From assembly GCA_029552245.1 (NCBI GenBank), contig JAKPDW010000049.1, forward strand, positions 1 to 45,634: 45,634 bases of DNA, written 5' to 3'. Within the stretch, counting starts at the first letter, position 1. Every line of letters starts with the position of its first letter. The translations under genes and the position numbers were made by a program. Below are positions 1 through 45,634 of the stretch, one piece after another. The DNA is from Deltaproteobacteria bacterium (lineage in GTDB: Bacteria; Desulfobacterota; Desulfomonilia; UBA1062). The notes beneath the pieces are model-generated. The model was not told the origin of the DNA. It saw nothing but the letters and a program-made list of their open reading frames with translations, and made no database searches.

Positions 1-135
1 AAGTTTCGAGGCATGAGCAAGAGTACCTTCTATCTCCATCTGAAAGAGACCGAGTTCAGGTTCAACCACCGCAACGAAGATGTGTACAAACTGCTCCTCA
101 AAATGTTACGATCTAACCCCCTAAAGTTGTCATGA
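1..135 (+). pseudogene. C-terminal end of an IS1595/ISXO2-like transposase (cut by the window edge)
   Basis: The first frame is open from base 1 and ends at a TGA at 133-135, giving 44 residues. The tail contains FRFNHR followed by a YKLLLKMLRSNPL-type ending, which is the usual C-terminus of ISXO2-like (IS1595 family, DDE) transposases. The rest of the gene lies outside the window, so whether the element is intact cannot be judged. It is typed as a pseudogene only because it is partial here. The terminal inverted repeat should lie shortly after the stop, but I could not define it. The next gene on this side is convergent. Confidence 0.75.
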
Positions 136-391
136 ACCAAAGAAAAACCATCGGGTCTTTGCGTACACGAACGATGCGGCCGACCCACCCACCCGGTCCT
201 CTCCGTGCGACCGTCGCACCCTCGGATGGTCTCTGCTTCCTCTTTCTCGGATCCCCAGCGAGATGCAGGCCAGATCACGGAGATTCACCCCCTTCGTCCA
301 CCATGATACCGACCACGCAGACCACGGACGCCTAGGACCTCGTGCACCATGCCGCGTCCAGGCGACCTTCGCCCGGGACGGGACGGCCCTC

Positions 392-1999
392 TCAGGCGAG
401 GATCTCACCGAGCTCCTCCTCGATGTAGCGCAGCCTGTCCACCTCGTCCTCCGTTATCCGGCCGAGGTAGGCAGGCTGGTCTATCTTCACCCTCAGCTGG
501 GCCAGCCGCCTCTCCACGTCGGAGATCACGGCGAGCATGTCGGATCTCATGTCGGCGAGCCCCTCTTCCCGGGCGGGGACCTCGCTCGTGAACTCGCGCG
601 CCTTCAGCACGAGCCTCTCCCGCCACCTGGGGACATGGGTCGCCATGCCGGTGCGTTCGGTCACGAGCCTCGCGAACGCATCGGCCACCGCCGGCTCGCC
701 GTGGACCACGAACACGCGTGGCATGCTCTCCGCAAAGTTCGAGACCCAGGCAAGGAGGTCGTCCCGGTCGGCATGGGCGGAGAAGCCGCCGATGGTGAAG
801 ACCCTTGCCTTCACGGCCACGTCCTCGCCGAAGATCCTGACCGTCTTGTGGCCCTCAACGATCTTCCTCCCCGTGGACCCGTTGGCCTGGTATCCCACGA
901 TGACGATGCTCGCACCTTCCCGCCACAGGTTGTGCTTGAGGTGATGCCTGATCCTGCCCGCGGTGCACATGCCGTTTCCGGCTATCACTATGGCCGGGCC
1001 CTCGCGGCGGTTTATGGCCATGGAATCCTCGGTGGTCTCGCTGTAGCGCAGGTTCGGGAGCGAGAAGGGATCGGCCCCGCCGTTGACGACGGCCATGGCC
1101 TCCTCGTCGTAGTGTTCCTTGTTCCTCCTGAAGATCTCCGTGGCCTTGATGGCGAGCGGGCTGTCTATGTACACGGGCATGTCCGGCAGGATCTTGTTCC
1201 TGGCGAACTCGCTCAGGATGTAGATGAGCTCCTGGGTCCTCTCCACCGCGAACGCGGGGATGATGACCTTCTCCCTGTTGTCGTACGCGTGCCGGATCGC
1301 CTCGATGAGCTCGGCCTTACTCTCCTCGAGCGACTTGTGGAGACGGTCCCCGTAGGTCGATTCCACGAAGAGGTAGTCTGCGTTGAAGATCTCTGCAGGG
1401 TCCTTGAGGATGAGCTTGTTGGACTTCCCCAGGTCGCCCGAGAACACGATCTTGATCTCATGGTCGTTCTCCCTGACCCAGAGCTCGAGGATGGCCGATC
1501 CCAGGATGTGGCCCGCGTTGCGGAAGCGCGCCCTCATGCCGGGCGCCACGTCGACGGGCTCGTCTTCTTCCACGGTCACGAAGCATCTCAGGCTGTCCTC
1601 GGCGTCCGCGGTCGTGTACAGGGGCGCGACCCCTTCTTGCGCCCGCCTCCTGTTCTTCCTGGTCTGCCAGGCGGCGTCGACCTCCTGGATATGGGCCGCG
1701 TCCAGGAGCATGATGGAACAGAGCTCCACCGTCGGGCCTGTGGCGAGGATCCATCCCTTGAAACCGTCTCTCACGAGCTTCGGGATGCGGCCGCTGTGGT
1801 CGATGTGGGCATGGGTGAGCAAGAGGGCCGCGACCCTGTCCGGTTCGAAGTCCCACTCGCGCCAGTTGCGCATCTCCATCCGCCTGCCGCCCTGGAAGAG
1901 ACCGCAGTCGACGAGGACCTTCACCCCCGAGGGGGTCTCCACGAGGAAATTCGCCCCGGTGACGCCCCCTGCAGACCCCAGGCAGGTAACCCTGACCAT
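392..1999 (-). CDS. Beta-CASP metallo-beta-lactamase fold RNase (CPSF/Ysh1-like)
   Basis: A 535-residue cytoplasmic protein of the metallo-beta-lactamase/beta-CASP/RMMBL architecture, whose members are mostly RNA endo- or exonucleases. The zinc motif HAHIDH lies at residues 63-68. FSGDLG, ESTYGDR, IDSPLA and GFSAHAD follow in the order expected for the second metal ligand, the beta-CASP insert and the RMMBL segment. The ATG at 1999 is preferred over an in-frame ATG at 2023 because AAGGAGCG lies just upstream of it (about 2004-2011). The C-terminal 70 or so residues form a charged helical extension. The gene stands alone and converges on the transposase remnant. RNase activity is inferred from the family; the substrate is unknown. 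Confidence 0.88.
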   Translation of the reverse strand: MVRVTCLGSAGGVTGANFLVETPSGVKVLVDCGLFQGGRRMEMRNWREWDFEPDRVAALLLTHAHIDHSGRIPKLVRDGFKGWILATGPTVELCSIMLLDAAHIQEVDAAWQTRKNRRRAQEGVAPLYTTADAEDSLRCFVTVEEDEPVDVAPGMRARFRNAGHILGSAILELWVRENDHEIKIVFSGDLGKSNKLILKDPAEIFNADYLFVESTYGDRLHKSLEESKAELIEAIRHAYDNREKVIIPAFAVERTQELIYILSEFARNKILPDMPVYIDSPLAIKATEIFRRNKEHYDEEAMAVVNGGADPFSLPNLRYSETTEDSMAINRREGPAIVIAGNGMCTAGRIRHHLKHNLWREGASIVIVGYQANGSTGRKIVEGHKTVRIFGEDVAVKARVFTIGGFSAHADRDDLLAWVSNFAESMPRVFVVHGEPAVADAFARLVTERTGMATHVPRWRERLVLKAREFTSEVPAREEGLADMRSDMLAVISDVERRLAQLRVKIDQPAYLGRITEDEVDRLRYIEEELGEILA

Positions 2000-2011
2000 G
2001 ATTCGCTCCTT

Positions 2012-2713
2012 TCGTGCTCGCACGTCTCAGGCAAAAACCGGCATCCCCTTCGCTCCCGCTTCCTTCGCCCTCCATCCACTCCATCGGAAGGGTTTCCGGT
2101 CACGTAAGCCCTTTTCCTATAACACCCCACAAATCCTTACCACAGTTTCGTGCAACCCGACACCTCGAGGGTGCACGACATCCCGCTCAGGCAACGCCGA
2201 GACCGCTCGACACCTCCGGTCTCTCGTGGCTCCAGGCCGAGACCGGCCTCTCGACGGCATTCACAGGGTCGGGCCTCACAAAGAGTCGCCGGGGTCGACA
2301 TGGTCCGGCGCAGCCTTCTCCTCACAGACGGTTCAGGCCCACTGCTGGAGGTGGATCGGGGAAGACGCCCCCTCTTCGTTCCCTCCGGAAAGGCACTCTG
2401 CGGCGCCGGCCCAGTGTGCGCGTCCTCTTCTTCACTGCGCCGGGCCGACCACCTGCATCATCGAGGTCATCCTCGGCGCTTCGCACGGGTCCCCGGCATC
2501 CAGAGAGAGACCCGCAGATGAAATCCCCGCCTCGACGTTTCTCGACGCGCCTGACCTGGATGGTCGCCCACCCGGCCCACGAACCCCTTGGGCATGGATG
2601 CGACCTTTTCCGAAGCAGGCTCGGCACCCTGGACCAACCGGCAGGCGCAACGGAGCGTAAGCCTTCGCATGCAGAGCCGTTCGACAAGCATGGCAGACGG
2701 ATCCACCAGGCCT
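2012..2713. other. Non-coding spacer before tRNA-Leu
   Basis: About 700 bases with no supported gene. Open frames exist on both strands but have no ribosome binding site or recognisable protein pattern. The only structured element is the palindrome/promoter at its right end, listed separately. Confidence 0.5.
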
Positions 2714-2756
2714 TGTCAACAGCCCTGTTGACACGCCGTTGCCGTTTGCTTACATC
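2714..2756 (+). promoter_or_regulatory. Promoter of tRNA-Leu with an operator-like palindrome over the -35 box
   Basis: TTGACA at 2728-2733 is separated by 17 bases from TACATC at 2751-2756, and the tRNA begins 10 bases after the -10 box. A perfect 8-base inverted repeat, TGTCAACA (2714-2721) and TGTTGACA (2726-2733) with a 4-base centre GCCC, covers the whole -35 hexamer. The -35 is an exact sigma-70 consensus; the -10 is weak. Binding of a regulator at the palindrome is an inference. Confidence 0.5.
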
Positions 2757-2766
2757 CACCAGTGAT

Positions 2767-2851
2767 GCCCGAGTGGCGGAACTGGCAGACGCAAGGGACT
2801 TAAAATCCCTCGGAGCTTCGCTCCATACCGGTTCGATCCCGGTCTCGGGCA
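2767..2851 (+). tRNA. tRNA-Leu, anticodon UAA
   Basis: An 85-base class II tRNA. The acceptor stem GCCCGAG pairs with CTCGGGC, followed by discriminator A at 2851. The anticodon stem AGGGA/TCCCT encloses loop CTTAAAA with anticodon TAA at 2801-2803. A variable arm CGGAGCTTCGCTCC-like hairpin and a T-loop GGTTCGATCCC are present. The long variable arm and the TAA anticodon identify leucine. The CCA end is not encoded. Confidence 0.96.
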
Positions 2852-2985
2852 CTCGGCATCCCGCCTCCGTCTCTTGCAGGCTTACACCTCCCGCACATCG
2901 TACAGGTTCTCCCTGTGTGGACATCACGGATCCAGTTCTTGCCAGAGACCCGCCTGTCGAGCTCCCCGCGCCGCCGGTTCGTCTC

Positions 2986-3014
2986 TTGATGAACCAGGCA
3001 TTCTCTGATAACAT
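2986..3014 (+). promoter_or_regulatory. Candidate sigma-70 promoter for the secreted repeat protein
   Basis: TTGATG at 2986-2991 and TAACAT at 3009-3014 are separated by 17 bases. Each box matches four of six consensus positions. The start codon is 57 bases further on, with a strong GGAGG site in between. Confidence 0.4.
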
Positions 3015-3070
3015 GAGAACCAGTCGATAGTATTGCGTATTGAACCCCTGGGAGGAGAGAGGAGGAATTC

Positions 3071-4651
3071 ATGGATCGGAAAGACCCCGGAAGGCCATGC
3101 CATGCATGCAGGACACTTGTCGTGCGGGCAACCATCGTGCTTGCGGCACTTACGCTGTGCGTGTCGTTCCTTGTGGCACCCGACGCACACGCCGCCTGGA
3201 GCGACGACCCGTACGTGAACACCCTCGTGACCGGGATCGGTACGCCCTGCAGGCCCCAGGTGATCAACTCGGGCAGCGGGTTCATCGTGATATGGCGGAA
3301 CGATAACGCCCCCTTGGGCATCTACGCGCAGCGCTACAACTCCCAGGGAGACCCCACGTGGGGAGAAGGGGTCACGATCACGACCTGGGATGCCTGGCAG
3401 AACGAGATGGTGCCCGACGGGCAAGGCGGCGCGGTGGTGGAGTGGACGTCGGATGACGGGATCTACGCCCAGCGCATCGACAGGGACGGGAACCTCCAGT
3501 GGGGGGAGGACGGGGTCCTGGTCCTCGAGGGCGAAGAAGACGGCTGGATAGCCCCTGACGGCGAGGGCGGCGCCTACATCATGTCCATTGACGGGCACGT
3601 CCAGCGCGTCACCGCTGACGGGAGACTTGCCTGGGAGGATCCTGTCTTCTACCCAGTTCTTGAATCCGAAGTCTGGTCAGCTCCGAAGATCGCGAGCGAC
3701 GGCGAAGGCGGCGCCATCCTCGTGTGGATAGAGGGCTGGGGCAACAACCTGGCTGTCCAGCGCATCGACAGCGACGGCAACCTGCTCTGGAACGGCGGCC
3801 TCCCGGTGTACCTGGGAGAAGACGCCTACTGCCCCAGGCTGGTGACCGCCAGCGACGGCGGCGCGGTCGTCATTTGGGTAAGCACTGACAATAGCACCAT
3901 CTTTGCCCAAAAGGTGGGCCTGGACGGCGAGCCTCTCTGGAACGGGGGGGATGGGTTAGTGCTTGACGCATCGATGGGGTGGATCAACGGCGCATTCATC
4001 GACCTCGCATCGGACGAGGAAGGTGGGGCCTTCGTGACCTGGTATGACTGGCCTGACGGAATGAATGGGTCCGGGTTTGCCCAGCACGTGGACGCATCCG
4101 GGGTGAAGACGTGGGGCTCCCCGGTGATGTTCACCTCTCTTGATGGTTTCAGAGAGGTATCACAGCACCCACGCAAGACCGTGGAGGACGGAAGGGGCGG
4201 GTTCATCGCCGCGTGGGAAGGCCCTGACGAGTGCATCATGGCACAGCGCGTGGACAAGCACGGCACGCTCCTGTGGGGGGATGGGGGCGTGGTCGTCTCC
4301 TATGGCGAAAGCATAGAATACGGGCCCCGCCTGGCCTCCGGGGGCCCAGGGATACCGGGGGGAGCGATCGCCGTGTGGGTCGACCCCCGGGTCACGGTCA
4401 AGGCTCCAGACTCCCAGAATGTCTACATGCAGAACATCAACGCCGACGGATCGCTGGGGGTGCTCCCTGGAGAAGAGGAGGAGGACTCCTACGAGGGCGT
4501 CTCCTCCAAGGGAGACGATGACGACAGGATCATGGGCGTCAAGTGCTTCATCGAGTCGGCTTCCCCGGGATCGCACGCGCCTGCGGTCTTGTCGGCCGTC
4601 CTCCTGCTCTCGGCGCTTATCGGCGTATCTCTCAGGAGAAAGCCTGACTGA
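3071..4651 (+). CDS. Secreted propeller-like repeat protein with C-terminal membrane tail
   Basis: A 526-residue protein with an N-terminal signal peptide ending near AHA-AW (about residue 42) and about eight degenerate repeats. Each repeat carries an AQR-(I/V)-D-x-DG-x-L-x-W core, separated by DGxGGA-x-x-x-W segments, as in beta-propeller-like extracellular proteins. The C-terminus has an acidic linker (EEEEDS), a CFIESA box at residues 492-497, a hydrophobic helix of about 19 residues and a final RRKPD. This resembles tripartite sorting signals (Cys-containing CTERM or CFI-box tails). The ATG at 3071 follows GGAGG with five bases spacing. It is monocistronic: a promoter lies in front and a strong terminator behind. 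Function is unknown; an adhesive or ligand-binding surface protein is a guess. Confidence 0.8.
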   Translation: MDRKDPGRPCHACRTLVVRATIVLAALTLCVSFLVAPDAHAAWSDDPYVNTLVTGIGTPCRPQVINSGSGFIVIWRNDNAPLGIYAQRYNSQGDPTWGEGVTITTWDAWQNEMVPDGQGGAVVEWTSDDGIYAQRIDRDGNLQWGEDGVLVLEGEEDGWIAPDGEGGAYIMSIDGHVQRVTADGRLAWEDPVFYPVLESEVWSAPKIASDGEGGAILVWIEGWGNNLAVQRIDSDGNLLWNGGLPVYLGEDAYCPRLVTASDGGAVVIWVSTDNSTIFAQKVGLDGEPLWNGGDGLVLDASMGWINGAFIDLASDEEGGAFVTWYDWPDGMNGSGFAQHVDASGVKTWGSPVMFTSLDGFREVSQHPRKTVEDGRGGFIAAWEGPDECIMAQRVDKHGTLLWGDGGVVVSYGESIEYGPRLASGGPGIPGGAIAVWVDPRVTVKAPDSQNVYMQNINADGSLGVLPGEEEEDSYEGVSSKGDDDDRIMGVKCFIESASPGSHAPAVLSAVLLLSALIGVSLRRKPD

Positions 4652-4667
4652 TCCCGATTGTCTCTCC

Positions 4668-4709
4668 AAGACGTGAAGGGGGCGGGGTTCCCGTCCCCTT
4701 CACGTCTTT
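4668..4709 (+). terminator. Strong intrinsic terminator-like hairpin
   Basis: A perfect 14-base stem: AAGACGTGAAGGGG at 4668-4681 pairs with 4695-4708. A further CGGG/CCCG stem lies in the loop, and a short T run overlaps the right arm. It lies 16 bases after the stop of the repeat protein. Confidence 0.8.
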
Positions 4710-5556
4710 CCAGCGAGAGCGGTACACTACAGACAACCTCGCTTTCAGGGTATGGTCCGGTTCCGTCTCGAGCACGCCCTTGGTGACGCGACGCTATCCC
4801 TCACCACGATCCGGGATACCAGGTGGTCCTGCCCCACAGGCCGACCCGGCCCTGGGCATGATGGCTGCGCCTGTCACCCCGGATGCCTGCACCGCAGCTC
4901 AAGGCACGAGGCCAGGGCGTGATGGGCCTTGAAGGGGCATGCCCGTCCCCCTTGTCTCCCGGTCGCGATCGGTTGTTGAAAGCAAGTCCGCCCCACGGTA
5001 TGATCGCCTGTGACTCGAAAAACGCCCGAGCGTCCACCATGCAGGCGGGATACGGCCACGGGACGGCCATGGGGCGAGGCGGCATGGGGCCACGATACGG
5101 AGGTGCAGCTTGGCTTACCACAGGGAACGCCCCGCACTCACCTCTTCGTGCCCATCGTTTCCGCCGCGACCCGGCCCGAAGCGACACCATGGACGTCGCC
5201 GACATACCGAGACAAGGCATCGAGGCCTGGCCCCCACGGCAAGACCCGAGGTCTCATCAGGGGCGTTTGCCCCCGGTCTGCAGGCGATGGAGCCTGCCGC
5301 CGGGCTGGGCATGTTTGCCTCTCTCGTGTCCTCGGACTTCGGGACCCATCTGAAGCCTTGCGGTGCACTGAACGACGGGCACCAGGCAGGGTTCGGGCGC
5401 CCATGAACGGGACCGAGGCCGTCACACCGGGTTTTCGGCCATGAGCGGATGGGCGGCCCGGGGGACCGAGAGAAACCGTGGGCACGGACTGCGGGCAGGA
5501 GACGGGCCGCATCACCGAACAAGGAGGCGACGGGCCCGGCCGTGCACCGTGGAGAA
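4710..5556. other. Long non-coding spacer
   Basis: About 850 bases between the terminator and the DUF362 gene. Several overlapping open frames occur on both strands but none has a ribosome binding site plus a plausible protein. I see no RNA gene or clear repeat. Confidence 0.45.
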
Positions 5557-5567
5557 GGGAGGGGGAC

Positions 5568-6770
5568 ATGGAGAGGAGAGACTTCCTGAAAGCGCTGGCC
5601 GGGGTGTCCGTTGCGGCCGCCTGCCCGCTCGGGTCGAGGGCGAGAGCTGCACGTTGCGCCCCCGACAGGCAAGCCGCCCTCAAGAAAGGCGCCGATCAGA
5701 AGGTATACCTTGCCGGGGTGAAGGCCGGGGCGTCGGATGAGGAGCTGAAGGTCGCGGTGCGCCAGGCGGCCCTTGCGGCCACCGACTTTTCCTGGCTGTC
5801 CAGGGGCGACACCGTGTTCGTCAAGCCGGCGGTCAACTCGTCGAACCCCTACCCGGCCACCACCTGCCCGGCGGCCCTGGCGGCCATGGTCGAACTCCTC
5901 AAGGACAAGGGCGCAGGCAGGGTGATCTGCGGCGACATGTCCGGGGTCGAACACGTGAGGTTCACCCGGGAAGGGATATCAGGCAGCTCGCGCAGGCTCA
6001 TGGAGTCGTGCGGCATAGCCGGTGCCGCCCTCGCCGCGGGGGCGGAGCTGCATTTCTTCGAGGAGCAGGGGTGGGACGCCTTCCACGAGGAGGCCCCGGC
6101 CGAGGGTTCACACTGGAAGCACGGCCTGATGATGCCCGACATCCTCAGGGAAGTCCAGCACATCGTACTCATGCCGCGCTGCGGCAGCCACGTGCTCGCA
6201 GGGAGCACCCTGGGCATGAAGGCCGCGGTCGGGTACTGGCGGCACGATACGCGCCTCGAGTACCACCGCGACGCGGCGACGTTCCACCAGAAGACCGCGG
6301 AAGGGAACACCGTGGAAAGCCTGAGGACGAAGCAGAGGCTCGTGGTCACCTGCGGCCACAAGGTGCTCGCCACGTTCGGCCCTGACGAGGGGTATGTCAT
6401 GGAGCCGCAAAACGGCCTCGTGATCGCCTCCGAGTCCATTGTCGCGCACGACATGGTGTCGCTCGCCTGGCTCCTCGAGAACAGGCGCCTCATGCCGGAT
6501 TCCGAAAAGGGATCCTTCATGGACACCAGTCCCTTCGTCGCCTGGATAGGCAACCGCATGGTCGTCACCTGGCTGGGCGGGCTCGGCCAGGGCATCCTCT
6601 CCGACGGGTTCGCCAAGCAGCCCGCAGACTCCGTCTGGGACGACCCCGTCCTCGCGAGGGCCTACGAGCTCTTCGGGGGCGTTCCCGGCGTCGTGCTCGA
6701 GACGGCCAACGCCGCTGTCGATGACGGCCTGAAAAAGCGGCTCGAGGAGATGACCGCCCTGCCCTCCTGA
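5568..6770 (+). CDS. DUF362 family protein with Tat signal
   Basis: A 400-residue protein. It begins MERRDFLK, an (E)RRxFLK twin-arginine motif at residues 3-8, followed by an alanine-rich hydrophobic stretch, so export by the Tat route in folded form is likely. The body has the DUF362 pattern: an early V-x-VKPAVN segment, LLKDKGAGRVICGDMSG, and a central segment with LMPRCGSHV and a GMK-like G-x-KAAVGYW. DUF362 proteins often carry ferredoxin clusters, but no CxxC series is visible, so a cofactor role is uncertain. The start at 5568 is chosen over an in-frame ATG at 5478 because GGGAGGGGG ends two bases before it and the Tat motif follows at once. Biochemical role unknown. Confidence 0.85.
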   Translation: MERRDFLKALAGVSVAAACPLGSRARAARCAPDRQAALKKGADQKVYLAGVKAGASDEELKVAVRQAALAATDFSWLSRGDTVFVKPAVNSSNPYPATTCPAALAAMVELLKDKGAGRVICGDMSGVEHVRFTREGISGSSRRLMESCGIAGAALAAGAELHFFEEQGWDAFHEEAPAEGSHWKHGLMMPDILREVQHIVLMPRCGSHVLAGSTLGMKAAVGYWRHDTRLEYHRDAATFHQKTAEGNTVESLRTKQRLVVTCGHKVLATFGPDEGYVMEPQNGLVIASESIVAHDMVSLAWLLENRRLMPDSEKGSFMDTSPFVAWIGNRMVVTWLGGLGQGILSDGFAKQPADSVWDDPVLARAYELFGGVPGVVLETANAAVDDGLKKRLEEMTALPS

Positions 6771-6939
6771 CGTGCACAGTCTTCAGGCCGGGCTCCCAGG
6801 GCGCAGGCCATGCAGGACGGCCGCCTTGCCTGGGGCGGCGCAGGCATCGGGCGGCCGCTTGCGTGGGGAACCCCTCGGCCGTGTTGACACGCAGCCGCCG
6901 CAGGGGTATCAGGGTGAAAAACGCGGAGGTCAGCCAGCC

Positions 6940-7380
6940 ATGATCGTTTGCATGAGAAACCGAACCCTTGCCGCCCTCGTCTGTCTGCACATGGTCTTCT
7001 TGGCCACCTCCCCCGCCTTCGCCTCGCTCGTGCCCTCCGTGGACTCCCAGGGCAATACGCACCGTAGCATCGAAGACATGAAGACCATCGAGAAGGCCCT
7101 GGAGATGAAGATCGTCCAGGAAAAGCTCAGGGCGTACGGCCTGGACGCCCAGGAAGTGAAGGCCAAGCTCTCGTCCATGAGCCCCACCCAGATCCACACC
7201 CTCGCGCGCGCCTGCGACGACGTGCTCGCAGGGGGCGACAGCGGGCTCGGGGTGGTGATCGCCCTCTTGGTCATCGTGATCCTCGTCATCATCATCCTGA
7301 AACTCCTCAACAAGGAGATCATCATCAGGATGAGCGACCGTGACGGCCCTGCTGTCCATACTGGCCATCCTGTTTGCTGA
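6940..7380 (+). CDS. PA2779-family small membrane protein
   Basis: A 146-residue protein. An N-terminal signal-like helix ends near ATSPAFA-S. A charged helical region contains LEMKIVQEKLRAYGLD and MSPTQIHTLA. The AGGDSG motif precedes one strong transmembrane helix (about residues 103-122) and a short tail. This is the layout of the PA2779 family, which occurs next to PA2778-type cysteine peptidases. GGAGGT at 6925-6930 places the start at 6940 rather than at the ATG at 6952. The 3' end overlaps the next gene by 41 bases in another frame. The last 20 or so residues lie in the overlap and look unconstrained. The family's function is unknown; a partner or substrate of the adjacent peptidase is an inference. 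Confidence 0.8.
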   Translation: MIVCMRNRTLAALVCLHMVFLATSPAFASLVPSVDSQGNTHRSIEDMKTIEKALEMKIVQEKLRAYGLDAQEVKAKLSSMSPTQIHTLARACDDVLAGGDSGLGVVIALLVIVILVIIILKLLNKEIIIRMSDRDGPAVHTGHPVC

Positions 7381-7876
7381 GGCGCCGCAGGCCTTCGTCG
7401 ACGGGGTGCCGTTCATCCGGCAGGATCCCCGCCTGTGCGGGCCCGCGGCGCTCGCCTCGGTCCTCGCCTATTACGGCCTTGCGGTCGACCAGAAGGCCAT
7501 CGCGGACTTCGCCTACACGGAAAAGCTCGGGGGCGCGCTCATGACCGACCTCGAGAACTACGCGCGCAGCCTCGGGTGCCGGACGCACCTCGCGCAGGGC
7601 ACCTCGGAAGACCTCATCGACGCCCTGGGGAAAGGCAGGCCGGTCGTCGCGCTCGTGGACCTCGGCTTCTGGGTGTTCTCCAGGCCGCACTACGTGGTGG
7701 TCACCGGGTGGGGCCCAGGCGGCGTCCGTGCCCATACGGGGACCGAGGCCGACAAGGTGTTCCCGAAAGAGGAGTTCGAGAGGATATGGCGGAAAAGGGG
7801 CTCCGTATACTTGCTCGTGCTGCCGCCCTCGCCCTGGCCGGGGCCTGCTGCGCCTGCACCGCCCTCGGGATCGTGA
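7340..7876 (+). CDS. C39-like cysteine peptidase (PA2778-type peptidase half)
   Basis: A 178-residue protein starting at a GTG. It has a short hydrophobic leader ending near EAPQA and then the double-glycine-peptidase-like core: VPFIRQ, the catalytic cysteine in LCGPAALAS (Cys33), a GKGRPVVALVD strand and the catalytic histidine in RPHYVVVTGW (His117). The Asp expected about 16 residues after the histidine in C39 enzymes is not seen (the local sequence is RAHTG), so activity or the catalytic acid is uncertain. In PA2778 homologues the peptidase is fused to a TPR region. Here the peptidase stops at 7876 and the TPR part is read in another frame from 7786. Likely periplasmic or membrane-anchored. 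Confidence 0.8.
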   Translation: MTALLSILAILFAEAPQAFVDGVPFIRQDPRLCGPAALASVLAYYGLAVDQKAIADFAYTEKLGGALMTDLENYARSLGCRTHLAQGTSEDLIDALGKGRPVVALVDLGFWVFSRPHYVVVTGWGPGGVRAHTGTEADKVFPKEEFERIWRKRGSVYLLVLPPSPWPGPAAPAPPSGS

Positions 7877-8265
7877 CCATGGGCGACCCACTGGGCGCCC
7901 GCGAGCACCTCGACCTGGGCCTGAGCTACGAGCTCACAGGCGACCTCGCCGGGGCCCGGCGGGAGTATCTGAGGGCCGCATCGCTCGATCCATCCTGGGC
8001 GACGCCCTGGTTCAACCTCGGCAACCTCTCCTACGCGAGCGGCGACCTCGCCTCCGCAGAGAAGCACTACGAAGAGGCGCTCAGGAGGAACGCGGACGAC
8101 CCGGACGTTCTCAACAACCTGGCGCTCACCAAGCACGGCCTGGGAAAAGACGAAGAGGCCCTGGCGCTGGTGCGCAGGGCGCTGTCCATGAGGGAATGCC
8201 CCGCATACCTGGATACCCTCGGCACCATCGAGCGGGCGATGAAACCCGAAGGAGGCACGCCGTGA
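7786..8265 (+). CDS. TPR-repeat lipoprotein-like protein (PA2778-type TPR half)
   Basis: A 159-residue protein. The N-terminus MAEKGLRILARAAALALAGACC is a basic-hydrophobic-Cys pattern typical of a lipoprotein signal, although the lipobox LAGAC is imperfect. About three tetratricopeptide repeats follow from residue 38, with cores LSYELTGDLAGARREYLRA, NLSYASGDLASAEKHYEEA and NLALTKHGLGKDEEALALV. The start at 7786 lies inside the peptidase gene, so 91 bases are read in two frames. GAGAGG just upstream may serve as the ribosome binding site. The stop TGA overlaps the GTG start of the next gene. A peptide-binding scaffold working with the peptidase is inferred. Confidence 0.78.
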   Translation: MAEKGLRILARAAALALAGACCACTALGIVTMGDPLGAREHLDLGLSYELTGDLAGARREYLRAASLDPSWATPWFNLGNLSYASGDLASAEKHYEEALRRNADDPDVLNNLALTKHGLGKDEEALALVRRALSMRECPAYLDTLGTIERAMKPEGGTP

Positions 8266-9077
8266 TCGGCGCGATAACCGGGGACGTCATCGGTTCGGTG
8301 TACGAGTGGAGACGCATCAAGACCAAGGATTTCCCCCTGTTCACCCCCAAGAGCCGCTTCACAGACGACACGGTGCTCACGGTTGCGCTCGCCGAGGCGA
8401 TCCTGGAGGGCGCCGACTACCCCGACCTCATGCGGCGGTATTACCACCGCCACCCGAACGCGGGGTACGGCGGCATGTTCAGGCGGTGGGCGCTCGATCC
8501 CCAGGCCGCGCCCTACCACAGTTTCGGAAACGGCGCCGCCATGAGGATCGCCCCTGCAGCCTACGCCTCCCGCACGCTGGAAGAAGCGCTCGAGAAGGCC
8601 GCGCACTTCACCTCGTGCACGCACGACCACCCCGAGGGGATAAAAGGCGCGCAGGCCACCGCGGCAGCAGTGTTCATGGCCAGAAGCGGCGCGTCGAGGG
8701 AGTCCATCAAGTCGTTCGTGGAGGACACGTTCGGGTACGACCTGTCGCGGACGCTGGAGGAGATTAGGCCGCACTACCGGTTCGACCCCACCTGCCAGGG
8801 CAGCGTCCCCGAGGCGATCACGGCGTTCCTCGAGTCGACGAGCTACGAGGACGCCGTGCGGAACGCGGTCTCCCTGGGAGGGGACAGCGACACGCTGGCC
8901 TGCATGACGGGTGCCATGGCGGAGGCGTTCTACGGCGGCGTTCCGGAGGAGACGGCCCGCAGGGCCCTCGGCCTGCTCACGGACGATCTCCTCGGGGTGA
9001 CGGTGCGCTTTGTCGGGGAAGTCATGGTTCCCGGCGGCCACCGGTGGTACCCGTGGCTCTTGTCCCTCCCGCGCTGA
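8262..9077 (+). CDS. ADP-ribosylglycohydrolase (ARH/DraG family)
   Basis: A 271-residue cytoplasmic enzyme predicted to remove ADP-ribose from modified macromolecules. It has the family metal-binding motifs: GAITGDVIGS at the N-terminus, FTDDT around residues 33-37, FGNGAAMRIAP, and GGDSDTLACMTGAMAEAFYG near the C-terminus with two metal-ligand aspartates. It starts at a GTG whose GTGA overlaps the TPR gene stop, with GGAGG at 8251-8255, so it is translationally coupled to the cassette upstream. Length is normal for compact bacterial members. No ADP-ribosyltransferase is visible nearby, so the modified target is unknown. Confidence 0.92.
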   Translation: MIGAITGDVIGSVYEWRRIKTKDFPLFTPKSRFTDDTVLTVALAEAILEGADYPDLMRRYYHRHPNAGYGGMFRRWALDPQAAPYHSFGNGAAMRIAPAAYASRTLEEALEKAAHFTSCTHDHPEGIKGAQATAAAVFMARSGASRESIKSFVEDTFGYDLSRTLEEIRPHYRFDPTCQGSVPEAITAFLESTSYEDAVRNAVSLGGDSDTLACMTGAMAEAFYGGVPEETARRALGLLTDDLLGVTVRFVGEVMVPGGHRWYPWLLSLPR

Positions 9078-9490
9078 GCGCCGCAAGCGGCCCTGCGCAG
9101 CCGGTTTGAGGCGCCGGTTCCCTTCGGGGCCGCCTTCATCGGGTCCGCACGTTGGGACGGGGATCCCCCGCACCGCCATCTTCCCTGTCCCGGCGGGGAT
9201 CGAGGCCGGCATGAACCCTATCCGCCGGCGCGAGGTCGCACCCGCAAGCCCGGGACTGGCACGCCCACGAGACGGGGGTGAACCCACAAGCTGCGGCGTC
9301 CCGCCCCCCATGCAGGTCATCGAGTGCCGCCAAAGGCGGCCCCGCCCCCGGCCCAGGCGATGAAGCGGCCCAAGAAGACCATGCGCGATCCTCCCCATCC
9401 CCCTTCTGGATCCTTGCATCGCCGTGGGTTCTGGGCTACTCTTTCCTCGAGCCGCTCACCTTGGGAATCCCGCACCTTTTTACAAACTTT
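9078..9490. other. Non-coding spacer before mscL
   Basis: About 410 bases without a supported gene, RNA or terminator. Sequence is GC-rich up to about 9470, then becomes AT-rich (a run of T around 9477-9483) just before the mscL ribosome binding site. Confidence 0.45.
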
Positions 9491-9504
9491 TAGGAGGTAC
9501 CGGC

Positions 9505-9903
9505 ATGGGCATGATCAAGGAGTTCAAGGAATTCGCGATGAGGGGCAACGTGGTGGACATGGCGGTGGGCATCATCATCGGCGCCGCGTTCGGCAAGATC
9601 GTGTCATCGCTGGTGGCGGACGTCATCATGCCGCCCATCGGGGTGCTCTTAGGCGGCGTGGACTTCACCGACCTCGCCATCACCCTCAAGGCCGCATCCG
9701 ACCAGGCGGCGGCTGTGACCCTGAACTACGGCAAGTTCATACAGACCGTGGTGGACTTCCTCATCATAGCCTTCGCCATCTTCCTGCTCGTCAAGGGCAT
9801 CAACGCGTTCAAGCGCAAGGAAGAGGAGAAGCCCGCAGAACCCACCAAGGAAGTGGTCCTGCTCACCGAGATCAGGGACCTGCTCGGACAGCAGCGGAAA
9901 TGA
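9505..9903 (+). CDS. mscL: Large-conductance mechanosensitive channel
   Basis: A 132-residue inner-membrane channel that opens under membrane tension and releases solutes on hypo-osmotic shock. The N-terminal amphipathic helix [18 protein letters not shown] and TM1 [16 protein letters not shown] are canonical. A periplasmic loop, TM2 ([18 protein letters not shown]) and a charged cytoplasmic helix ending in [12 protein letters not shown] follow. TAGGAGGT at 9491-9498 fixes the start at 9505. Length is standard for MscL. Confidence 0.97.
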
Positions 9904-10081
9904 CAGGGGATCGCAAAGGCCAGTGGGGGGGGACCCCCTCTGCCGAGCCCATGGACGCCGGGGACACCCGGGGGCGCACGGCACGGCCCCGGGGGCCTGA
10001 CCGTGTGCACCTCAGAGAAGCCCCTTGGGTGAAGGGCAGGGACATGGACACGCCTTCTCGTTTTGGGGTATGGAGGGGAAC

Positions 10082-10546
10082 ATGCCCGTAACCGTGGAAC
10101 CATGGCATTGGCTCGTCTTCGGCATGGCCCTGCTCATCGCGGAGCTCTTCGCGGGGAGCATGGTGCTCCTCTGGTTCGGCCTGTCAGCCCTTGTGATCGC
10201 GATCCTCGTCTTCCTGGCGCCGGCTTTGGGGCTCACGTGGCAGCTTCTGGCCTGGGCGGTGTGCTCGGGCCTGCTCACCGTGCTCTGGTTCCTCTTCCTG
10301 AGGCCCAAGATGGCGGACAGGACGAAGGCCGGGGCAGGTTACGAGGCGCTGGTGGGCGAGACGGGCATCGTGGCGAGTCTCCGTCCCGGCGAGTCGAGGG
10401 GGACCCTCCGCTTCCCTCTGCCCATCATGGGATCCGACGAGTGGCCCTTCGTCTCGGAGGCCGAGCTCTCTCCCGGGGACAGGGTCGTGGTCGTGGACGT
10501 CTCGGGCAACACCCTCGTGGTCAAGAAGGCCACCCGGCCAGGATAA
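10082..10546 (+). CDS. NfeD family membrane protein
   Basis: A 154-residue protein with two to three transmembrane segments in the first 80 residues, followed by a soluble OB-fold-like domain (ALVGETGIVAS near its start, VVDVSGNTLVVKK at its end). This is the short NfeD type that pairs with SPFH/stomatin proteins; the gene ends 18 bases before an SPFH gene. The start at 10082 has GGAGGGG upstream (10072-10078). An in-frame ATG at 10025 would add 19 low-complexity residues and is less likely. The pair is thought to organise membrane microdomains or membrane quality control. Confidence 0.88.
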   Translation: MPVTVEPWHWLVFGMALLIAELFAGSMVLLWFGLSALVIAILVFLAPALGLTWQLLAWAVCSGLLTVLWFLFLRPKMADRTKAGAGYEALVGETGIVASLRPGESRGTLRFPLPIMGSDEWPFVSEAELSPGDRVVVVDVSGNTLVVKKATRPG

Positions 10547-10564
10547 CAGAACAAGGAGGCCCGT

Positions 10565-11422
10565 ATGTCGGGACTGTTCGTGGTTGCGGTCTTCGTCCTG
10601 CTCATTCTCGTCACACTCTTTCTGGGCGTGAGGATCGTGCCCCAGGGCAGCAAGCACGTGGTGCAGAGGCTCGGAAAGTACCACACAACCCTCGGACCCG
10701 GCCTGAACCTCATCATCCCCTACATCGACACGGTCGCGTACAAGGTCACCACCAAGGACATCGTCCTGGACATCCCCTCCCAGGAGGTCATCACCAAGGA
10801 CAACGCGGTGATCGTGGTGAACGCCGTGGCCTACATCAACATCATCTCTCCCGAGAAGGCGGTCTACGGCGTGGAGGACTACCGCGTCGCCATCCAGAAC
10901 CTGGTGCAGACATCGCTCAGGTCCATCATCGGCGAGATGAACCTGGACGACGCCCTGTCGTCGCGGGAGAAGATCAAGGCCCGGCTCAAGGAGAGCATCT
11001 CGGACGACATCGCGGACTGGGGGATCATGCTCAAGACCGTGGAGATCCAGGACATCAGCCCTTCCGACACCATGCAGAAGGCGATGGAGGAGCAGGCTGC
11101 GGCCGAGAGGGCCCGCAGGGCGACGGTGACCAGGGCCGAGGGGGAGAAGGCTGCGGCCATCCTCCAGGCCGAGGGCCGCATGGAGGCGAGCAAGCTCGAC
11201 GCGCGCGCCAAGGTCGTGCTCGCCGAGGGCGACCAGATCGCCATCACCAAGATCGCCGAGGCCGTGCAGGCGAACGAGCTCCCCGTGATGTTCATCCTCG
11301 GAGGCAGGTACATCGACGCCATGAGGAACCTGTCGGAGTCGTCGAACGCGAAGTTCGTGGTGCTGCCTGCGGATATCGCATCGGCCCTCAAGGGCATGCT
11401 CGGGGGATCGCAAGGCTCATGA
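10565..11422 (+). CDS. SPFH/stomatin-like protein (paraslipin type)
   Basis: A 285-residue protein. It has one N-terminal membrane helix (about residues 3-22), then the SPFH core (VPQGSKHVVQRLGKY, QEVITKDNAVIVV, and a LRSIIGEMNLDD motif). A long alanine/glutamate-rich coiled coil follows (EEQAAAERARRATVTRAEGE). AAGGAGG precedes the ATG. The stop TGA overlaps the ATG of the next gene (ATGA), indicating one transcript with the YkgJ-ArsN2 fusion. Acts as an oligomeric membrane scaffold with NfeD. Confidence 0.93.
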   Translation: MSGLFVVAVFVLLILVTLFLGVRIVPQGSKHVVQRLGKYHTTLGPGLNLIIPYIDTVAYKVTTKDIVLDIPSQEVITKDNAVIVVNAVAYINIISPEKAVYGVEDYRVAIQNLVQTSLRSIIGEMNLDDALSSREKIKARLKESISDDIADWGIMLKTVEIQDISPSDTMQKAMEEQAAAERARRATVTRAEGEKAAAILQAEGRMEASKLDARAKVVLAEGDQIAITKIAEAVQANELPVMFILGGRYIDAMRNLSESSNAKFVVLPADIASALKGMLGGSQGS

Positions 11423-12447
11423 GCCGGGGGCCCTTCCCTCAGGCTTCCCTCCGCCAGGCGGAGGCCTCGGGACAGACGGCAAGGCGGAAGGAGGCCCTCG
11501 AGAGCCTGCAGGCCCTCTACCGGGAGATCGACCGCCTCGCCTCGAGGACGGCCTCTCTCCTGGCCGGCCGTCTCAGGTGCAGGCGGGGGTGCAGCTCGTG
11601 CTGCGTGGACGGGATCACGGTCTTCGAGGTGGAGGCTTCGACGATCGCGACGAACAACAAGGCCCTCCTCGAGGCGGGATCAGCCCACCCCCAGGGCGCA
11701 TGCGCCTTTCTCGACCCTGAGGGCGCCTGCCGCATCTACCCGGACAGGCCGTACGTGTGCCGCACCCAGGGGTTGCCCCTGAGGTGGATGGAGCAGGGTC
11801 CAGACGGCTCTCTCGTGGAGATGCGGGACATCTGCCCCGTCAACGAACCCCTCGTGGACCTGACCGCGCTGGACGCGTCCCTCTGCTGGCCCATAGGCCC
11901 TGTGGAGGAGAGGCTCGCTTGCATCCAGATGTCCCTCTCCGGCCGCCATCCCACAAGGATCGGCCTGAGGTCGCTCTTCGGAAGGACCTGCCCCGTCTCG
12001 TTCGGGCCGTGCACGAAGGAGGACCTCGCCGAGGTGAAATCCCTGCTGGAGGCGGCCGGGCTCGACGCCCGGGACGTGACTGCCGGGACAATGGGCGGTT
12101 TCGTCCAGGGCCGGTCTCTCACCGGCACCCTGGTCGCCTGCGCGGGGGTCGAACCCCATGGAACGTCGGGCCTCCTCCGGTCGGTGGCCGTGCACCCCGG
12201 GTTCAGGGGGTGCGGTCACGGCGCCGGGGTGGTCCACGAGGCGGAGCGCCTCGCCGACTCCCTGGGGGTTACGCGCCTGTACCTGCTCACCACCACCGCC
12301 TCTCCATTCATGGAGCGGCTCGGTTACACGATCACCGCCAGGGACGCAGTCCCCGCCGAGATACGGTCAAGCGGCCAGTTCACCTCCCTCTGCCCGCAGT
12401 CCGCAACGTGCATGACCAAAGACCTCAAGGGAGGCAAGGATGGGTGA
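11419..12447 (+). CDS. Fusion of YkgJ-type cysteine-cluster domain and ArsN2-like GNAT acetyltransferase
   Basis: A 342-residue protein with two parts. Residues about 40-190 form a YkgJ-type metal-binding domain: CxxxCxxCC at Cys54, Cys58, Cys61 and Cys62, then Cys95, Cys104 (GACRIYPDRP) and Cys114 (YVCR), a pattern thought to bind zinc or an Fe-S cluster. Residues about 195-340 form an acetyltransferase closest in pattern to ArsN2: LLRSVAVHPGFRGCGHGAG as the acetyl-CoA loop, LYLLTTTASPFMERLGY, and the C-terminal QFTSLCPQSATCMTK. It overlaps the SPFH gene by 4 bases and marC by 8 bases. I know these as separate proteins; a fusion is unusual. Substrate unknown; no arsenic genes are nearby. Confidence 0.86.
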   Translation: MSRGPFPQASLRQAEASGQTARRKEALESLQALYREIDRLASRTASLLAGRLRCRRGCSSCCVDGITVFEVEASTIATNNKALLEAGSAHPQGACAFLDPEGACRIYPDRPYVCRTQGLPLRWMEQGPDGSLVEMRDICPVNEPLVDLTALDASLCWPIGPVEERLACIQMSLSGRHPTRIGLRSLFGRTCPVSFGPCTKEDLAEVKSLLEAAGLDARDVTAGTMGGFVQGRSLTGTLVACAGVEPHGTSGLLRSVAVHPGFRGCGHGAGVVHEAERLADSLGVTRLYLLTTTASPFMERLGYTITARDAVPAEIRSSGQFTSLCPQSATCMTKDLKGGKDG

Positions 12448-13057
12448 AGGCTCTGCAAGGGACATCGTCACCACGGCGGCGACCCTCTTCTTCATCCTCG
12501 ACCCCCTGGGGAACATCCCGACCTTTCACGCCGTGCTCGCGAACGTGCCCGTACGGGCGAGGCGGCGGGTCATCCTCAGGGAGCTCTTTATCGCCCTGTT
12601 CGTCCTCGTCGTGTTCCTCGTCGCCGGGGTGAGGATCCTCGGGTACCTGGGCCTCACCCAGCCGTCTCTCGGCATCGCCGGGGGGATCATGCTCTTCGTG
12701 ATCGCGCTGCGCATGGTCTTTCCCCAGGCAGGCCAGCAGGATGACGCCGCCATCGAGGACCCGTTCATCGTCCCGCTCGCGGTCCCGCTCATAGCCGGGC
12801 CCTCGGCCGTGGCCTACATCCTGCTGTTGAGCTCCTCCGGGCCGGGCAGGGTCTTCGAGTGGCTCGCATCGCTCCTCATCGCCTGGGCCGCCTCCACGCT
12901 GATCCTCACAGTCTCGCCCACCATCCTCGCCCACATGGGGGATCGGGCCCTCAGGGCGATCACGCGGCTCATGGGGATGCTCCTCATCCTCGTCGCCGTC
13001 CAGATGGCCCTCGACGGTCTCGCGCAGTACCTCAAAGACTCCCTCGGCATCGCCTAG
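12440..13057 (+). CDS. MarC family integral membrane protein
   Basis: A 205-residue protein with about six transmembrane helices. It shows the MarC/UPF0056 signatures: FFILDPLGNIP in the first helix, GGIMLFVIALRM in the middle, and PLAVPLIAGPSAVAYILLL. GGAGG of the preceding gene's last codons serves as its ribosome binding site, so it is coupled to the YkgJ-ArsN2 fusion. The family was once linked to multiple antibiotic resistance, but transport activity is not established. Length is typical. Confidence 0.92.
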   Translation: MGEGSARDIVTTAATLFFILDPLGNIPTFHAVLANVPVRARRRVILRELFIALFVLVVFLVAGVRILGYLGLTQPSLGIAGGIMLFVIALRMVFPQAGQQDDAAIEDPFIVPLAVPLIAGPSAVAYILLLSSSGPGRVFEWLASLLIAWAASTLILTVSPTILAHMGDRALRAITRLMGMLLILVAVQMALDGLAQYLKDSLGIA

Positions 13058-13154
13058 CGCCCCCGCCTTCATCGTGCGGCCTTGATTTGTATCGAGCCCG
13101 TATCTATGTAATGAAGACAGGAGCACACCACACTTCAGCGGGAGGAGCCACGGT

Positions 13155-13334
13155 ATGGCAGAGAAGAAGAAGGCGATCACCCCTTCCAACCTCGCACGAG
13201 AGTGGGGCGTAGGCCTCAAGGCGGTCAAGGAAGCCATAGAGAAGGCCGGCATCGAGCCCGTCTCCACCAGGGGCGCCTGCAGGTACTACTCCGAGGCCGA
13301 CGCAAGGAAGATCAAGGCCATGCTGAAGAAATGA
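13155..13334 (+). CDS. Tiny MerR/excisionase-like helix-turn-helix protein
   Basis: A 59-residue protein with a basic start (MAEKKK), then a helix-turn-helix pattern SNLAREWGVGLKAVKEAIEK and a wing-like AGIEPVSTRGACRYYSEADA, ending in a short helix KIKAMLKK. GGGAGGAG about nine bases before the ATG supports translation. The pattern resembles the DNA-binding part of MerR or excisionase-type proteins without an effector domain. A DNA-binding regulator or nucleoid protein is inferred; its target is unknown. It stands alone between marC and the next small gene. Confidence 0.72.
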   Translation: MAEKKKAITPSNLAREWGVGLKAVKEAIEKAGIEPVSTRGACRYYSEADARKIKAMLKK

Positions 13335-13590
13335 GGGTGCCTCCCGCAGGGGTTCCCTGGGCCTTCGGCACGGGTTTCGTCCGACCGGCAACCCCATGAG
13401 AGCCAGCGATCCAGGGACGCTCCCACGAAGGGCCTTCCCGGCCCCGCCCTCGAGACGCCTTCCGACTCGGGCCGTGCCATGGCGTGCATACTCGAAGGCC
13501 TGTCCCACGCCCAAGGACGCGGCGACGGTTTGAACATGGGGTGAGCCCATCCCCCGAGAGGACAACCCACCCCGGTCGAGGTCCCGGCGC

Positions 13591-13893
13591 ATGGCAGACA
13601 GAGACCACCTGCTCCACGAGGCCTACCGCCTCACCTTCACCGGGCTCGGTGAGGCGGAGCTGGAAGAGAGGCTCTCGGGCCTGTTCCCCGGGGCTGCCAG
13701 GTACCGTCTCTGCGTGACCCTCGAGATGGCCTGGACCCTCAGGGACGTGGCCGTCTCGGTGCGCCTGAAGAAGGCCTTCGGCATCCTCGACGATGAAGAC
13801 GCCCTCGAGGAGCTGAAAAGGCGCTGCCCCGGCTTTTCCGACCGGACCTATCTCGCCGCGCTCGATCTCGTCGCCGAAAAGGATGAGCAATGA
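13591..13893 (+). CDS. Hypothetical 100-residue helical protein
   Basis: Not recognised. It is predicted to be largely helical, acidic at the C-terminus (VAEKDEQ), with no signal peptide or membrane helix. The ribosome binding site is weak (GAGGT about ten bases upstream). Its stop overlaps the ATG of the PAP2 gene (ATGA), which argues for a real, translationally coupled gene. Function unknown. Confidence 0.6.
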   Translation: MADRDHLLHEAYRLTFTGLGEAELEERLSGLFPGAARYRLCVTLEMAWTLRDVAVSVRLKKAFGILDDEDALEELKRRCPGFSDRTYLAALDLVAEKDEQ

Positions 13894-14717
13894 GCCGGTC
13901 CGCGAGGAGGATCGTGAAGACGCCCGCCCCGATGGTCCTCGTCCTTTCGGCCGCGGTCCTCGTCTTGACGCCAGGGTGCGCCCTCATGGAGAACGGCAGG
14001 CGCTGGGGTGAGGACGCGACCGTCGCGCCAGGCTGGGACGTGGTGTCCTCCAGCGCGATCGAGAACGTGTCATCCCCGAGGTTCTTGATCCCTACATGCC
14101 TCGCCCTTGTCCTCCAGATCGACGATCTGGACGAACGCGTCTCGAGATGGGCGACGAGGCACACCCCCACGTCGGGATCCACCCGAAGGGCGGAGCGCAC
14201 GAGCAGCAGCCTCAGGTCGGCCTCCATCATCCTGTACCACGCGAGCGCACTGGCGACCCCGGGCGGGCCGGAGCCGTGGCCGTGGCTTGAGTCCAAGGCC
14301 AAGGGATACGCGGTGCAGCTCGGCGCCGCGGCCTTGAACAACGAGCTGGTGTTCGTTCTCAAGGACGCCTGCCCGAGGAGGAGACCCTTGGGCGGGGACG
14401 ACGAGAGCTTCCCCTCGGGCCACGCCGCGAACGCCGCCATGTTCACGACCCTCGCCTCGAGAAACGTGGCGGCCATGGGGCTGGGCCCGGCGGCGAGGAC
14501 GAGCGCGGACGTCTTGCTCCTCGGCCTCGCGGTCGCCGTGGCCTGGGAGCGGGTGGAGGCGGGTGCGCACTACCCCTCGGACGTGCTCGCGGGCATGGCC
14601 ATGGGTTCTCTCCTCGCCGCTTTCGCGAACGACGCGTTCATGGGGACGACCCTGAGGGTGGGGCCGCAGGCAGATTCAGGGGGGAGGATCTTCGCAGGCT
14701 TCTCCGTGGAGTTCTGA
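13890..14717 (+). CDS. PAP2-family phosphatase, probable lipoprotein
   Basis: A 275-residue envelope protein. An N-terminal hydrophobic stretch ends LTPGC at about residue 30, a lipoprotein-like cleavage site although the -2 proline is atypical. The PAP2/acid phosphatase motifs are KDACPRRRP, FPSGH and ERVEAGAHYPSD, which provide the catalytic histidines and the phosphate-binding Lys/Arg. The usual Ser in the third motif (SRxxxxxH) is replaced by Glu (ERVEAGAH). Members of this family dephosphorylate lipid phosphates or act as periplasmic acid phosphatases. Overlaps the upstream 100-residue gene by four bases. Confidence 0.85.
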   Translation: MSRSARRIVKTPAPMVLVLSAAVLVLTPGCALMENGRRWGEDATVAPGWDVVSSSAIENVSSPRFLIPTCLALVLQIDDLDERVSRWATRHTPTSGSTRRAERTSSSLRSASIILYHASALATPGGPEPWPWLESKAKGYAVQLGAAALNNELVFVLKDACPRRRPLGGDDESFPSGHAANAAMFTTLASRNVAAMGLGPAARTSADVLLLGLAVAVAWERVEAGAHYPSDVLAGMAMGSLLAAFANDAFMGTTLRVGPQADSGGRIFAGFSVEF

Positions 14718-15221
14718 CCGCCGGGCTCGAGTCCGCCCTCGGGAGGCTCGCTTCGCTCCCACCCGCAACGCCTTGCACCGTAGCGTCTCGGCCCTCGGTG
14801 TCGACACCCCCCTGACCCAGGTGCTCGTGCCTCGCGGCGGTTTCCACTGCCCTCGTCGGGCCCCCACTGGTCCAGGGGTGGATTCGACCCTGCCGGTGAT
14901 CCAGGTCATAAGCCCTCGGGGGAGCGCCTCATCTCCTTGAGGATGTCCCTCTGTCCGGGGCGGCCAGTGGATCCCTGCGCCGCCTGCACGCATCGCCGCC
15001 GGCAGTGGCCGGGATGGCGGGCCCGTGCAGCCGAGGGCACGGGGCTCGTGTTTGCGGTTGAATGCGGCGGGCCAGTGGCGGGCCTGTGCAGCCTAAGGCG
15101 CTGGAGATGAATCCTGCGGTACAGGCGACTCGGTTGCACAGGGCGGCAAGGGGCACGCCGCCCGCACGACGGGTCAGGGCCCGCCTTCGAGGTCGTTCCC
15201 GGGGCTGCCGAGCTGGAAAGA
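14718..15221. other. Non-coding spacer with a degenerate direct repeat
   Basis: About 500 GC-rich bases between two convergent genes. No gene is supported. It contains a 23-base imperfect direct repeat (15016-15038 and 15077-15099), listed separately. Confidence 0.45.
15016..15099. repeat. Imperfect direct repeat of 23 bases
   Basis: The copies at 15016-15038 and 15077-15099 differ at three of 23 positions; both contain GGCGGGCC(C/T)GTGCAGCC. Start-to-start distance is 61 bases. No function is evident. Confidence 0.5.
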
Positions 15222-15250
15222 CTTAAAAGACAGGCCCCCAAGGCGGCCTG
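15222..15250 (-). terminator. Candidate intrinsic terminator of the acyl-CoA synthetase-like gene
   Basis: On the minus strand, CAGGCC (15250-15245) pairs with GGCCTG (15236-15231), with an inner CC/GG pairing, and is followed by the T-rich TCTTTTAAGT. It lies about 100 bases past the stop of the minus-strand gene. Confidence 0.5.
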
Positions 15251-15353
15251 GCAGGGAAGGGAACGCGGGCGCGAGGCGGGCGCGCCGGCCCACAGGCGCA
15301 CCCCGATGTCTTGGCCGCACTCGCCAGGATCCCTCGCTTACGCGCTTTCTGCC

Positions 15354-16763
15354 TCACCATGCGCCACGCGCACGTATGAAGCGCGCATAGCGCGTGAAGT
15401 GGGAGACGGCCTTCAGCCCGTCCCCGGCGTGCTCGATGAAGGAGTGGCCTGTGGCGCGGTAGTACCTCCTGGCGTACGGGCTCACCTCGCGGAACACGAG
15501 CGGGATCACGGGCTTTCGCGAGGTCCTCGCCACAGCCATCCACGACTCGTTGATGTCCATGGCGAACCTGTCCGCCTCGCCCGCGGGCGCGAACGAGAGG
15601 GTGAGGACCACGTCCACCTCCCTGTCCGCGAGAAGGGTTTCCACGATCCTGCCCATACCGCCCAAGAAGCCCGATCCGGTGACGTCCAGCGGGTTCGCCG
15701 GGGTCGCAAACGGGGGGAGGACTTCCCTGAGCGCATCCCCGGTCGCATCGCCCAAGTCCGGCAGGTCGATGCCGAGCTCGTGGCACATGTCCGCGTACAG
15801 GCCCGCCAACCCCCCGGACAAGGTGCAGATGGCCACGTTTCCTCCCTCTGGAAGGGGGTACCTGGCGAAGAGGCCGGCCGTCTCCACGAGTTCCTCTATG
15901 GTGTCCACCCTGATGATCCCGTGCTGCCTGAAGAAGGCGTCCACGACGGCGTCGTCCCCGGCCAGCGCCCCCGTGTGGGACGAGGCCGCCCGAACCCCCT
16001 TCGACGACCGGCCCACCTTCACCACCACGATGGGGATCCTCTTTACTGCGGCACGCACCGCGAGGTCCCTCATCCTGGCGGTGTCCCTGAAGCCCTCGGT
16101 GAAGGCGCATATAACCTTCGTGACCCCGTCCTCGAGGAGATACTCGATGCAGTCTTCCGTGGTGAGCATCGCCTCGTTGCCCGTGGTTACGTACAGCGAG
16201 ATACCCAGGCCCTTGGCCAGGATCTTCGTCGCGATCACCTCGCTCGCCGCGCCGCTCTGTCCGATGATCCCGACCGGGCCGCCCGTGAGTTCCCCTTCCA
16301 CCGACCCCCCGGCGAAGACCCCCGTGGAAGCGTTCATGTTCAAAAACCCCAGGCAGTTCGGCCCCATGAGGAGCATTCCCCGGTCCTTGCAGAAGGACAC
16401 GGTCTCTTCCTGGAGCGCCTTCCCCTCCGGGCCGGTCTCGGCGAACCCCGAGGAGACGACGAGGACGTTGCGGATACCCCTCGCGTCGAGCTCCCTGAGC
16501 GCCGGCATCACCTGGGAGCTCCTGAGCACGACGGCTGCGAAGTCGACCTCATCCGGGAGCTTTGAGACGGAACTCACCGCAGGGTACCCCCAGACCTCAG
16601 AGGCACCGGGGTTCACCGGCCACAGTGTCCCGTCGAAGCCCAGCCTTCGTGCGTAGTTCGCGATGTTCGAGAACCACTGGTTCTTGGTGGATGCGCCGAG
16701 CACCGCTATCCCCCTGGGCGTGAAGAAAGACCTCAACCTTTCCGGGTCAATGGGTCGAGCCAT
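15354..16763 (-). CDS. ADP-forming acyl-CoA synthetase, alpha (CoA-binding/ligase) subunit-like
   Basis: A 469-residue cytoplasmic protein matching the alpha part of NDP-forming acyl-CoA synthetases. A CoA-binding Rossmann domain (RGIAVLGASTK, GFDGTLWPVNP) is followed by two succinyl-CoA-ligase-like flavodoxin domains (GPNCLGFLNM, GIIGQSGAASEVI). The phosphorylated histidine is predicted at His263 in SSHTGALAGDD. These enzymes interconvert acyl-CoA, ADP and phosphate with acid, CoA and ATP. The ATP-grasp beta part is absent from this protein and from its neighbours. The ATG at 16763 is preferred over those at 16772 and 16898 because AAAGGA lies eight bases upstream and the conserved domain starts at once. 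Divergent from rlmI. Confidence 0.88.
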   Translation of the reverse strand: MARPIDPERLRSFFTPRGIAVLGASTKNQWFSNIANYARRLGFDGTLWPVNPGASEVWGYPAVSSVSKLPDEVDFAAVVLRSSQVMPALRELDARGIRNVLVVSSGFAETGPEGKALQEETVSFCKDRGMLLMGPNCLGFLNMNASTGVFAGGSVEGELTGGPVGIIGQSGAASEVIATKILAKGLGISLYVTTGNEAMLTTEDCIEYLLEDGVTKVICAFTEGFRDTARMRDLAVRAAVKRIPIVVVKVGRSSKGVRAASSHTGALAGDDAVVDAFFRQHGIIRVDTIEELVETAGLFARYPLPEGGNVAICTLSGGLAGLYADMCHELGIDLPDLGDATGDALREVLPPFATPANPLDVTGSGFLGGMGRIVETLLADREVDVVLTLSFAPAGEADRFAMDINESWMAVARTSRKPVIPLVFREVSPYARRYYRATGHSFIEHAGDGLKAVSHFTRYARFIRARGAW

Positions 16764-17009
16764 GCAAGACATCCTTTCCTCGTGATGCGGTGGTGTCGTG
16801 CCTATCCGGCCATGCCAGGCCACGCTTGTCAAGACCAAACCCACCTCCAGAGCAAAGGCGCCGCGATATTGAGGCCTGCTCGAGGCGGTGTTGTCCACAG
16901 CCAGCGTTCAGGTGTAGGATCCGCGGTAGTAAGGCATCTCCCCCTCGAGCACGCCCAAACCCTGGCGATGCCGTGGGGGATGCCCGGACGACGAGGGGGG
17001 AACATGGGC

Positions 17010-18194
17010 ATGGCCCGGGTCATTCTGCGTCCAGGAAGGGAGGACTCGGTCCTCAGGAGGCACCCGTGGATCTTCTCGGGCGCCGTGCAGGAGGTCAGGG
17101 GCCGGCCTTCTCCCGGGGAGACCGTCGAGGTCCTGTCCTCCTCGGGGGCATGGCTTGCGTTCGGCGCGTGGTCTCCCCACTCGCAGATACGGGTGAGGGT
17201 CTGGTCGTTCGACAGGGGAGCGCCCGTCGAGGGAGCCTTGTTCGAGGAGAGGATCCAGAGGTGCATGCTCCTGAGACGCGATATCCTGGGCGCCCGCGAG
17301 ACGAATGCGTTCAGGCTCGTTCACGCGGAGTCCGACGGCATGCCCGGCCTCGTGGTGGACAGCTATGCGGGTTTCCTCGTGTGCCAGTTCTCGAGCGCGG
17401 GCGTCGAGCGCCACCGGGATGCCATCGTGGATGCGCTCGAGGCGGCCTTCTCTCCCAGGGGTGTCTACGAGCGTTCGGACACCGATGCCAGGACGAAAGA
17501 AGGGCTCCCGAAGAGGACCGGCCTCATCTCGGGGGAAGAACCCCCCGAGCGGGTGGAGATCGTGGAGCACGGCGCGAGGTTCCTCGTCGACATCAAGAGG
17601 GGCCACAAGACGGGGTTCTACCTCGACCAGCGCGAAAACAGGCTGTGTGCCAGGGCGCTCTCCTCGGGCAGGGAGGTCCTCAACTGCTTTTCGTATACCG
17701 GAGCCTTCGGTGTCGCGGCCATGCTCGGCGGGGCGAACAGCGTCCTCAACGTCGACACCTCGGCGGCCTCGTTGGAGTCCGCGCTCGACAACGCGCGCCT
17801 CAACGGGATAGACCTCTCGAGGTTCGGCGTGAAAGAGGCGGACGTGTTCTCGTGCCTGAGGGAACTCAGGGACGACGGCAGGTCTTTCGACCTCGTGGTG
17901 CTCGACCCGCCCAAGTTCGCATCCACAGCGGGGCAGGTCGCGCGTGCGGCGCGCGGCTACAAAGACATCAACATGCTCGCCTTCGAGGTCCTCAAGCCCG
18001 GGGGGCTGCTGATCACCTTCTCGTGTTCCGCACACATAGGCCCCGCGCTCTTCCAGAAGATCGTGGCCGACGCGGCGCTGGACGCGGGGAGGGAGGCCTC
18101 GATCGTGAGGTACCTCTGGCAGGCTTCCGATCACCCGGTGGGCCTCGCCTTTCCCGAGGGCCTCTACCTCAAGGGGCTCGTTTGCGCCGCATGA
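17010..18194 (+). CDS. rlmI: 23S rRNA (cytosine-C5) methyltransferase RlmI-type
   Basis: A 394-residue protein, nearly the same length as E. coli RlmI. The N-terminal PUA domain contains the typical VLRRHPWIFSGAV segment. An RFM-type catalytic domain follows, with the SAM motif VLNCFSYTGAFGVAA, acidic VDTSAASLE, the DPPKFA motif, and the catalytic-cysteine region LITFSCSAHIG. GAGGGGGG sits nine bases before the ATG at 17010, favouring it over the ATG at 17004. It heads a run of RNA-modification genes on the plus strand. Confidence 0.92.
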   Translation: MARVILRPGREDSVLRRHPWIFSGAVQEVRGRPSPGETVEVLSSSGAWLAFGAWSPHSQIRVRVWSFDRGAPVEGALFEERIQRCMLLRRDILGARETNAFRLVHAESDGMPGLVVDSYAGFLVCQFSSAGVERHRDAIVDALEAAFSPRGVYERSDTDARTKEGLPKRTGLISGEEPPERVEIVEHGARFLVDIKRGHKTGFYLDQRENRLCARALSSGREVLNCFSYTGAFGVAAMLGGANSVLNVDTSAASLESALDNARLNGIDLSRFGVKEADVFSCLRELRDDGRSFDLVVLDPPKFASTAGQVARAARGYKDINMLAFEVLKPGGLLITFSCSAHIGPALFQKIVADAALDAGREASIVRYLWQASDHPVGLAFPEGLYLKGLVCAA

Positions 18195-18411
18195 GGCGGG
18201 CCCTTCCCCGGCGCCGTCACCCGCGCACGGCTGCAGGGACCGGGCCCGGGGTGGGGGAACTCGAGCGCATCGCGCCGCCTGTGTCGTCACCGTCGAGATC
18301 GTCGCGAAGGGGTGGGCGGCCCGAGGTCCGCAGGGAGGACGCCCGACCGGACATGGCCGCCGCTCGAGGCTGTACATACCGGCGCGGGTGATGGTATGCC
18401 TGAGGGCACGC

Positions 18412-19302
18412 ATGGTACGGGTAACGAACCACGGGGAAGACTACGAGCTCATTGACAGCGGGAACGGCTGGAAGCTCGAGCGGTTCGGCAGGTACGTGCT
18501 GTCGAGGCCGTGCAGCCAGGCGATCTGGCCTCCGAGGGCCCAGGCGGCCGTGTGGCAGGCGGCCCACGCCTCCTTCGAGCGCAGGCCGGGCAAGGGATGG
18601 CAGGTGCGCGTCCCCATGGAGGAGACCTGGCAGGTCACCATGGAAGGGCTCATCTTCCGGCTCAAGAGGACGGACTTCGGCCACGTGGGCGTCTTCCCGG
18701 AACAGCGCAGGCTGTGGAGATGGATCGTCAGGCGGTTGGGGTCCCTCCCTGAGCCGTGGAAGAGGGAGATCCAGGTGCTCAACCTGTTCGCGTACTCAGG
18801 CGGTGCGACGCTCGCCTGCGCAGCCTCTGGGGTGCGTGTCTGCCACCTCGACGCCTCCCGCGGCATGGTCGCCTGGGCGAGGGAGAACGCGAGGCTGAAC
18901 GGTCTCGAGCATGCGCCGGTGAGATGGATCGTGGATGACGCGAACAAGTTTCTCGACAGGGAACTCAGGCGCTCGAGGCGCTACGACGCCATCATCCTCG
19001 ACCCGCCGACCTACGGTCACGGCGCGAACGACGAGATCTTCAAGATCGAGGACGACCTGCAGGCCCTCATGCGCAGGTGCTGGTCGCTGCTCTCCGAGAG
19101 ACCCCTGTTCGTCCTCCTCTCCTCCCACACCCCTGGATGCACGCCCAAGGCCCTCGAGAACGTGATGGTCTCCACCATGCAGAGGACGAGCGGATCGTTC
19201 GAGTCGGGCGAGATGCTCCTGGAAGGCGGCCCCGGGGTGCTGGCCGTGCCGAGCGGCTCATACTGCAGGTGGCTCCCCGGCCCCGGTCAAGGAGGTCCCT
19301 GA
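18412..19302 (+). CDS. Class I SAM-dependent methyltransferase (COG1092-like, probable RNA target)
   Basis: A 296-residue protein. After an N-terminal region of about 110 residues comes a methyltransferase core: motif I VLNLFAYSGGATLA, an acidic DASRGMVAWARENARLNG, the IILDPPTYGHG motif and a late FVLLSSHTPG strand. This is the pattern of the RlmK/RlmI relatives, but no PUA domain is present. GAGGG lies five bases before the ATG at 18412; in-frame starts at 18388 and 18391 are possible. The neighbours rlmI and a pseudouridine synthase suggest ribosomal or transfer RNA as substrate (inference). Confidence 0.82.
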   Translation: MVRVTNHGEDYELIDSGNGWKLERFGRYVLSRPCSQAIWPPRAQAAVWQAAHASFERRPGKGWQVRVPMEETWQVTMEGLIFRLKRTDFGHVGVFPEQRRLWRWIVRRLGSLPEPWKREIQVLNLFAYSGGATLACAASGVRVCHLDASRGMVAWARENARLNGLEHAPVRWIVDDANKFLDRELRRSRRYDAIILDPPTYGHGANDEIFKIEDDLQALMRRCWSLLSERPLFVLLSSHTPGCTPKALENVMVSTMQRTSGSFESGEMLLEGGPGVLAVPSGSYCRWLPGPGQGGP

Positions 19303-19375
19303 TGGGCAAGACGGTGCGCTCCTCTTCCGCCCGTCTGTGTCCCCCTTGGGCCGTCGCGGGGAAAGAGGGCCCCTG

Positions 19376-20128
19376 ATGGACGGCGCGGTCCGCACGGGAA
19401 CTTCTTCTGCGTCTCGGCGGGGAGACCCTCCCGATATCAGGGTGCTCTACGAGGACAACCACCTCCTTGCGCTCGACAAGCCGGCAGGCCTCCTCACCCA
19501 GGCGTCCGGCCTGGGGCGCGAGAACCTGGAGGACATGGCCAGGACGTGGATCAGGTCTACCAAGGGCAAGCCCGGCAACGTCTTCCTCCACGCCGTGCAC
19601 AGGCTCGACCGCCTCTCGAGCGGGATCGTCCTCTTCGCGAGGACGAGCAAGGCGCTTGCGCGGCTGAACGGCCAGATGAGGGAGCGTTCCATCCGCAAGG
19701 TCTACCTCGCCGTGGTCTCGGGTGGCCCGCACGAGGAGGAGGGCACGCTCGAGCATACGCTCAGGCACTCGCGCATGAAGGCCGTCTGCGCGACGCCGGA
19801 AGACTCGGGCGCCCACCCCTGCACCCTGCACTTCAGGGTGGTCGCGAGATCCAGGGGCCTGGCCCTCGTGGAGGTCGAGATCGTGACGGGACGCTACCAC
19901 CAGATCAGGGCCCAGATGAGCGCGTCTGGGTTCCCGGTGCTCGGCGACACACGCTACGGGGGAAGGCCTGTGCAGGGCATGAAGGGGATCGCGCTGCACC
20001 ACGCGCGCATGGAGTTCTCACACCCGACCACCGCCCTCCAGGTGATCATCACCTCTCCCTTGCCCGGAGACTGGCCTGTCTTTCCCGGTCACCCCACCAC
20101 CCACGGCCGGCGCGCGGGGGGCGACTAG
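19376..20128 (+). CDS. RluA-family pseudouridine synthase
   Basis: A 250-residue single-domain enzyme that isomerises uridine to pseudouridine in RNA. The catalytic aspartate lies in HRLDRLSSG. The family motifs VLYEDNHLLALDKPAGLL at the start, VYLAVVSG and the TGRYHQIRAQMS box are all present. No S4 domain is seen, so it resembles the short RluA/TruC-like forms. The ATG at 19376 follows AAAGAGG. The exact RNA target cannot be assigned from sequence. Confidence 0.9.
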   Translation: MDGAVRTGTSSASRRGDPPDIRVLYEDNHLLALDKPAGLLTQASGLGRENLEDMARTWIRSTKGKPGNVFLHAVHRLDRLSSGIVLFARTSKALARLNGQMRERSIRKVYLAVVSGGPHEEEGTLEHTLRHSRMKAVCATPEDSGAHPCTLHFRVVARSRGLALVEVEIVTGRYHQIRAQMSASGFPVLGDTRYGGRPVQGMKGIALHHARMEFSHPTTALQVIITSPLPGDWPVFPGHPTTHGRRAGGD

Positions 20129-20154
20129 CCCGCGGGTGAGTCCCTCACTGCGGG
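20129..20154. other. Hairpin between the pseudouridine synthase and MFS genes
   Basis: CCCGC pairs with GCGGG (20129-20133 with 20150-20154), and inside it GTGAG pairs with CTCAC (20136-20140 with 20144-20148). It begins one base after the stop codon. No T run follows, so it could be a processing signal or a Rho-assisted stop. Confidence 0.4.
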
Positions 20155-20214
20155 AATGCAACGCACAGGGGCAAGGGCTCGTCACGGGATCGACATACGA
20201 AGGAGTAGACGGGT

Positions 20215-21438
20215 ATGGAACCGAGGGAAAACCCGGGACAAGGGAGGATCGAGACCCGCAGGGGGCTTCATGCCACGGTATGGGTCCTGGGGTTCGTGAG
20301 CCTCTTCATGGACGTGTCCTCCGAGATGGTGCACAGCCTGCTGCCGGTGTTCGTCGTCACGGTTCTCCATGCGAACGTGCTTTCGCTGGGAGTGATCGAG
20401 GGCGTCTCCGAGGCGGCGGCCCTCGTCTCGAGGGCCTTCTCCGGGGCGCTCAGCGACCTCATGGGAAGGAGGAAACCGCTCGCCGTGGCGGGTTACGCGC
20501 TCTCCGCGGTCACCAAGCCCCTGTTCGCCCTCGCCTGGGGCGTCCACGTCGTCTTTGCCGCGCGTTTCGTGGACCGCATCGGCAAGGGTGTCAGGGGTGC
20601 GCCGAGGGACGCCCTCCTGGCAGAGGTCACTCAACCTGCCTCCCGCGGGGCCGCCTTCGGCCTGCGCCAGTCGCTGGACACGGTCGGCGCCATCGTTGGG
20701 CCCGCCTCTGCGAGCGTCTTGATGCTCGCGCTGTCGAACGACATCAGGGGCGTGTTCTGGATCGCGACGGCGCCTGCAGTGCTGGCGGTGGCCCTGCTCG
20801 CACTCGGGGTGAGGGAGCGCAACCCCGGCAGGAGGGAACACGAGCCCGTTGCGTTGAGGGTATCGACCCTCAGGCGGCTCCCCGGGACCTTCTGGGTCGT
20901 GACCGCCTTGGGCGCCGTCTTCACGCTCGCCCGCTTCAGCGAGGCCTTCCTGCTTCTCAGGGCCGAGGACATGGGCGTGGGGCGGTCTCTCATCCCCCTG
21001 GTCCTCGTGCTCATGAACGTGGTCTACGCGGTGAGCGCCTACCCGGCGGGCGTCATCTCGGACACCGTGGGAAGGATCGGCATGGTCGTCGTAGGCGGCC
21101 TCTTGCTGGCCGCCGCCGACGTCGCGCTCGCCTTCGCCCAATCCCCGGGTATCCTCCTGTGCGGGGTCGCGCTGTGGGGTCTGCACATGGGGCTCACCCA
21201 GGGGGTCTTCTCCACGCTCGTGGCAGAGACGTGCCCGACCGACCTCAGGGGGAGCGCCTTCGGCGTCTTCGGCCTGGCGTGCGGCATCGCCGTGCTCGGT
21301 GCGAGCACGCTCGCCGGCTGGCTGTGGGACTTCAGGGGACCGTCCGCCGCCTTCCTGGCCGGGGCATGCATCGTCGTCTTCGCGCTGGTCGGCTTCTCGG
21401 CGTTCGGCGGATACGCGAGGAAGGGCCGCATGCCCTGA
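20215..21438 (+). CDS. Major facilitator superfamily transporter
   Basis: A 407-residue inner-membrane protein with 12 predicted helices. The MFS motif A region GALSDLMGRRKPLAVAGYAL lies between helices 2 and 3. An RIGKGVRGAPRDALLAEV segment is typical of a subgroup of MFS efflux carriers, and a second-half motif is GVISDTVGRIGMVVVG. AAGGAG precedes the ATG by about ten bases. The substrate cannot be predicted; drug or metabolite efflux is the common annotation for this subgroup. Confidence 0.88.
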   Translation: MEPRENPGQGRIETRRGLHATVWVLGFVSLFMDVSSEMVHSLLPVFVVTVLHANVLSLGVIEGVSEAAALVSRAFSGALSDLMGRRKPLAVAGYALSAVTKPLFALAWGVHVVFAARFVDRIGKGVRGAPRDALLAEVTQPASRGAAFGLRQSLDTVGAIVGPASASVLMLALSNDIRGVFWIATAPAVLAVALLALGVRERNPGRREHEPVALRVSTLRRLPGTFWVVTALGAVFTLARFSEAFLLLRAEDMGVGRSLIPLVLVLMNVVYAVSAYPAGVISDTVGRIGMVVVGGLLLAAADVALAFAQSPGILLCGVALWGLHMGLTQGVFSTLVAETCPTDLRGSAFGVFGLACGIAVLGASTLAGWLWDFRGPSAAFLAGACIVVFALVGFSAFGGYARKGRMP

Positions 21439-21826
21439 GGGCGATTCTCTCCGGGCCGGGTGTCCGCCCGCCTCGGGGTGAACAGCGCCTCGAGGATTCG
21501 GACACCCGCGCCTTCCGGCTGCATTGCGCGCGCCAAAGCGGCGCATGTGTGGAGAGTCTCCTCCGTGCTTGTCCGACCCGTGAGCGCGGCAGTGGGCCAC
21601 GCCCCCGCACGCACGACGGCCTCGGCGATGACAGCCCCTGGGAAGACCGTGATCGCGGCGGTGGATCCCCGTTACGCGGACACCCTCTCTGGCCTGTCTT
21701 TCCCGGTACAGACGAGCCTGCCCGTCCTGCACCCGGGACGATCGCGACGACTTGATTCGCGCGAACCACGTGTGCTATGGCAACTGGCGTCACCCGCGAC
21801 CCGCGAGGGAGTGCGGGCGAGGCTCT
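21439..21826. other. Non-coding spacer between the MFS gene and ktrB
   Basis: About 390 bases. It contains a widely spaced 9-base inverted repeat, GGGTGTCCG at 21458-21466 and CGGACACCC at 21499-21507, with no T run. No gene, RNA or clear promoter is supported. Confidence 0.4.
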
Positions 21827-23212
21827 ATGGCGATACGCGACCTCATCCGAAAGGCCCCGAAGCCGGGCTCTCTGAAGAGCCCACCGTTCGCCTTCATACT
21901 GAGCTACCTGCTGGCCGTCATGGTCGGCGGCGTTCTCCTCAAGAGCCCGGCCTGCCTCGAGGAGGGCCGGCACATCTCGTGGATCGACGCCTTCTACACG
22001 GCCACCTCGGCTGTCTGTGTGACCGGGCTGACCGTGGTGGAAACCGGCCGGACCTTTTCCACGGCCGGAGAACTCGTCATCCTCGCGCTCATCCAGTTCG
22101 GGGGGTTCGGTCTCATGGCCTTCTTCGCCATGGCCTTCTTGTGGGCCGGCTCGAGGGTGAGCACGCAGCAGTCGTCGTTCATCAAGGAAAACTACTCCCA
22201 GACCATGATCTACGACGCACGGCTCATCCTGAGGATCCTCCTGGCCTACACCCTCCTGTGCGAGGCGGTGGGAGTGATTCTCCTCGTGCCGGCTTGGGAC
22301 CACCCCATGACGACATGGCAACGGCTCTATTTCGGCCTGTTCCATTCCGTCTCCGCCTTCAACAATGCGGGGTTCTCCCTCTTTGCCGAGAACCTCTGCG
22401 GCTACAGGGGCGACATCCTGCTCAACCTCACGATCACCTCGCTCGTCATCCTAGGCGGGATCGGCTCCCCGGTGATACTCGACTGCTGGTCGTACCTCCA
22501 CTCGCCCACGAGGTTCCGCTTCTCGCTCCACACCAAGCTCGCCGTGAGCACCACCGCCGCGCTCATAGCAGGGGGCACGGCGGCCATATGGCTCATACAG
22601 AGGCCTTCGCCGCTCTTCGAGATCCCCCTGCACGAACAGGCGCTCATCTCGTACTTCCAGGCGGTGACCGCGCGTACCGCGGGGTTCAACACCATAGACC
22701 TGCGCCAGCTCGGCACCGCCCCCATCATGATCATCATTCTCCTCATGTTCGTGGGTGCGTCGCCGGGGTCCTGCGGCGGCGGGATCAAGACGACCAGCCT
22801 GGCCACCCTGCTCGTGGTGCTCTGGAACAGGATAAAGGGGCGAAGCGTCAACAACGTGTTCAGGACGACGCTCCCGACCAAGGTGGTGAACAGGACCATC
22901 TCCATCTTCATCCTCGCCTCGATCTTCGTGATCGTCGTCCTGACCGCCCTGCTCATCACCCAGGTGGGCGAGCTCCCGCACGACAAGAGCGGCGGGATGT
23001 TCATCGAGTACCTCTTCGAGACCATATCGGCCTTCGGCACCGTCGGGCTGTCCCTTGGGGCGACGGCGAAGATGGACGGAGTCGGAAAGATCCTCATCAT
23101 GCTCACCATGCTCGTCGGCAGGGTGGGGATCATGACCATCGCGTACCTCTTCACGAGCAGGGAGTCCACCGCGCGCTACCAGTTCGTCGAGGAAGACGTG
23201 ATGATAGGATGA
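21827..23212 (+). CDS. ktrB: TrkH/KtrB-type potassium uptake channel subunit
   Basis: A 461-residue membrane protein of the SKT superfamily with four pore-loop repeats. The selectivity-filter loops can be read in order: SAVCVTGLTV, AFNNAGFSLF, ARTAGFNTI and FGTVGLSLGA. Each has the filter glycine. Size and loop sequence favour KtrB over the longer TrkH. The ATG at 21827 follows GCGAGG and begins the basic N-terminus MAIRDLIRK; an ATG at 21752 is in frame but less likely. It forms an operon with the RCK subunit 19 bases downstream. Ktr channels take up K+, often Na+-dependently. Confidence 0.88.
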   Translation: MAIRDLIRKAPKPGSLKSPPFAFILSYLLAVMVGGVLLKSPACLEEGRHISWIDAFYTATSAVCVTGLTVVETGRTFSTAGELVILALIQFGGFGLMAFFAMAFLWAGSRVSTQQSSFIKENYSQTMIYDARLILRILLAYTLLCEAVGVILLVPAWDHPMTTWQRLYFGLFHSVSAFNNAGFSLFAENLCGYRGDILLNLTITSLVILGGIGSPVILDCWSYLHSPTRFRFSLHTKLAVSTTAALIAGGTAAIWLIQRPSPLFEIPLHEQALISYFQAVTARTAGFNTIDLRQLGTAPIMIIILLMFVGASPGSCGGGIKTTSLATLLVVLWNRIKGRSVNNVFRTTLPTKVVNRTISIFILASIFVIVVLTALLITQVGELPHDKSGGMFIEYLFETISAFGTVGLSLGATAKMDGVGKILIMLTMLVGRVGIMTIAYLFTSRESTARYQFVEEDVMIG

Positions 23213-23231
23213 CCGTGAAAGGACCGTATCC

Positions 23232-23888
23232 ATGAAGAGAAAGTACGTGGTCATTGGACTGGGCAACTTCGGGTTCTGGGTCGCAAAGACCCTGTTCGAG
23301 GCCCACCAGGAAACGATCGCCATCGACATGAACAAGGAGGCGGTGCAGCGGGTCAACAAGTTCTCGAACATGGCGGTGATAGCGGACGTCACGAACAAGG
23401 AGACGCTCGTGGGCCTCGGCATAGCGGACTGCGACGCGGCGGTCGTGAGCCTGGGGGATCACCCGGCCGCATCCACCCTGGTGACGCTCTACCTCCACGA
23501 GATGGGCGTGAAGCAGATCCTCGTCAAGGCCATCGACGAGAACCACGCGAAGATCCTCAGGAAGGTGGGGGCCACCGACATCATCTTCCCGGAGAAGGAC
23601 ATGGGCATCAAGGTGGCGAAGACCCTCGTCAGCCCGAACATCCTGGATTTCATCGAGATGACCGAGGACTACGAGATAACGCAGATCGGCCCGCCTGCTT
23701 CGTTCATAGGCAAGACCCTCATGGAGCTCGAGCTGCCGAGCAGGTTCGGGCTCCAGGTGATAGCGGTGCGCGAGCTCATCCCGGAGAACTTCATCCCCGC
23801 GCCGAGGGCCGACTTCGTGATCAAGGACAGCGACATCCTCTATATCCTCGGCAGGAAGAAGGACATCGAGCGCATAAAGGCGTTGTGA
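23232..23888 (+). CDS. ktrA: TrkA/KtrA-type regulatory RCK subunit
   Basis: A 218-residue cytoplasmic protein. The N-terminal RCK/Rossmann domain has VVIGLGNFGFWVAKTL and an acidic AIDMNKEAV at the end of the second strand, which binds nucleotides. An RCK-C (TrkA_C) domain follows from about residue 140 (DYEITQIGPPASFIGKTL). The single-unit length is that of KtrA rather than double-unit TrkA. AAAGGA precedes the ATG. Gates the KtrB pore encoded just upstream. Confidence 0.93.
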   Translation: MKRKYVVIGLGNFGFWVAKTLFEAHQETIAIDMNKEAVQRVNKFSNMAVIADVTNKETLVGLGIADCDAAVVSLGDHPAASTLVTLYLHEMGVKQILVKAIDENHAKILRKVGATDIIFPEKDMGIKVAKTLVSPNILDFIEMTEDYEITQIGPPASFIGKTLMELELPSRFGLQVIAVRELIPENFIPAPRADFVIKDSDILYILGRKKDIERIKAL

Positions 23889-24220
23889 CCCCCGGGAGTA
23901 GGGCGAAGGGAACCCCGGCGGTCGGTCTCGGCGCCCGTTGGGAAAACCCCGGGAAAGGGTGTCCCGCCCCATGGATACAGCCTCTGCGCTTCGTCTTGCG
24001 TCCCCCTCGCACTGAAGAGACCGCCCGGTGGACGCCCTTGCTCGAAGGCGCCTCCCCGGGCGCTGCAAACGCCCGCACCCGGATTACGAAGACGACCGGG
24101 CTCGGTGGCCGTATCCCCTGTTCACCCTGGCGTAACACCCTTGGATCACCCTTGTATTCCTCACAGGCAGTGATATCATGGAGACGAGCACTCGAGGCGG
24201 AGGTTGCGGAGAAAACCCCC
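23889..24220. other. Non-coding spacer before the Deg protease
   Basis: About 330 bases. No gene is supported. A possible promoter is TTGTAT followed after 16 bases by TATCAT, near 24152-24180, but both boxes are weak. Confidence 0.35.
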
Positions 24221-25630
24221 ATGATGATCACACGTCTTCTCGGCATCGCACAGGCGGCGTTCGTGATTTCGTCCCTGGCCTTAGGCCTCCAGGCCCGCGC
24301 GGCAGGCGCCGCCGACCAGGGTACGGAACTCAGGTACGCGGTGACCAAGGTCGCCAAGGCCCTCTTGCCCTCGGTGGTCCACATCGAGATCTCCCAGGAA
24401 AGGGCCAAGGACCCGACGGCCGCCCAGGGGCTCTTCCAGGAGTCTGCGCCGGCCGAGGAGCAGGAGACCGCGCTCAAGTTCAAACAAGAAGTGACCGCGC
24501 TCGCGAGCGGCATCATCCTGGACGACAAGGGGTACATCATCACGAACAACCACGTGGTCGAAGGTGCATCCTCCATCGAGGTGACCCTCTGGTCCGGCCG
24601 GAGGTACCCAGCCCGTCTCGAAGGGGCCGACCCGAAGACCGATATCGCCGTGATCAAGATCGAACCCGACACGACGCTCTCTCCGGCCGTGTTCGGAGAC
24701 TCGGACAGGGTCGAGATCGGCGAGTGGGTCGTCGCCATAGGCAACCCGCGCGGCCTCGACCTGACGGTCACCCAGGGCATCATCAGCGCGAAGGACAGGA
24801 GACGCATCTTGGACCCGTCCTCGTACCTTTCCTTCCTCCAGACAGACGCGGCCATCAACCCGGGCAACAGCGGGGGGCCCCTCATCAACCTCGAAGGGAA
24901 GGTCATCGGCATCAACTCGGTCATCGCATCCGAGTCGGGGGGCTTCGAGGGTATCGGGTTCGCCATACCCGGCAACATCGCACTGTCGACGGCCAGGTCA
25001 CTGATAGCGCACGGCAGGGTCAAGCGAGGGTGGATAGGCGCCTCCGTGGACGACCTGGACGAGGCGAAGGCCAGGGAACTGGACCTTCCCTCCCCCAAGG
25101 GGGTCCTCGTGATCGACGTGATCAAGGACGGGCCTGCCGACAAGGCAGGGATCAAGACGGGCGACGTCATCACGGCGGCTGCCGGCAGGGAGCTCCTGGA
25201 CGCGGCCATGTTCAGGAACATCATCGCCCTCTTCGAGCCGGAGACGGACCTGCCCCTGGAGATACTCAGGGCAGGTTCGTCGGAAAGCAGAAAGGTCAGG
25301 CTTGTCGACCTCGAGTCCTCGCTCAGGCTCATCGCCTCCACCGTCAAGGCCCGCATGGGAGTGGAAGCGAGAAGCCTCAAGCAGCAGGAGAAGGAAACCT
25401 TCGGCATCGAGACAGGTGTCGCGGTCTCCTGGCTCGACCCTGCAGGCCCCCTGGCCAAGGCGGGGTTCGAGGCGGGCGACATCATCCTCGAGATGGACGG
25501 CCAGATGATCAGGAACGTGCACGACTTCGCATCGATCGCGGCCACGATCCTTCCCCGGCAGGTGACGATCCTGCTCGCCATCGACCATCGAAGCGGCGAG
25601 AGCGCCTACGTCCAGGTGAAGGCCCGCTGA
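24221..25630 (+). CDS. DegP/DegQ-type periplasmic serine protease
   Basis: A 469-residue protease. A signal peptide ends near ARAAGA (about residue 30). The trypsin-like domain has the catalytic triad His111 (TNNHVVEG), Asp141 (KTDIAVIKI) and Ser217 (NPGNSGGPL). Two PDZ domains follow: the first near residues 270-350 (GVLVIDVIKDGPADKAGIKT), the second near residues 385-465 (SWLDPAGPLAKAGFEAGD). A glutamate-rich insert lies between the first strand and the catalytic histidine (residues 60-90). The start follows GCGGAG at ten bases; an ATG at 24224 is equally possible. Acts in envelope protein quality control. Confidence 0.92.
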   Translation: MMITRLLGIAQAAFVISSLALGLQARAAGAADQGTELRYAVTKVAKALLPSVVHIEISQERAKDPTAAQGLFQESAPAEEQETALKFKQEVTALASGIILDDKGYIITNNHVVEGASSIEVTLWSGRRYPARLEGADPKTDIAVIKIEPDTTLSPAVFGDSDRVEIGEWVVAIGNPRGLDLTVTQGIISAKDRRRILDPSSYLSFLQTDAAINPGNSGGPLINLEGKVIGINSVIASESGGFEGIGFAIPGNIALSTARSLIAHGRVKRGWIGASVDDLDEAKARELDLPSPKGVLVIDVIKDGPADKAGIKTGDVITAAAGRELLDAAMFRNIIALFEPETDLPLEILRAGSSESRKVRLVDLESSLRLIASTVKARMGVEARSLKQQEKETFGIETGVAVSWLDPAGPLAKAGFEAGDIILEMDGQMIRNVHDFASIAATILPRQVTILLAIDHRSGESAYVQVKAR

Positions 25631-25733
25631 AGGCTCACCGCGAGCCACCATCCACCTCCCGCTCCTCTCCCGTGGCACACGGCACCGGCACGCATCGTCC
25701 CCGGCGGTCTATCTTAAAGCTTGAATCTAACCT

Positions 25734-25762
25734 TTGACATGATCGAGAGAACCGTTTACCCT
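25734..25762 (+). promoter_or_regulatory. Candidate sigma-70 promoter of the dienoyl-CoA isomerase gene
   Basis: TTGACA at 25734-25739 is an exact -35 consensus; TACCCT at 25757-25762 follows after exactly 17 bases, a weak -10. The gene starts 29 bases downstream. Confidence 0.5.
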
Positions 25763-25790
25763 GTATCCCCAAGAGAGGAGGAGACCCGCA

Positions 25791-26615
25791 ATGACAACAG
25801 CATACAACTTCTACAAGGTGGAGAAGAAGGGCAGCGTGGCATGGGTGTTTCTGAACAGGCCGGAGAAGAAGAACGCCATGGGTCCGGACGCCTGGAAGGA
25901 GATCATCCCCATCTTCGCGGACATCGACGCTGACGACGCCATCAGGGTGGCCGTCATCGCGGGCGAGGGCAAGGATTTCAGCGCCGGTATCGACCTCATG
26001 GGGATGGCGCCCATGATCCCGACCATGAAGAACTGGGACATGAGCGCGAGGGGCAAGGTGCGCCTGTTCAAGGACATATTCCCGCTCCAGGACGCCATGT
26101 CGTGCGTGGAGAAGTGTTCCAAGCCGGTGATATGCTGTTTCCACGGCTACAGCATAGGCGCGGCGCTCGATCTCGGGAGCGCGTGCGACATCCGGCTGGC
26201 ATCCGAGGACGCGCGGATCTCGCTCAGGGAAGCGGCGGTGTCCTTCATCGCGGACGTGGGCGTACTCCAGCGCCTTCCGCTCATCGTGGGCCAGGGCGTC
26301 ACGCGCGAGCTCGCGTTCACGGCCAAGTTCATCGACGCGAGGCGCGCCAAGGAGGTCAACCTCGTCAACGAGGTCTACCCGGACAAGGACGCGCTCCTCA
26401 AGGGCGCGGAGGAAATGGCCCTGGAGATCTCGAACTGCGCCCCCCTCGCAGTCCAGGGGGCAAAAGAGGTCCTCAACTTCTGCCGCGGCAAGAGCATAGC
26501 CGACGGGCTCGAGTACGTGGCGGCGAGGAGCGCGATGATCCTGCCCTCCGAGGATATCGCGGAGACCATGGCCGCCTTCATGGAAAAGCGCTCGCCCGTC
26601 TACAAGGGCAACTGA
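25791..26615 (+). CDS. Crotonase-fold delta3,5-delta2,4-dienoyl-CoA isomerase
   Basis: A 274-residue enzyme of the enoyl-CoA hydratase/isomerase family. The oxyanion-hole segments are GKDFSAGIDL and CFHGYSIGAALDLGSACDIR. The residues aligned with the dienoyl-CoA isomerase catalytic set are Asp127, Glu147 (LREAAVS) and Asp155 (IADVGVLQRLP). Their spacing of 20 and 8 equals that of Asp176/Glu196/Asp204 in rat ECH1. The hydratase-type glutamate pair is not present. It should shift double bonds during beta-oxidation of unsaturated acyl-CoAs. GGAGGAG precedes the ATG. It is monocistronic with its own promoter and a terminator-like hairpin behind it. Confidence 0.85.
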   Translation: MTTAYNFYKVEKKGSVAWVFLNRPEKKNAMGPDAWKEIIPIFADIDADDAIRVAVIAGEGKDFSAGIDLMGMAPMIPTMKNWDMSARGKVRLFKDIFPLQDAMSCVEKCSKPVICCFHGYSIGAALDLGSACDIRLASEDARISLREAAVSFIADVGVLQRLPLIVGQGVTRELAFTAKFIDARRAKEVNLVNEVYPDKDALLKGAEEMALEISNCAPLAVQGAKEVLNFCRGKSIADGLEYVAARSAMILPSEDIAETMAAFMEKRSPVYKGN

Positions 26616-26708
26616 GCCCTTCAGGCCGCCTCGCACTCGGGGACGCAGACGGGTTTTTGTACCCCCCTGCGGGAATCGAGAGAGGGCGCTAGAGGGGGCC
26701 GCGACACG

Positions 26709-26755
26709 GGAGCCCTTGGGATGCCGCAGGATATCCCCGGGCTCCTGCCTTTTTC
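26709..26755 (+). terminator. Terminator-like hairpin after the dienoyl-CoA isomerase
   Basis: GGAGCCC (26709-26715) pairs with GGGCTCC (26739-26745) and is followed by TGCC and a run of T. The loop is long (23 bases), which lowers confidence. Confidence 0.4.
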
Positions 26756-27051
26756 CCGTCGGCGGCCGTTTCCGTGTCTACCCGGCATCCAGGCACCCCG
26801 GGACACCGCCTTAATACCCGTTCTTCCCAGCCACGCACGATCGCCCGAGGAGGCCGGCCGGGTCACCGAGCCGCAGGACACCCGCGGGCTCCCGGTTTCC
26901 CTCCCCAGGGCCGCCGGGGTCTCGGCGCCTCTCCCGCGCAGCTTCCTCCCCACTAGCAAGGCGAGGACCCTGCCTTTTCCTTCCCTGGCGGGCGCCTCCC
27001 TGTCCCCTCGTTCCCCTGGTCCCCACGCCCGCCCTCCTGGGCCCCGGGTAT

Positions 27052-27092
27052 CCTGCAGGGAAAGACAGGTCCTGCCTGTCCTTGCCTGCAGG
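27052..27092. repeat. Symmetric two-step hairpin
   Basis: CCTGCAGG (27052-27059) pairs with an identical palindrome at 27085-27092. Inside it, GACAGG (27064-27069) pairs with CCTGTC (27075-27080). Four-base spacers (GAAA and CTTG) separate the two steps on each side and the loop is five bases. Confidence 0.55.
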
Positions 27093-27358
27093 CATGGGGT
27101 CGAGCGGGCGCCCCACCGGGCGCGCAGGCCGCCCTTGGCATGCCGAACACCGATCACGTGAGACAATCACGGACGGCGGGACCACTCATTGCCGCACAGG
27201 GGGGCTTCACGGGAACACGGTGTCCAATCGCCTCCCACCCGTTCGTGCCACCCCGGCCGTCCAGGCGGATCCATCGTGCGGGCCTGGGGCGCCGCCTGCG
27301 GCCAGCGGTCCTCCTGCCACCTAAAGTTTTCCATCAGGGCATTCCGAATAAGCGATTG

Positions 27359-28402
27359 ATGGAGAAGAGGGAGAGCAAGCGCAAGAAGACCCGGTCGTGG
27401 GACGACGTGCACGCGAAGGCCCTGATCTGCGGCAGGACGTTCTCGTACCCGGTCGTGGACATCGCCATAGGCGGCATAGGCGTGCTCGTCAGCGAGGGTT
27501 ACTCCCTCCTGCGGCAGGGCGAGCCCGTCGTGATCAAGACGCTCGAGAAGAAAGGCACGGTGATAGCGACGGACATCCACGGCAGGATCGCCCATGTGGG
27601 CACGGGCGTACCCTCCCGGGTGGGCATAGACTTCTCGCCCGCCGACACGCCCATCGAGGCCTACACGAAGCTCAACGAGACCGTCCCCGACACGGGGAGG
27701 ATCATCGCCGACAGGGACGAGATCGTGCGTATCTTCGAAAACGTGCAGAAGCTTTCGAGGGGCTTCGGCGACATGCTCATGATCCACCGTTCCAAGGCCA
27801 TCCCCGCGGAGTTCTTTTACCTGAGGCCGGAACAGGACAACATGGTGCTCAGGATCGTGCGCATCTCGGACCTCAGGCTCCCGTTCCAGCCTGCAGTGGA
27901 CATGGTGTACCCCTTCTACCTCTTCAGGGGGACGGACGTGATGCTCTTCACGGCCCGGGTGCTGGACATGGTGAAGAACATCCTCGAGGTCTCCTGGCCG
28001 GATACCCTGCGCCACATGAGCAGGAGAACCGTCCTGCGCTACCTGGTGACAGGCGAATCGCCCTTGACCGCGACTCTCGTTCACCCCATGAACTCGCAGA
28101 GGGTCAAGGTCCTCGTCTGGGACATCAGCATCGAGGGCATGGGCGTCGAGATCCTGAGCGATAGCCCCCCCTTCATCGAGGGCATGAACCTCCCGTCGGT
28201 CGTGATCCACCTGGGCGGGACGCTGCTGAAGGCCACGGGCGTGGTACGCTCGGTGAGGGCGGATGCCGTCTTGGAAAAGACCCAGGTGGGCATCGAGTTC
28301 ACGGGTGGCGCGCCACAGTACCAGGACAAGATCCTCTCGTACATACTCGAGATGAACCTTCCCGCGGAGACGCTCATCCCGAAGGTCAATCACGCCCGGT
28401 AA
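27359..28402 (+). CDS. YcgR-like PilZ-domain protein (c-di-GMP receptor)
   Basis: A 347-residue cytoplasmic protein. The C-terminal PilZ domain is intact for cyclic-di-GMP binding: Arg224 and Arg228 (RRTVLR) and the Asp256-x-Ser258-x-x-Gly261 motif (DISIEGMG). It is preceded by a YcgR-type N domain (PFYLFRGTDVMLFTARVL). The first 100 residues look like a second, degenerate PilZ domain (DIAIGGIG at 34-41, Ser replaced by Ala; RVGIDF). The start is not strongly supported: the ATG at 27359 has only a weak upstream site, and an in-frame ATG at 27140 would add an unconvincing 73 residues. The 3' end overlaps the opposing epimerase gene by 13 bases. Confidence 0.85.
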   Translation: MEKRESKRKKTRSWDDVHAKALICGRTFSYPVVDIAIGGIGVLVSEGYSLLRQGEPVVIKTLEKKGTVIATDIHGRIAHVGTGVPSRVGIDFSPADTPIEAYTKLNETVPDTGRIIADRDEIVRIFENVQKLSRGFGDMLMIHRSKAIPAEFFYLRPEQDNMVLRIVRISDLRLPFQPAVDMVYPFYLFRGTDVMLFTARVLDMVKNILEVSWPDTLRHMSRRTVLRYLVTGESPLTATLVHPMNSQRVKVLVWDISIEGMGVEILSDSPPFIEGMNLPSVVIHLGGTLLKATGVVRSVRADAVLEKTQVGIEFTGGAPQYQDKILSYILEMNLPAETLIPKVNHAR

Positions 28403-29397
28403 TAGCCCAGGTACCAGCTCACGAACCTCGCCACGCCTTCCTCGACGCTCACGCCGGGCCTGAACCCGACGGCACGTTCCAGGTCGTCCGCGTCGGCCCA
28501 CGTCTGCCTGACGTCGCCCTTCTGCAGCGGCAGCAGGTTCTTCTCAGCCTTCCTCCCCAGCGCATCCTCGAGCACCTCGATGAACCTCATGAGGTCCACC
28601 GGCCTCGAGCCGCCGATGTTGTAGATGCGGTACGGCGCGAAACTGGTCCCGGGATCGGCCTCGGCGGCGTTCCACGCAGGGTTCGGGGAAGGCACGAGGT
28701 GCATGACGCGCACGAGCCCCTCCACGATGTCGTCGATGTACGTGAAGTCGCGCTTCATGTCACCGAAGTTGTAGACGTCGATGGGCCTGCCTTCGAGTAT
28801 GGCCTTGGTGAAGGTGAACAGCGCCATGTCTGGCCTGCCCCAAGGCCCGTAGACGGTGAAGAACCTCAGCCCGGTGCACGGCAGGCCGTACAGCGCGGCG
28901 TACGTGTGGGCCATGAGCTCGTTCGCCTTCTTGGTGGCCGCATACAGGGAGACCGGGTGATCCACGTTGTCGTGCACGGAGAAGGGCATCTTCACGTTTG
29001 CGCCGTAGACCGACGACGAGGACGCGAACACCAGGTGGGAGACGGATGCGTGCCTGCAGCCCTCGAGCACATGGAGGAAGCCCGTGATGTTCGCGTCTAT
29101 GTAGGCGTGAGGGTTCTCGAGGCTGTAGCGTACCCCGGCCTGTGCCGCGAGGTGCACCACGACGTCAAAGGGTCCACCCTCGAAGAGCCCCTCCATGGCC
29201 CTTCGGTCCGCGCAATCCATGAACCTGAAGGTGAAGCCCTCCCTGGGGGTGAGCATCTCGAGCCTCGCCCTCTTGAGGGAAGGGTCGTAGTACGGGTTCA
29301 GGTTGTCGATCCCGACCACCTCGCGGCCCTCGTCGAGCAGGCGGCCGGCAAGGTGAAAGCCGATGAACCCGGCGACGCCGGTCACGAGCACGCGCAT
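28390..29397 (-). CDS. NAD-dependent nucleotide-sugar epimerase (UDP-glucuronate 4-epimerase type)
   Basis: A 335-residue extended short-chain dehydrogenase. It has the NAD motif VTGVAGFIGFHLA, the GIDNLNPYYDPSLKRARL segment characteristic of UDP-glucuronate 4-epimerases, HLAAQAGVRYS, a Ser-Ser-Ser active-site strand and the catalytic YAATK. FFTVYGPWGRPDMA and RDFTYIDDIVEG follow as in the family. AGGAGGTG seven bases before the ATG at 29397 rules out the TTG one codon upstream. It makes UDP-galacturonate or a related sugar for surface polysaccharides. It lies 19 bases downstream of the HAD nucleotidase, so the two are probably co-transcribed. Confidence 0.92.
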   Translation of the reverse strand: MRVLVTGVAGFIGFHLAGRLLDEGREVVGIDNLNPYYDPSLKRARLEMLTPREGFTFRFMDCADRRAMEGLFEGGPFDVVVHLAAQAGVRYSLENPHAYIDANITGFLHVLEGCRHASVSHLVFASSSSVYGANVKMPFSVHDNVDHPVSLYAATKKANELMAHTYAALYGLPCTGLRFFTVYGPWGRPDMALFTFTKAILEGRPIDVYNFGDMKRDFTYIDDIVEGLVRVMHLVPSPNPAWNAAEADPGTSFAPYRIYNIGGSRPVDLMRFIEVLEDALGRKAEKNLLPLQKGDVRQTWADADDLERAVGFRPGVSVEEGVARFVSWYLGYYRA

Positions 29398-29416
29398 CAA
29401 GACACCTCCTCGCCGT

Positions 29417-30142
29417 TCAATTGCACCCTAGGCGCTCAACGACACGAGGTATCTCATAAATGGTGGAAATGCTCAAGGACCTGGATCCCGCGCGCCCCTC
29501 ATCCGATGGTGCGTGAGACGCCCCTTCCAGGAGGGAAGGGGAACCGTCCATGGACGTGGTCACGGCCAGCCCGCCTCCCACCTTGACCCCGTGCATACCC
29601 AGCTCGAGGGCGGTCCTCACGTTCGCCTCGCTGTCGTCCACGACCAGGCACCGCCCGGGCTCGGCCGCGAAGAGGTGCATGGCCTTGAGGTAGCCCCACG
29701 AAAGAGGCTTGGGGACGAAGTCCATGTACTCGATGGAGAACACCTCCGCGAGGATGTCATCGACGCCCAGCGCCTTCAGGATGCGCCGGGCATACTCGTA
29801 CGACCCGTTCGTGAACGCAGCCATCCGGCAGCCCGTCCGCCCGAGCGCCTCTCGAAGCCTGGGGTCGGGCTTCAGGATCTCCTCCACGGGCACGTCGTGG
29901 ACCTTCTTCAGGTAGTGCACCGGGTCGCATCCGTGCTCGTGCATGAGCCCCTGGAGGGTCGAGCCGTACGAGCAGATGTAGGTGCGCCTGAGCGAGCGGG
30001 CGGCATCCAGGTCCATGCCGCACATGTCCATCACGTACAGGTCTATGTTGTGGTTGACCAGGGCGAACGGGCCCCTCCCCTTGGGGTAGAGGGTGTCGTC
30101 CACATCGATGAGGGCCACCAAGTCAACCACGACGGTCTCCAT
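29417..30142 (-). CDS. HAD-family pyrimidine 5'-nucleotidase-like hydrolase
   Basis: A 241-residue HAD subfamily I hydrolase. Motif I is DVDDTLYP (nucleophile Asp13, acid Asp15), motif II FTNGS, motif III KPLSWGY, motif IV VVDDSEANV. The LYP ending of motif I and the helical cap with YGSTLQGL are typical of SDT1/pyrimidine 5'-nucleotidase-like enzymes. The C-terminal 30 residues (SHAPSDEGRAGSRS) are a low-complexity tail followed by IYEIPRVVERL. The ATG at 30142 has GGAGG seven bases upstream. It forms an operon with the epimerase; a role in nucleotide salvage or in clearing sugar-nucleotide by-products is possible. Confidence 0.86.
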   Translation of the reverse strand: METVVVDLVALIDVDDTLYPKGRGPFALVNHNIDLYVMDMCGMDLDAARSLRRTYICSYGSTLQGLMHEHGCDPVHYLKKVHDVPVEEILKPDPRLREALGRTGCRMAAFTNGSYEYARRILKALGVDDILAEVFSIEYMDFVPKPLSWGYLKAMHLFAAEPGRCLVVDDSEANVRTALELGMHGVKVGGGLAVTTSMDGSPSLLEGASHAPSDEGRAGSRSLSISTIYEIPRVVERLGCN

Positions 30143-30515
30143 CACGGGGCCTCCCCGTCGGCCCCTCGTTCTCGAGCGTGACGCAGGATCAGCACGCACA
30201 CGGCCGTTGCGTCCCGCGAGCCATTCCCCTCCAGCGGGGCCCTCGGTCCCGTGCCCGGGATGTCCCGCAGCGCGTCTTCTCCCAAGATTCCTGGTCCGCC
30301 GACCCCGTTGCGGCCCGCACGACCCGGCGGGGAGCCATGCAGAGCGCACCCTCGCCCTGCACCTGCCGCGGCCGTCGCAGGGCGTCTCGGGACCTTGAGC
30401 GCACCCGCCTCCCGTGCGGCGCCGCCGGTCTCTCGTGCCGGCACATCGAGTCCGCCCCTCGCCCGCCCACCCGCTCCCTTCCGGGAACACGGCGGGTTTG
30501 GGTGCAGGCGAGGGC
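30143..30515. other. Non-coding spacer downstream of ruvB
   Basis: About 370 GC-rich bases between ruvB and the HAD gene, both on the minus strand. I see no gene, promoter or terminator that I can support. Confidence 0.4.
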
Positions 30516-31538
30516 CTACTCCTCGAACAGGTTCGACTGGCCTGGGTGCGGGGTCCGCCCCACGACCCTGTACCCGCTCGCGCACACCTGCCTGCCGCGG
30601 GGAGTCCGCTTGATGTAGCCCCGCTGTATGAGGAAGGGTTCGTAGACGTCCTCGATGGTGTCCTTGTCCTCGCCGATGGAGGCCGCAAGGGCGTCTATGC
30701 CCACGGGCCCGCCGGAGAACGTCTGCACCATGGTCTCGATGATCCTGCGGTCCATCCTGTCGAGGCCTGCCTTGTCGATGTCGAGCCTCGACAGGGCCAG
30801 GTCCGCGACCTCGGGCGTTATCCGGCCCTCGGCCAGCACCTCGGCGAAATCCCTGACCCTCCTGAGCAGGCGGTTCGCTATGCGGGGCGTCCCCCGCGAG
30901 CGGCGGGCGATCTCCCTGAGGCCGTCCTCGTGGGCGGCCACCCCGAGGATCCTCGAGGTGCGCCTGAGGATGGTCGTCAGCTCGTCCTCGGAGTAGAACT
31001 CGAGGTGGGCGATGATGCCGAAGCGGTCCCTCAGCGGCGAGGTGATCATGCCCGCCCGTGTGGTCGCCCCCACGAGCGTGAAGGGATTGAGGTCGATGCG
31101 GATGGACCGGGCAGAAGGCCCCTGTCCTATCACGATGTCCAGCTTGTGCTCTTCCATGGCGGGGTAGAGGATCTCCTCCACCACGCTCGAGAGGCGGTGG
31201 ATCTCGTCGATGAAGAGGACATCCTTGGGCTCGAGGTTCGTGAGGATGGCCGCCAGGTCGCCCGATTTCTCGATGGCGGGCCCGCTCGTGATCCTGAGGC
31301 CCACGTCGAGCTCGTGGGCTATGATGTGGGCGAGCGTCGTCTTTCCGAGACCCGGCGGTCCGTAGAACAGGCAGTGGTCGAGCGCCTCGCCCCTCTTGCG
31401 GGCGGCGGCGATGAAGACCCGCAGGTTTTCCTTGAGGGCGTCCTGGCCCACGTAGTCTTCCAGGGTGCGCGGCCTGATCGCCGCCTCGTAGGCCCGTTCG
31501 TCCTCTCCCAGACAACCCTGGCCGATGAATTCCCTCAT
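30516..31538 (-). CDS. ruvB: Holliday junction branch-migration helicase subunit RuvB
   Basis: A 340-residue AAA+ ATPase that drives branch migration with RuvA. Walker A is [11 protein letters not shown], Walker [12 protein letters not shown], with the sensor region [18 protein letters not shown] and the C-terminal winged helix [20 protein letters not shown]. The N-terminal [12 protein letters not shown] is canonical. AAGGAG precedes the ATG, which overlaps the ruvA stop by four bases. It is the last gene of the yebC-ruvC-ruvA-ruvB run. Confidence 0.98.
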
Positions 31539-32101
31539 ACGAGCTCCTTGAGCGCCTTGCGCACGAGGTCTTCGACCGTCTCGGCGCTCACCGCCCCCAC
31601 GGCCCTCCTGGCCTGCGTCTCGGAGTACCCGAGCGTGACCAGGGCAGCCACGGCGTCGGAGGCTATGTTCCGGTCCACGTTGGCCGACCTCGGTCGATGG
31701 TGCTTGGCGATGCGTTCCTTGAGTTCCAGGACGATCCTCTGTGCGCTCTTGGACCCGATGCCGGGAAGCGAGGTGAGGTACGCGAGGTTCTCGCACACCA
31801 CCTCGTCGAGGAACCTGTTGGGATCGACCTGGGAGAGGATGTTCATGGCGGTCTTGGGCCCGATGCCCGTCACGTTCAACAGCAGCGAGAAGATCTCGCG
31901 CTGCCTCTGGTCCACAAACCCGTAGAGGTCCATCCCGTCGGGTCTCACGATGAGCATGGTGTACAGGGTCACCTCGCCGTCCTGGCCGGAGGGCAAGTGC
32001 GTTCCCAGGGGCACGTTCACGAGGTATCCCACGCCCCCCACCATGATCACCGCCTGGCTCCCAGACACGTTCTGTACGCGGCCCCTGAGAAGGCTGATCA
32101 C
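31535..32101 (-). CDS. ruvA: Holliday junction DNA-binding subunit RuvA
   Basis: A 188-residue protein starting at a GTG that overlaps the ruvC stop (GTGA). The N-terminal OB-fold domain ([17 protein letters not shown]) is followed by two helix-hairpin-helix motifs ([16 protein letters not shown] and [16 protein letters not shown]). A flexible linker leads to the C-terminal domain that contacts RuvB ([19 protein letters not shown]). RuvA tetramers hold the four-way junction. Translational coupling on both sides indicates equal expression with ruvC and ruvB. Confidence 0.97.
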
Positions 32102-32592
32102 CCGAGGACCCCCTTCAGCTTCCTGGCCGATGCGTGGCACAGGCCCACCGCCAGGGCATCGGAGGCGTCCATGGAGGAGACCGCGGTCTTGGGGATGTTC
32201 AGCACGGTGCAGACCATGGCGTGTATCTGGTCTTTCCCGGCGTGACCGTACCCGCAGGCGGCCTTCTTGATCTCGGTGGGGGTGTACTCGAACACCGGGA
32301 TGTCCAGGAGAGCGGCGGCGAGCACCACCGCACCCCGCGCCTGGCCGAGCTTCAGTGCGCTCTGGGCGTTCATGGCATGAAAGGTCGTCTCCACCGCCAC
32401 CTCCGATGGGCCGTACTGCCTCACGAGGTCCGAAAGCCCGTCGAAGATCTCCCTCAGCCTGCCGGCCATGTCGCATGCCCTGGGCCGTATGGTCCCATGA
32501 CACACGTGCACTATGCGGTGGGGTCTCGAAAACAGCTCGAGGATACCGTAGCCGGTCACCCTCGTACCAGGATCGACGCCCAAGATCCGCAT
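32098..32592 (-). CDS. ruvC: Holliday junction resolvase RuvC
   Basis: A 164-residue endonuclease. The four metal-binding acids are Asp7 (GVDPGT), Glu68 (VAVETTF), Asp142 and Asp145 ([10 protein letters not shown]), matching Asp7/Glu66/Asp138/Asp141 of E. coli. The ATG at 32592 overlaps the last base of the yebC stop (TAATG), and its stop overlaps the ruvA start. It cuts Holliday junctions processed by RuvAB. Confidence 0.97.
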
Positions 32593-33341
32593 TATGCCTG
32601 GAGCCCGGCCATCTCCTCGTCGCTGATGTCGAAGTTCGAGGACACCGCCTGCACGTCGTCCAGGTCCTCCAGCGCCTCCAGCAGCTTGAGCGTCTGTTCC
32701 GCGGGCTTCCCGGTGAGCGTGACGTTGGTCTGCGGGATCATCTGCACCTCGAGCTGGTTGTACTTGATCCCCTTCGCGTCCAGGGCAGCCCTCAGGTCCT
32801 CGATGTTCTCGGGCGCCGTGAGGATCTCGTAGGTGTCTCCCGTGTCGGTGATGTCCTCCGCCCCCACCCCGAGCGCGAGTTCGTAGAGCGCGTCCTCGTC
32901 GACCTGTGACTTGTCGATGGACGCGTAGCCCTTCTTGTCGAACATCCAGTTCACGCACCCGGTCTCGCCCAGGTTGCCGTTGTACTTCGAGAAGAGGTGC
33001 CGTATCTCCGCCACGGCCCGGTTCTTGTTGTCCGTCAAGACCTTGACGAGCACCGCAACACCGCCGGGCCCGTACCCTTCGTAGGTAATCTCCTCGTAGG
33101 CAGCCCCTTCGAGCTCGCCCGTCCCCTTCTTGATGGCCCTCTCGATGTTCTCCTTGGGCATGTTCGCGGCCTTGGCCGAGTTCACCGCAGCCCTGAGCCT
33201 GGGGTTGCCGTCTATATCCCCGCCCCCCATGCGGGCCGCCACGGTAATCTCCTTGATGAGCTTGGAGAAGAGCTTGCCGCGTTTTGCGTCCGCCGCGCCC
33301 TTCTTGTGCTTGATGGTGGACCATTTGTTGTGACCGGACAT
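32592..33341 (-). CDS. yebC: YebC/PmpR family protein (transcription/translation factor)
   Basis: A 249-residue protein of normal family length. It starts [15 protein letters not shown], a hallmark of the family, followed by [46 protein letters not shown] and [10 protein letters not shown]. Members are reported to act as DNA-binding regulators or to relieve ribosome stalling at proline runs. GGGAGGG seven bases before the ATG supports the start. It heads the ruv operon, as in many bacteria. Confidence 0.96.
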
Positions 33342-33384
33342 CGAGGACCCTCCCCCCTTTCCAGCATGCCTTGGGTGAACCCCG

Positions 33385-33413
33385 TATTTAGCACAGTGAT
33401 GGGTGCAAGACAA
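33385..33413 (-). promoter_or_regulatory. Candidate promoter of the yebC-ruvCAB operon
   Basis: Reading the minus strand, TTGTCT (33413-33408) is followed after 17 bases by TAAATA (33390-33385). The match to consensus is modest. The hairpin at 33414-33442 abuts the -35 box. Confidence 0.35.
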
Positions 33414-33442
33414 GCGGACCGGCTTCCGAAAGGCCGGTCCGC
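33414..33442 (-). terminator. GC-rich hairpin between the transglycosylase gene and yebC
   Basis: A perfect 10-base stem: GCGGACCGGC at 33414-33423 pairs with 33433-33442 around a 9-base loop. On the minus strand it is followed by TTGTCTTG, a poor T run. It could end the upstream transcript or act as an operator beside the yebC promoter. Confidence 0.45.
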
Positions 33443-33865
33443 ATCTTCCCCCGTCGAGGTGTTGCCACGTCAGATCAGGGCGGCCTCGGGGCACGGGCGA
33501 CACCGGCACCGGTTCGGGCCTGCCGTCTCCTCGCGCAGTCTCGCGGATCGTTCACCCTCGTCCGTGGGCGCCGAGCCCTGTCCATGGCCATCCAGGCCCA
33601 ACGATGCCGGACAGAGGCAAACCCTGCCGCTTCATCGTCTCGATGAGAGAAGGCCGGGATGGAGGGGCCCGTCGCGACGAGACCTCACCGCCATCAAGGG
33701 CCTTCCCCGTGTGCCCTAGGCGCCGTCCGACGCCATGTTCACACCGCCTTCACCCTTGCTTTTTCTCTCCTCCCGTATGGGACAGGGGGAACCCCAGCCG
33801 GGGACAGCGATACCGGTGGTCTCAGGCGGCTCTTTTCAGGGTGGGCCTCGGGATCACGGCCGTGG
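33443..33865. other. Non-coding spacer downstream of the transglycosylase gene
   Basis: About 420 bases. A short palindrome (CACGGCCGTG near 33854-33863) lies directly after the transglycosylase stop. No gene is supported. Confidence 0.4.
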
Positions 33866-34618
33866 TCATCCGCTTTCACCCAGGTAATCACCCATGATCC
33901 TCGCTATGTAGGTGCGGGTCTCCCGGGGGAGCCTGCCGGGGTTTCTCTCCAGGTTTCCCGGTCCCCAGTTGTAGGCTGCGAGCGCCTTCTCGACATCTCC
34001 CTCATACCTCTCGAGGAGATCCTTGAGAAAGCGGGTGCCCGCCATGACGTTCTCTTCGGGATCGTAGGCGTCCTTCACACCGAGGGCCCTCGCCGTCTCG
34101 GGCATGAGCTGCATCAGCCCCATGGCACCTTTCGGGGAGGTGGCCTTCGGGTCGAAGCCGCTCTCGGCACGGATCACCGAGACGATGAGGCGCCTGTCAA
34201 CGCCGTAGGTCGCGGAGGCCTTGTCGACGATACCCTCGAGATCGATGCCCTTGGCGGGCATGTCATCCATCCCGCGGGACCGTTCGTCTTTTGACTCTCC
34301 AGGGGAGAGACCGGTTATCCCAAGGTCGGCAGGCGGCAAGGGGATCCCAGCCAGGGACGGTTCGCCATCGCCGTCAGAGCCGGACAGGGCGTCCATAACA
34401 GACCGGCTCATCCCGATGGTGATCAGCTCCAGGAGGACGGCAAGCTTCTGTCTCTGTGCCTCGTCGGCCTGCCCTGCTGCGGTCTTCACCCTTGCCGCCG
34501 ATTCCATGAGCTCGTGAAAGGTGTCGGCTCCGGCGGCTTTCACAGGGGGGGCCTGGCCGCTCGCCGACGGGAGTTCCCTGATCATTCGTTCCAGTATCAA
34601 AGCGGGTGGGACCCTCAT
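33866..34618 (-). CDS. Soluble lytic transglycosylase (Slt domain) without signal peptide
   Basis: A 250-residue protein. The C-terminal Slt/lysozyme-like domain (about residues 125-245) has the catalytic glutamate Glu152 in IRAESGFDPKATS, then GAMGLMQLMPETA and AAYNWGPGNLERNPG, as in enzymes cutting peptidoglycan with a 1,6-anhydro product. The first 120 residues are helical and low-complexity, with no signal peptide or membrane helix. Export would need another route, for example a flagellar-type system. The ATG at 34618 has AAGGGAG five bases upstream. A sigma-54-like promoter lies just in front, which fits a flagellar link (inference). Confidence 0.88.
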   Translation of the reverse strand: MRVPPALILERMIRELPSASGQAPPVKAAGADTFHELMESAARVKTAAGQADEAQRQKLAVLLELITIGMSRSVMDALSGSDGDGEPSLAGIPLPPADLGITGLSPGESKDERSRGMDDMPAKGIDLEGIVDKASATYGVDRRLIVSVIRAESGFDPKATSPKGAMGLMQLMPETARALGVKDAYDPEENVMAGTRFLKDLLERYEGDVEKALAAYNWGPGNLERNPGRLPRETRTYIARIMGDYLGESG

Positions 34619-34652
34619 CGCCACTCCCTTGCAAGAGTATGCCCTTAAGCTT

Positions 34653-34667
34653 ACAAAACCCGTGCCA
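34653..34667 (-). promoter_or_regulatory. Sigma-54-type -24/-12 promoter of the lytic transglycosylase gene
   Basis: On the minus strand, TGGCACG-N4-TTGT spans 34667 to 34653. The -24 box is an exact match. The -12 box is TTGT instead of TTGC, with exact spacing. The expected start of transcription is about 12 bases further on (near 34641), leaving a leader of some 23 bases that includes the ribosome binding site. Confidence 0.6.
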
Positions 34668-34850
34668 CATCCGGCCTCTTCACGGTGGAGAGTCCCATGA
34701 AGACCTTCCGTCCCGCTCTCGACATCGAGGGGGGCGTCCGGGATCGCCTTCCGCCGAACGTTCACCACGGGCGCGCCCGCTGTCTTCGCACGGGGGAGGC
34801 GGCCGAGGCGGGGCCTCGACGGGGATCCTGCGTGCATGGCCGCGAGAGGT

Positions 34851-35492
34851 TCAAAGCCCCTCGGGTTCCTGGGCGAGCCTTGCGGCCTTGATCTTCATGA
34901 GCCTCGTCGTGTTGGAGCGCTCCATCTCGTCGAGCTTGCCGGTGATGAACCGGATGGTTTCGGTCATGCGCGGGATGAAGGTGTGTTCCAGGGCGTTCAC
35001 CCGCCTCCTCGTCCGCTCGATCTCGATGCAGAGGAGGCGCACCGTCTCCTCCAGTTGGGCCATGGCCACGAGCTTGGGGAGGAAGCCCCTGAGGCGCTCG
35101 ATCGCACCGTCCAGCTCCGGGGGCGTCAGGACCAGGGAGTACAAGCCCTCGGGCTCGCCCATGGTCACGTTCAATGCGGGTACCGCTACCCCCATGATCC
35201 TCTTTTGCCCTGGCTCCACCTCGAGACTTCTCCGGCAGCCCTCGAGAGCATCCTCCACGATCCTGCTCGAAGACGCGGCCTGGGCGAGCACGAAGAGCTT
35301 GAGCACCCCCGGCAACTCGTCGTCCACTTCCCTGCGAGACCGCCTATAGAGCTCCGCCACCCCCCTGAACTCGCGCGTGAGCCCCTCGAGCTTGTCCTTG
35401 AGGAGCTTGTGGCCCCGCACCGCGACGGCGAGCTTCCTCCGCAGCTTGAGGAGCTCCATCCGGGTGGGGTTGACTGCGAGTTTCCCGGCCAT
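34851..35492 (-). CDS. atpD: V-type ATPase subunit D (central stalk)
   Basis: A 213-residue, mostly coiled-coil protein forming the rotating shaft inside the A3B3 head. The N-terminal NPTRMELLKLRRKLAVAVRG and the C-terminal RTRRRVNALEHTFIPRM are family hallmarks. It follows atpB by 6 bases and is the last gene of the operon. No intrinsic terminator is seen after it. Confidence 0.95.
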   Translation of the reverse strand: MAGKLAVNPTRMELLKLRRKLAVAVRGHKLLKDKLEGLTREFRGVAELYRRSRREVDDELPGVLKLFVLAQAASSSRIVEDALEGCRRSLEVEPGQKRIMGVAVPALNVTMGEPEGLYSLVLTPPELDGAIERLRGFLPKLVAMAQLEETVRLLCIEIERTRRRVNALEHTFIPRMTETIRFITGKLDEMERSNTTRLMKIKAARLAQEPEGL

Positions 35493-35498
35493 ACCCCG

Positions 35499-36890
35499 TC
35501 ACCTCGGCAGGTACTTGTCCACGTATTCATCCCTGACGCGCTTGAGCTCGCCCCGCGGTATGAGCGTGAGCAGCTCCCACCCGATGCGCAGGCTCTCCTC
35601 GATGGGCCTGTCCTCGTCTTCACCCTGCCTCACGAAACGATCCTCGAACGCATCGGCGAAGGCGACGAAGGCGAGATCCACGTCAGTGAGCGCACCCTCG
35701 CCGAGTATCACGGCGAGCTCCTTGGCGTTCTTTCCCCTGGCGTAGGCGGCATAGAGCTGGTTCATGAGATCCGCGTGGTCCTCCCTGGTCTTTCCCGCAC
35801 CGATCCCCTTGTCCTTGAGCCTGGACAAAGAGGGCAACACGTCCACCGGCGGGTAGACGCCCTGGGTATGGAGCCCCCTGTTGATGATGATCTGTCCCTC
35901 GGTGATGTACCCGGTGAGGTCCGGCACCGGGTGGGTCTTGTCGTCCTCCGGCATGGTGAGCACCGGTATCTGCGTGATGGACCCCTTTCTCCCCTTGATC
36001 CTGCCCGCCCTCTCGTAGATGGTCGCCAGGTCGGTGTAGAGGTAGCCGGGATAGCCCCTCCTTCCCGGCACCTCCCGGCGGGCCGCCGAGATCTCTCTCA
36101 GCGCCTCGCAGTAGTTCGTCATGTCGATGAGGATGACGAGCACGTTCATCTCCCTCTCGTAGGCGAGGTACTCCGCCGCGGTGAGCGCCATGCGGGGCAA
36201 CGCGATGCGCTCGATCGGCGGGTCGTCGGCCAGGTTGACGAAGAGGACGGTGCGTTCTATGGCGCCGGTACGCCTGAAGTCGGTCACGAAGAACTGCGAC
36301 TCTTCGAAGGTGATCCCCATGGCGGCGAAGACCACGGCAAACCCCTCGCCGCTCGCCCTGACCGTCGCCTGGCGCGCGATCTGTGCGGCAAGACGCGTAT
36401 GGGGGAGACCCGACCCCGAGAATATCGGCAGCTTCTGCCCCCTGACGAGCGTGTTGAGCAGGTCGATGGTCGAGATCCCCGTCTGGATGAACTCGTTCGG
36501 GTAATCCCTCGAGAACGGGTTCATGGGCGTGCCGTTCACGTTCTGGTAACGCTCGGGGATGATGGGCGGGCCGTCGTCCTTGACCCGGCCGAACCCGTCG
36601 AACACCCTGCCGAGCATGTCCGGGGAGACACCGAGCTCCATACCCTTGCCGAGGAACTTCACCTTCACGTCGCTGGGGGAGATCCCGCTCGTTCCTTCGA
36701 AGACCTGGACGAGCGCCTTGGCGCCGCTCACCTCGAGGACCCGACCCCTGCGCATGGAGCCGTCCGAGAGGAGGATTTCCGCTATCTCACCGTAGGTGAT
36801 GCCGTCGAGGCCGTCCACCAGCATGAGCGGGCCCACGACCTGCCTCACGGTCCTGTATTCCCTGGCTGCATCAGGTATGCCCAGTTTCAT
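35499..36890 (-). CDS. atpB: V-type ATPase subunit B
   Basis: A 463-residue non-catalytic nucleotide-binding subunit of the head. It starts [17 protein letters not shown], has [18 protein letters not shown] in place of a functional P-loop (as expected for subunit B), and the conserved [20 protein letters not shown] and [20 protein letters not shown]. Length is standard. AGAGGAA precedes the ATG. It lies 36 bases after atpA. Confidence 0.97.
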
Positions 36891-36926
36891 GGCCGTTCCT
36901 CTCCCTTTTCTCTCCCCCGATACCCC

Positions 36927-38684
36927 TCACCCCGCCAGTGCGCCGACGGCCTCGACCGCCTGGCGCTCTATCAGGTCGAACCTCTCGAGGTCATCCTCCG
37001 GCACGAGTTTCGCGCGCGCGATATCCTCGAGGACAGCGAGCCCGAGGATGTCTTCCAGGAGCGCACCCTTGGCGAGGGCTTCTTTCGCCTCGTCGTAGAA
37101 CCTGAGGATCACCCTGAGGATCGCGAACTGCTTGGGGATGGAGGTGTAGGTGTCCCTCTCGTCGAACGCGTTCTGGTGGAGGAAGTCCTCTCGGATCATC
37201 TTCGCCGCCTGCATGAGGAGCCTGTCTTCCATCGCCAGGGCGTCGACGCCCACGAGGCGGACGAGTTCCTCGAGCTCGGCCTCGCGCTTCAGGATGGCCA
37301 TGGCGCGCTTCCTGTTCTCCGACCACTTGCCGGAGGTGAGGGCGTCCGCGGACTCGTCCACGGCCTCCTGGTAGAGCGAGTACGAGCTCAACCAGTTGAT
37401 CGCCGGGAAGTGCCGGGAGAAGGCGAGCTTGTCGTCCAGCCCCCAGAACACCTTGACCACCCGCAGGGTCGCCTGCACCACCGGCTCCGAGAAATCGCCG
37501 CCCGGCGGCGAGACGGCGCCGATGATGGAGACCGCCCCGGTCCGCTCGCCTCCGCCCAGGCACACCGCGTAACCACCCCTCTCGTAGAAGGCCGCTATGC
37601 GCGAACCGAGATAGGCGGGATACCCCTCCTCGCCCGGCATCTCCTCGAGCCTCCCGGATATCTCGCGCATGGCCTCCGCCCACCTGCTCGTCGAGTCGGC
37701 CATGAGGGCAACCGAATACCCCATGTCCCTGAAGTACTCGGCGATCGTGATGCCCGTGAACACGCTCGCCTCCCTCGCCGCGACAGGCATGTTCGACGTG
37801 TTCGCGACGAGCACGGTCCGCTCCATGAGGGGCTTGCCCGAGGCGGGGTCCATGAGCCTCGGAAACTCCATGAGGACGTCGGTCATCTCGTTGCCCCGCT
37901 CGCCGCACCCGACGTAGACCACGATCCTCGCATCCGCCCATTTCGCGAGCTGATGCTGAACCACCGTCTTCCCGCTGCCGAAGGGCCCGGGGACGCAGGC
38001 GGTGCCTCCCTTCACGATGGGGAAGAACATGTCGATGATCCTCTGGCCCGTGACCAGCTGCTCCTTGGGGTGAAGCTTGCGCCTGACGGGCCGCGGCACG
38101 CGCACGGGCCATTTCTGGAGCATGGTCACGCCGAACGGCCCCTCCGGCCCCTCAATGACGGCAACCTGCGTATCGACCGTTCCGACCACCGGCCCGATCT
38201 CCTTGACGACGCCCGACCTGCCCGGCGGGACCATGATCTTGTGGCTTATGAGCTCCGTCTCCTGCACCTCGCCCAGGATGTCGCCCGGTTCCACCTTGTC
38301 CCCGGCCCTGGCAGCCGGCACGAAGGACCACTTCCTCGAACGGTCGAGCGCCGGCCTCTCGGCGCCCCTGACAATGAAGTCGCCGAAATCCCTCGCCAGG
38401 ACGTCCAGGGGCCTCTGGATGCCGTCGTAGATCGACCTGAGGAGGCCGGGACCGAGCTCCACGGAAAGGGGCTCGCCGGTCCTGAGCACCGGCTGGCCGG
38501 GCCCCAAGCCCTCCGTTTCCTCGTAGACCTGTATCGAGTACTCGTCCCCCCGGATCGCGATGATCTCGCCGAAGAGACGGTACTGGCCCACGCGCACCAC
38601 CTCGTACATGCGCCCACCGTCCAGGCCCTTGGCGACTACAAGGGGCCCGGACACCTTCACGATCCTGCCCTCGCGTTCATCCAT
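36927..38684 (-). CDS. atpA: V-type ATPase subunit A (catalytic)
   Basis: A 585-residue catalytic subunit. A beta-barrel start ([16 protein letters not shown]) is followed by the A-specific non-homologous insert. Walker A is [14 protein letters not shown] near residue 235, with the catalytic glutamate in [13 protein letters not shown] and the arginine-containing [17 protein letters not shown]. Of two ATGs, 38684 is preferred because AAGGGA sits nine bases upstream; 38690 would leave only three. It hydrolyses or makes ATP coupled to rotation. Confidence 0.97.
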
Positions 38685-38772
38685 GTGCATGTTCCCTTCC
38701 TGACCACCACATCGCTTCAGCCACGCCCCCGCGGCCCCCTGTATGCACCCCTCGAGCCCACCTACGAGGGGG

Positions 38773-39093
38773 TCATGCCCCTCCCAGGAGGTCTATGCCG
38801 AGGGAGGACTCGACGAGTCTCCTCGTCTCTTCGTATCCCGTTCCCGTGGCGCCCTCGTGCGTGGGGAGGGCGCAGATCACCGCGCGGCTCCTCTTCCTGA
38901 ACTCCTCGATCGCAGCCGGCGCCTTCCCCGCTAGGACCTCGCTCACGAGCACGAGGGAGACGTCCCGTTGCCCGGCTATGGCCAAGAGGGCCTTCAGGAG
39001 GTCCTCGGGTTCTTCGACCTGCACGGACTCGAAGCCCACCCCCCTGAACGGAGCGACCCAGGCCCTTGGCCCCACCGCGACCGTCTTAGCCAT
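38773..39093 (-). CDS. atpF: V-type ATPase subunit F
   Basis: A 106-residue central-stalk protein with a CheY-like fold: [17 protein letters not shown] at the start, [12 protein letters not shown] in the middle and a helical end. Position between subunits C and A and the length fit subunit F (NtpG in E. hirae). The start overlaps the atpC end by 8 bases. An 88-base gap separates it from atpA. Confidence 0.9.
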
Positions 39094-40087
39094 GGGCGCC
39101 CCCGATCCTTCGCCTCAGGCCGTCGCGATCGACCCCGCCGAGCCTGCCTGTCACGACGAGCGTGAGAAGCCTCAGTTGGTGCTCGAACCCGGCCATGAAC
39201 GAGAAGACCGCCTCGGGCCCAGAGGTCTGCATCCCTCCCAGTGCCGCAACAGACAACAGCCTGTCGTCCACCTTGGAGGCGAACTCGGGAACCCGGTCAA
39301 CCGATCCCCACTCCTGCACCTCCGCCAGGACGTCCCCGATCTCGCCCCCCACGAGGGCGGCCCAGGCCTGGGGGTTTGACTGGAGCGCGAGATCCTCCAC
39401 GAGGCCCGTGAGCTCACCCAGGGGTTGGAGGTGGTTCTCCACCCTCTTCAGGGGTATCCCCAGGGCATGCGCCCTCCAGAGAAGGGTCACCACCTTCGCC
39501 TTGACACGCTCGCGCACGCATGCCCTGATGAAGTCTGACCCGATCCCCTCGGCGGCGTGGAGGAGATACCTGAGGTATGCGCCGTCGAGGAGGATGTCAA
39601 GGTCCAGGGGGGCAAGGTGCTGGATCTCGGACGTGGACCATCCGGGCCACTCCTTGAGGCTCTCCGGTGCCTCCGGCAGCTCCCCCTTCGCCAAGGCCAC
39701 GAGCTGATCCTCGGGAAAGACCACGAAGGGGTAGGGAAACGAGGTGTTCTGCGCCAGCGAGGTCTTCAGGTTCATGAAGTCGTACGGGGCCACGAACACG
39801 TCGACGGGCCCGCTCGACGGGCACATCGAGCGCACGGCCAGGGCCGTGTCGTAGAAGCACCGCTTGGCGATCTCCGTGAAGTCCTCCCACTCGGCCCCGG
39901 GCGTGAGGTATTCCCTGAGGACGGTGTCCTGGAGGTGGGGGATCATGTCCCCGACCTCTTCGAGCGCAAGGAGGCCCATGAAGAAATCCCTGTCCCTGAA
40001 CCGTTCCTCGAGGACGGCGATGCCCCCGCACACGAAGCCCCACCCTCGGACGTATCCGGGAACCGGCTGGACCGCAAGCCCTGTCAT
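39086..40087 (-). CDS. atpC: V-type ATPase subunit C (AC39 family)
   Basis: A 333-residue helical socket subunit linking the central shaft to the membrane ring. Sequence is divergent, but the all-helical composition, the LDLDILLDGAYLRYLL segment near the middle and the operon position support the call. Its start overlaps the atpE stop (ATGA). Confidence 0.88.
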   Translation of the reverse strand: MTGLAVQPVPGYVRGWGFVCGGIAVLEERFRDRDFFMGLLALEEVGDMIPHLQDTVLREYLTPGAEWEDFTEIAKRCFYDTALAVRSMCPSSGPVDVFVAPYDFMNLKTSLAQNTSFPYPFVVFPEDQLVALAKGELPEAPESLKEWPGWSTSEIQHLAPLDLDILLDGAYLRYLLHAAEGIGSDFIRACVRERVKAKVVTLLWRAHALGIPLKRVENHLQPLGELTGLVEDLALQSNPQAWAALVGGEIGDVLAEVQEWGSVDRVPEFASKVDDRLLSVAALGGMQTSGPEAVFSFMAGFEHQLRLLTLVVTGRLGGVDRDGLRRRIGGAHG

Positions 40088-40674
40088 GAAAAGAGCTCCC
40101 GCGCTATCTCGGGGGCCATCTCCAGCTCGAGCACCCCGATGAGGGTTTCGATTCTCATGTCCACCTCGTAGGAAGAACCCACGAACACGAACCCGCCCCG
40201 CTGTCTGAGCCGATCGACGCCGTCCACGTCGATCCTCCCGGAGGCGGCCCTCCCGGCGTTCACCCGCTCGAGGAGCGCCCTGAACACGTCCTCGTCGTCG
40301 GGGTGGACGATGAGGCGCCCGGGGGCTCCACCAGAGGCCTTCTCCACCAAGCGCTCCATCAGCGACTCGTACCTGGCCCTCGGCCAGGAAAGGATTTCCG
40401 CCTTCGCGGTTTCGAACACCCTCCTCACGAGCTCGTTTTTCTTCGCGAGCACGCGTTTCCCGGCCTCCCCCCTGAACAGGGCGAGTTCCCGCTCGAGCCT
40501 TGCGTCCACCTCCCTGGCCTTTGCGGAGAACTCGAGATCGAACGTTCTCGTGATCTTGTCCTTCTCACTTTGAACCCGTTCAAAGGCGGCCTTCTTCGCA
40601 GCCTCGACGATGCGGCCGGCCTCGGTTTCGGCCTCCGCGAGGATGGCGGACCTGATCCGATCTATCCCGTTCAC
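40084..40674 (-). CDS. atpE: V-type ATPase subunit E (peripheral stalk)
   Basis: A 196-residue protein. A long N-terminal charged helix (residues 1-100) is rich in Ala, Glu, Lys and Arg, and is followed by a small globular domain (RLIVHPDDEDVFRALL, GGFVFVGSSYEVDM). It pairs with the small G/H-type subunit to form the stator stalk. The gene precedes atpC with a four-base overlap. Confidence 0.92.
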   Translation of the reverse strand: MNGIDRIRSAILAEAETEAGRIVEAAKKAAFERVQSEKDKITRTFDLEFSAKAREVDARLERELALFRGEAGKRVLAKKNELVRRVFETAKAEILSWPRARYESLMERLVEKASGGAPGRLIVHPDDEDVFRALLERVNAGRAASGRIDVDGVDRLRQRGGFVFVGSSYEVDMRIETLIGVLELEMAPEIARELFS

Positions 40675-40692
40675 GGTCGAACCCTCATCCCC

Positions 40693-41211
40693 TCATGATA
40701 GGCCTATGTACTCGAGGGCGACGCCCTGGGTGAGGAACGTGATGAACAGGATGGTCGCGAGCAGGGCGACCACCGCGTACGTCTCCACGAATGCGGGGAA
40801 GAGGATGGCCCTGCCCGCAGCCTCGGGCCTCCTCGCTATGAGCGAGATGCCGGCGGCCGAGGCCTCCCCCTGCTTCATCGCCGAGACCATGAGCGCGAGC
40901 CCGCTTGCGAGCCCTATGAAGAAGAAGGCGATGCCGGTGCCGGGCGTTATCCTGAGCTCGGCCCCCCCTATGAGACCCGTCTGGGTCATCATGAGCACGG
41001 CGATGATGAACCCGTAGAAACCCTGGGTGCCGGGCAGGGCGATCATGACGAGCATCCTGCCGAACAGCTCAGGCTTCTCCCTCATCACGCCCGCGGCCTG
41101 GTGGGACGCCGTGGCGATCCCCCAGGCGGACCCGCTCCCGCCGAGCCCGAACGCGAGCCCGGCACCCGCATAGCAGAGGCCCCTGCCTATCTCGATCATG
41201 TCAGGTGTCAT
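40693..41211 (-). CDS. atpK: V-type ATPase proteolipid subunit K (Na+-type)
   Basis: A 172-residue membrane protein of two fused hairpins (four helices), like NtpK. The ion carboxylate is Glu143 in FVETYAV of helix 4; the first hairpin has none. ALPGTQGFYGF in helix 2 gives Leu59, Thr62, Gln63 and Tyr66, and helix 3 gives Gln114 (MKQGEASAAGI). These correspond to the Na+ site of E. hirae NtpK (Leu61, Thr64, Gln65, Tyr68, Gln110, Glu139). Sodium coupling is therefore predicted. It forms the rotor ring of the membrane part. Confidence 0.94.
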   Translation of the reverse strand: MTPDMIEIGRGLCYAGAGLAFGLGGSGSAWGIATASHQAAGVMREKPELFGRMLVMIALPGTQGFYGFIIAVLMMTQTGLIGGAELRITPGTGIAFFFIGLASGLALMVSAMKQGEASAAGISLIARRPEAAGRAILFPAFVETYAVVALLATILFITFLTQGVALEYIGLS

Positions 41212-41247
41212 ACTCCCTCCTCCTCTCCCCGATTCGGGTACGCATCT

Positions 41248-43305
41248 CTATGCCTCTTCGGCGTCCTTCCTCAGGACGCACCATGGGGTGTCGAACCCGA
41301 GAGGCCTGAACGGACGGCCTCCGGCTTCGTAGAATCTCCCGAAGAACTCGACGTACACGAGCCTCATGGAATGAACGAAGGCCCCGAGCACGCTTATGGC
41401 GAAGTTGAAGACGTGGCCGACGGCGAGAACCGCCACGAAGAGCAACGCCCCGACGTAGGGGATGTCCCTGAGCATGCCGGCCATGAGGTTGAAGGCCATG
41501 GCCACGATCGAGGTCGTGAGCCCCAGCGCAAGCAGCCTGCAATGGGAAAGCACGTCCCCGGCGAACGAGGTCAGCCCGTAACTCCCCACGATGCCGTACA
41601 GGCTCACGATCCCCACGGCGATCCTCTTGAGCGGGTTTTCGACACCCCTGCCCTGGGTCAGGACCAGGCAGACGGAGCTCACCGCCAACAGCCACACGCC
41701 TATCCTCGCGATGTCATGCGGAACATCCGCGAACACCCCGGCCACGACCACGAGGACCCCGCAGAGCGCGCCGATCCAGCAGACCCCGTCGGAGAAGGCG
41801 CCGAGCCAGTCTCCCCGCCTCAGCTGGCCGTACATCCTAAGCGTGATCCCGTAGAACTGGTTCACCACCCCTATGGCGAGCACCACCAGGAGCGCGAGCA
41901 CCGTCTTGGCCATGGGGTCGATGACCATGAGCGCATCCCTTGTCCTCAGGAGAAGGTTGCCCTCTCCCAGGTACTCCGGGCGGTAGAGGTCGCCGAACCA
42001 CGAGCCCATGAGCGCGCCGAAGACGATGCTCGATATCCCGCCGAAGAACAGGATCTCAACGAACCGGTTCACGCCGCTGGATGCCTTGGTCCTCGCCCTC
42101 AAAAACGCGCTTACCGCCGTGAGCATGACCCCGTAGAAGACATCCGAGAAGCAGATGCCGAAGAAGACGTAGAAATTGAACATGAGGAAAGGGGTGGGGT
42201 CGAACGAGCGGTAGGGGGGCAGGCCGAACATCTCCACGAGCAGGCTCAACGGCCTGGAGGGCTTCTTCTCGTGAAGGCTCACCGGGACGTCATCCCCGGG
42301 GCCGGGGTCCTCGAGCACGAGCATGGACTCGGGGAATTCACGCTCGACGAGGGCTGTCAAGCGCGGGATATCCCTCAGCCTGACGTACCCGGATACCACG
42401 TGCACCCAGCGGCCCACGAGGCCCTTCTGCAGCGCGAGCGAACGATCCCTGACGTTCTGCCAGTAGGCCCTCAGGATCTTGAGCGGCCTTCGGCCCTCAC
42501 CCTCGCGCCTGCCCTTCGTGAAGTCCTGTATGCGCTCGAGGGCATCGCCCGTCTTTTCCTTGTACATCTCGACGGTGTCACGAAGCTCGTCGATCCTCTC
42601 CCTCGCCGTTGTCTTCAAGCGGGGCAGCGGGATCTCCTCGAAGCCGGCGCCCCTGAGAGCCGCCTGGATCTCGGCGGCCTCCTCCTTCAGCGCAACCAGG
42701 ACGACCCTCGCCATGTCCCGGCCTGCATGAAGGGGCATGGTCGCCTCGGGCGGGAGCTCTTCCCATGCACACAGACCCCATACCCCTTGTCCGTCTGCGA
42801 GCAGTGACAGGGCCTCCCTCGGCAGGCGGCCGAAGATGACCGTGGTCCTCTTGAGGTCCAGAACCTCCGCGGGTGTGAACTCGAGGTCGGCCAGGGCCGA
42901 GAGCGACTCGATCTCCGTCTCCATCTCCTGGATGACCCTCTCCGAAGTCCTGCAGGTCTCGTCGAGGTCCTTTGCCCACAGGAAGGTCTTCTGGAGGTCG
43001 TACGAAGAAAGGATCCTGGAGAGTTCCTCGTTCGTGGTCACGATGGGCATGGGCGCCAGTCCCTCGATCAGCCCGACGCGTTCGGGAGCGTGGCCGTCCA
43101 AGAGGTTCAGTATGAAGTCGACCTGGTGTATCTTCTCGTCAGCCTCGTCCGTGGATGCATGGCACCTGTCGAGGAGGCCGCCGGCGTTGTCCGGCGCGAG
43201 GTCCACGACCTCCATCACGCCGAGGCGGTTTATCTCCCTCAAGAGGCGCAGGCTGTTCTTACGGCAGACCGTGACGGTGACCTTCCTGATGGGGTCGATC
43301 GCCAT
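41248..43305 (-). CDS. atpI: V-type ATPase subunit I (a-subunit)
   Basis: A 685-residue protein. The cytoplasmic N-terminal half starts MAIDPIRKVTVTV and has coiled-coil stretches. The membrane half has about seven to eight helices from residue 370. It contains FFGICFSDVFYGVML, FGALMGSWFGDLY and the C-terminal SVLGAFVHSMRLVYVEFFGRFYEAGG, whose arginine forms the ion half-channels. Length is normal. It begins 2 bases after the stop of the small first gene. Confidence 0.95.
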   Translation of the reverse strand: MAIDPIRKVTVTVCRKNSLRLLREINRLGVMEVVDLAPDNAGGLLDRCHASTDEADEKIHQVDFILNLLDGHAPERVGLIEGLAPMPIVTTNEELSRILSSYDLQKTFLWAKDLDETCRTSERVIQEMETEIESLSALADLEFTPAEVLDLKRTTVIFGRLPREALSLLADGQGVWGLCAWEELPPEATMPLHAGRDMARVVLVALKEEAAEIQAALRGAGFEEIPLPRLKTTARERIDELRDTVEMYKEKTGDALERIQDFTKGRREGEGRRPLKILRAYWQNVRDRSLALQKGLVGRWVHVVSGYVRLRDIPRLTALVEREFPESMLVLEDPGPGDDVPVSLHEKKPSRPLSLLVEMFGLPPYRSFDPTPFLMFNFYVFFGICFSDVFYGVMLTAVSAFLRARTKASSGVNRFVEILFFGGISSIVFGALMGSWFGDLYRPEYLGEGNLLLRTRDALMVIDPMAKTVLALLVVLAIGVVNQFYGITLRMYGQLRRGDWLGAFSDGVCWIGALCGVLVVVAGVFADVPHDIARIGVWLLAVSSVCLVLTQGRGVENPLKRIAVGIVSLYGIVGSYGLTSFAGDVLSHCRLLALGLTTSIVAMAFNLMAGMLRDIPYVGALLFVAVLAVGHVFNFAISVLGAFVHSMRLVYVEFFGRFYEAGGRPFRPLGFDTPWCVLRKDAEEA

Positions 43306-43307
43306 CC

Positions 43308-43619
43308 TCAGGTGCCCTCCAGACGCTCGACGACCTTCTTTGCCAGAGAAGCGATCCTTTCCTCGGGGATGGCCTCCAGCCTTAAGAGTTCTTCCTCGAG
43401 CTCACGCCTCGCACCAAGGAGGAGGTCTGCCTGCCTCGCCATTGCCTGGGCCTCGTAGGAGTCGATCCTCGATGCGAGATCCTTGAGCGCACCCGCGCGG
43501 AAGGCGTCGATCTCGCTCAGCGCCTCGCGCTCTCTGTCGGCGGCCTTCCGGTGGGCGGCCTCTATGATGGCATCCGCCTCTCTCTCGACCTCGACTATGC
43601 GCCTGACGACCTCGGACAC
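43308..43619 (-). CDS. V-type ATPase small peripheral-stalk subunit (G/H type, NtpF-like)
   Basis: A 103-residue, almost entirely coiled-coil protein (VEREADAIIEAAHRKAADRE). It starts at a GTG at 43619 with AAGGAGG five bases upstream; no convincing ATG is in frame nearby. It is the first gene of the nine-gene operon, in the place of ntpF in E. hirae, and should pair with subunit E. Confidence 0.85.
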   Translation of the reverse strand: MSEVVRRIVEVEREADAIIEAAHRKAADREREALSEIDAFRAGALKDLASRIDSYEAQAMARQADLLLGARRELEEELLRLEAIPEERIASLAKKVVERLEGT

Positions 43620-44459
43620 GGGTTCCTCCTTGTTCGGAACAACCCTCGAACCGGGACACGAGCACCGACTGCCGGTCGCTCTCCACCATCCAGCGAGGGT
43701 CTTCTTCCCGTCACCTCCCGGTGACCATAAAAGGGCACGCACAGCCCCGGTGGGCCTCAGGATGAATACCATAACAAAACGAAAACCGCATGCGCCACAG
43801 GAAAGTGATCCGCCTGGACATCCGAAGGCGAGGGCCCCGTGTACCGCGGGGGACACGGGTCTTTCTCGACGACCACCCCGGTGGCAACCTGCCGGCGTCG
43901 TCCCCTCACGGCACAAGGACACGCACGCGCGGCATCACAGACCCTCCCCGATCCAGACAGGCTTCACATGCCACGACCTCTCGTTCTCCCTCATCTTCAC
44001 CAACCCCTCCAGGGGGCAGGGCGTTGACCGGCATGCACGGCCGCACAGGCTCACCGGCCATGACAGGAGCCGCACAAGGGGGCTTGTCCCCATGGTCATC
44101 CGGAGAAACGGGTTTTCCTCCCTGTTCATCTTTTTCGGGGCCCTTCAGAAAGGCGCACTGAAGAAGACTTGCCGGCCACATGCGGCCCTGTCCCCCCGAG
44201 AGGGTCTCTCCCCTTCGCGATAGGAGTAGCGTCTTGGTTTCCATCTTAGGATCCCGGGCGGGAACTCTGTCACCTTCGCGATCGGTATACGCAGCCGAAA
44301 CCGACATGCGGGAAGGGTGCATCTTGAACGGTTTGAACAGGGTGGCTGGCGCTCGCAAGTCTTCTCAAGGAAGGCCGGTACCGGTGCAGTCATTGACGAA
44401 CGCCTCACTGCGTTGAGAAGGGCGGCGCACTCGAGTCTTCGCAAGGGAGGCCCGTTCGC
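43620..44459. other. Divergent non-coding region between the V-ATPase operon and the Cache-like gene
   Basis: About 840 bases. Next to the operon is a small hairpin, GTCACC/GGTGAC around TCCC (43710-43725), in the presumed leader of the first ATPase gene. An imperfect 22-base direct repeat (44358-44379 and 44434-44455) lies near the other end. No gene is supported, and I could not define the ATPase promoter. Confidence 0.45.
44358..44455. repeat. Imperfect direct repeat of 22 bases
   Basis: The copies at 44358-44379 and 44434-44455 share AGTCTTC-x-CAAGG-x-AGGCC-x-GT, with three differences; start-to-start distance is 76 bases. It lies just upstream of the candidate promoter of the secreted Cache-like gene. 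Confidence 0.5.
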
Positions 44460-44487
44460 TTGACTTCCGGCGATCCGCGGTTATCAA
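44460..44487 (+). promoter_or_regulatory. Candidate sigma-70 promoter of the Cache-like gene
   Basis: TTGACT (44460-44465), 16 bases, TATCAA (44482-44487). The boxes match five and four of six consensus positions. The leader to the start codon would be about 100 bases. Confidence 0.4.
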
Positions 44488-44595
44488 CCCTTACCACGAG
44501 GTCGCGATCTCCCGGGACTTCGACGTAAAAGGGCCGATCGCGCCCTGGAACAACACGAAAGACACGTCTTCATAACGAGAAGGGGGGGGGAAGCA

Positions 44596-45084
44596 ATGAA
44601 GAGAACATCTGTCGCCGTGTTGGTGGTGGTCTTGGTGCTCATGGGCGTCACCGGGGCTTTTGCCGGAGGCCCCTGCAGCAAGGAGGAGGTGAAGAAGGCG
44701 GTGGAATACGCCGTTGACCTCATCGACGCCAAAGGGGAGGCGGCCTTCGTCGAGCTGGAGAAGTTCCGCTTCTGCGGCGGGGAAGGTTACGTCTGGGTGA
44801 ACGATTTCGATGGGGTGGTGCTCATGCACCCCATCTCCAAGAAGCTGGAGGGCGTCAACCAGGTCAACATCCAGGACCCGACGGGCAAGTACTTCTATGC
44901 CGAGTTCCTCGGCAAGGTCAAGAAAGACGGCGAGGGCTGGGTCAGCTACAAGTGGCTCCACCCCAAGACGAACACGCTTGAGAACAAGTGCTCGTACGCG
45001 AAGGCCGCGCGTGTTGCCGTCAAGGGAAAGAAGGTGTGGTGCGCAGCGGGTGTGTACGGCATCAGCGAGGCCGATTGCAAGTAG
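44596..45084 (+). CDS. Secreted single-Cache-domain protein
   Basis: A 162-residue protein. A clear signal peptide ends near TGAFA-G (about residue 23), followed by one small sensor-like domain with GYVWVNDFDGVVLMHPISKKLEG and DPTGKYFYAEFLGKV, the core of a sCache_2-type ligand-binding domain. KKDGEGWVSYKWLHP precedes the end. Four or more cysteines in the mature part may form disulphides (PCSKEE, FRFCGG, NKCSYA, VWCAAG). It has no membrane anchor or signalling domain, so it is a free periplasmic protein. A GGGGGGAAG stretch precedes the ATG. Monocistronic as far as seen. Confidence 0.85.
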   Translation: MKRTSVAVLVVVLVLMGVTGAFAGGPCSKEEVKKAVEYAVDLIDAKGEAAFVELEKFRFCGGEGYVWVNDFDGVVLMHPISKKLEGVNQVNIQDPTGKYFYAEFLGKVKKDGEGWVSYKWLHPKTNTLENKCSYAKAARVAVKGKKVWCAAGVYGISEADCK

Positions 45085-45333
45085 CTTCGTCAGCAGCTGG
45101 GACTTGCGGCATCCCTGCGCCGGAGCCGGACGTCCTCGGGGCGGCGCCGTCCGCCCTTCTTAAGGCCTCGCCCCGGAGGGTATGGGTCAGGCGCGTCGCG
45201 AAGGCGGGGATCAGGAGAATCCATGTCCAACGACTATGGCGGTCATGACGAAGGGTTTCATGCACATGACGCCGCCATCGTCTTCCGGGATATGGGCGTG
45301 AACAGGAGGCGCTCCTCCGAAGGACAGAGACCT

Positions 45334-45361
45334 GGATCAAAAGTGCGAAACAATCTTGACA
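45334..45361 (-). mobile_element. Possible terminal sequence of another insertion element
   Basis: Where the IS256 similarity ends, the minus strand reads TGTCAAGATTGTTTCGC and continues to 45334. This is AT-richer than its surroundings, begins with TGT and sits exactly at the break, so it may be the end of a second element that inserted and then decayed. I cannot assign a family. Confidence 0.3.
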
Positions 45362-45373
45362 CCACCCAAAGCT

Positions 45374-45595
45374 TCTCTCGTAGTGCCCGGCACGGGTGTA
45401 CTGCCGGTTGGCGCTCCGCTCATAACGGCCAGCTCCTACCAGTTGCTCCGCTTCTGCATCCAGAAGCCCATTGAGCATCTCTTCCACCGTGCCACGCACC
45501 ATCTTGTCCAGATGCCCCTTTATCTGCGCCTCGTCGATCTGGACGATTTGACCTTGACTTGAACACGCCCCGTCATTACCCTTCCTCTTACTCAT
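45374..45595 (-). pseudogene. N-terminal fragment of an IS256-family (Mutator-type) transposase
   Basis: From the ATG at 45595 (GGAGG seven bases upstream) about 74 residues match the start of IS256-type transposases: HLDKMVRGTVEEMLNGLL, AGRYERS and YTRAGHYER. After that the frame stays open to 45062 but the similarity ends, so the gene is broken near 45373. AT-rich sequence at 45601-45634 may include the left end of the element. Confidence 0.75.
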
Positions 45596-45634
45596 CAACG
45601 GTCCTCCTTCGGTTAGAGTTTTTTACCCAAAATC

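Follow-up and report, generated by a model that had tools for sequence, protein, structure and literature searches.

Four overlapping genes of a member of the Deltaproteobacteria, which encode a PA2779-family protein, a C39-like cysteine peptidase, a TPR protein and an ADP-ribosylhydrolase (ARH), form a genuine operon-like array, yet they do not constitute a conserved new system. The array lies in a 45,634-nucleotide contig (hereafter the window) of a 3.27-Mb assembly (G000). We consider it probable that the array contains two independent units within one operon: an envelope unit of PA2779, C39 and TPR proteins, within which PA2779 would be cleaved, and a cytoplasmic ARH carried along as a passenger. 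This reading is built on observations of gene content, gene overlaps, distribution, a syntenic locus that lacks ARH, the catalytic residues and the position of a GG/GA motif in PA2779.

Results

Four Overlapping Genes in an Operon-Like Array

The open reading frames of the array are all on the forward strand and overlap in succession by 41, 91 and 4 bases (Table 1), in agreement with the first-pass annotation of this DNA. The GTG start codon of the ARH gene is preceded by a Shine-Dalgarno-like AAGGAGG located inside the TPR gene. A scan of positions 6600-9700 revealed no sigma-70-like promoter and no forward-strand terminator-like site, which is weak evidence. The array is flanked upstream by a gene for a DUF362 protein and downstream by genes for MscL, an NfeD-like protein and an SPFH protein.

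Table 1. Features of the array, in window positions
Feature	Position	Strand	Basis
PA2779-family (DUF6627) protein, 146 aa; proposed substrate	6940..7380	+	NF033919 85.6 bits, PF20332 47.5 bits, hydropathy
Gly98-Gly99 of PA2779 (LAGG/DSGLG), proposed C39 cleavage site	7231..7236	+	alignment of 116 members
PA2779 predicted transmembrane helix VVIALLVIVILVIIILKLL	7252..7308	+	mean hydropathy 3.62
C39-like cysteine peptidase, N-terminal half of split PA2778	7340..7876	+	PF13529, PF03412, NF033920 positions 3-154
TPR protein, C-terminal half of split PA2778	7786..8265	+	TPR models, NF033920 positions 167-253
GTGA stop/start overlap, TPR-ARH junction	8262..8265	+	AAGGAGG upstream; GTGA identical in G004
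ADP-ribosylhydrolase (ARH/DraG fold family), lineage-specific addition	8262..9077	+	PF03747 133 bits, conserved catalytic residues

That the genes are coupled, as had been proposed, is upheld by a second genome of the same genus (G004): the order of the four genes there is unchanged, the first two again share 41 bases, and the GTGA overlap is likewise present. Because the gene order and both overlaps recur in G004, the arrangement is not the chance product of one genome, and the ARH gene does not adjoin the cassette in this genome only, the circumstance under which the idea was to have been given up.

Elsewhere in the window, positions 3071-4651 encode an exported-looking protein of 526 amino acids with no Pfam or NCBIfam match, whose C-terminus, with a Cys followed by a hydrophobic helix and the tail Arg-Arg-Lys, resembles a C-terminal sorting signal.

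The PA2779 Protein and a PA2778 in Two Genes

The assignment of the first three genes to the PA2779/PA2778 pair was borne out by matches to NF033919, NF033920 and PF13529. The product of the first gene scores above the curated NF033919 cut-off of 40 bits and is thus a PA2779-family member. Its N-terminus (TSPAFA/S) is signal-peptide-like; a helical region, the sequence AGGD and a single very hydrophobic helix follow, and the tail is basic. This topology was judged by eye and from hydropathy with no dedicated predictor, the signal peptide by eye.

The product of the second gene has a hydrophobic N-terminus, matches PF13529 with 51.2 bits, and displays, next to a PA2779 gene as in PA2778, the C39 catalytic Cys (Cys33, 7436-7438) and His (His117, 7688-7690). 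Among 88-89 C39 homologues these residues are conserved in 100% (Cys), 100% (His) and, for the Gln, 98%, and the position after the His at which the usual third catalytic Asp would stand is occupied by His or Asn. The TPR protein is, judging from its N-terminus and those of its orthologs, a probable lipoprotein, with a lipobox that is clear in G004 and in G002 (also of this genus) and weak, with no consensus match, in G000. As the C39 and TPR proteins cover successive parts of NF033920 (with 92.5 and 44.3 bits, respectively), they represent one PA2778-type protein in two genes. Neither half reaches the 150 bits demanded of a single protein, and by their profile matches the two genes are a PA2778-like pair and not a PA2778 member under the NF033920 rule.

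Compared with the known PA2779/PA2778 pair (NF033919, NF033920, DUF6627), the present genes are alike in identity, order, exported-looking N-termini, C39 plus TPR content and a GG/GA before the helix. They differ in the ARH gene at the 3' end, seen in two species, and in the division of PA2778 into two overlapping genes. The divided form is in the majority in the phylum sample: where both C39 and TPR could be seen at a PA2779 locus (83 loci, for example L078, L080, L214-L217, L219-L221, L225 and L226), they were split in 70 cases and fused in 13. In the library searched we found no literature on the function of PA2779, PA2778 or DUF6627. A paper on BswR merely terms PA2779 hypothetical and divergent from bswR (PMC3985676), and one on P. 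stutzeri lists a PA2779-family gene as a promoter candidate (PMC10155442).

A Candidate Cleavage Site at the Edge of the Membrane

The C39 peptidases of export systems cleave after GG, GA or GS. In PA2779, Gly98-Gly99 stands five residues N-terminal to the predicted membrane helix, and an alignment of 116 members revealed that the residues before the helix are G in 90%, then G in 79% or A in 13%, then D in 71% or N in 12%. Two genomes (G072 and G338) have tandem PA2779 copies 5' of a single C39 gene, and close pairs of PA2779 genes occur in several gammaproteobacterial genomes as well. Nine genomes harbor a PA2779 copy apart from C39 together with a PA2779-C39 locus elsewhere in the genome, and seven genomes with PA2779 have no C39 gene close to any copy. 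Extra copies, whether tandem or dispersed, fit a substrate role for PA2779, with one peptidase acting on several substrates. On the basis of the position of the GG/GA, and of one enzyme occurring with several small partners, we propose that PA2779 is cut by C39 at the edge of the membrane.

In the proposed scheme, PA2779 would be exported by means of its signal peptide and anchored by its single C-terminal helix. With the help of the TPR lipoprotein, a C39 peptidase in the periplasm would then cleave PA2779 after the Gly-Gly/Ala, at the helix's outer edge, so that a peptide of about 70 residues would be released into the periplasm. The export topology, the cleavage and the released peptide are predictions from the protein sequences. 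The resemblance to ComA and PCAT, transporters that remove double-glycine leaders, extends to the C39 family, the Cys/His/Gln residues and a candidate GG/GA site, whereas the C39 protein considered here has no ABC transporter, looks exported rather than cytoplasmic, and has its candidate site ahead of a C-terminal helix instead of after an N-terminal leader. Among solved structures its top match, made by sequence only, has an E value of 0.003. PA2779/PA2778 may, at somewhat less than even odds, be a case of double-glycine processing without a transporter.

A different reading, to which we also give somewhat less than an even chance, is that PA2779 is not a substrate and that the C39-like and TPR proteins serve as a scaffold or act on some other envelope protein. 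The departure from the usual Asp at the third catalytic position speaks for it, as do the genomes in which PA2779 has no C39 nearby. A structural role for the GG/GA, as a cap ahead of the helix, would likewise weaken the case for cleavage. The strict conservation of Cys, His and Gln in C39 and the conserved position of the GG/GA speak against the scaffold reading; the placement of the GG/GA directly before the helix together with the invariant Cys and His would favor cleavage.

A Putative Cytoplasmic ADP-Ribosylhydrolase

Identification of the fourth gene product as an ADP-ribosylhydrolase family member stands: it exceeds the PF03747 cut-off of 26.2 bits and retains the catalytic residues E15, T34-D35-D36, H121, D208, D210 and T211. 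Aligned with human ARH3, it matches in the catalytic Glu, in the two metal motifs (TDDT and GGDxDT) and in the TH motif, but the protein belongs to a short subfamily of about 260 amino acids and, with 44.8 bits against the 337 set for the TIGR02662 equivalog, it falls far short of the DraG cut-off. It has no N-terminal hydrophobic segment usable for export and is therefore most likely cytoplasmic, which would put the membrane between ARH and the proposed PA2779/C39/TPR reaction. A cytoplasmic function for ARH would follow from this probable location.

The ARH proteins of G000 and G004 are 69% identical, and the values of dN (0.24) and dS (1.18) indicate purifying selection. In a tree of ARH sequences the two are sisters with a support of 0.99, which fits a single joining event, and their nearest relatives include proteins from other phyla. 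The G000 genome has three more ARH genes (L001-L003, at C2:65879-66682, C63:94033-94857 and C69:99680-100480), of which the last contains one in-frame TGA.

Pairing of ARH with PA2779 Is Confined to One Genus in the Genomes Sampled

Within the genus, G002 has the genes for PA2779, C39, TPR, MscL, NfeD and SPFH in order and lacks ARH, with about 100 bases from the TPR stop codon to the MscL start codon (locus L066, 1455-1553, minus strand). No ARH ortholog was found elsewhere in the G002 genome, which is 86% complete. By pairwise identity G002 is nearer to G004 than G000 is; the root of the three-species tree, which bears on whether ARH was lost in G002 or gained in G000/G004, has a support of 57, too low to decide between the two. 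G001 has a lone, diverged PA2779 gene (L065, 613-1008), and a search of its genome for genes of the C39_2 family gave none; no PA2779 was found in G003. The order of the MscL, NfeD-like and SPFH genes 3' of the cassette (window 9490-11422) is common to G000, G002 and G004.

For the phylum, we scanned the fetched flanks of 116 PA2779 loci from 101 genomes for ARH; at least 1.8 kb of downstream sequence was in view at 103 of these loci, and 77 had 4 kb or more on each side. ARH was present at two loci, those of G000 and G004, and in the fetched flanks of none of the other 114. C39 lies downstream of PA2779 at 85 of the 103 loci with enough sequence. In a sample of 369 genomes of the Gammaproteobacteria, the class of a Litchfieldella genome, PA2779 occurs in 90 (about 105 loci) and ARH is detectable with the query ARH in 46, and a comparison of contigs and coordinates disclosed no ARH adjacent to any of those roughly 105 loci. 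Conversely, at 80 loci of the nearest relatives of ARH, drawn from many phyla, neither PA2779 nor C39 was found in flanks of up to 6 kb, and PA2779 scored above the cut-off in only five of 49 genomes with an ARH relative. Of the genomes sampled from two large bacterial groups, roughly a quarter carry PA2779/PA2778 itself.

Taken together, the phylum, gammaproteobacterial and ARH-relative counts make the pairing a property of one genus in these samples. The linkage count that had been called for thus turned out negative outside the genus, and on the locus counts in these samples we reject a conserved PA2779-ARH system.

Transferase Partners and ARG-Centred Systems

The search for an ADP-ribosyltransferase, also called for earlier, yielded none. 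A search for DarT had no match and its control worked; searches for DraT and for the exotoxin-type transferase ADPrib_exo_Tox (PF03496) likewise had no match but, being run without a positive control, prove little. No partner was therefore found for a DraT/DraG or a DarT pairing. PADLOC gave no match to known defence proteins.

ARG-centred repair/defence systems were proposed in 2022 (PMC9503650). As in those systems, the ARH here was found with no paired transferase, and relatives of its subfamily, in cyanobacteria and others, adjoin genes for NrtR (Nudix plus winged helix), PP2C phosphatase and ARPP-1. In contrast, the flanks of ARH in the window are TPR, MscL, NfeD and SPFH genes, and it has beside it neither a regulator gene of the Nudix or WYL type nor one for a phosphatase, a chaperone or an ARPP. 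NrtR-type regulators near ARH relatives come mostly from cyanobacteria (L169:4344-5093, with Nudix and winged helix confirmed, and L123, L124, L165, L176 and L181). Several of the ARH relatives also have a nicotinamidase-like hydrolase nearby (for example L189:4820-5935), a label that comes from reading the sequence, Pfam having given no match at the threshold used.

Discussion

The first-pass annotation had envisaged a single system in which an exported peptide would be processed and an ADP-ribose mark reversed. Our results do not support it: ARH occurs at two of 116 loci and is absent from the syntenic locus of G002, it has no export segment, none of the 80 loci of its relatives is paired with the peptidase unit, and no DarT was found. 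We favor instead two independent units. The second would be a cytoplasmic ADP-ribosylhydrolase of a widely but patchily distributed subfamily, which would have joined the 3' end of the PA2779/C39/TPR unit once in the genus, would subsequently have gained translational coupling, and would be retained by purifying selection with no part in how that unit works. One point against a pure passenger, which need not behave in this way, is that ARH stayed coupled even though the TPR proteins of G000 and G004 have fallen to 50% identity.

One refinement of the two-unit reading, rather than its opposite, is that ARH belongs on its own to the ARG-centred repair/defence group, reverses ADP-ribosylation by outside enzymes and uses the operon merely to be expressed. 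The NrtR, PP2C and ARPP-1 genes beside its relatives, which resemble the partners described (PMC9503650), and the failure to find a transferase with ARH lend this idea some credit, but none of those partners adjoins ARH in the window and PADLOC returned no match; we hold it to be possible, though at less than even odds.

It is improbable, in our estimation, that ARH is a working partner in a functional extension specific to the genus, for example one that removes ADP-ribose from a cytoplasmic form or from a factor in control of the unit. Two species do share the order and the GTGA overlap despite a 31% difference between their ARHs, and ARH is under purifying selection; against this, G002 has the unit with neither ARH nor an ortholog, sequence features place ARH and the unit on opposite sides of the membrane, and no candidate transferase came to light, two of the searches being without a positive control.

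With two independent units as the preferred reading, a tempting but unsupported functional connection of ADP-ribosylation to an envelope peptidase is removed, and the better lead would seem to be the cleavage model for the first unit rather than ARH. We suggest, with some reserve, that PA2779/PA2778 may be an envelope system of wide occurrence whose C39 peptidase, once exported, would cut membrane-anchored PA2779 at GG/GA to free a peptide, ARH having been added in one genus. The uncharacterized PA2779/PA2778 pair is thereby reduced to a concrete question: is PA2779 cut by the peptidase at GG/GA?

Follow-up and report, generated by a model that had tools for sequence, protein, structure and literature searches.

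Which ion does the rotary ATPase encoded at this locus carry? The window (45,634 nucleotides, the whole stretch of DNA analysed) is an entire contig, C28, of an uncultured bacterium whose assembly comprises 3.27 Mb in 95 contigs and is 99% complete. The preliminary description of the locus had predicted a sodium-coupled enzyme. The genes prove to be those of a bacterial rotary ATPase of V-type (V/A-type), similar in kind to the E. hirae Ntp enzyme, and the sequence makes Na+ coupling very probable. Ion specificity in V-ATPases of the Syntrophorhabdales was a subject that we did not find treated in the open-access literature, of which our coverage was limited.

The operon consists of nine tightly arranged genes on the minus strand, running from 43619 down to 34851, and all nine frames are intact (Table 1). 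Read along that strand the order is stalk, I, K, E, C, F, A, B and D, which confirms the earlier reading of the gene order as ntpFIKECGABD; the E. hirae order is given as F-I-K-E-C-G-A-B-D in passages of PMC9945522 and PMC12604602. Subunits E, C and F are divergent yet score over the Pfam cut-offs. The stalk gene has a GTG start preceded by AAGGAGG, and neither its 103-aa product, identified from its position and weak matches in L004 and L016, nor a longer open reading frame spanning it (43308-43922) gave a family match in NCBIfam or Pfam. Elsewhere in this part of the window, a Single-Cache-domain protein with a signal-like N-terminus (44596-45084, plus strand) is transcribed away from the operon, and a fragment of a mutator-family transposase (45062-45598, minus strand) lies at the contig end and is the likely reason that the assembly stops there.

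Table 1. Features of the V-type ATPase operon and of the potassium-uptake genes in the window.
Feature	Position	Strand	Basis or remark
Coiled-coil stalk protein, 103 aa, NtpF position	43308..43619	-	Position; 27% match in L004 and L016
Subunit I (a, stator), 685 aa	41248..43305	-	Homology; Arg590, Arg648
Subunit K (c), rotor, 172 aa, four helices, predicted NtpK-type Na+ site	40693..41211	-	Homology
Subunit E (peripheral stalk)	40084..40674	-	NCBIfam/Pfam
Subunit C (d, rotor socket)	39086..40087	-	NCBIfam/Pfam
Subunit F (NtpG, central stalk)	38773..39093	-	NCBIfam/Pfam
Catalytic subunit A	36927..38690	-	NCBIfam/Pfam
Subunit B	35499..36890	-	NCBIfam/Pfam
Subunit D (central stalk), final gene of the operon	34851..35492	-	NCBIfam/Pfam
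TrkH/KtrB-type cation transporter, the genome's only TrkH match	21752..23212	+	Possibly linked K+ uptake
TrkA/KtrA-type regulatory subunit	23232..23888	+	Family match

The rotor subunit K is encoded by an intact frame of 172 codons on the minus strand, which the preliminary description did not specify; it scores just over the cut-off of the NCBIfam model NF005124, 'V-type ATP synthase subunit K' (128.1 against 127 bits), and contains two matches to Pfam ATP-synt_C. The hairpin is duplicated to give four helices with a single ion-binding carboxylate, Glu143 in TM4, and no Asp or Glu follows Glu48 within TM2. The best solved sequence relative is E. hirae NtpK (2bl2_A, E = 2.9e-20, 32-34% identity), with the critical segments aligning as LPGTQGFY/LPGTQGLY, KQG/AQG and VETYA/VETYA. 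In this alignment Leu59, Thr62, Gln63, Tyr66, Gln114 and Glu143 each stand opposite their NtpK counterparts, and the residue numbers given earlier are all correct. As set out in passages of PMC2359735, the NtpK site comprises Leu61, Thr64, Gln65, Gln110 and Glu139, to which the leucine contributes its backbone carbonyl, while Tyr68 stabilises the glutamate without binding Na+. The claim that every side chain of the site has its match therefore stands for the aligned residues, but it must be reworded for the leucine, which contributes no side chain, and for the tyrosine, which is no Na+ ligand. The further claim of one carboxylate per four helices holds at the ion-binding position; TM3, however, also carries Glu116, two residues beyond Gln114. 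We considered Glu116 as a second ion-binding carboxylate and think it unlikely, since the position varies (Glu in 27 and Lys in 25 of 72 alignment rows) and the NtpK equivalent is Lys. Residues 113-116 read Lys-Gln-Gly-Glu in this clade and mostly x-Gln-Gly-Lys in other clades, a charge swap beside the ion site.

A ligand rule proposed in 2008, as worded in the part of PMC2359735 that concerns the Gln65 position, predicts a Na+ enzyme where this residue is polar and an H+ enzyme where it is Leu, Ile or Val. As proton-type controls we used solved eukaryotic (plant and animal) V-type c subunits, which in the printed alignments have Val-Leu or Ile-Ile at the positions of Thr62-Gln63 and, in the plant protein, Ile at that of Gln114; the Glu and Tyr are retained. 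The match of K to the NtpK site thus exceeds what chance would give, with proton c subunits of the same four-helix fold lacking the Thr and both Gln residues.

To define how widely the predicted site is kept, K relatives were collected by similarity to the window K, from 25 loci in named genomes and from matches in 395 same-phylum genomes. Any match at all was found in 118 of the 395, many of these covering one hairpin and probably representing F-type c subunits; from this search we used its loci L033-L061 and 18 further full-length places. Leaving out the fragment L026, the set holds 71 rows, at most 68 of them distinct. Thr/Ser-Gln-Tyr-Gln-Glu is present in 71 of the 71 rows (Thr in 57, Ser in 14), a choice of rows by similarity that favours finding the site conserved. 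The backbone-only Leu position is variable, and in a 60-row alignment Pro60, Gln63, Tyr66, Gln114, Gly115 and Glu143 are invariant. Because all the relatives keep the set, the putative Na+ site is a hallmark of the family and no peculiarity of this genome.

An AlphaFold2 model of the K monomer, built with 21 sequences (mean pLDDT 88.6), displays four long helices. Its top match is 2bl2 both with Foldseek (TM 0.81/0.89, rmsd 2.6) and with VIA (Z 21.0, rmsd 2.3 over 154 residues). The yeast and plant proton rotors reach Z 19.4 against the same model, so the predicted fold by itself cannot separate Na+ from H+ rotors. Among solved relatives of subunit I, the E. hirae sodium subunit (8wci) matches with E = 1e-45 and the Thermus subunit with E = 2.4e-24. 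In the window's subunit I, Arg590 and Arg648 fall opposite R573 and R629 of E. hirae, which interact with Glu139 according to passages of PMC10382590; the Thermus alignment has both arginines too, so they point to a functioning stator and are uninformative on the coupling ion. Taken together, the full ligand set, the polar Gln63, the closest fold (2bl2) and a subunit I nearest to the E. hirae sodium subunit support the predicted Na+ coupling, a reading that is well supported but ordinary.

We infer the following mechanism. ATP hydrolysis in A3B3 would turn the D/F/C shaft together with the ring formed by the four-helix K subunits. Every K would load one Na+ from the cytoplasm, bound by the Leu59 carbonyl, Thr62, Gln63, Gln114 and Glu143, with Tyr66 steadying the site; the ion would then pass Arg590/Arg648 of subunit I and be released outside. 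The usual direction would probably be pumping, with Na+ moved out in a manner that would support K+ uptake, not ATP synthesis, because seven of 19 related loci have K+-uptake genes upstream, to be compared with ntpJ of E. hirae (passages of PMC9945522 and PMC12604602).

The 19 loci are those of L002-L025 in which the DNA upstream of I extends for about 2.5 kb or more. The K+-uptake genes lie directly upstream on the same strand in the seven and are absent in the other 12. KUP-TrkH-TrkA is followed by the V-ATPase operon in L010, L013, L015, L020 and L021; TrkH-TrkA stands upstream in L011, where the contig end cuts the locus, and KUP in L012. Pfam searches of four representatives, drawn from L012, L013 and L020, confirm these K+-uptake families. 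A further 36 V-type loci from the phylum, inspected with wider flanks, contain neither KUP nor TrkH-TrkA; three of these share contigs with L004, L007 and L009, which leaves 33 others (0 of 33). A single event, or two, may account for all seven positive loci. The E. hirae ntp operon ends in ntpJ, a KtrB-type K+ transporter gene co-expressed at high Na+ or pH, as described in passages of PMC9945522 and PMC12604602. The window's TrkH-TrkA pair, encoded on the plus strand, is separated from the operon end by about 11 kb and is not operonic with the V-ATPase. With one TrkH in 3.27 Mb, a position within about 11 kb of the operon has a chance of roughly 1% by our own estimate of a pattern noticed post hoc, and because a TrkH of 65-67% identity occurs in two of four congeners, the window TrkH need not have come with the V-ATPase. 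The K+ link is suggestive for the relatives' loci and weak for the window itself. Loci of the Syntrophorhabdales type could combine a Na+-exporting V-ATPase with KUP and TrkH-TrkA in one transcription unit, a Na+-out/K+-in module that arose independently of E. hirae ntp-ntpJ and whose halves lie 11 kb apart in the window; we offer this tentatively, with the balance tilting a little against it.

The genome's other ion-coupled enzymes bear on what the V-ATPase might be for. PF00137 finds five c/K genes (six matches), namely the window K and four F-type c genes; PF00119 finds two F-type a genes, and PF00006 gives eight matches. The set on contig C95 is an N-ATPase, with its alpha (TIGR03324) and c (TIGR03322) subunits each over the cut-off. 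The ion site of all four F-type c proteins reads Glu-Ser-Ile or Glu-Ser-Leu, and they are predicted to be of the H+ type because Ile or Leu follows Glu-Ser, the pattern given in PMC2359735; a Burkholderia N-type ring was measured as H+ specific (passages of PMC5376962). Since the four c subunits show the H+ pattern, the V-ATPase may be the only sodium-type rotary enzyme of the genome. Neither Rnf/Nqr nor OadB was found in the genome, and an independent Na+ economy is therefore without support. Two of the F-type c genes (C49:7082-7273 and C49:105601-105792) have no other ATPase gene evident alongside, and each is followed on the same strand by an open reading frame of about 430 residues whose N-terminal part is hydrophobic and which matches no NCBIfam family. 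The fourth c-like gene (C43:3684-3872) closes a row of small phage-like frames, and its open frame carries a long N-terminal extension. Examined as a possible additional indicator of Na+ use, a divergent membrane pyrophosphatase (C53:58448-60571) finds its closest solved match in a K+-insensitive proton pump and has the unusual TM6 sequence Asp-Gly-Phe-Glu-Thr-Tyr-Gly.

One alternative to a Na+-exporting pump keeps the Na+ coupling and differs in direction only: the enzyme could serve chiefly to make ATP at the expense of a Na+ gradient. V/A-type enzymes are able to run in both directions, as this would require, and several F- and V-type enzymes are expressed within the same syntroph MAGs in passages of PMC7082340. 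We nevertheless consider a synthase unlikely, as F-type alpha/beta, a and c genes and the N-ATPase are already present in the genome, Na+ pumps of the Rnf/Nqr or OadB families were not found in it, and the K+-uptake neighbours of the relatives fit a pump. Less probable still is a proton-coupled or promiscuous V-ATPase that merely retains ancestral Na+ ligands: passages of PMC2359735 describe Na+-type enzymes as able to transport protons once Na+ is missing, and certain H+ enzymes as retaining part of the ligand set, but here the set is complete, includes the Gln63 that is aliphatic in predicted H+ enzymes, and is kept throughout the 71 relatives.

The locus might also be foreign to the assembly, or the operon a decayed acquisition, and its patchy distribution would fit this. 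Among 25 relatives, a close A subunit is found only in G396 (same genus, 81%; on the L003 contig) and, in fragmentary form, in G399 (same family, 75%; on the L002 contig), and the remaining relatives have a V-type A at 45-54% or only F-type and related matches. Against this, G+C is even along the window (62.5-68.1%) and three congeners have the gene from the opposite end of the contig at 70-73% identity, on which grounds we rejected contamination; by its composition and other genes the contig is native. Decay is countered by the nine intact frames of the operon, and this whole explanation is very improbable. A Na+-exporting V-ATPase remains our preferred reading. With it, a V-ATPase of uncultured Thermodesulfobacteriota gains a likely coupling ion, in a host whose other rotary enzymes include an F-type ATPase and an N-ATPase with c subunits of the proton type. 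Judging from the K+ genes beside the operon in relatives, the enzyme may serve Na+/K+ homeostasis rather than energy conservation.

Compared with known systems, the operon resembles E. hirae Ntp (ntpFIKECGABDHJ), with which it shares the order F-I-K-E-C-G-A-B-D, a four-helix K with a complete predicted Na+ site, the closest solved K in both sequence and fold, the closest I sequence, and both stator arginines. It differs in that ntpH and ntpJ are missing from its 3' end, where a transglycosylase gene (33866-34837) comes after D and no KtrB-type gene closes the operon, and in a K at 32-34% identity with Glu116 in place of Lys. The eukaryotic V-type H+-ATPase c subunit is likewise a four-helix proteolipid of similar fold with one essential Glu in TM4, but is aliphatic at the positions of Thr62, Gln63 and Gln114. 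The Thermus V/A-type ATPase, which is H+-coupled, has the same kind of subunit I, whereas its solved K chains have 73-102 residues and match one hairpin. A further comparison is with the V-ATPases of Syntrophorhabdales and related Thermodesulfobacteriota MAGs, whose K subunits share about 77-85% identity in the best segment and have the same site, and whose gene order is the same wherever the locus is long enough; seven of these loci have KUP and/or TrkH-TrkA directly upstream, which the window does not.
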